A stretch of DNA of 64,000 nt from Roseospira marina (lineage in GTDB: Bacteria; Pseudomonadota; Alphaproteobacteria; Rhodospirillales; Rhodospirillaceae). The translations under genes were made by a program, and so were the position numbers. Of the stretch, positions 1 to 64,000 are shown piece after piece (the stretch's first letter is position 1; every line of letters starts with the position of its first letter). A model generated the notes under the pieces. That model had not been told where the DNA came from, searched no databases, and was given only the letters and a program-made list of their open reading frames with translations. The stretch lies in the NCBI RefSeq assembly GCF_014197855.1, contig NZ_JACIGJ010000002.1:248001-312000 (forward strand), written 5' to 3'.

Positions 1-591
1 AAGGAGATTCCATTCCTTGAAGGTCACCATAGAAGCAATAGACGGATCAATAACCCAGTTTTCTTCTTTTTTCTTGAAGTATTTGACCAGCAGAGCCATC
101 GGCATGCCGCGCTGGACCTCGAACTGGCTGTACGCCCCGTTCCGCGCCTTCTGGAGAATCTCGCTCGACAGGTCCGTTCCGACGATCTCAATCCGCCAGC
201 CGGCCAGCTTCGCCCCTTCCTCCTTGAGGATCATCGCCAGGGAATACGGCTCCTGCCCCGAGGAACAGGCCGCCGACCAGATCCGGAAGGATTTCCGCGA
301 CGCCCGCGCCTTCAGCAGGTTCGGCAGCACGATGCTGCGGAACTGATCGAACGGTTTATTGTCGCGAAAGAAAAACGACTCATTGGTGGTCATCGCCTCG
401 ACCACCAGTTTTTCGACGGCGGCATCGCGCTTGCGCACCAAGGCCAGCAGGTCATCCAGCCCCTTTAACCCGCGTTTGCGGGCAAGCGGCATCAACCGGC
501 TTTCCAGCAGGTACGCCTTGTCCCGGGTCAGGACCAACCCGGACCGCTCCTTCAGGAGCCTGGATACGTAGTCGAAGTCGTCCGGTTTCAT
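1..591 (-). CDS. cheR: Chemotaxis protein methyltransferase CheR (3' end cut by window edge)
   Basis: CheR transfers methyl groups from SAM to glutamates of chemoreceptors, opposing CheB. The 197 visible residues begin with the all-helical CheR N-domain (about 1-75), followed by the family motif TTNESFFFRD (68-77) and the SAM-binding stretch WSAACSSGQEPYS (105-117) with the acidic GTDLSSEIL segment after it. The ATG at 591 lies four bases after the cheB stop, so the two are translationally close and clearly in one operon. The reading frame stays open to base 1; roughly the last 80 residues are missing. Identification is secure; only the C-terminal end cannot be checked. Confidence 0.95.
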   Translation of the reverse strand, partial: MKPDDFDYVSRLLKERSGLVLTRDKAYLLESRLMPLARKRGLKGLDDLLALVRKRDAAVEKLVVEAMTTNESFFFRDNKPFDQFRSIVLPNLLKARASRKSFRIWSAACSSGQEPYSLAMILKEEGAKLAGWRIEIVGTDLSSEILQKARNGAYSQFEVQRGMPMALLVKYFKKKEENWVIDPSIASMVTFKEWNLL

Positions 592-595
592 GACA

Positions 596-1840
596 TCAGC
601 GCTTGCTTGCGATTTTTGAGATATACGGACCAATCTCCGTCACGGGCAGAACCGCGGTACACAGTCCCGCCTGCGCTATGGCGCCGGGCATGCCCCAGAC
701 CACGCTGGAGGCCTCATCTTGGGCAACGATGGTCCCGCCAGCCTCGACGATCATGGCGCCGCCCTTCGTTCCGTCCGACCCCATTCCAGTCAGTACCACG
801 CCCAGCACCCGACGGCCATACACGCGCGCGACGCTGCGGAACATCGGATCCACGGCTGGGCGACAGAAATTCTCGGGCTTGTCCTGCGTCAGACGAACGA
901 TGCGCTGCGCACCGCGGGTGTCGACGATCATATGATAATCGCCGGGCGCCACATAGACCCGGCCGCCCTCGACCGGTTCGCCGTCCTTGGCCTCCCGTGC
1001 GTCCAGGCCCGAGGCCCGCGCAATGTGCCCGGCCAGGATGGTCGTAAACGTGGCCGGCATGTGCTGGGTCACCAGGATCGGCTGACGTATCCCCTGGGTC
1101 TTCATCCCGCCCAGAACGGTAAACAGCGCCTGCGGTCCGCCCGTCGAGCTGCCGATGGCGATCACATCGACCGCCTCCTGCACCCGGGGCGGCCGGCGCA
1201 GCACGATGGACGGGGCCGGGCGCAGAGCGGTCGCCGCCGCCTGAGCCGCCGCAGCGGGCGCATGTCCCATGCGGGGCGCGACCTCACGCGGCCGCGGGCG
1301 CGGCGCGGGAGCGGCCGGCGCACCACTCCGGCCCCGACTTTCACGCCGCCGGGCGGCGCCCAGGGCGCGTACCTTGGACAGGAGGTCCCGTTTGAAATCG
1401 CTCTCGCCGGTGATCTCCCGCGACGCCGCCGGCTTCGGCACATAATCGGCGGCCCCGGCCTCAAGCGCCTGCAGACTGATCTCCGCGTTTCGCAGGGTCA
1501 GCGTCGACGCCATAATGATCTTAAGGCGAGGATCGCGCGCCAGCAGCTTGGGTAACGCCGACAGGCCGTCCATGACCGGCATTTCGATGTCCAAGACGAC
1601 GACCTCGACATCATACCGGTCCAGCGCCTGAATCGCCTGCTGCCCGTTTCCAACGGACGCCACCACGGTCATATCGGGATCGTCGGCCAACATGCGCGCC
1701 TCCAGCCCCCGCACCACGGCAGAGTCATCGACGATCATCACGCGCAGCGGATCCCCGCCGAACTCACCCGGCCCTCGCGAAGTTCTACCGAACGTCGATG
1801 CCACCAAAACCGGATCCTTCGCCCTGTCGATCGCGAACAC
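596..1840 (-). CDS. cheB: Chemotaxis response regulator protein-glutamate methylesterase CheB
   Basis: CheB removes methyl groups (or deamidates glutamine) on chemoreceptors when phosphorylated by CheA. A receiver domain (about 30-150) shows the acidic pair VDDS, the phospho-acceptor D84 in VVLDIEMPVMDG, the ST of MAST and the K of VPKP. A Pro/Ala/Arg-rich linker (about 160-215) leads to the methylesterase domain with the catalytic Ser in AIGSSTGGP (S232), H260 in VTQHMP and D356 in TGMGSDG. At 414 residues it is somewhat longer than usual because of a GTG start with about 30 extra N-terminal residues; a start nearer the receiver domain is possible. It lies between cheY and cheR. Confidence 0.94.
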   Translation of the reverse strand: MFAIDRAKDPVLVASTFGRTSRGPGEFGGDPLRVMIVDDSAVVRGLEARMLADDPDMTVVASVGNGQQAIQALDRYDVEVVVLDIEMPVMDGLSALPKLLARDPRLKIIMASTLTLRNAEISLQALEAGAADYVPKPAASREITGESDFKRDLLSKVRALGAARRRESRGRSGAPAAPAPRPRPREVAPRMGHAPAAAAQAAATALRPAPSIVLRRPPRVQEAVDVIAIGSSTGGPQALFTVLGGMKTQGIRQPILVTQHMPATFTTILAGHIARASGLDAREAKDGEPVEGGRVYVAPGDYHMIVDTRGAQRIVRLTQDKPENFCRPAVDPMFRSVARVYGRRVLGVVLTGMGSDGTKGGAMIVEAGGTIVAQDEASSVVWGMPGAIAQAGLCTAVLPVTEIGPYISKIASKR

Positions 1841-1949
1841 ACAAAATGCGTGCGCGCGTCGGATTTCCGCAATCCTTAGCCCCTTTTTCGCAAAACCGCC
1901 CCCCCGGCCCCCCCGGTGCCGCGCCGCTTTGCGCGCGAAGGGCGTTCCG

Positions 1950-2321
1950 CTAGTCGTCGATCAGGCCCACCTGGGAGAACTTCGCTTGGAGAATCTCGCT
2001 GTCGAACGGCTTCATGATGTACTCGTTCGCGCCGGCCTCGATCGCCTCCTGGATATGCTCGATATCGTTCTCGGTGGTGCAGAACACGACCACGGGCGCA
2101 TCGCCGCCCGGGAGGGCCCGCAACTCACGGAGGAATTCGATCCCGCTCATGACGGGCATGTTCCAGTCGAGCAGCACGGCCGTCGGAAGCCGGTCTCGGC
2201 AAAGGTCAAGCGCGCCCTGCCCGTCCTCGGCCTCTTCGGTCTCAAAGTTCAGTTCCTGAAGGATCTTCTTGGCCACCATCCGGATGACCTTCGAATCGTC
2301 CACGATCAGGCATGATTTCAT
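1950..2321 (-). CDS. cheY: Chemotaxis response regulator CheY
   Basis: Single-domain receiver of 123 residues that carries the phosphoryl signal from CheA to the flagellar switch. Visible landmarks are the acidic pair in CLIVDDSK, the phosphorylated Asp in VLLDWNMPVMSG, the Thr of FCTTEND and the Lys of YIMKPFD. The methionine immediately before KSCLIVDDS was chosen as start: longer in-frame reading adds 39 residues with no receiver similarity. It precedes cheB by about 110 bases on the same strand, so cheY-cheB-cheR are probably cotranscribed; the histidine kinase gene cheA is not in the window. Confidence 0.93.
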   Translation of the reverse strand: MKSCLIVDDSKVIRMVAKKILQELNFETEEAEDGQGALDLCRDRLPTAVLLDWNMPVMSGIEFLRELRALPGGDAPVVVFCTTENDIEHIQEAIEAGANEYIMKPFDSEILQAKFSQVGLIDD

Positions 2322-2556
2322 GACGAACCTTCGTTTGCCGAGCGCATCACTGGACCAGCGGGCCGAGCCCTTCCGAAGGAAGTATGAGAGCGATGGCCAC
2401 ACACAGGCAATCCGAACCCAAGCCGTCGGAGCATTCAACCCTCATCAAGGTTTAAAGGCCAATTCGCGCGACCCGTCAAGGACCGCGCACAAAGTCATCG
2501 CCCGAGAGGCAAACTTACCCTCTATGCGGGTGCGTCCCCTGGCGATTGGCCCCGCG

Positions 2557-5229
2557 TCACCCAGCCGCCGCCAGGGCGCCCTTGATGGCCTCGAGCGCCT
2601 CGGCCGCCTTGTCGGCATCCGGTCCGCCGGCCTGGGCCATGTCGGGACGACCGCCGCCGCCCTTGCCACCCACGGCTGCCGACCCGGCGCGCACCAGCGC
2701 GACCGCATCATGCGCGCCCTTCAGGTCATCGGTCACGCCAACCACCAGGGAGACCTTGCCTTCGCTGGTATTGATGAGGGCCACGACGCCCGAGCCGATC
2801 TGAGTCTTGATCTCGTCGGCCATGCCCTTCAGGTCCTTCGGCGGCACGTCCTGCAACAGACGCCCCGCGAAGGTGACTCCGGCCACGGTTTCGTGGCCCG
2901 GCGCGGCCCCGGCGCCGCCCGCGCCCCCGCTGCCAAGGGCCAGCTTCTTGCGGACGTCCGCCAGCTCTTTTTCAAGCCGCTTGCGATCCTCCAGCAGCGC
3001 CCCCACCCGTCCCGGCACGTCGACCGGGGCGGTGCGCAGGGCCTCCGCCGTCTGGGTCAGGAGACTGTCGCGCTCGTTCAGCCACGCCAGGGCGGCATCG
3101 CCCACGACGGCCTCGATGCGCCGAATGCCCGCGGACACGGCGCTTTCTCCGATAATCTTGAGCAGCCCGATATCGCCGGTACGTCCGACGTGGGTGCCGC
3201 CGCACAGTTCCACGGAGAACACCGGGCGGCCGCTGCCACTCTCCAGAGCCCCCATGGAGACCACCCGCACCTCGTCGCCGTACTTCTCGCCGAACAGCGC
3301 CATGGCGCCGGCCTCAATGGCGGCTTCTGGGTCCATCAGGCGCGTGGTCACCGCCTCGTTGGCGCGGATCTGGCCGTTCACGATGGCCTCGACGCGGGCC
3401 ACCTCCTCGGCCGTCAACGGCTTGGGATGGCTGATGTCGAAGCGCAACCGGTCGGGCGCGACCAGCGAGCCCTTCTGCGTGACATGCTCGCCCAGCACGC
3501 GGCGCAGGGCCTCGTGCAACAGGTGGGTCGCTGAATGGTGCGCGCGCAGGGCCGAGCGGCGCGAGCCCTCCACGTCAAACCGGGCCTCATCCCCAACGCT
3601 GATGGGGCCGTCTTCGACCGTGCCGCGATGCACGGTCAGATCGCCCAGCTTCTTGTGAGTCTCGCGCACCCGCACGCGACCCTTCCCGGCCACCGTAATC
3701 GTGCCCGTGTCGCCCATCTGGCCGCCCGATTCGCCGTAGAACGGCGACTGGTTGGCGATCACCGCAACTTCGGTCCCAGGTGTCGCGGCCTCGACCGGGC
3801 TGCCGTCCACCACAATGGCGGTGATCTGGCCTTCCGCGCTTTCGGTCGCGTAGCCGAGGAAGTCGGTGCCGCCCAGACGGTCCCGCAACTCGAACCAGAC
3901 CTTTTCAATCGCCGCGTCGCCGGAGCCGGACCAGGCCACACGCGCCTCGGCGCGCTGGCGCTCCATGGCGGCGTTGAACCCGGCCTCATCCACGGTCATG
4001 CCCTGGCCGCGTAGCGCGTCCTGGGTCAGATCAAGCGGAAAGCCGTAGGTGTCGTAGAGCTTGAACGCCACGTCGCCCGCCAGGATCCCGCCTTCGGGCA
4101 GGCGCGCGGTCTCGTCCGACAGCAGGCGCAAGCCCCGCTCCAGCATCTGGCGGAAGCGGCTTTCCTCCAGCTTCAGGGTCTCGGTGATGAGGGCCTGGGC
4201 GCGTTCCAGTTCCGTGAACGGCTGGCCCATCTCCTTCACCAGCGCCGGCACCAGCTTGTACATGATGGGATCGGTGACGCCCATCATGTGCGCGTGACGC
4301 ATTGCGCGGCGCATGATCCGCCGCAGCACGTAGCCGCGTCCCTCTTTCGACGGCAGCACGCCGTCCGCAATCAGGAAGCCGCAGGCGCGAAGATGGTCCG
4401 CAATGACGCGGTGGCTGACCTGATGTGGGCCATCGGGATCGGTGCCGCAAACGGCCGCGACGGCCTCAATCAGATTGCGCATCAGGTCGATATCGTAGTT
4501 GTCGTGCTTGCCCTGAAGCACGGCGGCGATGCGTTCCAGGCCCATCCCGGTGTCGATGGAGGGCCGGGGCAAATCGACGCGCTGGTCCTTCGTGATCTGC
4601 TCGAACTGCATGAACACGAGGTTCCAGATCTCGATGAAGCGGTCGCCGTCTTCCTCCGGGCTGCCGGGCGGGCCGCCGGGGATATGATCACCGTGGTCGA
4701 AGAAGATTTCAGAACACGGGCCGCACGGGCCGGTCTCGCCCATGGACCAGAAATTGTCCGACGTCGGGATCCGGATGATGCGATCGTCCGGCACGCCCGC
4801 CACCTTCCGCCACAGGCCGGCGGCCTCCTCGTCGCTGGTGTGAACGGTCACCAGCAGCCGTTCGGCCGGCAGGCCGTATTCCTTGGTCACCAGCCGCCAG
4901 GCAAAATCGATGGCATCTTCCTTGAAATAGTCGCCGAAGGAGAAATTCCCCAGCATTTCAAAGAAGGTGTGGTGGCGCGCCGTGTGCCCCACATTGTCCA
5001 GATCGTTGTGCTTTCCACCGGCACGGACGCATTTCTGCGAGGTCACAGCCCGGTTGTATGGGCGCGTCTCGTTGCCCGTGAACACGTTCTTGAACTGGAC
5101 CATCCCCGCATTGGTGAACATCAACGTCGGGTCGTTCAGCGGGACCAGCGGGCTGGAGGCAACGTGCTCGTGGCCCTCACGCTTGAAGAACTCGATGAAG
5201 GTCTGGCGGATCTGTTTGGTGGTCTGCAT
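2557..5229 (-). CDS. alaS: Alanine--tRNA ligase
   Basis: Charges tRNA-Ala with alanine and edits mischarged serine or glycine. The 890-residue protein has the normal bacterial length and domain order: class II catalytic core (N-terminal [20 protein letters not shown] region and [10 protein letters not shown]), tRNA recognition domain, editing domain with the zinc-binding [11 protein letters not shown] and [10 protein letters not shown] motifs, and a glycine-rich C-Ala domain ([16 protein letters not shown]). Start ATG at 5229 gives the conserved beginning [15 protein letters not shown]. The next gene upstream, asd, runs in the same direction with a 129-base gap. No T-box or other leader control is evident. 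Confidence 0.98.
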
Positions 5230-5275
5230 GGCCTATCAGGTTCCGTTCACCGTGCGGGAAAAGCCCCGGCGCGCG

Positions 5276-5296
5276 TCCGCGCTTTTAACGCGCGGA
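5276..5296 (-). other. Small GC-rich hairpin between asd and alaS
   Basis: TCCGCGC and GCGCGGA form a perfect 7-bp stem around a 7-base AT-rich loop, 60 bases after the asd stop and 47 before the alaS start. There is no U-run after the stem on the minus strand, so it is at best a weak or Rho-assisted terminator for asd, or a leader structure of alaS. Confidence 0.3.
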
Positions 5297-5358
5297 GCGC
5301 CCCAGAGTCCAGGTGAGGCGCCAGGACCGCGCCATGAGGCGTCGATCCGCGCCCCCCA

Positions 5359-6399
5359 TCAGGCGTCCAGGTAGTCGCGGCACAGGACCTCGGCAATCTG
5401 AACGGTGTTCAGCGCCGCACCCTTGCGCAGGTTATCGGCCACGCACCAGAACGACAGGCCGTTCTCGGTGGTCGCGTCGTCCCGAATGCGCGAGACGTAG
5501 ACGGGATCCTCGCCGGCGCATTCGGCCGGACTGACGTAGCCCTCGTCTTCCCGCATATCCACAACGGTCACGCCCTTGGCCTTGCGCAGGACGGCGCGGG
5601 CCGCCTCGGCGTCGATCGGCTTGTCGGTTTCAATGTTGACGTATTCGGCATGGCCGATGAACACCGGAACCCGGGCGCAATTGGCGTGGACCTTGATCTT
5701 CGGATCCAGAATCTTGCGCGTTTCCACGTTCATCTTCCATTCCTCCTTCGTCGCACCGTCGTCCATGAAGACGTCGATGTGCGGAATGGCGTTGAACGCA
5801 ATCTGCTTGGTAAACTTTTCCTGGTGATCGCGCCAGGGCTGGTTCATGAAAATGCCGCGCGTCTGATTGAACAGTTCGTCCATCCCGGCCTTGCCGCTGC
5901 CCGACGTCGACTGATAGGTCGAGACGACCACGCGCTGGATGCCGAACGCCTCATGCAACGGCTTCAGAGCCACCACCATCTGGATGGTGGAGCAGTTCGG
6001 GTTGGCGATGATGCCCTTTTTGCGGAACCCGGCGATGGCCTCCGGGTTCACCTCCGGCACCACCAGCGGCACGTCGGGATCCATGCGGAACTGGGACGTG
6101 TTGTCGATCACCACGCAGCCCGCCTTCGCGGCGCGCGGGGAATGTTCCGCCGACACCTTGGCGCCGGGCGAGGACAGCGCGATATCGACCCCGGTGAAGT
6201 CGAAGGTCTCCAGGTTCTGGATCTTCAGCACCTGATCCTCGCCGTACGAGACCTCCTGCCCGGCCGAGCGCGAGGACGCCAGGGCGATGACCTCCTTGGC
6301 CGGAAATCCGCGCTCGGCCAGAATGGCGAGCATTTCCCGTCCCACATTGCCGCTGGCTCCGATGACCGCCACGCGATAGCCGTCGTTGCGATACGCCAT
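5359..6399 (-). CDS. asd: Aspartate-semialdehyde dehydrogenase
   Basis: Reduces aspartyl phosphate to aspartate semialdehyde with NADPH, the branch point to lysine/diaminopimelate, threonine and methionine. The 346-residue product starts with the Rossmann motif VAVIGASGNVGREML, has the catalytic Cys in NPNCSTIQM, and ends with the typical dimerisation and active-site segment (QSTSGSGKAGMDEL, later HANCARVPVFIGHAE). The start at 6399 (MAYRNDGYRVAVIG) is preferred: 29 further in-frame codons upstream would run through the transcription terminator of the preceding gene. Product feeds dapC function encoded at 36.6 kb. Confidence 0.97.
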   Translation of the reverse strand: MAYRNDGYRVAVIGASGNVGREMLAILAERGFPAKEVIALASSRSAGQEVSYGEDQVLKIQNLETFDFTGVDIALSSPGAKVSAEHSPRAAKAGCVVIDNTSQFRMDPDVPLVVPEVNPEAIAGFRKKGIIANPNCSTIQMVVALKPLHEAFGIQRVVVSTYQSTSGSGKAGMDELFNQTRGIFMNQPWRDHQEKFTKQIAFNAIPHIDVFMDDGATKEEWKMNVETRKILDPKIKVHANCARVPVFIGHAEYVNIETDKPIDAEAARAVLRKAKGVTVVDMREDEGYVSPAECAGEDPVYVSRIRDDATTENGLSFWCVADNLRKGAALNTVQIAEVLCRDYLDA

Positions 6400-6454
6400 G
6401 AGATATCCTGTCTCCTGAGTGAATGCGTGTGGTTCCGTCGAGACCGCGCCGGCC

Positions 6455-6492
6455 AAACAAAAGCGGGGCGAGCCCTGCCGGCTCACCCCGCT
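6455..6492 (-). terminator. Rho-independent terminator after the cell-wall hydrolase gene
   Basis: A 13-bp stem with one G:U wobble (AGCGGGGTGAGCC / GGCTCGCCCCGCT, minus strand) around a 5-base loop, followed by TTTTGTTT. It sits 37 bases after the stop of the gene at 6529-7215 and separates that gene from asd. Confidence 0.88.
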
Positions 6493-6528
6493 GAATGGAC
6501 CCGCCCGACATCCGGACGGGATATCGGG

Positions 6529-7215
6529 CTAACGGTCGTTGGAGCGCGCCAGCTGATCGCTGTCCTCTCCGGTCTTAGTTCGCGCCTGCTCATCGGTCCA
6601 GTCCGCAAACGTCATCGGCGGCGTCCCTGCCTGCTGCACGCGCGGCCCGGCCTCGCGGTAAAAATAGTGATCCCCGACGCGCGTCGCAAACTCCAGCCGG
6701 CCGCTCCACCCCGGGTCCACGGCGCGATTGTGGTACCACAGGGCGCCGCCGGTCAGATCGCTGATGGCGTTGTTGCGCATCAACAGCGACTTGGCGAGCA
6801 GGACGGAGGCCCGCCAGGCGGCGGGGTCGGCGGGCGTGTCCGGGCGACCGTCGCAGTACCACGAGAACTGGCACAGGCGCGGGCTGCTGGAGCGGTTTTC
6901 CGTCACGACGTCGCAGATGCTGTTGGGGAAGCGGGGATCCCGGGTCCGGTTCAGGACCACCTGGGCGACCGCGACGCGCCCGCGGGTATCCTCGCCCCGC
7001 GCTTCCCAGTAGTCGTTGAGGGCGAGACAGACCAGTTCATCGCGCGAGACGACCATGTTGGTCCAGTCGATGCGGATATCCGGCGGCAGGCTGGCGCCAG
7101 GGGCCATCGCCTGGACCGGCATGCTCGGCCATCCGGCCACGGTGGCGATCAGGCACAGCCCGGCGACCACGCGCGGCAGCAGGCGAACAACGGATCGGAC
7201 GACTTTGGGCGTCAA
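6529..7215 (-). CDS. Secreted cell-wall hydrolase, SleB/CwlJ (Hydrolase_2) type
   Basis: A 228-residue exported protein. Basic N-terminus then a hydrophobic segment (about 8-35, VVAGLCLIATVAGW ... VQA) fits a Sec signal peptide. The body matches the SleB-type hydrolase family: LVCLALNDYWEARGE with the catalytic-type Glu, GRVAVAQVVLNRTRDPRFPNS, LCQFSWYCDG and the ALWYHN ... DHYFYRE pattern. In alphaproteobacteria such proteins act as peptidoglycan hydrolases or lytic transglycosylases in growth rather than in spore germination. It is monocistronic, ended by the terminator just downstream. Exact bond specificity cannot be read from sequence. Confidence 0.88.
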   Translation of the reverse strand: MTPKVVRSVVRLLPRVVAGLCLIATVAGWPSMPVQAMAPGASLPPDIRIDWTNMVVSRDELVCLALNDYWEARGEDTRGRVAVAQVVLNRTRDPRFPNSICDVVTENRSSSPRLCQFSWYCDGRPDTPADPAAWRASVLLAKSLLMRNNAISDLTGGALWYHNRAVDPGWSGRLEFATRVGDHYFYREAGPRVQQAGTPPMTFADWTDEQARTKTGEDSDQLARSNDR

Positions 7216-8326
7216 CGTAGAACCTCGCGCTCTCTCTCTTGGGACACACGGGTCGGAATCCTGCGGCGGTCCCGATCCGATATGCCTGGGGCCCCTCGCC
7301 CCCGTCTCGCCGAACAGAAAACACCTGTCCTGTAAGCGCGTGCCGCGATGCGCGCGCTTTGGCGTTGTGTGACGTCACTCCTCACTTGGGCGGCTTCTTC
7401 GACCACCCTGCGTAAACCGCCGCAAACCTGGGTCGGCCTCGGGGCCGCCTTGGTCCATCTGCTTCGGGTTCATTCCCGGCCGCCTTGCAAAACAGGCCTT
7501 CTGGCCTGCGACACGGTCCTTCTGGAACGGTATGCCCACCTCATGCACAGCGTCGGACGCGCGGCATGAGCATCACAGAACTAAGGCATAAACGTGGAAC
7601 GAACGATTTCGTGGTACCGGCGCGACCGCCGTTCCGCAAGCCCTTGCTGCACTGCAACACAAAGCAGATCGAAACCGGTATGATTTCGGCCCCGGCGATG
7701 CTCAGACCGGAAAAAGGATTTTATGAAAATATGTTCCGCGATCCGGCTGCCTCAGAGTCCAACGCCTTCTTCGCGCATATAGGCGAAAAACACGCGCATA
7801 GAGTCTATCCGCTTCGCCCGACCCGTTGCCGCAGCACCACACACCTTTGCGCGATTTCGTGTCACAAAACGTCCATAATGAACCACGGCGCCGAATCGGA
7901 ACCCTCGCAGACGCCAATCGACCGATTCGAATCCAGTGCCGGAGACCCCTTCCGACCGCCGCCCCAGGCCAACGACGATAGCCATTGGTTATAGAGACCG
8001 CGCGGCGACCACGAACCAGCATCCTGGCGGCAAGGATCGCTCAAGGGCGAACTACACCGCACCATGACGCAGTCCTATCCTGGACAATGTGCTCCCGCTA
8101 TCCCCCTCAACACTTATTGACGTGCCGAAAAGGCGCCCCTTTTCTTGTCGGCGCATGTTTCTGCTTGACCGACGACCAGCCGCGCGACACGATCCCGGCC
8201 ACGCACATTGTTCTATACCGAAAGACATAGACGATAGCTTGCCCTCTCGGGAGAAAACCGCATGGGGACATCGCAAAATGGCACCCCGAACCCAAGCCGC
8301 CCCGTCAATAGTGCTGAGGTCTACCC
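7216..8326. other. 1.1-kb stretch without a recognisable gene
   Basis: No reading frame here has recognisable family features; the longest have shifting composition and look non-coding. Base composition is less G+C-rich from about 7570 to 8300 than in the flanking genes. Visible items are a 10-bp palindrome GTGACGTCAC at 7369-7378, the palindrome ATAGAGTCTAT near 7798, and an AAAAGG/CCTTTT hairpin at 8128-8143. The two flanking genes are divergent, so both promoters should lie here. No tRNA, 4.5S, 6S or tmRNA signature was recognised. Confidence 0.5.
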
Positions 8327-9040
8327 GTGAGCGCCCGTGATCCGTCCGATGTTACCGTCAGCCGCCGCGCCTGCCTGATCGGAGGCGGCGCTTTTGGGGC
8401 CACCGCACTGATCCCCGGCGCCCACGCCGCCGCTCCCCCGCTTCCCGACGCAAAGCCGACCGTGCCCCGGCTCTTCCGGCTGGGCCGCAAACCGGAACAG
8501 CCGCCACGCCTCGCGTCACAGGCCGGCCCCCAAGGCGCCACCGGTCCGGCGCGGGCCACGGCGCCGCAGCCCGCCACGGGAAACAGCCCCCGTCTTCGCG
8601 CGCTGGCCCTCGACAACATCAACACCGGTGAGCACCTGCACGTAACCTACATGGAACACGGGCGCTACATCCCGGATGCCCTGGCGGCCATCAACCACCT
8701 GATGCGCGACCGCCGGTCCGGCGCGGTGGCCACCATCGACCCCGGCCTGCTCGACCTGCTGAGCGACCTGAGCCGAACCCTGGGCGCGAGCGCGCCCCTG
8801 CGTCTCATCTCGGGGTATCGGGCACCGAAGACCAACAGCCGCATGCGCGCCCAGGATCATTCCGTCGCCCAGCAGAGCTACCACACGCGCGGCATGGCCG
8901 CCGACATCGCCCTGCCCGGCCGCAGCCTGGACGACCTTCACCGTGTCGCCGTCGCCATGGGACGCGGCGGCGTTGGCGCCTACCCAAGCTCCGGGTTCGT
9001 GCATGTGGATGTGGGCCCACCACGCACGTGGCAGGGCTGA
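8327..9040 (+). CDS. Tat-exported DUF882 / peptidase M15 family protein
   Basis: A 237-residue exported protein with a twin-arginine-like signal (SRRACLIGGGAFGATAL, about 11-35), then a Pro/Ala-rich spacer and a C-terminal M15-type zinc domain: RLISGYRAP, the HTRGMAADIAL metal-site motif and the final FVHVDVGP histidine. This is the DUF882 (YcbK-like) group, related to D-Ala-D-Ala carboxypeptidases and to murein endopeptidases such as MepK. Periplasmic peptidoglycan trimming is the likely role. The hydrolase at 6529-7215 is its divergent neighbour, so two wall-active enzymes share one intergenic region. Confidence 0.88.
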   Translation: MSARDPSDVTVSRRACLIGGGAFGATALIPGAHAAAPPLPDAKPTVPRLFRLGRKPEQPPRLASQAGPQGATGPARATAPQPATGNSPRLRALALDNINTGEHLHVTYMEHGRYIPDALAAINHLMRDRRSGAVATIDPGLLDLLSDLSRTLGASAPLRLISGYRAPKTNSRMRAQDHSVAQQSYHTRGMAADIALPGRSLDDLHRVAVAMGRGGVGAYPSSGFVHVDVGPPRTWQG

Positions 9041-9109
9041 CGGGGGACGACTGACGGGGGGCAGAAGTGACGGGATGAGCCGCGGTCCCGGTCGGGACGG
9101 TTGCCGCCG

Positions 9110-9721
9110 TTACTCTTTCGGCGGCTTGATCGGGACCGGGCTGCCGTCCATGTGGAGCACCGTCCAAGCCGGCCCGCCATCCGACGGCGGCGGATCCAGC
9201 GGCTCGAACCGCACCGGCATGGCGTTGTGGACCGGCGGCCGGACCTTGCCGAAGCCCATGCCGCACAGCAGCGCCCGGAAGGTTCCGGAATGCGCGACCA
9301 CGAGGGTCGGGACCGGTACCACAAGATTCTGGGCCGTTCGCCAGATGCGATCCGTGAAGTCCTCCCAGGTTTCCCCGCCCGGCGGGTCATAGAACGTGCT
9401 GGGCCGCTCCGACAGGGACCGCCCCTCCAGCGCCCCCCAATCGCGCTCGTTCAGGCCCGGCTCTACAAATGGCGCCAGACCCTTTTGACGCAGGATCGGC
9501 ATGGCGGTCTGATGGGTCCGGTACAGACCGGTGACCACGACGCCCGCCAGATCGATACCATGGAACGCCTCGGCGGCGATGGCCGCTTGGTGGTGCCCGG
9601 TCTCAGTCAGGTGCGCATCAAGCAGCCCGGCGACAAGCGAGTCCGCGTTGGTCGTACTTTCGCCGTGGCGCATGAAATAGAAAGGGCCGTCGAGAAGCCT
9701 TCGCTGCGTGCCCGAGTGCAT
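9110..9721 (-). CDS. Histidine phosphatase family protein (phosphoglycerate mutase-like)
   Basis: Branch-1 histidine phosphatase fold, about 203 residues. The phosphohistidine loop reads FYFMRHGEST near the N-terminus; the acid is in NERDWGALEGR and the second His in VVAHSGTF. Such proteins range from phosphoglycerate mutases to small-molecule or nucleotide phosphatases, so the substrate is open. The methionine at 9721 was taken as start; another at 9742 would overlap the ghrA end by 14 bases. It follows ghrA on the same strand, 7 bases away, so they are probably cotranscribed. Confidence 0.82.
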   Translation of the reverse strand: MHSGTQRRLLDGPFYFMRHGESTTNADSLVAGLLDAHLTETGHHQAAIAAEAFHGIDLAGVVVTGLYRTHQTAMPILRQKGLAPFVEPGLNERDWGALEGRSLSERPSTFYDPPGGETWEDFTDRIWRTAQNLVVPVPTLVVAHSGTFRALLCGMGFGKVRPPVHNAMPVRFEPLDPPPSDGGPAWTVLHMDGSPVPIKPPKE

Positions 9722-9728
9722 GGCGGCG

Positions 9729-10661
9729 TCAGTACCCCGCATGGCGGTCAACCTGGTGAGCGAGGGGCTCGCCCCGCTCCAGTCGACGGATGGTGTCGGC
9801 AATCTGATCGCAGGTGGGCTCCACCTTGGTCACGGCCGCGATATGCGGGGTCAGGCGAACCCGGGGATGCCTCCAGAAGGGATGGTCGTTCGGCAACGGC
9901 TCCGGTTCGAACACGTCCAGTTGCGCCCCGCGCAGATGCCCCGCGTCCAGCAGGGCCAGAAGGTCGGCGTCCACAATGTGCGCGCCGCGGGCGGCGTTGA
10001 TGACGGCCGCACCGGCCGGCAGGCGCCGGAGCGTCTCCGCATTGAGAAGACCCCGCGTCTCGTCGGTCAGCGGCACCAGGCAGACCAGGATTTCGGTCTC
10101 CGCCAGGAACGGCGCGAGACCGTCGGTGCCGTGGAAGGTCTCGACGCCCGGCACGGTCTTGGGGCGCCGGCTCCAGCCGCGCACCGCGTAGCCCAGGGAC
10201 ACCAGGACACGTGCCACCGCGCCGCCCAGGACGCCCAGGCCCATCAGGCCGACCGTGGTCCGGGGCGCTGGTCTCACCGGCAAGCGGGTCCAACGGCCGG
10301 CCGCCTGCTCGCGCGCATAGTCATCGAAGCGGCGCTGAAAATGCAGCACCCCGTGCAGGACCCACTCCACCATTTGCGGCGCCATGCCCGCATCGGCCAG
10401 TCGCACCACCGGCACACTGGCCGGCACGGCATCACGGGCCGCCAGAATGGCATCGACCCCCGCCCCCAGATTGAACACCGCCCGGAGGTTCGGCAGCGAC
10501 GCCAGCAGTCCCGGCGGGGGCGACCAGACGAGCGCGTACTGGATCGCGTCGGCGGGGCCGACGTCGGGATGGATGCGAAACCCAAGATCGGGCAACCGTG
10601 CAGCCATAGCCTGCCGATAGTCATCGGCGCGATCCACAGCGCTTGCAAACAGGATGGTCAT
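9729..10661 (-). CDS. ghrA: Glyoxylate/hydroxypyruvate reductase A
   Basis: NAD(P)H-dependent D-2-hydroxyacid dehydrogenase that reduces glyoxylate to glycolate and hydroxypyruvate to glycerate. The 310-residue protein has the nucleotide motif GLMGLGVLGG, the catalytic Arg in INAARGAHIVD, Glu in DVFEPEPLP and His in LTPHIAAVTK, all in the GhrA arrangement. The start MTILFASAVDRAD at 10661 follows the family; the longer frame adds 37 residues with no similarity. Glyoxylate is also the substrate of the bhc cluster at 32-36.5 kb, so this enzyme could compete with or buffer that pathway. Confidence 0.9.
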   Translation of the reverse strand: MTILFASAVDRADDYRQAMAARLPDLGFRIHPDVGPADAIQYALVWSPPPGLLASLPNLRAVFNLGAGVDAILAARDAVPASVPVVRLADAGMAPQMVEWVLHGVLHFQRRFDDYAREQAAGRWTRLPVRPAPRTTVGLMGLGVLGGAVARVLVSLGYAVRGWSRRPKTVPGVETFHGTDGLAPFLAETEILVCLVPLTDETRGLLNAETLRRLPAGAAVINAARGAHIVDADLLALLDAGHLRGAQLDVFEPEPLPNDHPFWRHPRVRLTPHIAAVTKVEPTCDQIADTIRRLERGEPLAHQVDRHAGY

Positions 10662-10783
10662 TGTTGGCTCTTTATGATCGACACCCAGCGGGCTGGACCG
10701 CATCCCTCTGCCCACCGTCGTACTTAAGACCATAGCAAACACAACCGGGGGCGAGGTGCGCATCCCGCGCAAGGGTCGGTCGT

Positions 10784-10821
10784 GTTAAAGGCGCCCCCGC
10801 CGAGCCGAAGCCGGGCGGGGG
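10784..10821 (-). terminator. Rho-independent terminator after nifA
   Basis: On the minus strand CCCCCGCC and GGCGGGGG form a perfect 8-bp stem, capped by a GC-TTCG-GC tetraloop hairpin, followed by GCGCCTTTAA. It lies 55 bases after the nifA stop and separates nifA from ghrA. Confidence 0.8.
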
Positions 10822-10875
10822 TATGGCGGGATTTGGGGGGTGATTGTGGGTGGGACGAATGCGGATGACGCGCCG

Positions 10876-12783
10876 TCAGAGCCGCTTGATCGGAATATCG
10901 TGGCGCCGGAGAGCATAGCCGACCTGACGCGGGGTCAGCCCCAAAAGCCGGGCAGCCTTCGCCTGCACCCAGCCGGACTTTTCCATCGCGGCGACCAGAC
11001 GGTCACGCTCCGGCAGGCGACCGGACACCCCGCCACCGTCGCCATGCCGGGCGTCCATCGCGCCCACACCGCCCGCGGCGGCATCATCCGACGCGGGCGA
11101 CGCCGACGGGGTCGCCGGGGGAGCCATCGGAGGCGGCGTCGCGGGTGGCGTGCCCAACGGCGCGCCGGCTCCGTTCGGCGACCGGCCCGCGCCCATCATC
11201 ACGTCGTCGGACAGCGGCATCGGCCGCCCCCCTCCGGAGGCACAGGACCCGCAGTTCGACACGCCGGTCGGGGCTCCAAGTCCCCCGATGGCCTGTGTCG
11301 GCCCGTCGATTTCGCGCCCCAGCGTGGCCGACAGACACCCGACTTCCCGACACGAGAAGTCCTGGGCGCTGATCACCTCGCCCCGCACCATCGTGGCGAC
11401 GCGGGTCACGCAGTTCTCCAGCTCCCGCACGTTCCCCGGGAAGGCACAGGCGCTCAACAGCGCGATCGCGTCGTCCGAAAAGCCGAGGCTATCGCCATTT
11501 TCCTCGTTGAACCGCTCCAGGAAATGCCGCGCCAGGGGTTCGATGTCCTCGGGCCGCTCGCGCAGGGGCGGCAGCACCAGCGTGACCACGTTAATGCGGT
11601 AGTACAGGTCGGCGCGGAATTCACCGCGCGAGACCGCTTCTTCCAGGTTGCGGTTGGTCGCGGCGATGATGCGCACATCGACACTGCGGGTCTTGGACGA
11701 GCCAAGGCGCTCAAACTGCCCCTCCTGCAGCACCCGCAGCAGCTTCGCCTGGAAGGTCGGGGAGATCTCCCCGATCTCGTCCAGAAACAGAGTCCCGCCG
11801 TCCGCGGCCTCGAACCGGCCTTTCCGTTCGCCGCTGGCGCCGGTGAACGCCCCCTTGTCGTGGCCGAACAGTTCCGATTCCAGCAGGGTATCGGGCAGCG
11901 CGGCGCAATTGACGCCAACGAACGCCTTGTCCGCGCGCGGGCTGACCTTGTGCAGGGCGCGCGCAATCATCTCCTTGCCGGTGCCGCTCTCACCCCGGAG
12001 CATCACAGGCGCCCGGGTTCGCGCCACCTGCCGCACCTTGTCGAGCACGGCCACCATGGCCGGTCCCCGGCCGACGATCTCGCCGAAGCGGGGACCGCGC
12101 TCCTGCTGGCTGCGTCCGGCGCGTTCCGCCCGCGCACGCTTCTCCAGCCGCGCCGCATCGGCCAGCAGGGTGCGCCGATCCGCCGCCACCAGCCGGTGCA
12201 GACGCACCGTCTGGCCAACGAGGTTGGCCACCATGGTCAGGAACCGAAGATCATCGTCGAGCGTGGTATCCAGGGGCCCGTCGCGCCAGCGCTCCACCGA
12301 GAGGGTCCCGAGCGCCGACTCACCAGCGCGGATCGGCACGCACACGAACGCCACCTTGTCGCTTTCCAGCACGCCACCGTGTTCCAGATAGGCCGTGAAA
12401 CGCGAGTCCTCCCACATGTTCCCGACCAGGACACGCATGCCCGTGCGGTGGACCCGCGTGGCAACGTCGAGCGGATAGGCGCCCCGTCCTTCTCGGGCCC
12501 GTTCCAGCGACAGGCCGATGCTGGCGACGAGAGACAGGTCGGACGACTCCGCCGACGCCAGGGCAATCGTTCCCCGGCGCATGTCGAGGTAGGCCCCCAG
12601 CACGTTCAAGACATCGTGCAGGGTTGCCTCGAGATTGAGAGCCCCCGATAGGATCTTGCTAATCTCGTAAAGCGTTAGAAGAGAACGGGCGCCCCCTCCC
12701 GGTCCCTCGGCTTCCATCCGGATGGGCTGGGCATGGGTGGCGGTCGAAGACGACGATACGGCAGCGGCTGTGGGCACGACCAT
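10876..12783 (-). CDS. nifA: Nif-specific sigma-54-dependent activator NifA
   Basis: Master activator of nitrogen-fixation genes, working with sigma-54. The 635 residues contain a GAF domain (about 43-200), an AAA+ domain with Walker A GESGTGKE (264-271), the sigma-54 contact loop GAFTGA (311-316) and LFLDEIGE, and a C-terminal Fis-type helix-turn-helix (596-635, [21 protein letters not shown]). The cysteines C446, C458, C478 and C483 fit C-X11-C-X19-C-X4-C, the motif of the oxygen-sensitive NifA class of alphaproteobacteria. A long Pro/Ala/Gly-rich interdomain linker follows, with an extra NCGSC pair (511, 514). No nif structural gene is adjacent. The ATG at 12783 was taken; a GTG four codons upstream is possible. 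Confidence 0.95.
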
Positions 12784-12862
12784 GGGCGGTACCACGTAGG
12801 CTTGAGTTGGGGCAGCATGTATTGCGATGCAGCATTATCGCGCGTCACTGCCTTGAAATCAA

Positions 12863-12880
12863 TCACTGACCGCAGAGTGA
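12863..12880. promoter_or_regulatory. Inverted repeat TCACT-N8-AGTGA upstream of nifA
   Basis: A 5-bp inverted repeat in the 374-base region before nifA, about 80 bases from the start, next to an AT-rich stretch (CTAAAAAATAATCAC). Further GTCACT half-copies lie at about 12844 and 12904. It could be an operator for nifA control; the binding protein is unknown and the element is short. Confidence 0.3.
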
Positions 12881-13101
12881 CTAAAAAATAATCACATCCA
12901 GATGTCACTCGGGCATCCCGAGCATCGACATTGCCTCGGGCACACCACCTAAAGAAGGAATGATACGACGGAGGGCGGGAGCGTTCCACCGCCTTACGCA
13001 GCGTATCCGGCTCAGCCCCGCGCGCATATTGGACGCATCATCGGTAGACTGAATCGATAGCCTTGACGCAACAAATCGTATGTCGAGTTTCGGCCAGACG
13101 T

Positions 13102-13134
13102 AGGGCGGTCATGGTTTTATACCCTGACCGCCCT
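13102..13134 (-). terminator. Hairpin downstream of clpA, probable terminator
   Basis: AGGGCGGTCA and TGACCGCCCT form a perfect 10-bp stem with a 13-base loop, 24 bases after the clpA stop. No clear U-run follows, so termination efficiency is uncertain. Confidence 0.55.
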
Positions 13135-13157
13135 TACGGAAACCCGGCTTCGTTCGC

Positions 13158-15506
13158 CTAGCGCACCAGCTCTGGCGTCTTGCCGGAGTCGCTGCCCGTG
13201 CCGCCGCCGCCGTCCGACGACCCAGACGATCCGCCCTTCCGGCCGCCGCGTTCTGAGTCGATGTCAAACACCGGCTTGTTGTCCTCGATGTTCACGCGCA
13301 CCAGACCGCCCTTTGTCAGACGCCCGAACAGCAGTTCCTCGGCCAGCGGCTTCTTGATGCTCTCCTGGATGATGCGGCCCAGCGGACGCGCGCCCATCAG
13401 CTTGTCATACCCCTTCTTGGCCAGCCACTTGCGCGCCTCGTCGGACAGCTCCACCACTACGTCGCGGTCGGCGAGCTGCGCCTCCAGCTGCATGATGAAC
13501 TTGTCGACCACCTTGCCGACGACGTCCCCGGACAGGCTGGCGAACGGAATGACCGCGTCGAGCCGGTTGCGGAACTCCGGCGAGAACATCCGCTCGATCT
13601 CTTCCTTGTCCTCGCCCGACCGGTCCTCGCGATTGAACCCGATCGCCGCCTTCACGAGCTGCTGAGCGCCCGCGTTGGTGGTCATAATGAGGATCGTGTT
13701 GCGGAAATCAACCGTCTTGCCCGAGTGGTCCGTCAGCTTGCCATGGTCCATGACCTGCAAAAGGATGTTGAACAGATCCGGATGGGCCTTTTCGATCTCG
13801 TCGAGCAGCAGCACCGAGTAAGGATGCTGATCGACAGCATCGGTCAGAAGCCCGCCCTGATCGAACCCGACATACCCCGGCGGCGCACCGATCAGGCGCG
13901 AGACGGAATGCCGCTCCATGTACTCGCTCATGTCGAAGCGGACGAGTTCCACCCCCAGCGTGATCGAGAGCTGGCGCGCGACCTCGGTCTTGCCGACACC
14001 GGTCGGACCGGAGAACAGGTAGCAGCCGATCGGCTTCTCCGGCTCTCGCAGGCCGGCGCGCGCCAGCTTGATGGCGCTGGATAGGGCGTCGATAGCGCCA
14101 TCCTGACCGAACACCATCGTCCTCAGGTCACGCTCCAGGTTGGCGAGCGCGGTCTGATCGTCACGCGACACCGTCTTGGGCGGGATGCGTGCGATCTTGG
14201 CGATGATGTCTTCGATGTCCTTGACGGTCACCGTCTTACGCCGCTTGCTCTCCGGCACCAGCATGCGGGCCGCGCCCACCTCGTCGATGACGTCGATGGC
14301 CTTGTCCGGCAGCTTGCGGTCGTTGATGTACTTCGACGACAGAGTCACCGCCGCGCGCACCGCCTCGTTGGTGTACTTCACGTGGTGGTGATCCTCGTAG
14401 TACGGCTTGAGGCCGGTCACGATCTTGATGGTATCGTCGACGCTCGGCTCGTTGACGTCGATCTTCTGGAACCGGCGCACCAGCGCCCGGTCCTTTTCGA
14501 AGTGATTGCGGAACTCCTTGTACGTCGTCGACCCGATGCACCGCAGCGATCCCGCCGCCAGCGCCGGCTTCAGCAGGTTCGACGCATCCATGGAGCCGCC
14601 GGACGTCGCACCGGCGCCGATCACCGTGTGGATCTCGTCAATAAAGAGGATGGCGCCGTCAAAGGCCTCCATCTCCTTGATGACGGCCTTCAGCCGCTCC
14701 TCGAAATCCCCGCGGTAGCGGGTGCCGGCCAGCAGCGCGCCCATATCGAGGGCGAAGATCGTGGCTTCGCGCAGCACCATCGGGACCCGGTCCTCAATGA
14801 TGCGCTTGGCAAGCCCTTCGGCGATAGCGGTCTTGCCCACGCCCGGGTCGCCGACCAGCAGCGGGTTGTTCTTGGTGCGGCGGCACAGGATCTGAATGGT
14901 GCGTTCGACCTCGAGGTCGCGCCCGATGAGCGGATCAATCCGTCCATCCGCCGCCTTGCGGTTGAGGTTCACGCAGTAGGTGTCGAGCGCCTCCTGACCC
15001 TTCTTCACCACTTCTTCCTCCCGCGTTCCCTCGGCTGTGCCCTGGGGTGCCCGCGCTTCGCCCTTATCCGTGGACTTGGCGATGCCGTGCGAGATGTAAT
15101 TGACGGCGTCCAGGCGCGTCATGTCCTGCATCTGGAGGAAATACACGGCGTGCGATTCGCGTTCCGCGAAAATGGCGACCAAAATGTTGGCGCCTGTCAC
15201 CTGTTCGCGACCGGAACTCTGCACATGAATGGCGGCCCGCTGCACGACGCGCTGGAAGCCTGCCGTTGGTTTCGGATCCCCGTCGAGCCGATCGACCACA
15301 AGACCATTCAACTCGCCGTCCACAAACGCCGAGAGCTGCTCCCGCAACTTCTCCGTGTCGACGGAGCAGGCCTTCAGCACGGCCAGGGCGTCCTGATCGT
15401 CAACCAGCGAAAGAAGGAGGTGTTCAAGGGTTGCATATTCGTGGTTGCGCTCGGCTGCCAAGGCCAGCGCCCGGTGAAGGCTCATTTCAAGATTGCGGGA
15501 GAGCAT
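13158..15506 (-). CDS. clpA: ATP-dependent Clp protease ATP-binding subunit ClpA
   Basis: AAA+ unfoldase that feeds substrates, including N-end-rule proteins delivered by ClpS, into ClpP. The 782 residues show the ClpA N-domain (1-145), two nucleotide-binding domains with Walker A motifs GDPGVGKT (219-226) and GPTGVGKT (500-507), and Walker B boxes LFIDEIH and [12 protein letters not shown]. There is no coiled-coil M-domain between them, which distinguishes it from ClpB. The C-terminus carries a Gly/Ser-rich tail ([16 protein letters not shown]). clpS lies 6 bases upstream on the same strand, the usual clpS-clpA pair. Confidence 0.97.
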
Positions 15507-15512
15507 GGGCCG

Positions 15513-15860
15513 CTATTCCTTCTCCAGGGTGCACTGCAACGGGTGCTGATTCCGGCGCGCCAGATCCATGACCTGGGTCACCTTGGTTTCGGCCACCTCG
15601 TAGGTATAGACACCGCAGATCCCGACGCCCCTCTGATGGACGTGCAGCATGATCCGCGTCGCTTCCTCGTTGGTTTTTCCAAAGAAGCGTTCCAGGACCA
15701 TGACCACGAACTCCATCGGAGTGTAGTCGTCGTTCAACAGCAAGACCTTGTACATGGCCGGTTTCTTGGTCTTCGGCCGTGTCTTGATGACGACCCCGGT
15801 ATTTGGGCCGCCTCCGGTCTTCCCGTCGTCACTGTCCGAACCGCGCATGGGAACAGTCAT
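15513..15860 (-). CDS. clpS: ATP-dependent Clp protease adaptor ClpS
   Basis: Adaptor that binds the ClpA N-domain and presents N-degron substrates. About 115 residues with the ClpS core [17 protein letters not shown], the [21 protein letters not shown] segment shortened here to its landmarks ([19 protein letters not shown]) and the conserved acidic NDD pocket. The start [13 protein letters not shown] at 15860 leaves a normal flexible N-tail; the longer in-frame reading adds 50 residues unlike the family. It is followed 6 bases later by clpA. Confidence 0.95.
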
Positions 15861-16189
15861 CGGCTCTATCTGCTCCTGAAGTCCTTCGCTCGTATCCGGT
15901 CGCGGTGCCGGCCGGCCCGTTTTGCTCCAAACGCCCCCACGGGACCGGGCCCAGAGGGCCAGATCCAGATGGATCGGGGCAACGAGGCCAGCCGTGGGTC
16001 CGCGACCCATTCAGTCTACGGTGCCGCAACGGAGGCGATAAAGACCCATCGCTGTGCGCGTTGCAGCAAGTCGCGAAACCCGCCATCCGCTTGGATATGG
16101 GTCCCCCGCGAAGCCGATACAACAGGGCGCGCGCCCTCCGTCCAAGAGGCTTCGTCGACCGCCGAGTCGGCAAAACGATCAATCACCGG
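15861..16189. other. Intergenic region between hpt-like gene and clpS
   Basis: 329 bases with no convincing gene. It should contain the clpS-clpA promoter on the minus strand, but no clear -35/-10 pair, operator or terminator stands out. Only a short GGGCCC/GGGCC self-complementary patch near 15945 is visible. Confidence 0.4.
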
Positions 16190-16714
16190 TCACTCCAACA
16201 CCGTCGCGATTTCCCGATTCAGACCGTCAACCATGTCGGCGCCAGCGGCCCCGCCGTCGCCCTGCATCTGGCGGTCCAGGACCGTCTGTATGGCTTCGAC
16301 ATGCAACCGGATGACCGCAAGCTGCGCCGGCGTCGGTGGGTCCCCGATCGCTTCCAGAAACCGGCACAGGGCGTTGCCCACCTGCGTGATCAGGTCGTAC
16401 CCAAAGCTGCCGCCCTGCCCTTTCAGGTCGTGTGCGATGCGGAAGACGTCGGCTTTCGCGACCGCCGGATTCGGCGGGTCGGCTTCCAGGCGCCGGACCG
16501 CCAAACCAAGCGCGGCAACGTCCTCGCGCGCCCAGGTCACATAGTCATCGTGGAGGCTCGCGATCAAGGCCTCGGCTTTTTCGACCGCGCTCCGGTCGAC
16601 GCCAGCCGGGAGGCCGCCCTCGGTCGGCGGTGTGCTCTCCGCCGCCGCGCCCGGGCCCTGTATCGGCCCCTGCGTCGGGCCCTCCGCGCTGGGATTTCCG
16701 CTGTTCCGCGCCAT
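16190..16714 (-). CDS. Free-standing histidine phosphotransfer (Hpt) domain protein
   Basis: A 174-residue protein with a disordered Gly/Pro/Ala N-tail (about 1-40) and one Hpt helical bundle whose phospho-acceptor His sits in RIAHDLKGQGGSFGY. Hpt proteins relay phosphoryl groups between a hybrid kinase receiver and a response regulator; the partners are not encoded next to it. A hybrid kinase lies at 38.3 kb, but nothing in the sequence links them. It shares orientation with clpS-clpA but is separated from clpS by 329 bases. Confidence 0.82.
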   Translation of the reverse strand: MARNSGNPSAEGPTQGPIQGPGAAAESTPPTEGGLPAGVDRSAVEKAEALIASLHDDYVTWAREDVAALGLAVRRLEADPPNPAVAKADVFRIAHDLKGQGGSFGYDLITQVGNALCRFLEAIGDPPTPAQLAVIRLHVEAIQTVLDRQMQGDGGAAGADMVDGLNREIATVLE

Positions 16715-16900
16715 CGACCGGTTCCCGTGCCTGCGCTGGCAGCGCCCCCCTCCCTGGGCGACACACCATCAATCGTCACAAAAGCCTAGCATGGGCCACG
16801 TGCCAGGGTCACCGTAGACGCATGGGATAGACGCTGGCCCGCGGCCTCTCAGCCTTCTGCATAGGGTGGGCCGCGGGGGAGAAAATCGGCTAGGTCGATA

Positions 16901-17806
16901 TCAGGTGGCCGCCGCAGCCAGGGCGCGCGCTGCTTTCGAGGCCGGCTCTCGCCCCAAAGCCCGGCAGACGTCCGTGCCAGCGCGGAGGAGAGCGGCCATG
17001 TCCACGCCGGTCTCGATGCCCATGCCGTCGAGCATGTACAGAACATCCTCGGTCGCGACGTTGCCGCTTGCCCCCTTGGCGTAGGGACACCCACCGAGCC
17101 CCGCCACCGAAGCATCGACCACCGCAATGCCGCGGTCCATCACCGCGAGGATGTTCGCCAGCGCCTGACCATAGGTGTCGTGGAAATGCGCCGCCAACCG
17201 GTCGCGCGGCACCCGTTCCGCCACGACATCGACCATGGCTTGCGCCGCCGCAGGCGTGCCGGTGCCGATGGTGTCGCCCAGGGACACCTCATAGCAGCCC
17301 ATGTCGAACAAGGCGCCCGCCACACGGGCTACTGCGGCTGGCGCGATGGCGCCCTCGTACGGGCAACCCAGCACGCAGGAGACATACCCGCGCACGCGCA
17401 GGCCATGGTCGCGCGCCCGCGCCACCACGTCGGCGAAGCGCCCCAAGCCCTCGTCGATCGAGCAATTCGTGTTGCGGCGGGAAAAGCTCTCCGACGCCGC
17501 ACCGAACACGGCGATCTCCTCCACGCCCGTCGCCGCCAGCGCCGCGTCGAGGCCGGTCCGGTTGGGCACGAGAACGGGATAGGACACGCCCGGACGAGGT
17601 GTGAGAGCGGCCAGCACCGCCGCCGTGTCGGCCATCTGTGGCACCCATTTCGGCGAGACGAAGCTCCCAGCCTCGATCACGCGCAGGCCGGCTGTCCCGA
17701 GCGCCTCAATCAGCGCCACCTTGGTCGCCGTCGGGATGGCCCCGGGTTCATTCTGAAGACCGTCGCGCGGCCCGACCTCCACCAGCTTGACCCGCGCGGG
17801 GATCAT
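16901..17806 (-). CDS. mvaB: Hydroxymethylglutaryl-CoA lyase
   Basis: Cleaves HMG-CoA to acetoacetate and acetyl-CoA, the last step of leucine/isovalerate degradation. The 301-residue TIM-barrel protein has the N-terminal EVGPRDGLQNE motif and the active-site signature GLGGCPYAKGASGN with its catalytic Cys, plus HFHDTYGQA for metal binding. The ATG at 17806 has a GGAGG ribosome site 8 bases upstream, which decides the start. It is the last gene of the leftward liu operon. Confidence 0.95.
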   Translation of the reverse strand: MIPARVKLVEVGPRDGLQNEPGAIPTATKVALIEALGTAGLRVIEAGSFVSPKWVPQMADTAAVLAALTPRPGVSYPVLVPNRTGLDAALAATGVEEIAVFGAASESFSRRNTNCSIDEGLGRFADVVARARDHGLRVRGYVSCVLGCPYEGAIAPAAVARVAGALFDMGCYEVSLGDTIGTGTPAAAQAMVDVVAERVPRDRLAAHFHDTYGQALANILAVMDRGIAVVDASVAGLGGCPYAKGASGNVATEDVLYMLDGMGIETGVDMAALLRAGTDVCRALGREPASKAARALAAAAT

Positions 17807-17862
17807 CGACGGTCCTCCTTCCGAGGGCGACACATCCGGGGGGTATTTTGGGGCGCGCACCG

Positions 17863-18291
17863 CTACGCGGGGCCCGGAACCTCCTGTTCCAGCCGCGTCA
17901 CCAGCGCATCGACGCGACGCAGCGTGTCACCAAACGAGTCCAAGCTGCTGCGCGCCCGGTCCAAGGCCTCGGGGTCCGCCCTAAAACTAGCATCGGCCAT
18001 GGGATGACGCACAAAGAAGTCCTGGACGAGACGCTCGCGAACACGGCGCAGGTCGCTCAGCGCCTGCCGGTCCGACACCGCCAGCCAATCGCTCAGACCA
18101 CGGCCCCCGCCGGCCAGGGGCGCCGCCCCCAACAGGGAGTCCAGCACGACATCGAAGTCGCTCACATCCTCAATCGTGTCATCGACACACCCCACCACAT
18201 ACACAATGCGGCGCGTAAAGGTCTGCACCTGCCGCATGCAGAGGGCATAGCTGCACAAAATATCGGTGGGGACGGGACTGGTGTCGGTCAT
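17863..18291 (-). CDS. Unknown 142-residue protein within the liu operon
   Basis: Not recognised. The ATG at 18291 lies four bases after the mccA stop (frame beginning MTDTSPVPTDILCSYALCM), and mvaB starts 56 bases after its stop, so it is embedded in the leucine-degradation operon. It looks like a soluble, mostly helical protein: N-terminal half with Cys residues (ILCSYALCM, VGCVDD), C-terminal half with charged heptad-like stretches (DLRRVRERLVQDFF, LRRVDALVTRLEQ) that could form a coiled coil. No signal peptide or membrane segment. A four-base gap suggests translational coupling to mccA and a related role, but that is inference. Confidence 0.75.
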   Translation of the reverse strand: MTDTSPVPTDILCSYALCMRQVQTFTRRIVYVVGCVDDTIEDVSDFDVVLDSLLGAAPLAGGGRGLSDWLAVSDRQALSDLRRVRERLVQDFFVRHPMADASFRADPEALDRARSSLDSFGDTLRRVDALVTRLEQEVPGPA

Positions 18292-18295
18292 GGTG

Positions 18296-20296
18296 TTACG
18301 GGTCTCCGGGTTCGAAGGCCAGAAGCGCGGCGCCATCCTCGACCGGATCGCCGACATCATAATGCACCGCCGCGATCGTCCCGCGCGCGTGAGCCCTTAT
18401 GGTATGCTCCATCTTCATGGCTTCCAAGACCATCAAAGGCGTTCCCGTGTCGACCACGTCGCCGACCTGAACCAGCACCCTCAAAATTTTGCCCGGCATG
18501 GGCGCCGCCAACCCGGTCCCGCCGGTCTCGCGCTCCGCCGCCCGCGCGGCCGGGTCGTCCAGGGTTAGACGATGCTGGCGACCCCGGTCCAGGATCACCC
18601 GGTCGAGCCCGCTGCGGACCACCGTCACCCGGCGCCGAAAGCCGTCGATGTCGCACACCAGATCGCCGTCCGCGGCGATCTCGCCCCGCGCCATCACGGA
18701 CCCACCGGGCAGATCGAGCCGATAGCCGTCCGATCGGTAATGCACGGTCACCGGACGGGCCGCCTCGCCCTCCAGAAACGCCATGCGCTGGTAGTTGTCG
18801 TCGTTCAGGCGCCACCCGTCCGTTCCGTGCCAGGGCGAGAACGGATCGCCGGAACGCGCGGCGGCAGCGGCCGCCTGTTCCTGGCGGTGCAGAAGGGCAT
18901 CCAGCGCGGCCAGCGCCAACACGGTATCGTCGGCGGATTCCGCCTCTGGGAACAGGTCGGCAGTGTGATCGTCAATGAAACCCGTGCCGACGGCCCCGGC
19001 GGCAAACGCGGGGTGCGCCGCGACCCCACCCAGGAAGGCAAGGTTGGTCGCCACCCCCACCACCTGATAGGCGGCCAGCGCCGTCCGCAACCGGCGCAGG
19101 GCCGCCGGCCGGTCCACGTCCCAGACCACGAGCTTCGCAATCATCGGATCGTAGTGCATCGACACCCGGTCGCCTTGCCGGACCCCGGTATCGACGCGCA
19201 CATGCGGCCCCTCGGGCGGGGTGCGCAGGTGGTGCAGATGGCCGATAGAGGGCAGGAAATCGTTGGCCGGATCCTCAGCGTACACCCGGGCCTCGATGGC
19301 GTGCCCGGTGACCGCCAGATCCGTCTGCGCGCACGGCAGCGGCGCGCCGGACGCCACCCGAAGCTGCCATTCCACCAGATCCTGGCCGGTGATCATCTCC
19401 GTCACCGGGTGTTCGACCTGAAGGCGGGTGTTCATCTCGATGAAAAAGAACCGCCCGTCCTGCACCAGGAACTCGACCGTGCCGGCCCCCACATAGCCGA
19501 TGGCCCGCGCCGCCGCGACGCCGGCCGCACCCATCGCGGCGCGGATGTCGGCGGGCAGGTCGGGGGCCGGGGCTTCCTCCAGCACCTTCTGATGCCGACG
19601 TTGGATGGAGCAATCGCGCTCGAACAGATGCACGACGTTTCCCTGGGTGTCGCCGAAGACCTGGATCTCGACGTGACGCGGCGCGTCCAGGTATTTTTCG
19701 ATCAGCAGCCGGTCGTCGCCGAATGCGTTGGCGGCCTCACGCCGGGCGCCCTCGACCGCGTCCGACAGCGCCGCCGGGTCACGGACCACCCGCATCCCCT
19801 TGCCGCCGCCACCGGCCGAGGCCTTCACCAGCACCGGATAGCCGATCCCGTCGGCCGCCGCGCGCAAGGCGTCAAGGGACTGGTCGGTGCCGTGATAGCC
19901 CGGGACCAGCGGCACCCCGGCCTGCTCCATCAACCGCTTGGACTCCGACTTGGACCCCATGGCGTCGATGGCCTCCGGCGTGGGACCGATGAACACCACG
20001 CCGGCCGCCGCGCAGGCCCGGGCGAAGGCGGCGTTCTCGGACAGGAAGCCATAGCCGGGATGGATCGCCTCCGCCCCGGTGCGGCGCGCGGCCTCTAGGA
20101 TCGCCTCACCCCGCAGATAGGACTCGCCAACGGGCGGCGGCCCCAGCCGCCACGCCTCGTCGCACAGATCGACGTGCATCGCCTCGGCGTCCGCGTCGGA
20201 GTAGACCGCGACCGTGGCGATGCCGAGCCGCCGGCAGGTGCGGGCCACGCGCACCGCGATCTCCCCCCGGTTGGCGATGAGGATCTTGCTGAACAT
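18296..20296 (-). CDS. mccA: 3-methylcrotonyl-CoA carboxylase, biotin-containing alpha subunit
   Basis: Carboxylates the biotin cofactor with ATP and bicarbonate, then hands the carboxyl group to MccB. The 666-residue protein has the biotin carboxylase domain (FSKILIANRGEIAVR at the N-terminus, the glycine-rich ATP loop KASAGGGGKGMR, and EMNTRLQVEHPVTE), a linker domain and a C-terminal biotinyl domain with the target Lys in LEAMKMEHT (K628). The start at 20296 matches the family; an 18-residue longer frame does not. Context with ivd, mccB, liuC and mvaB marks it as methylcrotonyl- rather than propionyl-CoA-specific. Confidence 0.94.
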   Translation of the reverse strand: MFSKILIANRGEIAVRVARTCRRLGIATVAVYSDADAEAMHVDLCDEAWRLGPPPVGESYLRGEAILEAARRTGAEAIHPGYGFLSENAAFARACAAAGVVFIGPTPEAIDAMGSKSESKRLMEQAGVPLVPGYHGTDQSLDALRAAADGIGYPVLVKASAGGGGKGMRVVRDPAALSDAVEGARREAANAFGDDRLLIEKYLDAPRHVEIQVFGDTQGNVVHLFERDCSIQRRHQKVLEEAPAPDLPADIRAAMGAAGVAAARAIGYVGAGTVEFLVQDGRFFFIEMNTRLQVEHPVTEMITGQDLVEWQLRVASGAPLPCAQTDLAVTGHAIEARVYAEDPANDFLPSIGHLHHLRTPPEGPHVRVDTGVRQGDRVSMHYDPMIAKLVVWDVDRPAALRRLRTALAAYQVVGVATNLAFLGGVAAHPAFAAGAVGTGFIDDHTADLFPEAESADDTVLALAALDALLHRQEQAAAAAARSGDPFSPWHGTDGWRLNDDNYQRMAFLEGEAARPVTVHYRSDGYRLDLPGGSVMARGEIAADGDLVCDIDGFRRRVTVVRSGLDRVILDRGRQHRLTLDDPAARAAERETGGTGLAAPMPGKILRVLVQVGDVVDTGTPLMVLEAMKMEHTIRAHARGTIAAVHYDVGDPVEDGAALLAFEPGDP

Positions 20297-20303
20297 CGCC
20301 GGC

Positions 20304-21098
20304 TTACTCCTTGATCCAGGACGGCGTTCGCTTGTCCAGAAACGCGCCAAGCCCCTCCTGCCCCTCGGGTGAGACCCGGATGGCGGCGATGCGCCCCGCC
20401 GTCTCCTCCATCACCGTGTCGGGCGGCTGATCCGCGACCGCGCGCAGCAGGTCCTTCACCGCCGTTTGCGCCGCCGGGCCGCCCTGCATCAGCGCGCGGA
20501 TCATGAGTTCGCCCGCGCCGATCAGTTCCTCGGACCCGACCACATCGTGGAGCAGACCAATGCGGTGCGCTTCCTCGGCGTCGAAGCGCTCGCCCGTCAG
20601 CATGTAGCGGCGGGCCGCGCGCGGGCCGATGGCGTTCAGCACGTAGGGGCTGATGGCGGCCGGAATGATGCCCAGCTTGACCTCCGACAGGGCGAAGGTC
20701 GCCCCCGCCGTCGCGATGGCGATGTCGCACGCCGCGACCAGCCCGACACCGCCGCCGTAGGCCGCGCCCTGCACCAGGGCCACCACCGGCTTCGGGCACC
20801 GGTCGATGGTCTCCAGCAGGGTGGCCAGGGCCAGCGCGTCCGCCTGGTTCTCGGCCGCGGAGTAGCCGGCCATGCGCTTCATCCAGCTCAGGTCGGCCCC
20901 GGAGGAGAAGCTCGGCCCCTCCGCCGCCAGCACGACCACCCGCACGTCCGGGTCGGCGCCCACGGTCACGAATGCCTCCGTCAGGCGCGCGATCAGGGCA
21001 TCATCAAAGGCGTTGTGACGCGCCGGGCGGGTCAGGGTCACGGTGGCCACGCCGCGGTCGTCACGCTCCAGGCGCAGGGCGTCCTGACTATCGGTCAT
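20304..21098 (-). CDS. liuC: Methylglutaconyl-CoA hydratase (enoyl-CoA hydratase family)
   Basis: Crotonase-fold enzyme of 264 residues. It contains the oxyanion-hole segments (FSSGADLSWMKRM and GAAYGGGVGLVAACD) and the family core FALSEVKLGIIPAAISPYV, including the Glu of SEVKLG. In this operon the expected reaction is hydration of 3-methylglutaconyl-CoA to HMG-CoA, between MCC and HMG-CoA lyase. Seven bases separate its stop from the mccA start, and the order mccB-liuC-mccA is the standard liu arrangement. Specificity rests on context. Confidence 0.9.
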   Translation of the reverse strand: MTDSQDALRLERDDRGVATVTLTRPARHNAFDDALIARLTEAFVTVGADPDVRVVVLAAEGPSFSSGADLSWMKRMAGYSAAENQADALALATLLETIDRCPKPVVALVQGAAYGGGVGLVAACDIAIATAGATFALSEVKLGIIPAAISPYVLNAIGPRAARRYMLTGERFDAEEAHRIGLLHDVVGSEELIGAGELMIRALMQGGPAAQTAVKDLLRAVADQPPDTVMEETAGRIAAIRVSPEGQEGLGAFLDKRTPSWIKE

Positions 21099-21152
21099 CG
21101 CACTCTCAATCCTGCCAAGGGAGTTCCCAACCAGCGGGCTAAAGTCTCGTCC

Positions 21153-22760
21153 TCACATCCGGAACACGCCGTAGCGTGTTTCGTCGATCGGCGCGTTGAG
21201 CGACGCGGAAATCCCCAACGCCAGCGTCATGCGGGTTTCCGCCGGGTCGATAATGCCGTCGTCCCACAGCCGGGCGGAGGCGTAGTACGGATGCCCTTGG
21301 GTTTCGTACTGGTCGCGGATCGGCGCCTTGAAGGCCTCCTCCGCCTCGGGCGTCCAGTCCTCCCCGCGCGCCTCCAGCCCGTCGCGGCGCACCTGAGCCA
21401 GCACCGCCGCCGCCTGCTCCCCACCCATGACGGAAATGCGCCCGTTCGGCCACATCCACATCAGCCGCGGCCCATACGCCCGGCCACACATTCCGTAGTT
21501 CCCGGCGCCGAAGCTGCCGCCGATGATGACGGTGAACTTGGGCACGGCGGCGCAGGACACCGCCGCCACCATCTTGGCGCCATCGCGGGCGATGCCACCG
21601 CTTTCGTACTTCCGGCCCACCATGAAGCCGGTGATGTTCTGCAGGAACACCAAGGGGATGCCGCGTTGATTGCACAGCTCCACGAAATGGGCGCCCTTCA
21701 GGGCGCTTTCCGAGAACAGGATACCGTTGTTGGCGACGATGCCCACCGGATAGCCCATGATGCGGGCAAAACCCGTCACCAGGGTCTGCCCATACAGCGC
21801 CTTGAACTCGTCGAACCGGGAGCCGTCCACCAGCCGGGCGATGACCTCCCGCACGTCGTAGGGGGTGCGGGTGTCCTTCGGGATCACGCCGTACAGCTCC
21901 GCCGGATCGTACAGCGGCGCTTCCGGCGCCCGCACGTCCAGGCCGACGCGCTTGACCCGGTTCAGGTTGGCGACCACGCGGCGCGCCAGATGCAGCGCGT
22001 GGGCGTCGTCCTGGGCGTAGTGATCGGTGACACCCGAGATGCGGCAATGCACGTCGGCCCCGCCCAGATCCTCCGCCGTCACGACCTCCCCCGTCGCGGC
22101 CTTCACCAGCGGCGGGCCCCCGAGGAAGATGGTGCCCTGGTTGCGCACGATGATGCTTTCGTCGCACATGGCCGGCACATAGGCGCCGCCGGCCGTGCAA
22201 CTGCCCATCACCACGGCGATCTGGGGGATCCCCGCCGCCGACATCTGGGCCTGATTGAAGAAGATGCGGCCGAAATGTTCCTTGTCGGGGAACACGCCGT
22301 CCTGACGCGGCAGGAACGCCCCGCCGGAATCCACCAGATAGACGCAGGGTAGCCGGTTCTCGCGCGCGATCTCCTGCGCGCGCAGGTGCTTTTTGACCGT
22401 GAGCGGGTAGTACGTGCCGCCCTTCACCGTGGCGTCGTTGGCGACCACGACGCACTCGACGCCCTCGATCTGGCCGATGCCGGTGATGACCCCGGCCGCC
22501 GGCACGGCGTCGTCGTAGACCTTCCAGGCCGCGAACTGGGAGAACTCAAGAAATGGCGAGCCCACGTCCAGCAGCGCGCGGACGCGATCGCGTGGCAGCA
22601 ACTTGCCACGCTCCAGGTGCTTGGCGCGCGCCCGCTCCCCGCCGCCCTGCTTGATCCCCGCCACCTGCGCCCGCAGGTCCTCGACCTGGGCACGCATGTG
22701 GTCGGCGTTGGCCCGGAACTCCGCCGAGCGGGTGTTGAGGGCGCTTTTCAGGACGGTCAT
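21153..22760 (-). CDS. mccB: 3-methylcrotonyl-CoA carboxylase, carboxyltransferase beta subunit
   Basis: Transfers the carboxyl group from biotin to 3-methylcrotonyl-CoA. At 535 residues it has the standard MccB length. Landmarks include [19 protein letters not shown], the [13 protein letters not shown] turn of the crotonase-like fold, [15 protein letters not shown], and the C-terminal [12 protein letters not shown] and GIIDPAETR segments of acyl-CoA carboxyltransferases. It lies upstream of liuC in the operon, and the DsbA-fold isomerase gene precedes it by 60 bases. Confidence 0.95.
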
Positions 22761-22820
22761 GGGCAGAGTTCCGGGGCGCGGTGGCAGAAGGACACGGGAC
22801 GGGCGACCGACGCGCGGGCT

Positions 22821-23423
22821 TTACCAGCCGCCCCGGGCCATCCATTCATCCATCAGGGGCAAGCGGTCGACACCCCAGAACGGTTCCTCGTCGACCAGGA
22901 AGAAGGGCGCGCCGCACACCTTCAGCTTGATGGCATGATCGACGGCCGCCTTGGTGCGGGCTTTGATCGCGGGATCCTGGATCGCCTGACCGAGCGCCGC
23001 CGCGTCGATCCCTTCGTCCGCCGCCACGGCCAGGACACCATCGGTCTCGCCGATGTTGCGGCCGTTCGCGAAGTAGGCCCGGAACACCGCCTTGGCGAAC
23101 CGGATCGCCTGCTCCGCGTCCTGGTCCCACAGCGCGTAGACCGCCCTCGCGGCGGCCACCGTGGCGATGGGAAAGGGCTCCGGCCACGCGAAGGGAATGC
23201 CGTGCCGGCGGCACAGCCGGGGCACGTCGTGGCGCATGTAATCCCCCTTCATCGGCTGCGCGTTCAGCGGCCGGTTGCCGGACACCTCAAACACCGGTCC
23301 CAGCAGGATCGGCCGCCACGTCACCGAGCGAATGTGGCGATCGGCCAGGGCGTCGATGAGGTTCGCCGCCACGTAGGAATACGGCGACGAAAAATCGAAA
23401 TAGAAATCAATGGGTTCCGGCAT
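22821..23423 (-). CDS. 2-hydroxychromene-2-carboxylate isomerase / DsbA-fold (GST kappa-like) protein
   Basis: A 200-residue thioredoxin-fold protein of the HCCA isomerase / glutathione transferase kappa family: N-terminal FYFDFSSPYSYVAA with the catalytic Ser replacing Cys, WRPILLGPVF, and C-terminal VCGAPFFLVDEEPFWGVDRL. Family members isomerise aromatic intermediates or conjugate glutathione; here the substrate is unknown. Members of this family often sit in acyl-CoA degradation operons. The ATG at 23423 (MPEPIDFYF) is preferred over one 8 codons upstream. Confidence 0.85.
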   Translation of the reverse strand: MPEPIDFYFDFSSPYSYVAANLIDALADRHIRSVTWRPILLGPVFEVSGNRPLNAQPMKGDYMRHDVPRLCRRHGIPFAWPEPFPIATVAAARAVYALWDQDAEQAIRFAKAVFRAYFANGRNIGETDGVLAVAADEGIDAAALGQAIQDPAIKARTKAAVDHAIKLKVCGAPFFLVDEEPFWGVDRLPLMDEWMARGGW

Positions 23424-23466
23424 AGTGAACGCTCCCTTCCCTCTCACCTCTTCCGTTGCGGCCGCC

Positions 23467-24150
23467 TCACCACGGGATCGTGGCGCCGTCGTAACCCCGG
23501 AACGTCCCGCTGTCCGCCGTGGAGGCTCCGGCGATCACGGCACGCAGACCGGTCACGCTCTCGGTCGCGTCGATCAGGCCGTTCGGCCCGCCCATGTCGG
23601 TGCGCACCCAGCCCGGATGCAGCGCCAAACAGATCACGCCGCGCGACGCCAGTTCGATGGACAGGCCCTTGACCACCATGTTCACGCCGGTCTTGGACGT
23701 GCGGTAGACCACGGAGCCGGGCGACGAGGCCTCCGCGATGCTGCCCATCTTCGACGAGACCGTCGCCAGCACCGGCCGATCCGCCCGCTCCAGGTTGCCG
23801 ATGAAGGTCTCGGCGACCTTCCACGGCGCGATGATGTTGGTGCGCAGCGCCTCCATCCACGGCTCAACCGGAATGGCGCCGAACGCACCCTGCGGCCCCT
23901 TGAGGGGATAGATGCCGGCGTTGTTGATCAGCACATCGATGGTCCGGCCCGCCAGCGTGCGCCCCATGCCGGCCAGCGCCGCCTCGTCGGTCACGTCCAG
24001 GCCGTGCACTTCCGCGCCGGTCGCCTGAAGCTCCGGCGCGTTCTCGGGCGTGCGGCAGGTCGCGATGACGTCCCAGCCGTCGGCCCGGTACTGGCGCACG
24101 AATTCAAGCCCAATTCCTCGGCTGGCACCGGTGATGAGAACCGTGGGCAT
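23467..24150 (-). CDS. Short-chain dehydrogenase/reductase (C-factor-like)
   Basis: NAD(P)-binding SDR of 227 residues with the cofactor motif TGASRGIGLEF, the structural motif NNAGIYP, the catalytic Ser in TVSSKMGSI, and YRTSKTGVNM (Tyr-X3-Lys). It resembles the sniffer/C-factor subgroup rather than beta-ketoacyl reductases. It lies between the thiolase and the isomerase in the liu operon with gaps of 40-60 bases. Substrate unknown. Confidence 0.87.
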   Translation of the reverse strand: MPTVLITGASRGIGLEFVRQYRADGWDVIATCRTPENAPELQATGAEVHGLDVTDEAALAGMGRTLAGRTIDVLINNAGIYPLKGPQGAFGAIPVEPWMEALRTNIIAPWKVAETFIGNLERADRPVLATVSSKMGSIAEASSPGSVVYRTSKTGVNMVVKGLSIELASRGVICLALHPGWVRTDMGGPNGLIDATESVTGLRAVIAGASTADSGTFRGYDGATIPW

Positions 24151-24211
24151 GGTGTGGTCTCCCTCCAAGCGTGAGTGTAGGCGCTTTTGGCAGCGCGCGG
24201 CTCAGCCCCCC

Positions 24212-25414
24212 TCAGGCCATCATTTCGACCGCGAGGGCCGTGGCCTCGCCGCCGCCGATGCACAGGGTGGCGACGCCGCGCCGCTGGCCGTGCACCCGCA
24301 GCGCATTCAACAGAGTGACGATGATGCGCGCGCCCGACGCCCCGATGGGATGCCCGAGCGCACAGGCGCCGCCGTGCACGTTCAGACGATCGTAAGGAAT
24401 GCCGAGATCCCGCTGGGCCGCCATGGCGACGACCGCGAAGGCCTCGTTCACCTCCCACAGATCCACGTCGCTGACGGACCAGCCGACGCGGGCCAACAGG
24501 GTCTCAACCGCGCCGATGGGCGCGGTGGTGAACCAGTGCGGCTCCCGAGCGTGCGTGGCGTGGCCCACAATGCGGGCCAGCGGCGTCCAGCCCTGAGCCT
24601 CGGCCACCGACGCGCGCGTCAGCACCAGCGCCGCCGCGCCGTCGGAGATGCTGGAGCTGTTGGCCGCCGTCACGGTGCCGTCGGCGCGGAAGGCCGGCTT
24701 CAGCGTGGGGATCTTCTCCGGCCGGGCGAGGCGTGGCGTCTGGTCGGTGTAGACCGTGGTGGTCCCGGCCTTGCCGGACGACACGGTCAGCGGCGCGATT
24801 TCGGCCGCGAACACGCCGTCGGCCGTCGCCGTCTGCGCCCGCTCCAGCGAGCCGATGGCAAAGGCGTCCTGATCCGCGCGCGAGAAGCCGTACTGGTCCG
24901 CGCAGTCCTCGGCGAAGGTCCCCATCAGGCGCCCGGGGTCGTAAGCGTCCTCCAGCCCGTCCAGGAACATGTGATCGCGCACCTGCCCGTGGCCGAGGCG
25001 ATAGCCGCCGCGCGCTTTGTCGAGCAGGTAGGGCGCGTTGCTCATGCTCTCCATGCCGCCCGCCACGATCACATCGGCGGATCCGGCGATGATCTCGTCG
25101 TGGCCGAGCATGGCCGCCCGCATGGCGGAGCCGCACACCTTGCTGATGGTGGTGCAGCCCACGGACCACGGCAGCCCGGCCGCGTGCGCCGCCTGACGAG
25201 CCGGCGCCTGCCCCAGACCCGCGTTCAACACGCAGCCCATGAGGACGCCGTCCACCGCATCGGCCGGCACGCCAGCCCGGTCCAGCGCGGCCCCGATGGC
25301 ATGCGCGCCAAGGGCCGGCACGGTCACGATGGCCAGTTCGCCCTGAAACCCGCCCAAGGGCGTGCGCACGGCCCCCACGATGACGACGGGATCCCGGTGC
25401 GGACCGACCGTCAT
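24212..25414 (-). CDS. Acetyl-CoA C-acetyltransferase (thiolase)
   Basis: Biosynthetic/degradative thiolase of 400 residues. The nucleophilic Cys sits in SKVCGSAMRA (C94), the second-site His in NVHGGACALGHPIGASGAR and the C-terminal Cys in TLCIGGGEA. In this operon it would cleave acetoacetyl-CoA from the acetoacetate released by HMG-CoA lyase, or act on a related ketoacyl-CoA. Its ATG at 25414 overlaps the stop of the preceding gene by four bases (ATGA), indicating translational coupling. Confidence 0.93.
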   Translation of the reverse strand: MTVGPHRDPVVIVGAVRTPLGGFQGELAIVTVPALGAHAIGAALDRAGVPADAVDGVLMGCVLNAGLGQAPARQAAHAAGLPWSVGCTTISKVCGSAMRAAMLGHDEIIAGSADVIVAGGMESMSNAPYLLDKARGGYRLGHGQVRDHMFLDGLEDAYDPGRLMGTFAEDCADQYGFSRADQDAFAIGSLERAQTATADGVFAAEIAPLTVSSGKAGTTTVYTDQTPRLARPEKIPTLKPAFRADGTVTAANSSSISDGAAALVLTRASVAEAQGWTPLARIVGHATHAREPHWFTTAPIGAVETLLARVGWSVSDVDLWEVNEAFAVVAMAAQRDLGIPYDRLNVHGGACALGHPIGASGARIIVTLLNALRVHGQRRGVATLCIGGGEATALAVEMMA

Positions 25415-26232
25415 GGCCTCGGGTCTCCGGCCCCTGTTAACGCTATGTCCGGCAGCAGGAGCGTGCGGTACAGGGCGTCCGCCGCCGCCGGATCGGGGCT
25501 GCCCTCGGGCAGCGCACCGCAGCGCTCGGCCGCCGTATCCAACTCCGCATTGATCCAGTGATAGAGCGCGGGATGGGTCTCGATGCCCGTGGTCCGGATC
25601 GCCTCGATCTCTGCCCGCACCGCCGGGGGCAGGCTCTCCTGGTCCATCAGCGCATCGAGCGGCAGCGGCGGCAGGTCGCCGCCCGCCTCCAGCCAGCGCA
25701 AGGCCAGCAGCGCGCGGGCCGCCTTCAGCGACTTGGTCGCCGTCATGGCCTCGCCCCGATCCAGGAACGCCGTCAGCGCCTTGCGCGCCTCGCCCCACAA
25801 CGCATGCCCCAGCGCGCGGCGGGAATAGCCCTCCTGCGCCAGCCGGCGAAGCGCGTCGCCCACCCCCGCCGGATCGGCCAGGACATGCGGGCTGGACAAC
25901 CACGTCCACACCATCGGGTTGGAGCGCAACAGCAACCGCAGCACCTTGCGCAGATCCCAGCCCCACACGTCCGCGTCGCCCCCCTCGCCTGGGCCGTCCC
26001 CCGGCCCATCCAGAGTATCCGGCCGCTCAGCGAGCGTCAGGTACCATTCGGCGGGCCGCACATGGATGAAGCGCACCCCGGGCGCCGCGGGAACATTGGG
26101 CGCGGCGACGGTGCCCTCGACCGCCTCGCCGATGCGGATGGCGAACAGCAGGCGGGCGCCCTGGGCCGCGACATGGTCGGCCAGGGCGGCGGCATTCAGG
26201 ACGGCAGAGGAGTCGGAACAGACCTGGATCAT
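25411..26232 (-). CDS. RlaP/YcgL-type nucleotidyltransferase homologue with a degenerate active site
   Basis: The 273 residues follow the layout of the RlaP family of polymerase-beta-type nucleotidyltransferases: VRFIHVRPAEWYL (53-65), GWDLRKVLRLLLRSNP (91-106) with the WLSSP that follows, then a helical region with KSLKAARALLALRWLE (167-182). In active members the strand before VRF carries GS and an SDYD metal-binding motif; here the corresponding stretch reads IRIGEAVEG ... PAAPG (33-52), so the catalytic Ser and both Asp are gone. It is likely a catalytically dead relative kept in the operon. It starts 5 bases after the ivd stop and overlaps the thiolase gene. Function unknown. Confidence 0.72.
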   Translation of the reverse strand: MIQVCSDSSAVLNAAALADHVAAQGARLLFAIRIGEAVEGTVAAPNVPAAPGVRFIHVRPAEWYLTLAERPDTLDGPGDGPGEGGDADVWGWDLRKVLRLLLRSNPMVWTWLSSPHVLADPAGVGDALRRLAQEGYSRRALGHALWGEARKALTAFLDRGEAMTATKSLKAARALLALRWLEAGGDLPPLPLDALMDQESLPPAVRAEIEAIRTTGIETHPALYHWINAELDTAAERCGALPEGSPDPAAADALYRTLLLPDIALTGAGDPRP

Positions 26233-26237
26233 GGGGC

Positions 26238-27404
26238 TCACGCAGTTTCGGCGAACAGTTCACGGCCGATCAGCATACGGCGGATCTCGCTGGTCCCCGC
26301 GCCGATCTCGTACAGCTTGGCGTCGCGCAGCAGGCGGCCGGTCGGATACTCGTTGATGTAACCGTTGCCGCCCAGGCACTGGATCGCCTCCAGCGCCATC
26401 CAGGTGGCCTTTTCGGCGGCGTAGAGGATAGCCCCGGCCGCGTCCTTGCGGGTCGTCTCGCCCCGGTCGCAGGCCTTGCCCACCGTGTAGACATAGGCCT
26501 TGCAGGCGTTCCAGGTGGAGTACATGTCCGCGAGCTTGCCCTGCATGAGCTGGAATTCCCCGATCGGCTGACCGAACTGCTTGCGCTCGTGCACATAGGG
26601 AAGCACGACATCCATGCAGGCGTCCATGATCCCCAGCGGTCCGGCGGCCAGCACGGCACGTTCGTAGTCCAGGCCGCTCATCAGCACCCGCACGCCACGG
26701 TCGACCTCGCCCAGCACGTTCTCCTCGGGCACCTCGCAGTCCTGGAACACGAGTTCGCAGGTGTTGGACCCGCGCATGCCCAGCTTGTCGAGCTTCTGGG
26801 CGGTCGTGAAGCCCTTGAATCCCTTTTCGATCAGAAACGCGGTGATGCCTTTCGGGCCAGCCTCGGGCGTGGTCTTGGCGTAGACCACCAGCGTGTCCGC
26901 ATCCGGCCCGTTGGTAATCCACATCTTGGAGCCGTTGAGGATGTAGCGGTCGCCCGTCTTCACCGCCCGCGTCCGCATGCCCACGACGTCGGAGCCGGCC
27001 CCCGGCTCGCTCATCGCCAGGGCGCCGACATGCTCGCCCGAGAGCAGCTTTGGCAGATAGCGCGCCTTCTGCTCCGGCGTGGCGTTGCGCCGGATCTGGT
27101 TCACACACAGGTTCGAATGGGCGCCGTAGGACAAGCCGACCGAGGCCGAGGCGCGGCTGATCGCCTCAACCGCGACCATATGTTCCAGATAGCCGAGCCC
27201 GGCCCCACCGTCCGCCTCGCTCACCGTGATGCCCAGCAGGCCCAGGTCCCCGAACTTGCGCCACAGATCATGCGGAAACTGGTTGTCCTGGTCGATCGCC
27301 GCGGCGCGGGGCGCAATCTCGTCGGCGGCGAACGCAGCAACCGTGTCGCGGATCATCTCGGCCGTCTCACCGAGATCGAAGTTCAGGGTGGGAAAGGTGA
27401 TCAC
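26238..27404 (-). CDS. ivd: Isovaleryl-CoA dehydrogenase
   Basis: FAD-dependent acyl-CoA dehydrogenase that oxidises isovaleryl-CoA to 3-methylcrotonyl-CoA and passes electrons to ETF. The 388-residue protein has [16 protein letters not shown] and [12 protein letters not shown] flavin/substrate signatures. The catalytic base is at the IVD-specific position, E248 in [13 protein letters not shown], instead of the C-terminal position used by short-chain dehydrogenases. It is the first gene of the leftward liu operon; its promoter should lie in the 350 bases to its right. liuR-type regulator is not adjacent. Confidence 0.95.
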
Positions 27405-27754
27405 GGCGGCGCCTCCCCAGCCGGGCGTTCGAGCGTGATGGCTCGACTCCGGGCGTTCGTTTTGTGGAGCGTTGCAATCCCGGGTCGGGTCACACCCCTG
27501 GTTTCCATGCGGTACCGTATATTACTCCCTGGGGGACATCAACTCCCCAGTTCAGACCATCCTGCGGCTGGCCGCCTACCACCGGAGGCCTATCCGACTG
27601 TGCTGTTTCGGTTGTTGCGATGCAGGCCCGGCGATAGAGTGGGGCCTTGGCACCCCAGCGATGAGGGGGCCCGTTTTGGGTGGGACGAATGGGCCAGCGC
27701 GCGGACCGGATTACGATCGAACGGGCAGATGGAGACGCGGCCTGGGTTGGATCC

Positions 27755-29101
27755 ATGCCTTCGTTCCTTCGAGGCCTGGCCCGGACCTGGGACTCACGGA
27801 GCGACCGTGCCCGGGACGCTCGTATGGTGCGCATCGTACAGACCCTTTACCCCACCCTGTGCCGCGTCGAGCGCGAGACACGGGGTCAGCCCGCGGACGA
27901 CGGCACGTCGGTCAAGCTGCGGCTGGACGGCGTCCCGTTCGAGCAGGCGGTGAACGACCATCGGGCCATTGAGCGCGGCCTGCTGGTGTTTGACGAGGCC
28001 TGGCACGCAGGCGCCATCGCCCTGCGGTCCGCCAACGGCAAGCTGATCCCGCCCAGCCGAGGCAAGGCCGTCGTGCCGGCCTGCGGCTATTCCGTTGAGC
28101 ATGTCCGTCGATACTTCCTGGACCGGGCGGCACGGCTCATCCTGCGCCGGGTGCCGGACGTCTACGACCGCGTCGCGGATGCCGTAACCGACATCGCACT
28201 GTTGCCGCGCCTGCGCCGGATTGGAACCCTGCGGCCCGCCGTCATCAACGAGATCGTGCGCGGCTTCCACGGCGACGCCCGCAAGGCACTGTTCAGCACC
28301 GAGGACGCGGTGCTCGATGCCATCATGGCCATCCAGCCGCGCGTGCTGAAGGCGTTGCGCGAAACCCTCGACGCCGAGTTCCCGCGCCTCATGACGCAGG
28401 CCGGCAGCGAGTACCTCGTCGCCCTTGCCGAAAGCCTGACCGTACCCGAGCAGGTCCAGGACCTCGGCAAGGCGCTGCTGCGGCTTCAGACGCCGGAGGC
28501 GGTGCGGGCCATAGGGAGCTGGGATGTCCATGACGTCACGGAGGCCATCAACGCGGACCGGGAAGCCAAGGACATTCCGCCGCTGAAGGTCCCGGCCCAC
28601 ACCACAGACATCCGCGTGCTGCGCGGCCACCTCGGCCCGGAGTTCGACGCCCTGATGGCGGCGTCACCGAGCCTCCTGCGGGTCTACGGCCATGCCACGC
28701 GGGAGCTGCGCGACATGGACCCCGGCCGGCGCGGCAAGCGCGTCGAACTGATGGCTCTGTTCTGCCAGCGCTACATGAGCTACCTGACCGAAGCGTCGGT
28801 GATCGGCCTGTTCCTGCTCGCGCCCACAGACCAGGCCAAGGTCCCCGGCCCCCTGTTGCCCAACATCGCCGAGGCGTTCTTCATCCTTGAAGGGCTATGG
28901 GGCAAGAAGGGCTACGGCCGGAAGTTCTTCGAAACGATCCTGGGCAGCGACGAGGGTGGTCGGGCCATGCGGCTGCTGATGCTCGATCTGGTCGGCCTGA
29001 AGCAGCGCGGCTCGGTCAAGAGCGCCGACGATCTGGAGCAGATCGTCGCCAACTCCGACCTGCTGGACTCCCATATTCTGAAGTACATGGCCGGCCGGTA
29101 G
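27755..29101 (+). CDS. Unknown 448-residue protein
   Basis: Not recognised. A soluble, largely helical protein with no signal peptide or membrane segment. Recognisable patches are VRRYFLDRAARLILRRVPDVYDR shortened here to YFLDRAARLILRR, GFHGDARKALFSTEDAV, VELMALFCQRYMSYLTEAS and GKKGYGRKFFETILGS. It stands alone: ivd is divergent and mgtE convergent. The start is uncertain: in-frame choices are GTG 27680, ATG 27755 and ATG 27824, none with a good ribosome site; 27755 is a compromise. Composition is like its neighbours, so recent transfer is not indicated. Confidence 0.72.
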   Translation: MPSFLRGLARTWDSRSDRARDARMVRIVQTLYPTLCRVERETRGQPADDGTSVKLRLDGVPFEQAVNDHRAIERGLLVFDEAWHAGAIALRSANGKLIPPSRGKAVVPACGYSVEHVRRYFLDRAARLILRRVPDVYDRVADAVTDIALLPRLRRIGTLRPAVINEIVRGFHGDARKALFSTEDAVLDAIMAIQPRVLKALRETLDAEFPRLMTQAGSEYLVALAESLTVPEQVQDLGKALLRLQTPEAVRAIGSWDVHDVTEAINADREAKDIPPLKVPAHTTDIRVLRGHLGPEFDALMAASPSLLRVYGHATRELRDMDPGRRGKRVELMALFCQRYMSYLTEASVIGLFLLAPTDQAKVPGPLLPNIAEAFFILEGLWGKKGYGRKFFETILGSDEGGRAMRLLMLDLVGLKQRGSVKSADDLEQIVANSDLLDSHILKYMAGR

Positions 29102-29130
29102 AGACTCCGCGCCCGGCAAAGGGGCGCAGC

Positions 29131-30516
29131 CTACAGGATGAACGCGGCCGCCAGCCCCAGAAAGGCGAAGAACCCGACCACATCGGTCACCGTGGTCAGA
29201 AACACGCCCGACGACACGGCGGGGTCGACCTTCAGCCGCTCCAGGGCGAGCGGAATCGCGATGCCCGCCAGCGCCGCCGCCAGCATGTTGATGATCATGG
29301 CGGCGCCGATGACCAAGCCGATCGCCATGTCCCCGAACCACAAATAGCTCACCGCGCCGGTCAGCAGCGCGAAGACAACCCCATTGATGAGGCCGACCAC
29401 CGTTTCCTTGCCGACGATGCGCATGGCGTTGGCGGCTGTCAGTTCCTTGGTCGCGAGCGCCCGCACCGCAATGGTCAGGGTCTGCGTCCCGGCGTTGCCG
29501 CCCATGGACGCCACGATCGGCATCAGCACCGCCAGCGCCACCACGGCCTGAAGCGTTGATTCGAACAGACCGATCACCAGCGACGCGAGAACGGCGGTTC
29601 CAAGGTTCAGAATCAGCCAGGTGGAGCGCGACTTGACGGTGTCCACCACGGCGGAGAACAGGTCCCGCTCCGACAGACCGGCGAGGCGGAACATGTCGTC
29701 TTCCGCTTCCTCGTCGATGACGTCGACCACGTCGTCCACCGTGATCCGGCCCACCAGCCGGCCCGAAGCGTCCACCACCGGCGCAGACAACAGGTCCTGT
29801 TGGCGGAACAGAAACGCGACCTCTTCCTGGTCCATGGTCACCGGAATCTCGAACGCCTTCGATTCCATGATCTGGCTCAGGCGCACCGGCCGCCGCGACC
29901 GCAGCAGGGCCGACAGGCGCACACTGCCCACCGGCCGATGGCGCGGATCGACGATGAAGATCTGGTAGAACTCGTCGGGCAGGCGCGCGCCGGAGCGCAG
30001 ATAGTCGATGGTCTCGCCCACGGTCCAATAGCTGGGCACGGCCACCAATTCACGCTGCATTAGACGGCCGGCGCTGTACTCGGGCAGGGCCAAAGCCTGC
30101 TCGATGACCGAACGCAATTCGGCGGGCAGCTTCGCGAGCACGGCCGCCCGCTCGTCGTCATCCTCGATCTGACCGACCAGATAGACCGCGTCGTCCGATT
30201 CCACCTCGCGCAGACAGGCGGCGAAGTCCTCGAAGCCGAGCTCCTCGATCACCTCCTCACGGACCGCGTCGTCCAGTTCGGGCAGCACCTCGGCGTTGAA
30301 GACGCTCTTGATGGCCCGCACGAAGCGGGCGCGATCGTCCCGGTCCAGGTTCTCGATCAGGTCGGCGACATCGGCGTAGTGGAGCGGCTCGACCAGCTCC
30401 AGCACCTGTGCGTCGTTCTCGCTCTCCAGCGCATCGTGCATCAGCGAGACGAACTCCGGCAGGAGGCCGTACGAGTCGTCGCTACGAAGCACGTCGCGGT
30501 GGAGCTGTTCAGGCAT
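29131..30516 (-). CDS. mgtE: Magnesium transporter MgtE
   Basis: Inner-membrane Mg2+ channel gated by cytosolic magnesium. The 461-residue protein has the MgtE N-domain (about 25-140, with FVRAIKSVFNAEVLPELDD), two CBS domains (about 145-275; PVVDASGRLVGRITVDDVV) and five C-terminal membrane helices, including the pore signature SMGGNAGTQT. Length and layout are normal. It converges with the unknown gene at 27755-29101 and is followed upstream by the hisN-like gene on the same strand, 83 bases apart. Confidence 0.96.
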   Translation of the reverse strand: MPEQLHRDVLRSDDSYGLLPEFVSLMHDALESENDAQVLELVEPLHYADVADLIENLDRDDRARFVRAIKSVFNAEVLPELDDAVREEVIEELGFEDFAACLREVESDDAVYLVGQIEDDDERAAVLAKLPAELRSVIEQALALPEYSAGRLMQRELVAVPSYWTVGETIDYLRSGARLPDEFYQIFIVDPRHRPVGSVRLSALLRSRRPVRLSQIMESKAFEIPVTMDQEEVAFLFRQQDLLSAPVVDASGRLVGRITVDDVVDVIDEEAEDDMFRLAGLSERDLFSAVVDTVKSRSTWLILNLGTAVLASLVIGLFESTLQAVVALAVLMPIVASMGGNAGTQTLTIAVRALATKELTAANAMRIVGKETVVGLINGVVFALLTGAVSYLWFGDMAIGLVIGAAMIINMLAAALAGIAIPLALERLKVDPAVSSGVFLTTVTDVVGFFAFLGLAAAFIL

Positions 30517-30599
30517 GGGCGCGGTCCTGGGTACACGGTGAGGAGACGGGAGAGCGGCGAAGCCCGGATATCGGGATATGGGACGGTCGACCCGGGGCG

Positions 30600-31403
30600 C
30601 TAGCCTCCGGCGAGAGCCTCGAGCGCCGCCGCGTGGATCGCCGGCGTACCGGCGGACACGATCCAGCCGTTGCAGGTCAGGCTGGCCGGCGCGCCGGTGC
30701 TATCCGTGACGACACCGCCCGCACCCTCGATCACCGGCACCAGCGCCATGTAGTCGTAAGGCTTCATGCCGGGGTCGAGCGCGATATCCACCCAACCGGA
30801 CGCGACCATCCCATACGCGAAGCAGTCGGCGCAGAACCGCCGGTCCGCCACCCGTGCCGACAGCGCCTCGAACCCGGGACGGTCCACATCGGTGAACAGG
30901 TCGGGTGTCGAGGTGTAGAGCAGCGCGCGGCTCAGATCGCCGGGATCGCGGGTCCGACAGGGCGTTCCGTTGCGGGTCGTGGGCTGGCCGACGCAGCCGA
31001 TCCAGCGTTCGCCGGCTGCCGGGGTATCCAGCACGCCCAGAACCGGGCGACCACGCCAGCTCAGCGCGATCAGCGTGCCCCACAGCGGGCTTCCCGTCAC
31101 ATACGAGCGCGTGCCGTCGATCGGGTCCAGCACCCACACGAAATCCCGATCCAGCCCACTGGCGCCCTCCTCCTCGCCCAGGATGCCGTGATCCGGGCAA
31201 TGCTCCGCCAACAGGGCGCGCATCGCCGCCTCCGACGCGCGGTCGGCCACGGTCACGGGCGATAGGTCGCCCTTGGTCTCGACAGCGAGGGCCGGGGAGC
31301 GGAAATGCGCCATCGTCGCCTCCCGCGCGGCATCTGCCAGACGGGTCGCCAACGGCAACAGGGCCTGGATCTCGGCGGTCGGAAGGTCGGTGACGGTGGA
31401 CAT
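30600..31403 (-). CDS. hisN: Histidinol-phosphatase, inositol monophosphatase family
   Basis: Mg-dependent phosphatase of 267 residues. Metal-binding motifs are VTVADRASE, GILGEEEG and WVLDPIDGTRSYVTG, with the distal Asp in MKPYDYMALVPVIEGAGG. The PLWGTLIAL after the IDGT motif and the KPYDYMAL form are typical of the HisN subgroup that hydrolyses histidinol phosphate; a broader inositol- or sugar-phosphatase role remains possible. The ATG at 31403 is preferred; the longer frame adds 11 unrelated residues. Divergent from the DUF4169 gene. Confidence 0.85.
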   Translation of the reverse strand: MSTVTDLPTAEIQALLPLATRLADAAREATMAHFRSPALAVETKGDLSPVTVADRASEAAMRALLAEHCPDHGILGEEEGASGLDRDFVWVLDPIDGTRSYVTGSPLWGTLIALSWRGRPVLGVLDTPAAGERWIGCVGQPTTRNGTPCRTRDPGDLSRALLYTSTPDLFTDVDRPGFEALSARVADRRFCADCFAYGMVASGWVDIALDPGMKPYDYMALVPVIEGAGGVVTDSTGAPASLTCNGWIVSAGTPAIHAAALEALAGG

Positions 31404-31581
31404 CGGCGAGTCCTTCGCTGCGGGAGGGCCGCACACCCGCAGGTGCGCGCATCGTGGCCGGCAGAGTGCTGGGAATCGATGGCCGGATCAAGGCGCGTTG
31501 CCGGGGCGCGCCCTGTTACGGCATGCTTTGGGACGGCATTCGCCCACGATTTCGCCCCCGATGTCACATGAGGCACCCGCC

Positions 31582-31803
31582 ATGGCCGAAATCATCAACC
31601 TTCGTCAGGCCCGCAAGCAGCGCGGCCGCGCCGACAAGGCCCAAACCGCCGCCGACAACCGCGCGCGCCACGGCCGCACCAAGGGTGAGCGGGAGCGGGA
31701 CTCCACCACCCGGTCGAAAGCGGAGCGCGACCTGGACGCGCATCGCCTGGACGGCCCGGATCGGACGGATGATCCGCCCGATGAGCCCCCGCCGTCGGCC
31801 TGA
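31582..31803 (+). CDS. DUF4169 family protein
   Basis: A 73-residue, very basic and polar protein starting MAEIINLRQARKQRGRADK, with NRARHGRTKGERERD and DAHRLDG in the order seen in DUF4169 proteins, a family confined largely to alphaproteobacteria. Probably one long charged helix plus an acidic proline-rich tail. No function is known for the family. It stands between divergent hisN and the bhc operon. Confidence 0.8.
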   Translation: MAEIINLRQARKQRGRADKAQTAADNRARHGRTKGERERDSTTRSKAERDLDAHRLDGPDRTDDPPDEPPPSA

Positions 31804-31922
31804 CACCGAGCCGTGAACGCGGCTTTCGCATTGTGGAACCGCGCCGCGGGCCTCGAATTTGCGTGAACCGTCAAAGGGTTCAACGCACACACGCGACCTC
31901 TCGCGATGCACACTTCTGAAAA

Positions 31923-31945
31923 CCGGTTCCATGATATGGAAACGG
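31923..31945. promoter_or_regulatory. Palindromic operator candidate upstream of bhcA
   Basis: TTCCATGATATGGAA (31927-31941) is a perfect 6-bp inverted repeat around GAT, and CCG/CGG three bases further out extends the symmetry with one mismatch on each side. It ends 90 bases before the bhcA start. The size and TTCC...GGAA ends resemble sites of IclR-family regulators, the family of BhcR, which controls bhc genes in Paracoccus. Binding by such a regulator is inference. Confidence 0.55.
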
Positions 31946-32034
31946 CCGTAGCGCGAATGGGTCACGGCGCCGATAGTCCGGGCATACGAAACGGCCCCGG
32001 ACCAAACACGGGGCGTGCCGCGAGGAGGCGTCCG

Positions 32035-33231
32035 ATGTCGAACCCCAACCCCATCTTCATTCCGGGGCCCACCAACATCCCGGAGCGGCTGCGGCGCGCC
32101 ATGGACGTCGCATCGCGGGATCATCGCGCGCCGGACTTCGTCGATCTGATCCGGCCGGTGTTCGAAAACCTGAAACCCGTCTTCGGCACCTCAGCGGGTC
32201 AGGTCGTGCTGTTCCCGGCCACAGGCACAGGCGGCTGGGAAGCCGCCATCACCAACACCCTGTCACCGGGCGACACGGTTCTGGCCGCGCGTCATGGCAT
32301 GTTCTCCCAACGCTGGATCGACCTGTGCCGGCGTCACGGCCTGGACATGCGCGTGTTCGAAGCACCGTGGGGCGAAGGGGTGCCCGTCGAGGCGTTCGCC
32401 AAGGCGCTGGCCGCCGATACGGACCACCGCATCAAGGCCGTGCTGGCGACCCACAACGAAACCGCCACCGGCGTGCGCAGCGACATCGCGGCCGTCCGGC
32501 AGGCCCTGACCGTCGCCGACCACCCGGCCCTGCTGTGCGTGGACGGGGTCAGTTCCATCGGGTCCCTCGACTTCCGCATGGACGAGTGGGGCGTGGATCT
32601 GGCCGTCGCCGGCTCCCAGAAGGGATTCATGCTGCCGGCCGGGCTCGCCATCGTCGGGGTCAGCCCCAAGGCCCGCGCCGCCATGGAGACGGCCACCTGC
32701 CCGCGCGCCTTTTTCGACATGCGGGACATGATGGCCGCCAACGCCGCCGGCAGCTTCCCCTACACGCCGTCCGTACCGCTGTTGTGCGGCCTGCGGGAGT
32801 CGCTGGCGATGCTGGCGGAGGAAGGACGCGAGGCGGTCCACGCCCGCCATCACCGCATCGCGGAGGGCGTGCGCCGCGCCGTCGCCGCCTGGGGGCTGTC
32901 GCTGTGCGCCCGACGCCCGGCGCTGTACTCCGACACCGTCACGGCCATTCTGGTGCCGGACGGATACGACGCCGGTGCGCTGGTTGCGCATGCGTACACC
33001 CGCTATGGCGTCCCTTTCGGCATCGGCCTGGGCGACGTCGCCGGGACCGTATTCCGCATCGGCCACCTGGGGCAGATGACGGACGTGATGGCGCTGTCCG
33101 GCCTTGCCACCGCCGAAATGGCGATGGTGGATCTGGGCTATCCGATCACTCTCGGCTCCGGCGTCGCGGCCGCGCAGGCGTATTATCGCGAAACTGCTGC
33201 GCACGCCGTCCCGGCGGCGGCTGCGGCCTGA
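32035..33231 (+). CDS. bhcA: Aspartate--glyoxylate aminotransferase BhcA
   Basis: First enzyme of the beta-hydroxyaspartate cycle: transaminates glyoxylate to glycine with aspartate as donor. The 398-residue class-V aminotransferase begins IFIPGPTNIPERL, has LFPATGTGGWEAA for phosphate binding, LCVDGVSSIGSLD for the pyridine Asp, and the PLP Lys in VAGSQKGFMLP (K196). Such sequence would otherwise be called serine--glyoxylate or alanine--glyoxylate transaminase; the following bhcB, bhcC and bhcD make BhcA the specific call. AGGAGG lies 8 bases before the ATG at 32035, fixing the start. Confidence 0.92.
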   Translation: MSNPNPIFIPGPTNIPERLRRAMDVASRDHRAPDFVDLIRPVFENLKPVFGTSAGQVVLFPATGTGGWEAAITNTLSPGDTVLAARHGMFSQRWIDLCRRHGLDMRVFEAPWGEGVPVEAFAKALAADTDHRIKAVLATHNETATGVRSDIAAVRQALTVADHPALLCVDGVSSIGSLDFRMDEWGVDLAVAGSQKGFMLPAGLAIVGVSPKARAAMETATCPRAFFDMRDMMAANAAGSFPYTPSVPLLCGLRESLAMLAEEGREAVHARHHRIAEGVRRAVAAWGLSLCARRPALYSDTVTAILVPDGYDAGALVAHAYTRYGVPFGIGLGDVAGTVFRIGHLGQMTDVMALSGLATAEMAMVDLGYPITLGSGVAAAQAYYRETAAHAVPAAAAA

Positions 33232-33290
33232 CCAGTCGCGCACCCGCCCAGTGTCCCAAATCCCAAAGCCGTCCCACAAAGGCCACTCCC

Positions 33291-34262
33291 ATGCATATGA
33301 GCGATCCGCAGGTTCCCCCGACCTACGATGACGTCCTGGCCGCGCACGCGCGCATCCAGCCGTACATTCACCGCACCCCCATCCTGACCTGCGCCACGCT
33401 GGACCGGATGAGCGGCGCCGAACTGCTGTTCAAGTGCGAAAACTTCCAAAAGGGGGGTGCCTTCAAGGCACGCGGCGCCACCAACGCCGTGTTCAGCCTC
33501 GACGACGCGACCGCCGCCAAGGGCGTCGCCACCCATTCGTCGGGCAACCACGGCACGGCACTCGCCTACGCCGCCGGGCGGCGCGGCATCCCGTGCGAGG
33601 TCGTCATGCCCCGCACCTCGCCGCAAGCCAAGAAGGACGCGGTGCGGGGCTACGGCGCCACGGTCATCGAGTGCGAGCCCTCCACCTCGTCGCGGGAGGC
33701 CGTGTTCGCCGAGGTCGTGGCCCGCTCCGGCGCGGATTTCGTCCACCCGTTCAACGATGCGCGGGTGATCGCCGGACAGGCCACCTGCGCCAAGGAACTG
33801 TTCGAGGACGCCGGCCCCCTCGACGCCGTGATCGCGCCCATCGGCGGCGGCGGGCTCGTCTCGGGCTCCTGCCTGACGCTGTCCACCCTGTCGCCGACCA
33901 CGCGCATCTACGCCGCCGAGCCGGCGAACGCCGACGACGCCCACCGGTCGCTGAAGGCCGGGCACATCATCACCGACGACGCGCCCCAGACCATCGCGGA
34001 CGGCCTGAAGGTCTCCATGAAAGAGCTGACGTGGCACTTCGTCTCCCGCCACGTCGCCGACATCCTGCTCGTCAGCGAGGAGGAGATCGTCGCCGCTATG
34101 ATGCTGATCTGGAAGCGCATGAAGATCGTCATGGAGCCCTCCTCCGCCGTGCCGCTGGCGGCGGTGCTGAAGAACCACGACCTGTTCGCCGGCCAGCGCG
34201 TGGGCGTCCTGATCACCGGCGGCAACGTCGATCTGGACCGGCTGCCCTGGACGTCCGCCTGA
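33291..34262 (+). CDS. bhcB: beta-hydroxyaspartate dehydratase BhcB
   Basis: PLP enzyme of the serine/threonine dehydratase fold (323 residues) that dehydrates erythro-beta-hydroxyaspartate to iminosuccinate. The PLP Lys is in GGAFKARGATNAVF (K59), followed by SSGNHGTALAYAA and the phosphate loop PIGGGGLVSG. Without context it would be annotated threonine dehydratase or serine racemase; the bhcA and bhcC neighbours decide. A second ATG two codons in is possible. Gap to bhcA 59 bases, to bhcC 24. Confidence 0.92.
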   Translation: MHMSDPQVPPTYDDVLAAHARIQPYIHRTPILTCATLDRMSGAELLFKCENFQKGGAFKARGATNAVFSLDDATAAKGVATHSSGNHGTALAYAAGRRGIPCEVVMPRTSPQAKKDAVRGYGATVIECEPSTSSREAVFAEVVARSGADFVHPFNDARVIAGQATCAKELFEDAGPLDAVIAPIGGGGLVSGSCLTLSTLSPTTRIYAAEPANADDAHRSLKAGHIITDDAPQTIADGLKVSMKELTWHFVSRHVADILLVSEEEIVAAMMLIWKRMKIVMEPSSAVPLAAVLKNHDLFAGQRVGVLITGGNVDLDRLPWTSA

Positions 34263-34286
34263 GACCGCTTCACACGGAGACCCGCC

Positions 34287-35441
34287 ATGAACGCCATCAC
34301 CCGCTCCACCGCGCCGGTCGTCGGCCTGACCGTCCCCGCCGCCGTCGGCATGTCGATCGACGAGATCGGCACCCCGGCCCTCATCGTCGATCTGGATGCG
34401 TTCGAGAAGAACGTGAAGACGATGAAGGAGTTCATTGAATCCAAGGGGTTGCGGCTGCGCGCCCACGCCAAGACCCACAAGTCCGCCGACATCGCCCTCT
34501 ATCAGATCGCACAGGGCGGCGCCTGCGGCGTGTGCTGCCAGAAGGTGGCCGAGGCCGAGGCGCTCGTGGACGGCGGCGTCACCGACGTTCTGGTGTCCAA
34601 CCAGGTGGTCGACCCGAAGAAGATCGACCGCATGGCCGCCATGGCCAAGAAGGCCCGCGTGCTGTGCTGCGTGGACGACGCCGGCAACATCGACGACCTG
34701 TCCGCCGCCGCCACGCGACACGGTGTGACGCTGGAATGCCTTGTGGAGGTGGACGTGGGCGCCGGTCGCTGCGGCGTCGGCCCCGGAGCCCCCGTGGTCG
34801 CGCTGGCGAAGCAGATCGACGCGGCCCCAGGGCTGACCTTCGCTGGCCTTCAGGCCTACCAGGGCGCCGCCCAGCACGTGCATGACTTTGCGGAGCGCAA
34901 GGCCCAGATCGAGGCCGCCATCGCCATGGTCCAGGACACCGTGGACCAGTTGAAGGCCGAGGGGCTGGACTGCGCGATCGTCGGCGGCGCCGGCACGGGC
35001 ACCTACTACTTCGAGGGCGCGTCCGGCCTGTATAACGAGCTTCAGTGCGGCTCCTACGTCTTCATGGACGCCGATTACCAGCGCGTGCTCGACCCGTCTG
35101 GACAGGTGATCTCGGAGTTCGAGAACAGCCTATTCATCCTGACGTCCATCATGTCGCACGCAAAGGCGGACAAGGCCATCTGCGACGCCGGCCTGAAGGC
35201 GCAAAGCGTGGACAGCGGCCTGCCGGTGATCTTCGGCCGCGACGACGTCGAGTACATCAAGTGCTCCGACGAACATGGTGTGATCGCCGATCCGAAGGGT
35301 GTGCTGGCGCTCAACGAGAAGCTGAAGCTGATTCCCGGGCACTGCGATCCCACCTGCAACGTCTACGACTGGTACGTCGCCGTGCGCGGCGGCCGGGTGG
35401 AGGCGGTGTGGCCCGTCACGGCACGGGGCCTGGCACTTTAA
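34287..35441 (+). CDS. bhcC: beta-hydroxyaspartate aldolase BhcC
   Basis: Condenses glycine with a second glyoxylate to (2R,3S)-beta-hydroxyaspartate, the carbon-carbon bond-forming step. The 384-residue protein is of the D-threonine aldolase / alanine racemase-like fold: TPALIVDLDAFEKNV, the PLP Lys in RAHAKTHKSADIA (K62), EVDVGAGRCGVGPG, and the C-terminal metal site motif PGHCDPTCNVYDWYV with the His-X-Asp arrangement. A CGGAGA ribosome site precedes the ATG. Order and spacing match the known bhcABCD operon. Confidence 0.92.
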   Translation: MNAITRSTAPVVGLTVPAAVGMSIDEIGTPALIVDLDAFEKNVKTMKEFIESKGLRLRAHAKTHKSADIALYQIAQGGACGVCCQKVAEAEALVDGGVTDVLVSNQVVDPKKIDRMAAMAKKARVLCCVDDAGNIDDLSAAATRHGVTLECLVEVDVGAGRCGVGPGAPVVALAKQIDAAPGLTFAGLQAYQGAAQHVHDFAERKAQIEAAIAMVQDTVDQLKAEGLDCAIVGGAGTGTYYFEGASGLYNELQCGSYVFMDADYQRVLDPSGQVISEFENSLFILTSIMSHAKADKAICDAGLKAQSVDSGLPVIFGRDDVEYIKCSDEHGVIADPKGVLALNEKLKLIPGHCDPTCNVYDWYVAVRGGRVEAVWPVTARGLAL

Positions 35442-35536
35442 TCGCCCGCCCCTCGCCCGGATCAGGGGTGCCCCCGGCCCGCATACAGCGCGGCGCACCC
35501 CGCCCTGTTCCCTCCCCCGTGTCAGGACCCGCCGCC

Positions 35537-36502
35537 ATGTACATCGTTCCCGAATCCCTGGCCCGCGATCTTGTCTCGCAGGAGGCCGCGACCGAGGCCA
35601 TCGAAACGGTGTTCGCCGCCATGGCGCGGGAGGAGGCCCGCAATTTCCCCGTGGTGCGGGAAACCCTGGGCCACGCCGACGCGGTCTATGGCTTCAAGTC
35701 CGGTTTCGACCGCGCCGGCAAGGTGCTTGGACTGAAGTCCGGCGGCTACTGGCCGGGCAACGCCGACCGGGGCCTGACCAACCACCAGTCCACAAACGTC
35801 CTGTTCGATCCCGACACCGGCCGCCCCTACGCCCTGGTCGGCGGCAACCACCTGACCGCCGTGCGCACGGCCGCCGCCAGCGCGGTCTCGATCCGGCATC
35901 TGGCACGGCCCGATGCCCGCGTTCTGGGGCTGATCGGCGCGGGGCATCAGTCCGGCTTTCAGCTCAAGGCTGCCGCCGCGCAACGCCGGTTCGAGAAGGT
36001 GCTGTGCTGGAACATCGACCCCGACCTTCTGTCCACACCGGCCAAGGCCGCCGAAGACATCGGCCTGCCGTTCGAGGCGGTGGACCGCGATATGCTGGGG
36101 GCCGAGGCGGATGTGATCCTCACCATCACCTCGTGCTTCGAGCCCCTGCTGATGAAGCACCAAGTCAAGCCGGGAACGCACATCGCCTGCATGGGCACGG
36201 ACACGATCGGCAAGCAGGAGGTCGACCCCGCCCTGGTCGCCGCCGCGACCGTGTTCACCGACGAGGTCGCCCAGGCCACCGTGCTGGGCGAGTGTCAGCA
36301 CGCCTTTGCCGCCGGTCTGCTAGCGGCGGAGGCCATCACGCCGCTCGGGCGGGTGATCACCGGCGCGCACCCGGGGCGCACAGACATCGACGAGATCACG
36401 CTGTTCGACGGCACCGGCGTCGGACTTCAGGATCTGGCGGTGGCGGACGTCGCTGTGCGCCTCGCCGTAGCCCAGGGCGCGACCCTGACCGTGGACATGT
36501 AG
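35537..36502 (+). CDS. bhcD: Iminosuccinate reductase BhcD
   Basis: NAD(H)-dependent reduction of iminosuccinate to L-aspartate, which regenerates the amino donor for BhcA. The 321-residue ornithine-cyclodeaminase/mu-crystallin-fold protein has the substrate Lys in LGLKSGGYWPGN, the arginine in HLTAVRTAAASAV, the nucleotide motif IGAGHQSGFQ (133-142) and FTDEVAQAT. By itself it would read ornithine cyclodeaminase; with bhcABC it completes the cycle. A 95-base gap separates it from bhcC. Confidence 0.92.
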   Translation: MYIVPESLARDLVSQEAATEAIETVFAAMAREEARNFPVVRETLGHADAVYGFKSGFDRAGKVLGLKSGGYWPGNADRGLTNHQSTNVLFDPDTGRPYALVGGNHLTAVRTAAASAVSIRHLARPDARVLGLIGAGHQSGFQLKAAAAQRRFEKVLCWNIDPDLLSTPAKAAEDIGLPFEAVDRDMLGAEADVILTITSCFEPLLMKHQVKPGTHIACMGTDTIGKQEVDPALVAAATVFTDEVAQATVLGECQHAFAAGLLAAEAITPLGRVITGAHPGRTDIDEITLFDGTGVGLQDLAVADVAVRLAVAQGATLTVDM

Positions 36503-36561
36503 CCCGGCTTGGGGGAGAGTGGGCGCCCACGCATCCCTCCCGTCCCCATTGGCCCGCCATC

Positions 36562-37785
36562 ATGCTCAACCCTGCCCTCGATGCCCTGCCGGACAGCCCG
36601 TTCACCCGCATGAACGCGCTCATCGCCGACGTGACTCCACCCGCCGATCCGCCGCCGCTGCTGATGTCCGTGGGGGAGCCGCAGAACGCCTATCCGGCCT
36701 GGGTGGCGGAGACCCTGGCCGAGAACGCGCACCTGTGGGGCAAGTACGTCAATCCGCGCGGCACGGACGCGCTCAATGCCGCGATGATCGGCTGGCTGGA
36801 ACGGCGGTTCGGGCTGCCGGCCGGCGTGATCCGCCCCGGAGAATCCATCGCGCCGCTGGCCGGCACGCGCGAGGGGCTGTACCTGCTGCCGGAGGTCGTC
36901 ACCCCCCGCCGGGCGGAGGGCACCAACCGGCCGCCCGCCGTTCTGATCCCGAACCCGTTCTACCACACCTATGCCGGGGCGGCCCTGACGGCCGGCGCCG
37001 AGCCGGTGTTCCTGCCCACGACGCGGGAGACCGGATATCTGCCCGATCTGGACGCCGTGGATCCGGAGCTGTGGGCACGGACGTCGCTGTTCTACCTGTG
37101 CTCCCCGTCCAACCCGGCGGGCTCCGTGGCCGATGTGGACTACCTGAAACGTGCGGTGACGCTGGCCCGAACGCACGATTTCTGTCTGGTCGTCGATGAG
37201 TGCTACGCCGAGCTGTACTACGGCGCCCCGCCACCCACCGCGCTTCAGGCGGCGCTGGCGCTCGACGGCACGCTGGACAACGTTGTGGTGTTCCATTCGC
37301 TGTCGAAGCGCTCCAGCCTCGCGGGCCTGCGCGCCGGGTTCTGCGCCGGGGATCCCCGCATCCTGAAGCCGTTCCTGAAGCTGCGCGATTACGGCGCGGT
37401 GTTCATCCCCCTGCCCTCCCAGGCCGCCGCCGCGCGCCTGTGGGCCGACGACGACCATGTGGCGGCCAACCGCGCCTACTACCGCCGCAACTTCGCAATC
37501 GCGGAGCAGTATCTGGGTGACCATCCGGGGTTCGCCTGGCCGGAGGCCGGGTTCTTCCTGTGGCTGGAGGTCGGCACGGAGGCGGCGGAGCCGTTGGCAA
37601 AACGCCTGTGGGCGGAGGCCGGAGTGAAGGTCGTGCCCGGCGCCTACTTCGGACGCGCGGATGCCCACGGCGTTAATCCCGGGGCACCCTATCTGCGGCT
37701 GGCGATGGTGCACGACGCGGCCACCACCGAGGCTGCAATGCGCCGGATCCGCCCGCTGTTGTGCGGCGGCGGGGACGCGCGCTAG
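36562..37785 (+). CDS. dapC: Succinyldiaminopimelate transaminase (DapC-like)
   Basis: Class I/II PLP aminotransferase of 407 residues: substrate segment SVGEPQNAYPAWV, ALTAGAEPVFLP, CSPSNPAGSV, the PLP Lys in HSLSKRSSLAGLRAGF (K249) and the DapC-type C-terminus FFLWLEVG. It fits N-succinyldiaminopimelate aminotransferase of lysine and peptidoglycan synthesis. It follows bhcD in the same direction after 59 bases, so it may be read through from the bhc promoter; whether that is meaningful for aspartate use is open. Its start overlaps no upstream frame. Confidence 0.88.
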   Translation: MLNPALDALPDSPFTRMNALIADVTPPADPPPLLMSVGEPQNAYPAWVAETLAENAHLWGKYVNPRGTDALNAAMIGWLERRFGLPAGVIRPGESIAPLAGTREGLYLLPEVVTPRRAEGTNRPPAVLIPNPFYHTYAGAALTAGAEPVFLPTTRETGYLPDLDAVDPELWARTSLFYLCSPSNPAGSVADVDYLKRAVTLARTHDFCLVVDECYAELYYGAPPPTALQAALALDGTLDNVVVFHSLSKRSSLAGLRAGFCAGDPRILKPFLKLRDYGAVFIPLPSQAAAARLWADDDHVAANRAYYRRNFAIAEQYLGDHPGFAWPEAGFFLWLEVGTEAAEPLAKRLWAEAGVKVVPGAYFGRADAHGVNPGAPYLRLAMVHDAATTEAAMRRIRPLLCGGGDAR

Positions 37786-37803
37786 ATTCAGGTTATGATG
37801 ATC

Positions 37804-37847
37804 GGCCATGGATCGGACTCATACGGTTCCTCGTCCGATCCATGGCC
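37804..37847. terminator. Large perfect hairpin after dapC
   Basis: GGCCATGGATCGGAC and its exact complement GTCCGATCCATGGCC form a 15-bp stem with a 14-base loop, 18 bases after the dapC stop. A second stem-loop (GCCGGCGC-GGTT-GCGCCGGC, 37864-37883) follows. There is no strong U-run, so this is a probable but non-classical end for the bhc-dapC transcript. It may also be a dispersed palindromic repeat. Confidence 0.6.
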
Positions 37848-37915
37848 TCCGCCGCTTCGCGGCGCCGGCGCGGTTGCGCCGGCCTTGACTTGATCTCTCA
37901 ACGCGGAGATGTCCC

Positions 37916-38200
37916 GTGGCTTCCCCCCCGCCCGAGAAGGGTGTCCTGATCCCGCCGCCCAAGCGCGCCGGCCTGCGCTCGCGCGCCGCGCGCCCGGCCG
38001 TCGCCGCTGGAGACGCGGAGCCGCAGCGCCCGCCCAACACGGTGTGCCAGCGCTGCGGCGCCGAATTCGGCTGGGAACGCGCCGACAAGGCTGGAAGTCG
38101 GGCCGTGCAATGGTCCGCGCGGCTCATCAAGGGCTCGGAGAAGTGCGATTGCGGCTATGGGGAGCGTCGCACCGGCGCCCGTCGCGGCCCGCACCCCTAG
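37916..38200 (+). CDS. Small protein with a zinc-ribbon-like Cys cluster
   Basis: A 94-residue protein starting with GTG. Residues 1-38 are basic and Pro/Ala-rich; the C-terminal half has TVCQRCGAEFGW and EKCDCGYGE, two Cys pairs that could bind zinc. It is otherwise not recognised. It stands alone after the dapC hairpins, and its stop precedes an unusual AT-rich palindrome. Reality of the gene rests on the conserved-looking Cys pattern and is moderately sure. Confidence 0.6.
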   Translation: MASPPPEKGVLIPPPKRAGLRSRAARPAVAAGDAEPQRPPNTVCQRCGAEFGWERADKAGSRAVQWSARLIKGSEKCDCGYGERRTGARRGPHP

Positions 38201-38208
38201 AGGCGATC

Positions 38209-38265
38209 GTGATCGATTTGAATCACCTTGTGTTTCGAATCGATCACGTGAATCGGCTCTGAATC
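38209..38265. repeat. AT-rich inverted repeat with a cluster of four GAATC sites
   Basis: GTGATCGATT (38209-38218) and AATCGATCAC (38238-38247) are a perfect 10-bp inverted repeat with a 19-base spacer. GAATC, a GANTC site for the CcrM methyltransferase, occurs at 38220, 38237, 38250 and 38261. The repeat lies between convergent genes, so it may be a bidirectional terminator or a protein site; stem composition is unlike the GC-rich surroundings. Confidence 0.55.
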
Positions 38266-38288
38266 AAAGAGTTCAGGCGCATCGACGG

Positions 38289-40481
38289 TTACGGTGACTC
38301 GCCGCGCGCCGGAATCCCCGCGCGCAGGTGTCGTACAATGTCGCGCAGCGATGCCGGCTTGCGCAACAGCGCGTCGGCCCTCTGACGCAGGCGGTCCAGT
38401 TCCTTCGTGGAGCGCGCGGCCTGCCCGGTAATGATGACGATGAAGACCGGCCGCCCCCCGGCGCGCAAGCGATCAATCAGCCAATGCCCGTCCCGTTCCG
38501 GCATGCGCAAGTCCGTGATGACCGCCCGCGCCGGATCGGTCACATGAATCTCCAGCGCCTGCTGGCCGTTGAGCGCCACCGTCACCCGGTACCCGATGGC
38601 ATCGAGATAACCCGCGATCTCCCGCGCCGCTTCCTCCTCGTCGTCGACCACCAGCACATGCGGACGGCCGCCATCGCCGTCGTCCGGCATCACCACATCC
38701 GGGGCTTCGGGTTCCCCCGTCGGGGAGTCCCCCGACGGCTCGTCCGGAACCGGACGGCGGGCCTGCCGCACCCGGGGCAGCAACAGGTGGAAGGCCAGCC
38801 CCTCCTCCGTGTTTTCCGCGCTCAGCGTGCCGCCCATCTCGTTGATGAAGGCCAGGCTGATCGACAGCCCCAGACCCGTGCCCTGATCGCCGGACTTGGT
38901 GGTGAAGAACGGGTCGAACATCTTCTGGCGCACATCGTCGGACACGCGCGGGCCGTTGTTGGTCAGCACGATGGCGAGCCGATCACCGTCCTCGGTCGGT
39001 GTGGCCGAGACCTTCACGCGCGGGGTCTCGCCAGCCAGAATCCGACGCCCTTCCGACGACAGCAGGGCGTCGCGGGCGTTGCGCAGAATGTTGACGAGCA
39101 CCTGCTCAAGTTGGTGCTGACGGCCCAGCGCCTCGATGGAGCCGAGTTGGTCGTCCACCTCAAGACGGATGTTGTCGTCGCGGAACTGCTTGTCGACCAA
39201 GGTCCGCGCCGCCTGGATGGCGCGCGAGACACTGAACGGCTGGACCGTGCCGGTGTCCCGCCGGCTCAGCCCCTGCATGTACGAGATCACCTCGAACAGG
39301 CGCACCACCTGCTCATCGATCGCGGCGAAGCCGGCCTTCGCCCGCGCGGCGTCGAAGCCCTGCCGCTTCAGGCGCTCCAGCGCGCCTTCGGCCTTCAGCC
39401 GGATGATGTTGAGCGGCTGGCTGATTTCGTGCGCCAGACTGGCGGACATTTCGCCGAGCAAGGTGAGCTTGGCGGCGTGCTGGAAGCGGGTTTCCAACTC
39501 GCGACGCTCCGTCATGTCCTCGATGATAACCAGTCCCTGCACGCCCTGGCCGTCGTTCGAGGGCATGATGGAAAAGGTGACGCGGGTCATCAGCCGCCGG
39601 TCGCCGCGCCCGCGCAATTCGCGCTCGAACACATCGACCCAGCCGGGGCGGGGCTGACCGTCCGCCAGCCGGTGCGCCTCGGTCGGGGTCGTGTCCGGCG
39701 CGAGCAGGTCGGTGTAGGTCATGCCGCGCAGTTCCAGCGCCGACAGGCCCAGCATGCGACGGGCCGCCTCGTTCGTTTCCATCAGGCGGCCGTCCTGGGA
39801 CAACGTCATCATGCCGAACGGCGCCAGCGTGAAGATGTTCCGGAACTTCAGTTCGCTGTCGGACAGCCCGCGCTCGGCCTGCTTGCGCTGCGAAATGTCG
39901 TTGAAGGTGGTGAGGCAGGACCGCACGAGGCCCGACAGTTCACCCGGCGTCAGGGCCTCGTCGCTGTCGCGGTCGGTGTTGGGCTGGCTCTGCACCAGAC
40001 AGTCCAACTCCCGGCCGTCCCGGCCCATGACCCGGATTTCGTCCGTCGCCGCCTGTCCCGCCAGCACCTTGTCGAGGTGCCGCGACAGGATCGCATGCGA
40101 GTCGGGATGGATGAACAGGTGGATCGGCTTGTGTTCGACGTCCGAGACGGCGGCCTCGAACATCTCCGCCGCGCGGCGGTTGGCGCTGATGATCGCGCGC
40201 CGGTCGGAGATGATGCAATAGCCCACGGGCGCGCCGTCGAACAGCGACGCATACCGGGACACCAGCGCCTCGTTGAACTGGCGGGCCGCGCGCAGTTCCT
40301 CGTTCTGGGCGCGCAGTTCCTCCTGGTGGGTGGCAAGGTCCTCAAGCGCCGTCTCCAGCGCATATCGCTGATCCCGGAACGAGGCCAGTTCCATGTCCCG
40401 GGTTTTCAGACGGGCGCGCAAGTTCGCGACCTCGGCCCGCAACTCTTCGCTCACCCGCAGTTCTTCGTTCGATTTGGTCAC
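38289..40481 (-). CDS. PAS-domain hybrid sensor histidine kinase
   Basis: A 730-residue cytosolic kinase with no membrane segment. N-terminal coiled coil (about 5-75), two PAS domains (about 76-195 and 208-325), HisKA with the phospho-acceptor H351 in SLAHEISQPLN, HATPase with N468 in NILRNARDAL and GTGLGLSIS, and a C-terminal receiver with D613-D614, phosphorylated D657 in ITDLRMPERDG and K708 in LLRKP. No cognate output protein is adjacent, so the receiver may act alone or via an Hpt protein. The GTG at 40481 is chosen because AGGAAGG lies 9 bases upstream; an ATG 39 codons further up has no such site. Confidence 0.9.
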   Translation of the reverse strand: MTKSNEELRVSEELRAEVANLRARLKTRDMELASFRDQRYALETALEDLATHQEELRAQNEELRAARQFNEALVSRYASLFDGAPVGYCIISDRRAIISANRRAAEMFEAAVSDVEHKPIHLFIHPDSHAILSRHLDKVLAGQAATDEIRVMGRDGRELDCLVQSQPNTDRDSDEALTPGELSGLVRSCLTTFNDISQRKQAERGLSDSELKFRNIFTLAPFGMMTLSQDGRLMETNEAARRMLGLSALELRGMTYTDLLAPDTTPTEAHRLADGQPRPGWVDVFERELRGRGDRRLMTRVTFSIMPSNDGQGVQGLVIIEDMTERRELETRFQHAAKLTLLGEMSASLAHEISQPLNIIRLKAEGALERLKRQGFDAARAKAGFAAIDEQVVRLFEVISYMQGLSRRDTGTVQPFSVSRAIQAARTLVDKQFRDDNIRLEVDDQLGSIEALGRQHQLEQVLVNILRNARDALLSSEGRRILAGETPRVKVSATPTEDGDRLAIVLTNNGPRVSDDVRQKMFDPFFTTKSGDQGTGLGLSISLAFINEMGGTLSAENTEEGLAFHLLLPRVRQARRPVPDEPSGDSPTGEPEAPDVVMPDDGDGGRPHVLVVDDEEEAAREIAGYLDAIGYRVTVALNGQQALEIHVTDPARAVITDLRMPERDGHWLIDRLRAGGRPVFIVIITGQAARSTKELDRLRQRADALLRKPASLRDIVRHLRAGIPARGESP

Positions 40482-40610
40482 CGTACTCGACCTTCCTGGC
40501 GCCTTCGCCTGTCCGTTCTCTCGTCCGCGAGTCCGGACCCCGAGGCAAGCGGCGGAGCGTAGGCCATATCCCCGGCCGCCGCCACAGTCGCGAGGCACCG
40601 GGATGGCCCG

Positions 40611-41795
40611 TCAGGGTGGGCCGTCGTACTCAGCCTGCACGGTCGCGTCCGATTCCGTCGCGCGCCGTCCCTCAAAGACGGCCGCCTCGGTCGCCGTATC
40701 CGGCGCCAGCCGCCGCACGGCCCACACGGCGGCCCCGCGCACCAGCGGCGCCGGATCGTCCAGGCGCGCCGCCGCGACCGGCAGAAGATCCGCCCGCCCG
40801 CTGTTGCCCAACGCGATCAGCACGTTGCGCACGAGGCGATCCCGACCGATGCGTTTGACCGGGGACCCGGAAAAGACCGTCCGAAACGTCGCGTCGTCCA
40901 GCCTCGCCAGATCCGCCAGACGCGGCGCCATCAGTTCCGCCCGGGCCATCAGGCCGTCGTGGGGCGTCCGCGTCGCGAAGCGGTTCCACGGGCAGACGGC
41001 CAAACAGTCGTCGCAGCCATAGATACGATTGCCCAGTTGCGGCCGCAAGGACCGGGGGATCGGCCCCTTGTGCTCGATCGTCAGGTAGCTGACGCACAGC
41101 CGGGCGTCGATGCGATAGGGATCGTCGGCGCGGATGGCCCCGGTCGGGCAGGCGTCCAGGCAGCGGTGACAAGACCCGCACAGACCGTCGTGCGGGTCGT
41201 CTGGCGGCAGCGGCAGAGTCGTGAAGACCTCCGCCAGGAACAGCCAGGATCCGAAGTGGCGGGAGACGAGGTTGGTGTGTTTGCCGGTCCACCCCAGGCC
41301 CGACCGCCCGGCCAGCGGCTTTTCCATCACCGGCGCCGTATCGACGAAGACCTTGACGTCGGCGTCGAAGGTCGCATGAATCCATCGTGCCAAAGCCTTG
41401 GCGCGGGATTTGAGCACGTCATGGTAGTCCCGGTTGCGCGCGTACACACTGACAGCGCCGCGGTCGGGATGCGCGAGCATCGAAAGGGGATCCGTTCGTC
41501 CTGGACCGTAGTTCAGCCCGAGGGTCACTATAGAGACGGCCTCGGGCCACAGCACGGTCGGATCGCGCCGCCGCTCCCGGGTCTCGGCCATCCAGGCCAT
41601 GGTGCCGTGGCGGCCCTGGTCGAGGTACAGGTCCAGATCGCGTCGGATCGCCTCGGGCAGGACGGCCCGCGTGACGGCCGCCGCATCCAGGCCCAGCGCC
41701 TGGGCCTGGTCCAGGATGCCGACCTTGGCGGCTTCGGGATCCGGCCCGGATGAGGGCGGGAATGAAGAAGACGTGGCGGGGGAACGCGAGGTCAT
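40611..41795 (-). CDS. queG: Epoxyqueuosine reductase QueG
   Basis: Cobalamin- and iron-sulfur-dependent enzyme for the last step of queuosine synthesis in tRNA. The 394-residue protein has [19 protein letters not shown] for the substrate/cobalamin site and two ferredoxin-type clusters, [16 protein letters not shown] and [16 protein letters not shown]-like C-terminal region ([13 protein letters not shown] and [17 protein letters not shown]) follows, present in the long form of QueG. It is divergent from the NDUFA9-like gene. Confidence 0.95.
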
Positions 41796-41978
41796 GATGG
41801 ACGCGGGGGCTCCGTTCGGTGCGGGGCGCGGTGTCGATCCAGGCCCGAGCCCGCTACCGTGCCAGGGCGCGCCCCGGGGGCACAACAGGTATACGGGCGC
41901 CAGGGAGCGCGACGTTGAAACGCACGCCGGCATCACGCCGGCCGCAGCACACGGACAGGCACGACAGGGGAAACGGGC

Positions 41979-42992
41979 ATGGCACTTCGACGGGTAACGG
42001 TGTTCGGCGGCAGCGGCTTCATCGGGCGCCAGATCGTGCAGCGACTGGCCAGCCAGGGCGTGCGCGTGCGGGTGGCGGTCCGTGACCCCATCGGCGCGGA
42101 GTTTCTGAAGCCGCTGGGCGACCTGGGGCAGATCGCGCCCATGAAGGTCAACGTCATGGACGAGGCCGCCGTGGCGCGGGTGGTCGACGGCGCCGACGGC
42201 GTCGTCAACCTGATCGGCATTCTGTACGAAAAGGGCCGGCGGACCTTCCAGGCGCTGCACGTCGATGCCGCCGAGCGGATCGCCCGCCTGTCGGCCGCCG
42301 CCGGGGTTGCGCACATGGTGCAGATATCCGCCATCGGCGCGGACACCAACGCCGCCGCCAAGTACGCCCGAACCAAGGCCGAGGGCGAGGCCGCCGTGCG
42401 CCGGCACATGCCAGCGGCGTCCATCCTCCGGCCCTCCGTCGTATTCGGCCCCCATGACGATTTCTTCAACCTGTTCGGCGGCATGAGCCGCCTGCTGCCC
42501 GTCCTGCCCTACTACGTGAAGGACGGCTTCCGACTGGTACGCGACGAACAGGGCCGTCGCGCCATCGACCTGGGCGGCTCGGGCGGGCCGCGCTTCCAGC
42601 CCGTCTACGTCGGCGATGTCGCCGACGCCGCCATGACCTGCCTGCAGACCCCGGCCTTCCAGGGTCAGACCTTCGAGCTGGGCGGGCCGCGCGCCTACAC
42701 CATGCGCGAGATCATGGAACTTGTGGTGGAACAGACGGAACGCAGCACTCATGTGGTGCCGGTGCCGTTCTGGGTCGCGCGGGTTCAGGCCTCGGTGCTC
42801 CAGGTCATGCCCAAGCCCCTGATCACCCCCGATCAGGTCAAGTTGCTGGAGACGGACAACATCGTCTCCGGCACGCTGCCGGGGTTCGAGGCGCTCGGCA
42901 TCGAGCCGACGGCCGCCGAGGCTGTGTTGCCCACCTACATGAACCGGTTCCGCCCCCACCACCGCAATGTGATTCTCCGCGTTCCGGGCTGA
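41979..42992 (+). CDS. Complex I NDUFA9-subunit-like NAD(P)-binding protein
   Basis: Atypical SDR of 337 residues, homologous to mitochondrial complex I subunit NDUFA9, found in alphaproteobacteria as a complex I accessory or assembly factor. N-terminal [19 protein letters not shown] is the dinucleotide motif; [37 protein letters not shown] and [10 protein letters not shown] follow in family order. No signal peptide. No nuo genes are in the window, so a direct role in complex I is by homology. Transcribed alone, 180 bases before argD. Confidence 0.88.
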
Positions 42993-43047
42993 GCCCCGCC
43001 GCGTGCACGCCGCTCGGCGCGTCCCGAAACCGTCATGCGCGTTCGCG

Positions 43048-43077
43048 TTGACAAGGGCCGGGCGCCCGGGGCAAAAT
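43048..43077 (+). promoter_or_regulatory. Candidate sigma-70 promoter for argD-argF
   Basis: TTGACA at 43048-43053 and CAAAAT at 43072-43077 with an 18-base spacer. The spacer contains the perfect 12-bp palindrome CCGGGCGCCCGG (43058-43069), well placed for a repressor. The -35 match is full; the -10 match is partial. Confidence 0.5.
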
Positions 43078-43089
43078 CCTCGCTTTCCT

Positions 43090-43126
43090 GGGCCGTGCGC
43101 CACCAAGCGCGCGGCCCGTTAATTTT
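43090..43126 (+). terminator. Terminator-like hairpin upstream of argD
   Basis: GGGCCGTGCGC / GCGCGCGGCCC form an 11-bp stem with one G:U wobble and a 6-base loop, followed by GTTAATTTT. It may terminate the NDUFA9-like gene 97 bases upstream, or act as an attenuator in the argD leader if the promoter at 43048 is used. Confidence 0.6.
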
Positions 43127-43173
43127 CGGGCCCTGCCCTTTCGGTTGGGTCCGTCCAGTCTGGACAGGCCCAG

Positions 43174-44349
43174 ATGACCATGCCGGCCCTCATGCAGAAC
43201 TACGCGCGTGTCGATGTCGCTTTCGAGCACGGGGAGGGCGCGTGGCTGACCGCCACGGACGGGCGACGTTATCTGGACTTCGGCGCGGGCATCGCGGTCA
43301 ACGCGCTGGGCCATGCCCACCCCCGACTGGTCGAGGTTCTGCGCGAGCAGGCGGCCAAGGTCTGGCATACGTCCAACCTGTACCGCGTGCCGGGCCAGGA
43401 GCAGGTTGCGGCGACGCTTGTCGCGAACACCTTCGCGGACTCCGTCTACTTCTGCTCCACGGGGCTGGAGGCCAACGAGGCCGCCATGAAGATGGCACGC
43501 AAGGTGTTCCATGACGCGGGCGCTCCCGAGCGCGACCGCTTCGTGGTCGCCGGTGGCGCCTTCCACGGCCGGTCGTTCGCCTCCATCGCGGCCGGCGGCA
43601 ATCCGAAGCACATGGAAGGCTATGGCACGCCCATGGACGCCTTCGACCGGGTCGCCTTCGGCAACATGAACGAAGCCCGGCAGGCTGTCGGAGAGCGCAC
43701 CTGCGCCGTACTGGTCGAGCCGGTGCAGGGGGAAGGCGGCATCCGCCCGGCCCCAGTCGGATATCTGCGCGCCCTGCGCGAGATGTGCGACGAGTACGGT
43801 CTGCTGCTGATCCTGGACGAGGTGCAGACCGGCATTGGCCGCACCGGCACCCTGTTCGCCTACGAACACGCCGGCGTGTCGCCCGACATCCTGACCGCCG
43901 CGAAGGGCCTGGGCGGCGGCTTCCCGGTCGGCGCGGTGCTGGCGACGGAGCGGTGTGCCCGCGCCTTCACCGCTGGGGCCCATGGTACGACGTTCGGCGG
44001 CAACCCGCTCGCCATGGCCGTGGCCCAGGCGGTCCTCGACGAAGTGCTGGCCCCCGGGTTCCTCGACCGGGTCGCCCGCGTGGGTGCTTATCTGGGCGAT
44101 GCCCTGACCCGCGTCGTGGCCGACTATCCCAAGGTTCTCACCGAAACGCGCGGGATCGGCCTGATGCGGGGCCTTGTGTGCACGGTCCCCAATGGCGACG
44201 TCATCACCGCCTGCCGCGACCAGGGTCTGTTGCTGGTACCGGCGTCCGACAACGTGGCGCGCCTGCTGCCGCCGCTGATCATCGACACCGCCGAGGCGGA
44301 TCTCGCGATCGAAAGCCTGCGGGCCGCCTGCGCAACCCTGGCGAAGTAG
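43174..44349 (+). CDS. argD: Acetylornithine aminotransferase
   Basis: PLP class-III aminotransferase of 391 residues in arginine synthesis; often also serves as succinyldiaminopimelate aminotransferase. [14 protein letters not shown], the [14 protein letters not shown] substrate-phosphate region, [13 protein letters not shown] with the pyridine Asp, and the PLP Lys in [14 protein letters not shown] (K244) are all present. Two ATG codons lie close together (43174, 43180). It is followed after one base by argF. Confidence 0.95.
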
Positions 44350-44350
44350 A

Positions 44351-45319
44351 ATGAACAAGCAGAGCGTCAAGCCCGCCTCCGGCATGCCGAAGGCAGCGGG
44401 AACCCCCCGGCATTTTCTGGACTTAGACCAGATCGACACCGACACCCTGCTCGGCATCCTGGAGCGTGGCCACGCCCTCAAACGCGGAACCGCCGCCGTC
44501 GCGCTCGGGTTAGACAAGCCGCTCGCCGGCAAGACGCTGGTGCTGATCTTCGAAAAGAACTCAACCCGCACCCGCGTGTCGTTCGAGGTCGCCATGCGCC
44601 AGCTCGGCGGCGACGTCATCGTGCTGGAGGGCGACAAGAGCCAACTCGGCCGGGGCGAGACCATCGCCGACACCGCGCGCGTGCTGTCGCGCTACGTCGA
44701 CGCCATCATGATCCGCACCAATGCGCCGGAGAAGCTGGCCGAGATGGCGCACTACGCCACGATCCCGGTCATCAACGGCCTGACCGACGCCGCGCATCCC
44801 TGTCAGGTCATGGCGGACCTGATGACCCTGCGGGAGCACAAGGGCACCGACCTCTCCGGACGAGTCGTGACATGGAGCGGCGACGGCAACAACGTCGCCA
44901 ACTCCTGGATCAAGGCGGCGGCTCACTTCGGCTTCGAGATGCGGATCGCCTCGCCGGACGGGTTGCGCGCCGATCGGGGCGCGGTCGAGTGGGCCCAGGC
45001 CAACGGCGCCCGCATCGTTGAGGGCTCGGACCCGGAAGCCCTGGTCACGGGCGCGGATTGCGTGGTCACGGACACGTGGGTTTCCATGGGCGACCAGGAC
45101 GCCACGAACCGGCACAATCTGCTGCGCCCCTATCAGGTCAACGAAAGCCTCATGGCCCACGCCAAGCCCGACGCGGTGTTCATGCACTGCCTGCCCGCCC
45201 ACCGGGGCGAGGAGGTGACTGACGGCGTGATCGACGGCCCGCATTCGGTGGTCTGGGACGAGGCGGAAAACCGGCTGCACGCGCAGAAGGGCGTCCTGGC
45301 CTGGAGCCTCCTGGGCTAG
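44351..45319 (+). CDS. argF: Ornithine carbamoyltransferase
   Basis: Catabolises or anabolises ornithine and carbamoyl phosphate to citrulline; here anabolic, in the arginine pathway. The 322-residue protein has the carbamoyl phosphate motif [10 protein letters not shown], the [12 protein letters not shown] motif and the ornithine loop [13 protein letters not shown]. It starts one base after the argD stop, so the pair is an operon. A 15-residue N-terminal extension ([15 protein letters not shown]) precedes the conserved HFLDLDQI. Confidence 0.97.
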
Positions 45320-45323
45320 GCCC

Positions 45324-45345
45324 GGCCTTTCGTTCACGGAAGGCC
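45324..45345 (+). terminator. Hairpin after argF
   Basis: GGCCTTTCG and CGGAAGGCC form a 9-bp stem with one G:U wobble around TTCA, 4 bases after the argF stop. There is no U-run after it, so it is a weak terminator candidate. Confidence 0.45.
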
Positions 45346-45376
45346 CTGGATCCGGCCGCAGTGCAGCCACGGCGCC

Positions 45377-45423
45377 CCGCCCGTGACCGGACGCGGTGGT
45401 ACCTTCCGCCCGTGACCGGACGC
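45377..45423 (+). repeat. 18-bp direct repeat upstream of hslO
   Basis: CCGCCCGTGACCGGACGC occurs at 45377-45394 and again at 45406-45423, identical, with 11 bases between. It ends 50 bases before the hslO start. It may be a tandem regulatory site or a short duplication. Confidence 0.7.
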
Positions 45424-45473
45424 TCCGGCGTCCTCGGGCGATCCTCAACCCCTGAACCCTTCGGGAGCACGGT

Positions 45474-46460
45474 GTGAACGACGGCGGACCGACCCCCTGG
45501 GACGATACCCTGTATGGTTTCCATCTCGCACACGGCCTGGTGCGCGGCCGTCTCATCCGGCTGGGCAGCACGCTGGACGATATCCTGGGTCGACACGCCG
45601 ATCCGCCCGCGGTGCAGACGCTGCTGGCCGAAACCGCCGTGCTGGCCGCGGCCCTCGCGGGCGGGCTGAAGTACGAGGGGGTGTTCACCCTCCAAACCAG
45701 CACCGACGGGCCGATTTCGACCCTGATGGCCGATGTCACCAGCACCGGCGACATCCGGGCCGTCGCCCGGCTGGACCCGGAGCGGCTGGATGCCACGCTC
45801 GCGGCCATGGACACCGCCGATCCGGACGAACCGACTCCGCCCGACGTGTTCCGGCTTCTGGGCCGAGGTCACGTCGCCTTCACCGTCGACCAGGGGCCCC
45901 GCACCGACCGCTACCAGGGCATCACGGAACTGGTCGGCACCTCCTTGGCCCAATCGGTCGAGCACTACTTTCTGCAGTCCGAGCAGCTCAGCACCGTGGT
46001 CGTGACCGCTGTGCGCCGTGATCCGGCCGCGCCAGAGGGAACGGGCTGGTCGGGCGGCTGCCTGCTGATCCAGCGGATGCCGCCGGAGGCCGGGGGCCGC
46101 AACGATGCCGCGGCGAACGACGCTTGGGAGACCGCCGGTGTGCTGCTGCGGACCCTGGGCGCGGACGAACTGCTGGATCCCGCGCTGACGCCGGACCGGA
46201 TCGTACACCGACTGTTCCATGCCGAAGCCCTGGTCCCCGGCGAAACCCGCTCGTTGCGGTTCGGGTGCCGATGCTCGCGCGAAAAGGTAGAAGCAGCCCT
46301 GAGCCGATTCCAGCGCAGCGAGTTGGAGGCCATGAAGCAGGAGGATGGAGTCGTGACGGCGACTTGCCAATTCTGCACCGCACACTATACCTTTACTGAC
46401 ACGGACCTTGACGCCCTGGCCAGCGATGGGGCCTCCCCGAACGGCTCAGACTCGGCCTGA
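45474..46460 (+). CDS. hslO: Hsp33 redox-regulated chaperonin
   Basis: Oxidation-activated holdase chaperone. The 328-residue protein starts with GTG and ends with the redox zinc centre: FGCRCSREKVE (C-X-C) and TATCQFCTAHY (C-X2-C), spaced as in Hsp33. The N-terminal fold shows VLAAALAGGLKYEGVFTLQ and DGPISTLMAD. It follows argF after a 154-base gap with a repeat, so its own promoter is expected. The lipoprotein gene begins 7 bases after its stop. Confidence 0.95.
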   Translation: MNDGGPTPWDDTLYGFHLAHGLVRGRLIRLGSTLDDILGRHADPPAVQTLLAETAVLAAALAGGLKYEGVFTLQTSTDGPISTLMADVTSTGDIRAVARLDPERLDATLAAMDTADPDEPTPPDVFRLLGRGHVAFTVDQGPRTDRYQGITELVGTSLAQSVEHYFLQSEQLSTVVVTAVRRDPAAPEGTGWSGGCLLIQRMPPEAGGRNDAAANDAWETAGVLLRTLGADELLDPALTPDRIVHRLFHAEALVPGETRSLRFGCRCSREKVEAALSRFQRSELEAMKQEDGVVTATCQFCTAHYTFTDTDLDALASDGASPNGSDSA

Positions 46461-46467
46461 CACCCCG

Positions 46468-47157
46468 ATGGGCGAACCAGTGATGCGAGCGCAGCGCGAA
46501 CAGAACAGCACCCCGTCCGATCCCAATGCCCCGATTCCGTCCGCCGTTCCGCGACGGCGGGTCCTTCGGGGTGGGCTTGCCCTTGCGCTCGTGGCGGGCG
46601 TTGCCGCCTGCACGGATCCGCCGCGTCAGCCGCGTTTCCCGACTCTGGGGTTCGCCCACCTGCCGCCGTTCCTGTTCCGGGCACAGCGGGTGGACGTGCG
46701 CTCCGAATACAGCCGCCCCAACCGGCCGCCCAACATCGAACACGAAATGCCCCTGGCACCGGACCGCGCCGCCGGGCAATGGGCCGAGGACCGCTTGCAG
46801 GCCAACGGCGAGGGCGACGTCGTCGTGCGCTTCACCGTCCACGACGCCAGCGTGGTGGAAAAGGAGCTCGCCGTGGAGCGCGGGCTGAGCGGCCTGTTCC
46901 GCAGCGAACAGGCGGAGAGCTATCACGCCCAGCTTGAAGGCACGGTGGAGATCGTCGATACGATGACGGGAATCGCCCTGGCGGCGGCCACCGCCAAGGT
47001 CTGGCGCAGCCAGACCGTGTCCGAAAGCGCGACGATCAACGAGCGGGACAGCATCTGGTTTGGGCTGGTCGAGCGCCTGATCACTGATTTCGACGCGAAC
47101 ATCACCACCCAAATCGAGACCCACCTCTCCGAGTATCTGGTGAACCGGTCGCGCTGA
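46468..47157 (+). CDS. Predicted outer-membrane or periplasmic lipoprotein, family unknown
   Basis: Not recognised by family. Basic N-terminus PRRRVLRGG then a hydrophobic stretch and lipobox GVAAC give a lipid-attached Cys (about residue 48 with this start). The mature part of about 180 residues is soluble, with HLPPFLFRAQRVDVRSEY and IVDTMTGIALAAATAKVWR recognisable as strand-rich segments. Starts at 46468 and 46483 are both possible. It follows hslO closely and precedes the SH3/EndoU-like gene by 161 bases. Confidence 0.75.
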   Translation: MGEPVMRAQREQNSTPSDPNAPIPSAVPRRRVLRGGLALALVAGVAACTDPPRQPRFPTLGFAHLPPFLFRAQRVDVRSEYSRPNRPPNIEHEMPLAPDRAAGQWAEDRLQANGEGDVVVRFTVHDASVVEKELAVERGLSGLFRSEQAESYHAQLEGTVEIVDTMTGIALAAATAKVWRSQTVSESATINERDSIWFGLVERLITDFDANITTQIETHLSEYLVNRSR

Positions 47158-47318
47158 CCGAATGGCAGGGCGGTCGGCCGCACACCGCACGCCCGCCGCA
47201 ATCCGGCCACGGTTCGCGGTATGCTGGGATGCGCAGCGCGGCGCCACCCACGTGCGCCCGCGCTCGTCCTGTGTCCGACCGCCCCCGTGTCCGCCTGTCG
47301 TCGAAAGGAGACTGCCTC

Positions 47319-48503
47319 ATGTCGCCCTGGACCCGTGCCGTTCCCGCACTCGCCCTGGCCGCCGGCCTCGCCGCGCCGCTGTCGTCGCCGGCCCGGGCCT
47401 CTGTGGTCATCGAGGGCACCTTCACCGCGCGCGCCGAGTGCCCCGCCTATCACAGCTTTAACGCCGGCTCCAATCCAGGCGCTGTCATCCTCGCACCAGG
47501 CACCGTTTACGGCGCGTTCGAACTGAACCGGCCGGACGGCCCGTGGGTGCGCCTGCGCGTGCCGGGCGCCAATCCCCAGGAACGCTGGGTGGCCCGGGAA
47601 TGCGGCCGGCTGACCGTCTACCAGAGCGACGCCGCCACGACGCCGGAGACAGAAGGCGGCGGTGCCATCGTCGCCTCGCCGCTGCCAGCGCCGATGGACA
47701 CGGCGGACGCATCCGTCGACGCCCCGGCTCCGACGGCCCCGGCGGATCCCCTGCCGGACGCGGGGACCATCGACCCTCTGGCGCCCGTCGACGAGGCGAC
47801 CCTCCTATCCCGGTCCTCGCGCGCCTTCCCCTGGTTTTTCGACCGGGTGGACGACGGTCCGGATGACCCGACTCCGCCCCCTCCCCAGCTCGGCCAAGTG
47901 GATCAGGCGGTGCTGAAGCTGTGCGGCGGCTGGGGCGACGACGTGCCGGCCTATACGTTCTCCGAGTTCCTGGAGGAGAGGCCGTCCCTGCGCAGCGGAC
48001 TCCTGGCCCAGCTTGGCGCTGACGAGGATACCCTGGTTACCGCGTGGTTCGCTGAGAACGGCTTTCGCCACATCTTCTGCGGCGAGCCGGAGATCAAGGA
48101 CGACGATCGCTGGGTGCTCGGCGGCATGCACTACATGGGCCGGTATGCCCAGGCGCAGTTGAATGGCTGGGCCGGGCGCCTGGAGGGGGGCTGCTCCATC
48201 GTCGAGACCGCACCGCCGATCTACACGTCGGGCGTCCAGTTCCTCGCGCCGGATGGCAGCACGGGCATCAAGTGCATCAACGGGTACGCCAAGGGCCTGA
48301 CCGCGTCCGATATGCTGTTCGAGGTCACCAAGGCCTACCGCGAAGCGCGCGGGACCATGGGCGTCGAGGCCAGCGCCTGCCGGCACCGGGTGCTGGACGA
48401 CGGGAACGCCTATGAGGCGGTGCTGGTCATGCGCGCCAATGCCATCGTGACGTTCTACCCGGACGCCACGCCGGACGAGACTCTGCCGTACTGCGGCGAA
48501 TAG
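47319..48503 (+). CDS. Secreted protein with SH3-like and EndoU-like regions
   Basis: A 394-residue exported protein: Sec signal (1-28, ending ARAS), an N-terminal SH3-like beta region (29-102), a Pro/Asp/Ala-rich linker (103-195) and a C-terminal domain. That domain carries GFRHIFCGE (249-256), GGMHYMGRYAQAQ (268-280) and NGYAKGLTASDMLFEVTKAY shortened to its landmarks (K325). Two His and one Lys in this order, with such flanks, recall the catalytic triad of EndoU/XendoU RNases. That call is inference from motif order. Nine Cys after the signal suggest disulphides. A GAAAGGAG ribosome site precedes the ATG. Confidence 0.7.
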   Translation: MSPWTRAVPALALAAGLAAPLSSPARASVVIEGTFTARAECPAYHSFNAGSNPGAVILAPGTVYGAFELNRPDGPWVRLRVPGANPQERWVARECGRLTVYQSDAATTPETEGGGAIVASPLPAPMDTADASVDAPAPTAPADPLPDAGTIDPLAPVDEATLLSRSSRAFPWFFDRVDDGPDDPTPPPPQLGQVDQAVLKLCGGWGDDVPAYTFSEFLEERPSLRSGLLAQLGADEDTLVTAWFAENGFRHIFCGEPEIKDDDRWVLGGMHYMGRYAQAQLNGWAGRLEGGCSIVETAPPIYTSGVQFLAPDGSTGIKCINGYAKGLTASDMLFEVTKAYREARGTMGVEASACRHRVLDDGNAYEAVLVMRANAIVTFYPDATPDETLPYCGE

Positions 48504-48714
48504 GCCCGACCGTTCTCTCTTCCCTGCATCTCCCCGCCCCTCACGACCCCGCGCCATTCCCGGCGCGGGGACCGAGCGAGGATGCGCACCGGCCTGAACG
48601 AGGGTATCGTGGTGCCCGAACCGGTCCGGAGTCCGCCCCGGCTGCGTGGTGAAACCGCGCGCGAGGGTCTCCGGGACGGCGTTCGGGCACCAACGGAAGC
48701 AGGGTGAGCCAAGC

Positions 48715-49932
48715 GTGCGTGATGTGTACGGATCCGTAGGGTTGTGGCGACCGCCCGGCCTGCCGATCAGCATGATGCTGGCCTTCATGGCGTTCATGCT
48801 GCCGCACCTGATCTTCGCGGTAAGCTGGGGCAACTTTCCCCTCCTGCGCGCCTCGCAGATCGCCGCCGTCGGGCTCTTGATCTTCGCCAGCGTCCTGAAC
48901 CGGCGGGACGGTTGGCCCCCGTCGTGGCCCGCCATCGTTCTCGTCGCGGAGCTGGTCATCTCGCTGATCTACACCGTGCTTGCGGACGCCTTCGAGCGGG
49001 ACACCTTCGATATCGACCTTGTTCTGAAGGGCACGGTCATCATCACGTTAATAGCCCTGCTGGATCGCGCACGCGGCTATGGGTTCCGGGCCTTCGCCCT
49101 CTCGACGGTGCCGGTATCGCTCCTGATCGTCGCGGCAACGGCCGCCCACTTCGTGCTCAACCCGAGCATCATGTTCGGACGGCACCTGTTTTTCGGCCTC
49201 CACCCCAACCTCGGCGGCGAGGTCCTTTTCGGCTGCATCATCACGGTGGCGTTCGCCCCCTCCCGGTTGCTCCGCCTCGGGGTCGGCGCCGTCATCCTGG
49301 TCCTGCTGACCCTGTTGCAGTCGCGCGCGGCCTTCGGGGGTGCGGTCCTGGTCTATGCCGGAACCGAAGCCCTGTATCTCGTGCGGGGCAAATCGTGGCA
49401 CGTTCAGGGTCGGGTCGTAGGCTTCGGGCTGCTGGTCGTCGCGGTAATTGGGCTCACCGTGATTCTGGTCAATCCCCGCACGCCCGTCAGCGCCGCCGAC
49501 TGGGTCAGCGACCGGATCCTGTTGCTGGACAATCCCTATCGGGGCCTGAACACTGGGTTCGCCGGACGAACGGAAACGTGGTCTGTGGCGCTGGAGTCCT
49601 TCCAGGAGAGCCCGTTGATGGGCGAAGGCATGGACCGCAGCGGGACCACCGCAACCGGAACCCAGGTGCACAACGGCTATCTGGCGCTCCTGGCGGAATA
49701 TGGCTTGGTCGGTGTGGGATTTTTCGTAGTCCTGGCGCAGGGCCTGATCCGAACACTGCGGCGCGGATCCATTTCCTTCGTGATGCTCGTGGCCTGTCTG
49801 TTCGTCTTTCTTTTCAATGCCCGGGCCGTAAACCTGAACGTCTTTCCATTCCTGATGTGGCTGCTCTGCCTGCCCTGGCGAGAAGACGAACCGGACGAGG
49901 CCGCGGGGACGACGACGGCGCTCCGGCCCTAA
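48715..49932 (+). CDS. O-antigen ligase / polymerase family membrane protein
   Basis: Inner-membrane protein of about 405 residues with ten or more helices. The Wzy_C / O-antigen ligase region contains LLTLLQSRAAFGGAV before the large periplasmic loop (GRTETWSVALESFQESPLMGEG and HNGYLALLAEYG). Either ligates polysaccharide to lipid A core or polymerises repeat units. Starts are unclear: GTG 48715 is used; an upstream ATG at 48646 is less likely. It converges with gmd (12 bases apart) at the end of the polysaccharide locus. Confidence 0.83.
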   Translation: MRDVYGSVGLWRPPGLPISMMLAFMAFMLPHLIFAVSWGNFPLLRASQIAAVGLLIFASVLNRRDGWPPSWPAIVLVAELVISLIYTVLADAFERDTFDIDLVLKGTVIITLIALLDRARGYGFRAFALSTVPVSLLIVAATAAHFVLNPSIMFGRHLFFGLHPNLGGEVLFGCIITVAFAPSRLLRLGVGAVILVLLTLLQSRAAFGGAVLVYAGTEALYLVRGKSWHVQGRVVGFGLLVVAVIGLTVILVNPRTPVSAADWVSDRILLLDNPYRGLNTGFAGRTETWSVALESFQESPLMGEGMDRSGTTATGTQVHNGYLALLAEYGLVGVGFFVVLAQGLIRTLRRGSISFVMLVACLFVFLFNARAVNLNVFPFLMWLLCLPWREDEPDEAAGTTTALRP

Positions 49933-49944
49933 ACACGGGGCGGG

Positions 49945-51015
49945 CTACCCGTTGCGATCCCGCCGGTCCCGTTCGCGTGCCAGCACCGCGAGATCACTGC
50001 GCACCATCTCGCCGACGAGGTCCGCGAACCCCGTCGTGTGGGTCCAGCCTAGGCGCTCGCGTGCCTTGCTCGGGTCGCCGAGCAGCAGATCCACCTCGGT
50101 CGGCCGGAAGTAGCGTGGATCGATGCACACCAGCGTCTCGCCGGTGCGCGCGCAACGACCGATCTCGTCCACGCCCGTGCCCGACCATGTGATCGTGCGA
50201 TCAATCTCCGCGAACGCGCGCTCCACGAACTCCCGCACCGAATGGGTCTCGCCGGTCGCCAGGACATAGTCCTCGGGCGTGTCCTGTTGGACGATACGCC
50301 ACATGCCCTCGACGTAATCGCGAGCGTGGCCCCAGTCGCGGCGGGCGTCCAGGTTCCCCAGAAACAGCCGATCCTGAAGGCCCAAGGACATCGCCGCCAC
50401 CGCCCGCGTGATCTTGCGGGTCACGAAGGTTTCGCCCCGGATCGGGCTTTCGTGATTGAACAGGATGCCGTTGGAGGCATGCAGGCCATAGGCCTCGCGG
50501 TAGTTCACCGTGATCCAGTAGGCGTACAGCTTCGCGGCGGCATAGGGCGAGCGCGGATAAAAAGGGGTCGTCTCCCGCTGCGGCGTCTCCTGGGCCTTGC
50601 CGTACAGCTCCGACGTGGAGGCCTGATAGAATCGGGTCTTGGTGTCGAGGCCGAGGATACGAATCGCCTCCAGCAGCCGCAGGGTGCCCAGCGCATCGCT
50701 GTTGGCGGTGTACTCCGGCGTCTCGAAGCTCACTTGGACATGGCTCTGCGCCGCGAGGTTATAGATTTCGTCCGGCTGGACCTCCTGCACCAAACGGATC
50801 AGGTTGGTGGCGTCGGTCAAATCGCCATAGTGCAGGCGAAAGCGAACATGCGTCTCGTGCGGGTCCTGGTACAGGTGATCGACCCGCTCGGTGTTGAACG
50901 ACGACGACCGGCGTTTGACGCCATGCACCGCGTACCCCTTGCCGAGCAACAGTTCGGCCAGATAGGCGCCATCCTGCCCGGTCACCCCGGTGATCAGGGC
51001 CGTTTTCTGCGTCAC
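49945..51015 (-). CDS. gmd: GDP-mannose 4,6-dehydratase
   Basis: Converts GDP-mannose to GDP-4-dehydro-6-deoxymannose, first step to GDP-L-fucose. The 356-residue SDR has [35 protein letters not shown], the catalytic [14 protein letters not shown] and [15 protein letters not shown] (Tyr-X3-Lys), all specific for Gmd. It follows fcl on the same strand, 42 bases away. Confidence 0.96.
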
Positions 51016-51057
51016 GTCGGGTCCCCTCCCCTGTTCGACCGTCCGGCCCTGACGCCG

Positions 51058-52011
51058 TCATGCGGTCACGCGGTCGATATGCTCCAGGAACCATGCGTAA
51101 TACCCGGCCAGCCCCTCGCGCAGGGACGTCCGCGCCGTCCAGCCCAGATCGGTCAACCGCGACACGTCCATCACCTTGCGCGGCGTGCCATCCGGCCGGC
51201 GGGTGTCGTAGGTCAGCGCCCCGGTGTAGCCGACCGTGTCCCGGATCGTCTCCGCGAACGCGGAAATCGACAGGTCCTCCCCGGTGCCCACGTTGATCGG
51301 GTCGGCTCCCGCATAGTGCCGCATGAGAAACACGCAGGCATCCGCAAGATCGTCGACATGCAAAAACTCGCGGCGTGGCGTTCCGGTGCCCCAGACCACG
51401 ACCTCGGGCGCACCGGACATTTTCGCCTCGTGAATCCGCCGCAGCAGAGCGGCCGGCACGTGGCTGTTCTCGGGATGGAAGTTGTCGCCGGGGCCGTACA
51501 GATTGGTCGGCATCGCCGAGATGAAGGCACACCCATGCTGCGCCCGGTAGGCCTGACAGAGCTTGATGCCGGCGATCTTGGCGATCGCGTACCATTCGTT
51601 CGTCGGCTCCAGCGGGCCGGTCAGCAGCGCGTCTTCCCGGATCGGCTGCGGCGCCTCGCGCGGATAGATGCATGACGAGCCGAGGAACAGCAGCTTTTCC
51701 ACCCCCACCCGCGCGCAGGTGTGGAGGATGTTCGCCTCGATCATCAGGTTGTCGTAGAGAAAATCGGCCGGGTAGTGGCTGTTGGCGTGAATGCCGCCCA
51801 CCTTCGCCGCCGCCACGAACACAGCATCCGGCTTTTCCGCCGCCACGAAGGCTTCGACGTCCGCCTGACGGGTCAGGTCCACGCGATCGCGGCCGTCCCG
51901 GATCAGCGTGCAGGGTTCGCGCTCCAGCCGCCGCACCAGGGCGCCGCCGACCATGCCCCGAGACCCGGCCACCCACACGCGCTTGCCCGCAAGGCTGTAG
52001 GGATCGGTCAT
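51058..52011 (-). CDS. fcl: GDP-L-fucose synthase
   Basis: Epimerises and reduces the Gmd product to GDP-L-fucose. The 317-residue protein has [32 protein letters not shown] with its active-site Ser/Cys, and [15 protein letters not shown] (Tyr-X3-Lys). Its ATG overlaps the stop of the glycosyltransferase upstream by four bases, so the two are coupled. With gmd it provides activated fucose for the surface polymer. Confidence 0.96.
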
Positions 52012-53282
52012 ATCGTACGCCCTTCCTCGGTGTCGGGGACGCGCGTCCCGGCCGGACGCGGCGCCGGTTGCGGTGGGGCGTCCGCCGCGCCCAGAACCAA
52101 CGCCCGGTAGGCCGCGCGGCAGGCGCTACGCCCGGCCGTCGCCTCCACATAGGCGCGGCCGTTCCGCCCCAGACGGGCCCGCTCCTCGGGCGCGTTGATC
52201 AGCGCTTGGACAGCATCGGCCAACCCCTTGGGGTCGCGCGGCGGGCAGATGACAAACGCCTGCGACTCCGCGCGGATCGCATCCAGGGGCGATCCAGGCA
52301 CCGCGGTACAGACGCACGGGCGCCCGGCCGCCATGATCGCGTAAATCTTGCTCGGCACCGCGAACGCCGCGCCGGCCGGATCCTGCGGCACCAGATGAAT
52401 ATGGCCGTCCGCCAGACCGTCGCGGAGCTGATCGGTGGGCGTGAACGGTTCGAACCGTACGACCGCGTCGAGGCCCCGCGCCGTCGCCTCATTCTCCAGC
52501 GCCGCCCGGCTGTTGCCTTCGCCCCGGATGACGAGGCGGACGGGCGTGCCCCGGTCGCGCAGGGCCTCGGCCATGTCCAGAAGCTGCTCCAGTCCCTGTT
52601 TGCGCCCAAGGTTTCCGCTGTACAGCAGTGTGATCGGGCCGTCCCGTTCCGGCAACGGCCGCACGGCCTCGTCGTCGATGGTCGGCGGGACGATCCGGAT
52701 CGGCGTCAGAACCCCCAGCGCCCGCAGCGAGTCGGTCATGGCCGGGGACAGCGTGACGATCTCGTCCATCCGCGAGAGCACATACCGCTCGGTGGCGCGC
52801 AGCACCCGCAGCACCAGCCCCAGGGACGCCAGCTTCAGGGACGCGGCCAAGCCCGACTGGATGTCGTGCACCACCGCGATGCGGCGGGTCCGGCGCGGCA
52901 TGGCGGCGACCACCGCAAGCACCGTCAGGATGGACGGGCACACCGCGATCACCACCGGCGCGTCCCGGCGACGGCGCAGCGCCCGCCACAAACGCCACGC
53001 GAACGCGAGGTCCGGCCCCAGCCGGGCGCGCACCCCGGCCCCCTGCGGAGGCGTCATCGGCAGACGCACGATGGACACGCCGTCCTGGGTCTCCCGGTCT
53101 CGTTCACCGTCCCTATAGCCGTCGAACACCTCGCGGTAGGGATAGAACGGCCGGGCGCACAGCACCGTCACGGATCCGATCGCCGGATCCGCGGCAAGCC
53201 CCTCGGCCATCTGCTGCACGGGCGGCGCGCTGCCCGCCACTTCCGGCCAGTAGTATTGCGACGCCACCAGAACATCGGTCAT
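52008..53282 (-). CDS. GT4-family glycosyltransferase (WcaI-like)
   Basis: GT-B glycosyltransferase of 424 residues, beginning [19 protein letters not shown] as in WcaI-type colanic acid transferases. C-terminal donor-binding part: [20 protein letters not shown] and [16 protein letters not shown], followed by AGRPCVC. The adjacency and overlap with fcl suggest a fucosyltransferase, but sugar specificity is inference. Predicted soluble or membrane-associated, without a signal. Confidence 0.87.
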
Positions 53283-53342
53283 ACGGGCCCACCTCTGTTC
53301 CGGTCCTGTGTTCCGGTCATGGCGCCGAACCCACGCATACCG

Positions 53343-54287
53343 TCAGGCATCCCCGGAAAAATAGGCGATGGTGCGCGCCAGCCCCTCGCGCAGAGGCACG
53401 GTGGGCTCCCAGTCGAGCGCCGCGCGGACCTGGCGGATATCCGGACACCGTTGCATCGGGTCGTCCTCCAAGGCGGGCTGGAACACCAGGTCCGACCGCG
53501 ACCCGGTCATCGCCACGACGGTTTCAGCGAGCGCCCGGATGGTCACCTCCTCCGGATTGCCGATGTTGAGGGGTCCGATCACAGACGCATCGCTGTCCAT
53601 CAAACGCATCAGGCCATCGATCAGATCATCGACATAGCAGAAGGACCGCGTCTGCCGGCCGTCGCCAAAGATGGTGATCGGCTCCCCCCGCAGAGCCTGA
53701 TTGATGAAGTTCGAGACCACTCGGCCGTCGTTCGGATGCATGCGCGGCCCATAGGTGTTGAAAATGCGCGCGACCTTGATGGAGACCCCGTTCTGCCGAT
53801 GGTAGTTGAAGAACAGGGTTTCGGCGCAGCGTTTGCCCTCGTCGTAGCAAGCGCGCGGTCCCAGCACATTGACCGCGCCCACGTAGTCCTCCGGCTGCGG
53901 CGTGACCTGCGGGTCGCCGTAGACCTCGCTGGTCGACGCCTGGAGGATGCGCCCTTTGACGCGCTTGGCCAGCCCCAGCATGTTGATGGCGCCGATGACA
54001 CTGGTTTTGGTCGTCTGCACCGGATCATGCTGATAGTGCACGGGCGAGGCCGGACAGGCGAGATTGTAGATTTGGTCCACCTCGACATAGAGGGGGAACG
54101 TGATGTCGTGGCGCATGACCTCGAACTGCGGGTCGGCCAGCATGTGCGCAATATTGTCTTTCGACCCGGTGAAGAAATTGTCCACGCACAGGACACTGTA
54201 TCCTCGCGCCAGCAGACGTTCGCACAAATGCGAGCCCAGGAAGCCGGCGCCGCCAGTCACCAGAACACGTGTACGCGCCCCCCTCAT
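53343..54287 (-). CDS. UDP-glucuronate decarboxylase (UDP-xylose synthase)
   Basis: SDR of about 314 residues making UDP-xylose from UDP-glucuronate. [46 protein letters not shown], the catalytic [22 protein letters not shown] (Tyr-X3-Lys) and [18 protein letters not shown] are diagnostic of the UXS group. The ATG at 54287 is preferred because GGGAG lies just upstream; an ATG four codons further up is possible. Lies between the glycosyltransferase and the priming transferase. Confidence 0.93.
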
Positions 54288-54302
54288 GATCGCTCCCACC
54301 CA

Positions 54303-55775
54303 TCAGTACGCATTGCCATCCCCGCGCAGAACTTGTACCAGCGTGCGAATAATAATGACCAAATCAAGAAACAGGCTCCAGTTCTCGACGTAATACAGGT
54401 CGTACTCGACGCGCCCGACGATCTGGTCCTCCGTGTCCGTGCTACCGCGCCAACCGTTGCATTGCGCCCACCCGGTAATCCCAGGCCGAACCCGATGCCG
54501 GCTGGCATAGGCCGCCACGACGTCCTCGTAAAGGCGTCCGCCCGCCTTGGCCTTGACCGCGTGCGGGCGCGGTCCTACGACCGACATCGTCCCCTCAAGG
54601 ACATTCAAAAGCTGGGGCAGTTCATCCAGGCTCGTTCTGCGAATGAACGCACCCACGCGGGTCACCCGGGGATCACCACGCTCAGTCAACTGCTCCCCGG
54701 CCGCATCCGCCGTGTCGTGCCGCATCGACCGGAACTTGTAGACGCGGATGAGGTTGCCGCTGAAGCCGTAGCGGTTTTGCACGAACAGGGCCGGCCCCGG
54801 GGACTCCATTTTGATCGCAAGGGCAATCAGGGCCAGCAGCGGCCCCAGAACGATCAGGGAGGGAATGGCGATCGCGAGATCCTCGATCCGCTTGACCACC
54901 GCGTTCCAATCGCTGATCGGACGGTCCTTCAGGCTCAGGACATGCATACCACCGAGCCGATAGAGGGGGCGGTCCGAAAACCGCAGGCCCAGCATATCGG
55001 GCGCCATGTAGATGTCCGTTGGCCACACGGCCAGCTTATCCACCAATTCCGACACCCGGGTATACGCGCTCCACGGCAAGGCCAAGATCACGAGATCAAT
55101 GGTCTGATCGCGCACGAGGGTTTCCGCCATCGCCGAGCCGCCCAGCACGGGAAGTCCCCCGACCACGGCCGGAATGCGGTCCGCGCGATCATCCAAGAAT
55201 CCAATTATATGGACACCTTGAGCACCAAAGCTCCGAAGGTGCTCCAGAACACCCAGGCCGTTTTCACCCGCGCCCACGATCACCGCGCGGCGCAGGGCGT
55301 AGCCCCGCTTCTCGGCTTGGGCGAAGAACACCATCAGAAAAGCCCGGCTTATCAGGACATAGGCCAGAAAGCTCGTAAACCAAGCGGCCCCCCAGATCCG
55401 GCTGTAGTCCGCCGAAGTCTTGAACGCGAACGCCACCAGCAGGGCCGCGCCGAAGGCAAAGACGGCGGCCCGAAACGCGGGCGCCATCTTCGCTGCATTC
55501 ATGCGGAAGAAACGCCAATCATACAGTTTGCTGGAGAAAGAAAACGTCGAAAAAAATACGCTTACAAAAAAAATGGCCTCCAGGTACCGTTCCAGAAAAT
55601 CATCGAAAAGCCCGTACAGCCAACACGATAACACGCCAAACACGACGAGCACCGTTACGTCAGCATAAAAAACGATAAAATTTATAGATCGGTAAATTCG
55701 CGTTCCAGACCGAATACTTGCTGCACTTTTGGACTTGTGCGGCAAGGATTCATTGTGAAGCTGAACGAAACGCAT
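54303..55775 (-). CDS. Undecaprenyl-phosphate sugar phosphotransferase (WcaJ/WbaP type)
   Basis: Starts polysaccharide assembly by loading a sugar-1-phosphate onto undecaprenyl phosphate. The 490-residue protein has four N-terminal membrane helices (about 25-135), a nucleotide-binding-like CoA_binding_3 domain ([17 protein letters not shown]), one more membrane helix, and the bacterial sugar transferase domain: [30 protein letters not shown] and the final [11 protein letters not shown] with [14 protein letters not shown]. This is the glucose/galactose type (TIGR03023-like). First gene of the leftward polysaccharide operon; its promoter should be in 55776-56004. Confidence 0.92.
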
Positions 55776-56004
55776 GTTTTCTTCTTTTCTGGAGGCCGAG
55801 CGCACAACCCATGCGTTCTGATGCGGGAGAACGAGATCCTCCCGGTCGTCGCAGCGCCCCCCAATCGGCCCGCCCCGGACAGTCGATGGCCAATCGCCCG
55901 AGTATACGTGCTCCCGCACACAGGTAGAATCAAGAATCGTCCGTGAAAAAGCGCGACACGCGCCGATCCGCGTGTGCGATCCCGATGCCGCCAGGCGACA
56001 CGCC

Positions 56005-57594
56005 TCAGGGCCTGGGCGTTCCCCCGCTGCCCGCGGGGACGGTTCCCTCGGGCGGCAGCATGCCGAGGCCCCGCCACAGCGGAATCCGCTCCGGCCGCAG
56101 GCGATCGAGCATTTCGGTAAGCACCGCGCGGCACTGTGCCCCATCCTCGATCCGTTCGCCCTTGTGGACGAGCCATTCCCCGGCCGCCTCGAAGGGCGCC
56201 CAAACATGCTCCACGAGGGCCGGCGTATCGTTGGGCACGCCCTGCCACAACCCATCAAGAACGCGGGCTTCCAAGCCACCGACCGGCAGTTCGGAGCCGA
56301 CGCGCGGCGCGGGCACCGCCCCGCTCTCCCCCAGCCCCAGCCGGCACGCGCGCTCCGCCAGATCGAAGACCGCGCGCTGCACCACGGCGCTCACCTCGGA
56401 TGAGGGCGGCGGCAAGCAGGGCCAGGCCAGACCGCTCGACACTAGGATCGCTACCGCTTCGGCCGCTGAACTCCCCGACCCCGCCAGCGGACCGTCCAGA
56501 AGCGCCCGCAGAGAGGTCGGGCCGTCCCGCCACAGGACCTGTCCGGCCTGCAAGTAGGGGGCCGGCACCTCCACCTCGCCCGCCGGCCAGTTCAGGGTCA
56601 CCGGATTGCCGTCCTGGCGCGAGGCTGCGCAGAACAGCTGATCCCGCAAGACCTCCTCCCGGCCCGCGCCACTCATGCGTGTCAGGCCGCGCATGTACAG
56701 GTCCCGCCGCAGAATTCGTTGCAGGAACATGTCACGCAGGGTCTCGCGCACCGCCGGAAGGGCAATATCCTCCAGGGCCTCCAGCTGGGCCGGCGTCAGC
56801 ATCGCGTTCGGAAAATTCTCGTGCGGCACGGCGCTGCCAGCGTAGTCCAGGCGCGCCGCCGCCATGTCGGCCGCAACCTGGCTGTGGTACAGCGCGTCCC
56901 AGGACTCGTTCATGTATTCGTGCACCAGATAGGCTGTCGGCGCCGACTCGATCTTCTCGAACAGTTCCTTCATCAGCCCATCGCGGACCAATTGCCCGGC
57001 ACCGGCCGCCCGCAAGGCCTTGATGCGGTCCTTGGCCGCCTCAAGACGCACATCGCTCCGCCCCACGGACAGGCGGGAGGCCTCGAGCAGAGCGCGCTGA
57101 AAGACCGCCATGTCCTGGGAGCCGGGCAGCACGTTGTAGCTGAGGAAGACCAGTCCACCGGACCGCACGCCCTGGCGCAGCAGATCCTGCAACGCCGCGC
57201 GCACCGGCGCGCCGACCCAACTGTACACGCCGTGGATCACGGCCAGATCGCACGGCGGCAGAGACCCCGGCCGCGCCGCCAGCTCGGCGAAATCCGCCTC
57301 CAGCAGCTCGATATTGGTCAACCCGAGGGTGGCGATCCGCCGCCGCCCACCGGCGATATGCGCCGGGTTGAAGTCGACACCGACGAACTGGCACTCTGGA
57401 TAGGCGGCGGCGGCCGAAATCAGGCCGTTGCCATATCCGCACCCCAGCTCCCACATCACGCCCCCACGTTCGAAGGGGGCCACATCTACGCCCGCCACCA
57501 AGGCCGGCAGGCGCAGGTTCACCGGGGACAACCCGACGAAGGCGTTAGACGTGTACGGGAGATCATTGACGTAGCCGTCGTGGCCCAAAGCCAT
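56005..57594 (-). CDS. Class I SAM-dependent methyltransferase with methyltransferase-regulatory domain
   Basis: A 529-residue protein. The N-terminal half carries the SAM motif WELGCGYGNGLISAAAAYP (48-66), FVGVDFNPAHIAGG and a VIHGVYSWV motif (PKMT-like). The middle region (about 220-320, LVHEYMNESWDALYHSQVA) matches the methyltransferase-regulatory domain, and a further C-terminal winged region follows (370-510). Proteins of this build methylate protein lysines or unknown targets. It follows tagF by 87 bases on the same strand at the end of a type VI segment, so it may modify a component of that system or be an effector; no secretion signal is visible. Confidence 0.85.
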   Translation of the reverse strand: MALGHDGYVNDLPYTSNAFVGLSPVNLRLPALVAGVDVAPFERGGVMWELGCGYGNGLISAAAAYPECQFVGVDFNPAHIAGGRRRIATLGLTNIELLEADFAELAARPGSLPPCDLAVIHGVYSWVGAPVRAALQDLLRQGVRSGGLVFLSYNVLPGSQDMAVFQRALLEASRLSVGRSDVRLEAAKDRIKALRAAGAGQLVRDGLMKELFEKIESAPTAYLVHEYMNESWDALYHSQVAADMAAARLDYAGSAVPHENFPNAMLTPAQLEALEDIALPAVRETLRDMFLQRILRRDLYMRGLTRMSGAGREEVLRDQLFCAASRQDGNPVTLNWPAGEVEVPAPYLQAGQVLWRDGPTSLRALLDGPLAGSGSSAAEAVAILVSSGLAWPCLPPPSSEVSAVVQRAVFDLAERACRLGLGESGAVPAPRVGSELPVGGLEARVLDGLWQGVPNDTPALVEHVWAPFEAAGEWLVHKGERIEDGAQCRAVLTEMLDRLRPERIPLWRGLGMLPPEGTVPAGSGGTPRP

Positions 57595-57681
57595 AGCCCA
57601 TGCCCCTCGTGTTGTGTGGTCGCGTTGTGTGCTTGCACGCCGGGTGCGCCGGCCCGCGTCGGCTGGACGTCCGAAGCGCCG

Positions 57682-58389
57682 TCAGGCCGTCCAGCCGCGA
57701 TCGTTCCAGGCGCCGTCGAAAAAAGCCACGGCCGCGGAGGGGCGCGGCCAACCGGTGACCCGCACAAGGCCCGGCGCGACCCGCTCGGAGCCGTCCGTCC
57801 ACCACAGGCCGGCCTCGCCATCCAGGCCGAGGTCCTTGGGACCGTCCAGCAGCCAGGAGACCGCCGCCGTCCCCTCGGCCGCCGTCTCGCCGCCCAACGG
57901 CAGCCAGATCCCGGGTTGCCCAAGGCCCAGCGGGGGCCGGTCCGGCGGCGCGGGCCAGACCCACTCCAAGGCGTTCAGTTCCGCCTCAAGGTGGTCGGCG
58001 TCCATCGGCTCGCCGTCCTCCAAGACCGCAAGCGCGAGATCCTCCATCGCATCCAGGAGGGGGCGTCCGTCCCGCATGGCGGCCGGCAACGAGGCCGGAC
58101 CATCGAGGGGGGCACTCAGCACCAGGGGAAAATAGCGCCCGACCCGGTCCACGCTGGGCACCATCACACCGGTCTGTGGCTGTCCGGCCACCCCAGCCCC
58201 AAACGCGAAGCGCCAGATGGGACCGGTCAGATACAGCTCCAGCCACTCGTCCTCACCCAGGTCGTCGCGCACAGCCGTCATCAGGCGCCCCAACCACGCG
58301 TCCCACGGCTCAGTGACCGTGTGGTCGAGCCCCCGGCGCACGAAGTCGCCATGCGCCGGAAGCTTGCCGTAAAACCCGAGGCCCGCCAT
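57682..58389 (-). CDS. tagF: Type VI secretion-associated protein TagF
   Basis: TagF (DUF2094) restrains type VI activity post-translationally, often together with Fha and PppA/PpkA. The 235-residue protein has the family start LGFYGKLPAHGDFVRRGL, WLGRLMTAVRDDLG, and GVMVPSVDRVGRYFPL. The TagF ATG abuts the tssM stop with no base between. Normal single-domain length. No PppA is visible in the window. Confidence 0.93.
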   Translation of the reverse strand: MAGLGFYGKLPAHGDFVRRGLDHTVTEPWDAWLGRLMTAVRDDLGEDEWLELYLTGPIWRFAFGAGVAGQPQTGVMVPSVDRVGRYFPLVLSAPLDGPASLPAAMRDGRPLLDAMEDLALAVLEDGEPMDADHLEAELNALEWVWPAPPDRPPLGLGQPGIWLPLGGETAAEGTAAVSWLLDGPKDLGLDGEAGLWWTDGSERVAPGLVRVTGWPRPSAAVAFFDGAWNDRGWTA

Positions 58390-61300
58390 TCAGAGGTTTC
58401 CGGGGCAGCGGAACGCCTTCAGCTCCCGCAGGTTGAACGGGTTCGTGACACTGCCCGCGCGGATTTCGAAGATCGCGGACAGGCCCCCGGTGCTGAACTG
58501 GATCCGGAAGCGGTCGCCGGTGCCGCCGTCCAGGCGTCGGCCCTGGTCCAGCAGCCGGAAGAACGCCCAGGGTCCGGAAAAGCCGGAGATCGACGGCAGA
58601 CCCGGCCCGGTGCTCTGGAACGACACCCGTGTCTGCGTTCCGGGTCCGGGCCACGACAGCCGCGCCGGCAGGACCGGCCCATGCGCATAGCTCACCTGCT
58701 GGCCGTCGATTTCCATCACCACGCTGTTGGCGTCGGCGTCCAGGGAAACGGGCGTCACCTCGAACGGCACATTGAGCTGGCTGCCCCCGGTCGGGAAGAA
58801 GGCGTCCCGGATGACGGCCGCCCGTTCGAACTGCGCCAGCGTCGCGCGCGACAGCCCCAAGTCGATCCCGTTGTGGCGGCGGCTCGTCCAGGGCCGGCGC
58901 CCCATGTCGACATAGGGCATGAGATTCTGCCGGAAGAAGGAGTCGATCAGTCCGTTGGGCGCGAACAACCGCACGAAATCGGCCATGGCGACGTCGCTGC
59001 CGCTGCCCGAAGCGAACGGATAGCGGTTGTTCAGCGCCTGCCGACAGAGCGGCAAGACGTCGGCGGACCAGACCGTTTCCAGGCCCTGCTGGGTGCTGCT
59101 GACCGCGATGGACTGCCCGCCGCTCGCGATGTGCTCCAGCCAGCCGCTGAGCGGCGCGGGCACCTGCGTCGCTTGAGTGCCCAGCCGCCGGACCGCGTCC
59201 ACGCTGCCGCCCCCGCCCCCGCCGCCGATGACAGCCGACAGACCGCCGCCGCTGTCGGCCACGCGGCGGAGTTCGTTGTAGGCCTGCCCAAGCTGGCGGA
59301 TCAGGTCCTCCAGCGGCGGCGTGCTGCCGTCCTGGGCCAGAACATAGGCGTGAAGCTGCTGGAAGCGATCGTTGACGTACTGGCCGGGCAAGGCCCGCTC
59401 GCTGGCCGCGCCACCGCTGGAACGGCGGCTGCCGCTGCCGCCCACGAAGCTTGAATCCGAGAAAATGCCCGCGAGCCGCTCGACCACCGATATTCCGCCC
59501 GTGCCGAGCCCGAGCGTCTGCCCGACGTTGCGGGCCTCGCTGGCGGCGCCCTCGACCGCCTCCGCCCGGGCGCCGACGTCGCCGCCGGATCCCAGCCCGG
59601 CGATCGCGGCGCCGATGCCGCCGTCCTCCTCCGGCCGCGCCAGACGGGTTTGCTGGGCCACCTCGTTCAGGACGTTCCGCAGCGGCGAGTTGGCCCCAGA
59701 CAGCAGGGCCAAGACGTCGGTGGCGTCGTTGGCGGTGTCGAAGGGCCGCAACTCCACGTCCGCCAGCAGGCCATCCCACTGCGCGACATAGTCGTCCATG
59801 TAGAGCGCCGCCAGATCCCGCTCCAGCAGCCGGATCTGCGCATCGTCAAGCGTGGCGCTCTCCCCCAGCACCCAGCTTTCGGACGCCACCCGCTGGGCCA
59901 CCTGCACCAGCGACGGCAGGAACACCTCATGGAAGCCGGTGTAGGTGTAGAAGCCGTCGACACCATCGTCGAGGTCCGCGCCAGAGCGCCGCACGAACAC
60001 GCGGCGGGCCGCCGGACCAGCGGCGTCGATCACCCGCCATTTCGGCAGTGCCTTGGCCGCTTGGCTGTTCTTGATCAGCGCATAGGCCCGCTCCGCCAGG
60101 GGCTGCTGCCTCAGGATATCCCGCACGCGCTCCACAAGCGGGCCGTCGATCGGCATGGTGCGCAAAACCCCATCAGTCAGCGCCACCACATGCGCGGCGA
60201 CCTCCTGGCGCAGAGGTTCGTTCCGCGGCCCGGGATAGCGTTCACCGAGATCGAAATCCACCCAATTGCGCAACGGCGTCGCGCTGACGGGCCCCTGTCC
60301 CCCGACCATCAGGTACAGCTTGAGCAGGCCATAAAGGCGTTCGGTCTCCCGGGTCTCGGTCAACGACTCCCGCAAACGAAAGGTCAGGCGTGGCAGAAGC
60401 AGACCGTTCAGCGCCTCGGTGTAGGCGGATTGCGCCTGCTGGCCCAGCTTGTCGCCCTGGTACAGCCCGAACCCGGCCCCGGTCGGCGTCGGCGCATCCC
60501 GCTCCGCATACCCGAGCGGTAGGTCGCGCAGCGTCGCCAGCGGGGGCAGCACAGGCCGCACGTCGGCCGAATCCACCAGAACGGTCTCGCCGTCGCCCGG
60601 CACGATGTCCGCCACCTGGGTTCGGTAGGTCGCGATACCTGCCTCGGTGCGGGCGATCAGGTCGCGATTGACCAACGTGCTCCAGGTCCACAGACCGATC
60701 CCGGTGAGCAGCAGGACCGACGCCAGGGCGATGGCCCCGCCCCGAACCAGCCGTTGCCGGCGCTCGACGGCCCGGTTGCGGCCCACCATGCCCGCTTCCT
60801 TGAACAGCACCTCCCGCAGCAGCCGCGTCAGGAAGAAACTGCGCCCCTGGCCCCGATAGGCCCCGAAGCGCGCCGGCGGCACTCCGAACCGGCCCGCCAG
60901 CCCCGCCATGACGCGGTCGATCGGCGTGCCTTCCTGCGTGCCGCTGGTGAAGTAGACGCCGCGCAGCAGGATCGGCTCCTCATAGCGCCCAGCGCGGAAC
61001 GCCTCCTCCAGCACCTGCATGACCGGATCGCGCAGCGCCGCGACCTGAAGCGGAAAGCCGGTGATGAGGCCGGCGCGGGCGAAATCGTCCTCCTGGTGCA
61101 GGCGGTCGAGCCGGCCCTGCTCCAGCCGCTCCAGCAGCAGGTCGAACTCCTCCGGGAACAGATCCAGCGGGTCGGTATCGTCGCCCTTCTTCAGGTCGAG
61201 GAACGGGTAGGTCATGCCCCAGACCTGCGCCCTATCGTCCCGGCGCATGTCGCCGAAGAACTCCATGAAGCCGGCGACGAGATCGGCCTTTGTCAGCATC

Positions 61301-62088
61301 ACATAGACCGGCGGCCGCAGGCCGAGCCGGTCATACAGCTCCGCGATGCGCTTGCGGATGGCCAGCGCATGGGCGCGGCGCTCCGGCTCCGACGCCGTCA
61401 TGATGTCGGAAATGCTGATGGCCACGATCAGGCCGTTAACCGGCTGACGCGGCCGCGCCTTGCGCAGGATATCGAGGAAGCCCTCCCACGCCGCCGCGTC
61501 CATGGTGGCGTCGGAGTCCTGGGTCGTGTAGCGCCCGGCGGTGTCGAGCAGGACCGCCTCGTCCGTAAACCACCAGTCGCAATTGCGCGTGCCGCCCGCC
61601 CCGGACACCTTGGCCTGCTGCGGATCGTTGCCCAGCGGGAAGCCGAGGCCGGAGTTCAGCAGCGCCGTCGTCTTGCCGCTGCCCGGCGGCCCGATGATCA
61701 TGTACCAGGGCAGTTCGTACAGGTACTGGCGGCCGCTCTTGCCATCCTTGCGCCGCATGCGCTGCAACTCACCGAGTGCACGCTCCAGCCCCTTGCGCAG
61801 GGCCTCCACCTCGGGGCCGGCGGCGCCGCCGGCCGCCGCGTTGCGGGTCACGCCATCGACCAGTTCGGTCTGACGCTTGCGGCGACGGAGCAGGCCCCAC
61901 ACCACGAAGCCGGCCCAGATAACGAGAAACACCAGGGCGACCAGCAGGCGGGCCGCGATACCCTCCAGCGGGCGGCTGTCGCCGAACCCGATCAGCGGCC
62001 CGAGGAACCACACCAGCAGGATCAGGAACAGGGTCCCGATCAGTCCAATGAACCAGCCGCTCTTGAGGATGGAGACGATCTTGCTCAC
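58390..62088 (-). CDS. tssM: Type VI secretion membrane complex subunit TssM (IcmF)
   Basis: Large inner-membrane scaffold joining TssL to the outer-membrane TssJ. At about 1232 residues it has two N-terminal helices (12-31, 45-67), a cytoplasmic NTPase-like domain with Walker A GPPGSGKT (133-140) and DTAGRY, a third membrane helix (about 430) and a long periplasmic domain with the DUF1215-type region and GSGSRRSSGGAAS linker. A TTG 11 codons upstream is an alternative to the GTG start at 62088. Lies between tssL and tagF. Confidence 0.93.
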   Translation of the reverse strand: MSKIVSILKSGWFIGLIGTLFLILLVWFLGPLIGFGDSRPLEGIAARLLVALVFLVIWAGFVVWGLLRRRKRQTELVDGVTRNAAAGGAAGPEVEALRKGLERALGELQRMRRKDGKSGRQYLYELPWYMIIGPPGSGKTTALLNSGLGFPLGNDPQQAKVSGAGGTRNCDWWFTDEAVLLDTAGRYTTQDSDATMDAAAWEGFLDILRKARPRQPVNGLIVAISISDIMTASEPERRAHALAIRKRIAELYDRLGLRPPVYVMLTKADLVAGFMEFFGDMRRDDRAQVWGMTYPFLDLKKGDDTDPLDLFPEEFDLLLERLEQGRLDRLHQEDDFARAGLITGFPLQVAALRDPVMQVLEEAFRAGRYEEPILLRGVYFTSGTQEGTPIDRVMAGLAGRFGVPPARFGAYRGQGRSFFLTRLLREVLFKEAGMVGRNRAVERRQRLVRGGAIALASVLLLTGIGLWTWSTLVNRDLIARTEAGIATYRTQVADIVPGDGETVLVDSADVRPVLPPLATLRDLPLGYAERDAPTPTGAGFGLYQGDKLGQQAQSAYTEALNGLLLPRLTFRLRESLTETRETERLYGLLKLYLMVGGQGPVSATPLRNWVDFDLGERYPGPRNEPLRQEVAAHVVALTDGVLRTMPIDGPLVERVRDILRQQPLAERAYALIKNSQAAKALPKWRVIDAAGPAARRVFVRRSGADLDDGVDGFYTYTGFHEVFLPSLVQVAQRVASESWVLGESATLDDAQIRLLERDLAALYMDDYVAQWDGLLADVELRPFDTANDATDVLALLSGANSPLRNVLNEVAQQTRLARPEEDGGIGAAIAGLGSGGDVGARAEAVEGAASEARNVGQTLGLGTGGISVVERLAGIFSDSSFVGGSGSRRSSGGAASERALPGQYVNDRFQQLHAYVLAQDGSTPPLEDLIRQLGQAYNELRRVADSGGGLSAVIGGGGGGGSVDAVRRLGTQATQVPAPLSGWLEHIASGGQSIAVSSTQQGLETVWSADVLPLCRQALNNRYPFASGSGSDVAMADFVRLFAPNGLIDSFFRQNLMPYVDMGRRPWTSRRHNGIDLGLSRATLAQFERAAVIRDAFFPTGGSQLNVPFEVTPVSLDADANSVVMEIDGQQVSYAHGPVLPARLSWPGPGTQTRVSFQSTGPGLPSISGFSGPWAFFRLLDQGRRLDGGTGDRFRIQFSTGGLSAIFEIRAGSVTNPFNLRELKAFRCPGNL

Positions 62089-62175
62089 GGTCAGCGTCCG
62101 TTCTGAAGGGGGGTCGCCCAAAAGCGCACCTGGTCCAAGGGGGGCGGTGTCTGGGGCGCGGCGCCCAAGGTCAAA

Positions 62176-62195
62176 GACCCTGCCTGACAGGGGTC
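62176..62195 (-). other. Small hairpin between tssL and tssM
   Basis: GACCCCTG and CAGGGTC pair with one bulged base around a 5-base loop just after the tssL stop, followed by TTTG. It may partly attenuate readthrough into tssM; weak support. Confidence 0.3.
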
Positions 62196-62196
62196 A

Positions 62197-63753
62197 TCAT
62201 TGACCCTGCTTGACGAGAATGATGTCGGTGCGCCGGTTGGCCTCGCGCCCATCCGCCGTGCCGTTGTCCGCGATGGGTTCGGTTGCGGCCTTGCCTTCGA
62301 CCGTCAGGCGGGACGGATCGTCCAGGTACGGCGCGATCTTGGCCTGCACGGCCTTGGCACGCCCCAGAGACAGGTCGAAGTTGGACGGGAAGCGGACGGT
62401 CCGGATGGGGATGGAGTCCGTGTGACCCTCGATCACCACGGTGCCCGGTTCGTCGTTCAACGCCAGCCCGACCCGCCGAATGACCTCGGTAAAGCGGTCG
62501 CTGACGGTGTCGGAGCCGGACTCGAACATGCCGGCCGCCCGCAAGCGGACCGTGATCGACTGGGGCCCCTCCAGCACGGACACCAACCCCTCGTCGATTT
62601 CGGGCTGCAGGAAGCCGGTCACGCGCTCGGCCTGCGTCACCACGTTCTCCGGCGGCGGCGGAGGGGGCGGTGGCGGCGGCGCCTCGTACTCGATGACGAT
62701 GGCCCCTTGCGGCGGCAAGCCGGCGTAGGCGGCGTACAGGTCATCGCTGTCCGCATTGAGCCACCACGCAAAGCCAAGGTACAGCAGCACCAGAAGCGCG
62801 GCCGTGGCGCTGGCGATCACCCACACCGGCAGCAGCGCCGAAATCGGACGGTGCCCGGCCTCGACCCCCCGCCAGTGCGGCGACAGATCCTCGGGCAGGT
62901 CGCCGCGGATATCCGCGAGCAGCCGATACAGGCCGTCGCGGGTGCGGCGATGTTCGCTCCGCCCCCGGTCCAGCACGCGCATCTCGCCCTCGAACCCGAT
63001 CGAGAGGCACAGGTAGATCAACTCCAGCACCCGACCATTCCGGCCGGGGTTATCGCTCATGCGCTTGAGCAGGTTGAAAAACCGTTTACCACCATAGGCT
63101 TCGCCGTGAAAATTCACGGTCATGCCCTCGCGCGCCCAGATCGAGCCCGAGCCCCACGGCGTGTTCAGGACCACGTCGTCCATGGTGGCGGACAGGACGT
63201 AATGGGCCGTGCGGTGCTGGTCCTCCGGCACGTCGGTTTTTTTCAGACGCCGATTGAAGCCCTCGAACTCGTCCATGACGCGGTCGCGCAGGGCCTCGGG
63301 ATCGCGGTGCGTCCCGCCCAGGCGAAGGCGCGCGATCAGGCTGAGCAGCGGCGCGGCCGCCGCCACGATCGGGTTGTGCTTCGACCGTTCGGCCAGCGCG
63401 GCCGCGATGTCACCGACCGGGGCATCGGCGCCGCCCCCCCCGCCGTTGCCGCCCCCTTGAGAGGAACGCCGCGCCTCCCTTTCCTCCCGAGGCATGCCCC
63501 GCCCGCGCGACGGCGTGGGACGCTCATCCCGCGGCGGCGTCGTGGAATAGGCCGCGCCCTCATCGTCGAACGGAGAGGCGGCGCGTTGCGGCGGCGGTCG
63601 TGTCGACGAGCGGCCGCCCGGCGGCACCGTCTGCCCCCGATTGCCCGCGGCACCGCCGTTCCCGCCCCCGCGACGGCCCGGCGTGGGACGGATCACGGTG
63701 CGGTCGATATCACCCGGCTCGCTGAACGGGTCCAGGTTGTCGTCGTCGGCCAT
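62197..63753 (-). CDS. tssL: Type VI secretion membrane complex subunit TssL with C-terminal OmpA domain
   Basis: Extended TssL of 518 residues. A disordered, Gly/Arg-rich N-tail of about 120 residues leads to the DotU/IcmH domain (about 125-310; ATMDDVVLNTPWG and HGEAYGGKRFFNLL), one membrane helix (VWVIASATAALLVLLYLGF), a proline-rich periplasmic linker and an OmpA-like peptidoglycan-binding domain (VIEGHTDSIPIRTVRFPSN and LSLGRAKAVQ). The extended form anchors the complex to peptidoglycan directly. The ATG at 63753 has a GGAAGG-type site upstream; tssK lies 120 bases further up. Confidence 0.94.
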   Translation of the reverse strand: MADDDNLDPFSEPGDIDRTVIRPTPGRRGGGNGGAAGNRGQTVPPGGRSSTRPPPQRAASPFDDEGAAYSTTPPRDERPTPSRGRGMPREEREARRSSQGGGNGGGGGADAPVGDIAAALAERSKHNPIVAAAAPLLSLIARLRLGGTHRDPEALRDRVMDEFEGFNRRLKKTDVPEDQHRTAHYVLSATMDDVVLNTPWGSGSIWAREGMTVNFHGEAYGGKRFFNLLKRMSDNPGRNGRVLELIYLCLSIGFEGEMRVLDRGRSEHRRTRDGLYRLLADIRGDLPEDLSPHWRGVEAGHRPISALLPVWVIASATAALLVLLYLGFAWWLNADSDDLYAAYAGLPPQGAIVIEYEAPPPPPPPPPPENVVTQAERVTGFLQPEIDEGLVSVLEGPQSITVRLRAAGMFESGSDTVSDRFTEVIRRVGLALNDEPGTVVIEGHTDSIPIRTVRFPSNFDLSLGRAKAVQAKIAPYLDDPSRLTVEGKAATEPIADNGTADGREANRRTDIILVKQGQ

Positions 63754-63873
63754 TGCTGTCCGTTCCTTCCCTTCGCCCGCCGGGCCGGTCCCCACCTCGG
63801 CCGCACCAATCCTTGGCCCAAAAGCCTTTCGCTCGATCGTCCCACGCCCGCCGGTCGGAGCCTGGACCGGCCC

Positions 63874-64000
63874 TTATTGCCGGATCGCCCACAACTCCAT
63901 GTCGATGCCGGGGAAATCGCCACCGACATGAATCCCGATGCCGCCTGACGTGGCGAGACGGCGCCAGAACTCCCCGCTCTTGTCGAGTTCAAAATAGACG
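63874..64000 (-). CDS. tssK: Type VI secretion baseplate protein TssK (C-terminal end only)
   Basis: The last 41 codons and stop of a gene entering from the right edge. The visible end reads YFELDKSGEFWRRLATSGG, then GIHVGGDFPGIDMELWAIRQ, which is the conserved C-terminal end of TssK. TssK links the baseplate to the TssJLM membrane complex; order tssK-tssL-tssM is standard. No other part can be assessed. Confidence 0.9.
   Translation of the reverse strand, partial: VYFELDKSGEFWRRLATSGGIGIHVGGDFPGIDMELWAIRQ

Follow-up and report, generated by a model that had tools for sequence, protein, structure and literature searches.

The locus and its four gene products

The window, a stretch of 64,000 nucleotides from the genome of Roseospira marina, carries four intact, adjacent and co-directional genes, bhcA-bhcB-bhcC-bhcD, at 32035-36502 on the forward (+) strand, with intergenic gaps of 65 bp (bhcA-B), 24 bp (bhcB-C) and 95 bp (bhcC-D). 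Together with the two genes flanking them, they are assigned as follows:

31582..31803, +, DUF4169 small protein, a conserved marker outside the pathway that borders the variable locus upstream (PF13770, 72.1 bits)
32035..33231, +, bhcA, L-aspartate--glyoxylate aminotransferase (NF045640 score, BhcA tree clade)
33297..34262, +, bhcB, beta-hydroxyaspartate dehydratase (NF045641 score, BhcB tree, SSGNHG and GAFKARG stretches)
34287..35441, +, bhcC, probable 3-hydroxy-D-aspartate aldolase (NF045642 below cut-off, 6QKB match, tree)
35537..36502, +, bhcD, iminosuccinate reductase (NF045643 score, 6RQA match)
36562..37785, +, dapC-like succinyldiaminopimelate transaminase, bordering the variable locus downstream (TIGR03538, 396 bits, below the cut-off of 474.6)

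For bhcB, a second in-frame ATG is found at 33291. The GC3 values of the four bhc genes (0.87-0.94) are similar to those of neighboring genes; a foreign origin, judged by composition, was rejected, as nothing unusual was found. A site scan returned no promoter-like sites, and terminator-like sites numbered 5 versus 2.4 expected, all 5 on the opposite strand.

BhcA, BhcB and BhcD score above their NCBIfam cut-offs, which are of equivalog level: 699.9 bits for NF045640 (cut-off 650), 603.8 bits for NF045641 (cut-off 550) and 549 bits for NF045643 (cut-off 500), the next-best families reaching 177.6, 361.6 and 186.4 bits, respectively. BhcC scores 636.7 bits for NF045642, under the cut-off of 690, and its only other NCBIfam match is alanine racemase (21.1 bits). 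Because this cut-off is missed by five of the nine tested BhcC proteins encoded beside other bhc genes (L029, L030, L031, L042 and L044), it does not define BhcC function. Among solved structures, BhcC is best matched by the hydroxyaspartate aldolase 6QKB (504.9 bits), with a lead of 138 bits over the next (367.2), and BhcD by the iminosuccinate reductase 6RQA (414.2 bits, next 139.1). Alignment with the annotated Paracoccus proteins (L178) gave identities of 68% for BhcA, 75% for BhcB, 62% for BhcC and 66% for BhcD. The SSGNHG and GAFKARG stretches of BhcB are as in Paracoccus; we take them to be the substrate-binding motif and the PLP-lysine motif, respectively.

The annotated clusters of Paracoccus, Rhizobium and Limimaricola share this gene order, and the canonical A-B-C-D order is also present in eight further loci (L029, L031, L041, L042, L043, L137, L138 and L139). 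With A, B and D over their cut-offs, the prediction of a complete bhcABCD operon in Paracoccus order is upheld. Each protein does belong to a broad superfamily, as would suit ordinary dehydratase, aldolase, aminotransferase and cyclodeaminase genes that are neighbors by chance. Equivalog scores for three of the four, the exact canonical order and trees that leave ordinary homologs outside all argue against such a chance grouping, which, already contradicted by the family scores and trees of A, B and D, is extremely improbable. To judge from the sequence, four family matches in canonical order are far beyond chance.

Trees and the variable locus in the genus

In the trees, all proteins that share a clade with the window BhcA (13 rows, 100/100) come from bhc clusters, and so do those that share one with the window BhcD (92/96). 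In a tree of 22 rows, the window BhcB lies inside BhcB, and three ordinary dehydratases of the genus are kept separate from it (100/100). BhcC, for which 50 of 112 hits were included, joins the C of sister species and of loci that lack A and D in the vicinity, not the Paracoccus type (97/95), and its tree is the less clear one. Hits were dropped if below 100 bits, below 70% of the query, interrupted by inner stops or from duplicate loci; L135 was removed from D for one test. Three further loci carry the tree label FULL: L030, whose A is split in two and whose D is matched only in part up to where its contig ends; L044, with no D up to where its contig ends; and L175, with no A back to where its contig starts. 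BhcA-like proteins that have no B, C or D near them (L140-L146, 58-62%) did not join the clade of bhc-cluster proteins and were excluded. C proteins of order-mates are identical to C of Rhodospirillaceae/Rhodospirillales records (L032/L174, L055/L158 and L054/L162), in keeping with the order guessed in the original prediction.

The window BhcA groups with BhcA of Ectothiorhodospiraceae. The bhcA and bhcC trees conflict, so that the operon looks mosaic. Against this, the best B tree puts the genus clade beside Ectothiorhodospiraceae rows, as in A, albeit weakly (64/69), and a grouping of the window's D with that of L042 was not rejected (p 0.54). Simple vertical descent, with the window's species and G004 as sisters, gave p-AU values of 0.018 for B and 0.238 for C; the groups in these topology tests were chosen after the trees were seen, which weakens the p values.

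Within the genus, the interval between DUF4169 and dapC varies among species: it is empty or contains B, BC or ABCD. In sister species, the DUF4169 gene precedes dapC, B-dapC or B-C-dapC (statements on bhcB there cover the loci read). The best matches of the window's dapC-like protein are at 91% in G004, 83% in G002, 73% in G005 and 71% in G001. G004 has BC without A and D, and tblastn (E up to 10) gave no hit for bhcD in the approximately 400 bp between its C and dapC. In G001, the DUF4169-dapC locus is empty and a BC pair lies elsewhere, in the Rubisco cluster: bhcB begins 51 bp past the stop of a CbbR-like gene, bhcC overlaps bhcB by ATGA, and the pair adjoins cbbL and a CbbQ gene. Phage-like genes follow it. 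bhcC is absent from G002 and G003 (both at least 90% complete) and from G005 (88% complete), all of which have Rubisco. By itself, a BC pair could convert glycine and glyoxylate to oxaloacetate in a short linear pathway. The full bhcABCD cluster is of a known kind; its two-gene BC relatives are possibly new.

A BC pair without A and D within the 15 kb examined also occurs in a gammaproteobacterial MAG (L040), with ABC-transporter genes nearby, and C without A, B and D occurs in many of the loci examined; the window C groups with such proteins. Like the pairs of G004 and G001, these arrangements would fit B and C as a catabolic pair for external 3-hydroxyaspartate, to which A and D are accessory. 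In the window, however, B and C sit side by side with A and D, all in one direction and in canonical order, with A and D over their cut-offs, and we regard such a catabolic pair as very improbable.

The predicted cycle and its probable source of glyoxylate

The window very probably encodes a functional β-hydroxyaspartate cycle, with glyoxylate arising mainly from glycolate via GlcDEF. BhcA would transfer the amino group of aspartate to glyoxylate, yielding glycine and oxaloacetate; BhcC would join glycine to a second glyoxylate, giving β-hydroxyaspartate, which BhcB would dehydrate to iminosuccinate; and BhcD would reduce the latter to aspartate, closing the cycle. The predicted net conversion is of two glyoxylate to one oxaloacetate with zero loss of CO2. 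Glycolate would be the chief supply, with smaller inputs possible from malyl-CoA chemistry and Rubisco-derived phosphoglycolate. We infer the enzyme activities, their direction, the glyoxylate source and co-transcription from sequence.

The original prediction took the position of the genes beside nitrogen-fixation control genes as a pointer to C2 assimilation. The NifA gene is real (10876-12795, -, 670.5 bits versus a cut-off of 528.85), but 19 kb of DNA with unrelated genes separates it from bhcA, and the pointer is not supported. On the basis of NifA, the host is a putative diazotroph. Overlooked were the photosynthetic reaction-centre, Rubisco and glcDEF-like genes elsewhere in the genome of this purple bacterium, the absence of bhcR from the locus and the incomplete gene sets of sister species. 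The glcD-E-F-like cluster lies on contig C11 (L172:4873-9186); GlcE (302.9 bits, cut-off 284) and GlcF (443.1 bits, cut-off 333) score over their cut-offs and GlcD (511.1 bits) under its cut-off of 567.9. With this cluster and bhcABCD in one host, a route from glycolate to oxaloacetate would be encoded. A glycerate route is unlikely, since no glyoxylate carboligase over the cut-off was found in any of the six genus genomes. In the window's genome, a malate synthase domain, present in G004 as well, provides another glyoxylate sink; like the sub-threshold score of BhcC, its place in the C tree and the missing bhcR, this counts against the cycle.

No bhcR is present at the window's bhc locus. The usual position of bhcR beside bhcA is not essential, as none is annotated there in Limimaricola (L180). 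BhcR-like IclR genes were found in the window's genome, G004, G001 and G005. That of the window's genome, the sole one found there, lies on contig C11 (41%, 307.5 bits versus a cut-off of 350). Since the copies of the window's genome, G004 and G001 are under the cut-off and divergent from malyl-CoA-lyase-like genes, we rejected them as a link to bhc. The same arrangement would fit a cycle whose glyoxylate comes chiefly from malyl-CoA lyase (ethylmalonyl-CoA pathway, acetate growth) rather than from glycolate, as would the G004 lyase-like copy, which is closest to the solved malyl-CoA lyases 5UGR and 4L9Y. Yet malyl-CoA lyase may consume as well as produce glyoxylate, and glcDEF-like genes are present; we consider this source unlikely.

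The linkage of BC to the Rubisco cluster in G001 hints at a role in salvaging the cell's own phosphoglycolate. The cycle, and its BC short form in sister species, might mainly serve this purpose, leading from Rubisco oxygenation through phosphoglycolate, glycolate and glyoxylate to oxaloacetate. Rubisco and bhc genes do occur in one genome, Rubisco large-subunit genes being present in all six genus genomes; the window species' own Rubisco is clustered with CbbR-like, fructose-bisphosphatase, phosphoribulokinase and CbbX genes; the G001 pair lies directly 3' of a CbbR-like gene; and the lack of a carboligase over the cut-off in the genus points the same way. On the other hand, bhc and Rubisco lie on separate contigs of the window's genome (C2 and C1), two of the five genomes with a completeness of 90% or more (G002 and G003) possess Rubisco yet lack bhcC, as does G005, and the adjacency in G001, a single genome with phage-like genes following, may be chance. 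CO2 fixation in purple bacteria, moreover, is often anaerobic, and little phosphoglycolate then arises. The malate synthase domain of the window's genome and G004 would provide the alternative that PMC7486775 proposes for phosphoglycolate salvage in some Rhodospirillales. Salvage as the main role is possible but rather doubtful, and glycolate via GlcDEF remains the preferred supply.

More speculatively still, the β-hydroxyaspartate route of the genus may be a natural carbon-conserving phosphoglycolate salvage whose minimal BC module (CbbR-Rubisco-linked in G001, with the linear route) was completed in the window's species to a nitrogen-recycling cycle when bhcA (nearest tree relatives in Ectothiorhodospiraceae) and bhcD were added on either side of a resident BC, the series none/B/BC/ABCD surviving at one locus. 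Species with the complete set, with BC, with B only and with nothing at the locus, together with one Rubisco-side BC, make a natural phosphoglycolate link testable in living relatives, and the same series would allow a test of stepwise build-up (or loss) of a cycle.

Comparison with known systems

The β-hydroxyaspartate pathway has been characterized in P. denitrificans. The bhcABCD cluster of Paracoccus sp. L178 (NZ_CP034813.1) has the same order and orientation as that of the window and is 62-75% identical to it, but its genes abut or overlap and bhcR is adjacent; the window C comes from another lineage, and its host is photosynthetic. Rhizobium sophoriradicis L179 (NZ_CP104153.1) has the same four genes in the same order, with glcD-, glcE- and glcF-type genes and bhcR adjoining bhcA, whereas the glcDEF-like genes of the window's species are on another contig. 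The annotated Limimaricola cluster also has the window's gene order. The same-order ABCD clusters of G104, G247 and G161 (identities of 65-67% for A, 68-76% for B, 65-67% for C and 65-67% for D) differ in having a bhcR homolog next to bhcA and a C over the cut-off; the window BhcA groups with Ectothiorhodospiraceae instead.

A β-hydroxyaspartate pathway was reportedly described by Kornberg and Morris in 1963. For such a route from glycine and glyoxylate to oxaloacetate and ammonia, the BC pairs of the sister species would suffice, whereas the window bears the full cycle with A and D.

A 2021 review states, in a passage on purple non-sulfur bacteria, that the cycle in these organisms 'needs additional investigation' (PMC8307300), a question that the window's genome addresses at the level of sequence. 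PMC8166194 describes Arabidopsis plants engineered with the cycle so as to bypass photorespiration and save carbon. This synthetic bypass likewise brings the four enzymes together in a photosynthetic cell that has Rubisco; it is engineered and peroxisomal, whereas the system of the window is natural and its link to photorespiration hypothetical.

Identity of the four bhc genes

The original prediction of a complete bhcABCD operon is borne out: four intact, co-directional genes lie in the order A-B-C-D at 32035-36502 of the window. In NCBIfam profile comparisons, BhcA, BhcB and BhcD scored 699.9, 603.8 and 549, respectively, above cut-offs of 650, 550 and 500; BhcC, at 636.7, fell below its cut-off of 690, and for all four proteins the runner-up families scored far lower. 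The top solved structures were the D-3-hydroxyaspartate aldolase 6QKB for BhcC (504.9 bits; second, 367.2) and the iminosuccinate reductase 6RQA for BhcD (414.2 bits; second, 139.1); BhcA was matched best by a serine-glyoxylate aminotransferase (6pk1), and BhcB by a probable serine racemase (6lut).

The BhcC cut-off was evaluated on nine C proteins adjoining other bhc genes and one lone C. Scores below it were likewise obtained for five of the nine (L029, 662.1; L030, 652.5; L031, 665.4; L042, 577.2; L044, 584.2), so it fails to tell cluster members apart from the rest; L041, L043, Paracoccus (L178) and Rhizobium (L179) have C proteins that lie above it, and the lone C (L032, 626.9) lies below. 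In a C tree taking in 50 of 112 rows, the window protein stands apart from the Paracoccus type, in a starred set (97/95) with the C proteins of the sister species G004 and G001 and seven others labelled "lacking A and D". Of the four assignments, that of C is the least secure.

Distribution and the DUF4169-dapC interval

Within the order, BhcA exceeds its cut-off in 4 of 248 genomes, namely the window's own and G104, G247 and G161, whose complete ABCD clusters were confirmed by reading the loci; no second genome of the window's family is among them. BhcC exceeds its cut-off in five of the 248, the window's genome not included, and G148 carries B-C-D at a contig start. Seven loci of the order (L140-L146) encode BhcA-like aminotransferases (58-62%) that fall just outside the BhcA clade, with B, C and D all missing from the stretch examined. 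Methylobacterium BhcC homologues (72-75%; L033, L035-L038, L097) have a cyclodeaminase-family gene (37-41% to BhcD) directly downstream and no A or B above 90 bits at these loci, possibly reflecting a different use of the aldolase. A further homologue (73%; G073, L174:7618-8550) overlaps a homocysteine S-methyltransferase-family gene.

Among the sister species, the interval between the DUF4169 gene and dapC holds a nested series.

Content of the DUF4169-dapC interval
G001 (L028): empty
G002 (L026): B
G004 (L022): B-C
Window: A-B-C-D

G003 lacks a dapC orthologue (best, 33%), and the G005 contig stops at this site. The partial sets show no decay: their reading frames are open and dN/dS, against window genes or one another, is 0.21-0.40; these values exceed those of dapC and mgtE (0.09 between the window's genome and G004) and resemble that of the neighboring hisN (0.22). 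Stretches that we take to be the PLP-lysine and metal-site regions are retained in the sister-species B and C. The B protein of G004 scores 570.7, and those of G002 (543.8) and G001 (527.8) lie just below the cut-off of 550.

In G001, bhcB and bhcC lie elsewhere, on contig C25 (L207, L023), which reads malyl-CoA-lyase-like (-), BhcR-like IclR (+), VWA protein (-), CbbQ (-), cbbL (-), CbbR-like (+; 245.6, cut-off 450), bhcB (+), bhcC (+) and phage-like genes. The CbbR-like stop precedes the bhcB ATG by 51 bp, and bhcB and bhcC overlap by ATGA. Only at this locus, of 42 compared, does a Rubisco gene adjoin bhc genes. G002 (L191) has a cbbL 97.9% identical and a CbbR-like gene 88% identical to those of G001, with no B match within that stretch and no bhcC genome-wide. 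Because the G001 B is sister to the G002 B (97/91, starred), relocation of the G001 pair is suggested. Genes of phage-tail type (baseplate J, tail sheath; L023:10887-17111) lie 3' of the pair and are possibly linked to its move. The contig also carries a TssF gene (L207:6552-8621); in the window, a type VI secretion TssM is found at 58390-62121 (-; 1190.7 bits).

Gene histories

The 13 bhc-cluster rows of the BhcA tree form a single starred clade (100/100), separate from 19 other homologues, in which the window row pairs with two Ectothiorhodospiraceae rows (95/93, starred). For the window BhcA, a grouping with L029 and one with the three other clusters of the order were both rejected (p-AU 0.0007 each), as was grouping of the window BhcC with Ectothiorhodospiraceae (p 0.0015). 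BhcB forms a genus clade (window, G004, G001 and G002; 97/97, starred) inside BhcB, distinct from three ordinary dehydratases that the genus also has; the best tree joins the genus to Ectothiorhodospiraceae by a weak branch (64/69), and joining the window BhcB to them with the sisters excluded gave p 0.037. BhcD lies inside the bhc clade (92/96) without firm placement there (with L042, p 0.54). As the A and C trees place the window differently, their histories seem to differ, and from these trees the operon looks mosaic in origin, B and D not deciding. At 1e-100, G001-G004 yield no BhcA match, and G005 is not among the matches listed; BhcD exceeds its cut-off only in the window's genome among the six of the genus. 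In view of how A groups in the tree and of its not being found in these four sisters G001-G004, we lean towards gain of A and D in the window lineage rather than loss in the others.

Host context and comparison with known systems

Rubisco large-subunit genes occur in all six genus genomes and photosynthetic reaction-centre genes (PF00124) in five, the window's included; the remaining genome is 88% complete. The window genome's Rubisco gene is accompanied by genes for a CbbR-like protein (402.9, cut-off 450), fructose-bisphosphatase, phosphoribulokinase, CbbX and ribulose-phosphate epimerase. With a glcD-E-F-like cluster on contig C11 among the surveyed host genes, a path from glycolate to oxaloacetate is encoded. 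Glyoxylate carboligase above cut-off was found in none of the six genomes. Malate synthase, which PMC7486775 proposes for salvage in some Rhodospirillales, would be a rival route open to the window's genome and G004, the two of six with its domain. In the window, NifA (above cut-off; 10876-12795, -) adjoins a GhrA-like glyoxylate/hydroxypyruvate reductase (9729-10772, -; 301.7 bits, cut-off 403); of 30 window proteins scanned around the bhc genes, none besides NifA was assigned a nif name. An RlaP-family protein (PF10127; 25411-26241, -) is flanked by thiolase and acyl-CoA dehydrogenase genes.

The window enzymes would catalyze the same four steps as the characterized β-hydroxyaspartate cycle, as described in PMC8307300, PMC11323563 and PMC8166194. 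Because iminosuccinate is labile, according to PMC8166194, BC pairs alone could yield oxaloacetate through hydrolysis. Among the matches listed in searches of open PMC papers, none reported bhc genes adjoining cbbR, or in such a host. PMC8307300 places the cycle in some proteobacteria with a Calvin cycle and calls for study of purple non-sulfur bacteria. Since Paracoccus itself fixes CO2 (PMC11323563), co-occurrence of bhc and Rubisco is not new; novelty may lie in the BC forms and in the G001 bhc-Rubisco linkage. Regulation differs from that in Paracoccus, which requires BhcR (PMC11323563), whereas the window locus has no bhcR. The window bhcABCD is a well-supported, ordinary addition to a known pathway; its host is informative, and the sister-species variants of the locus are worth testing.
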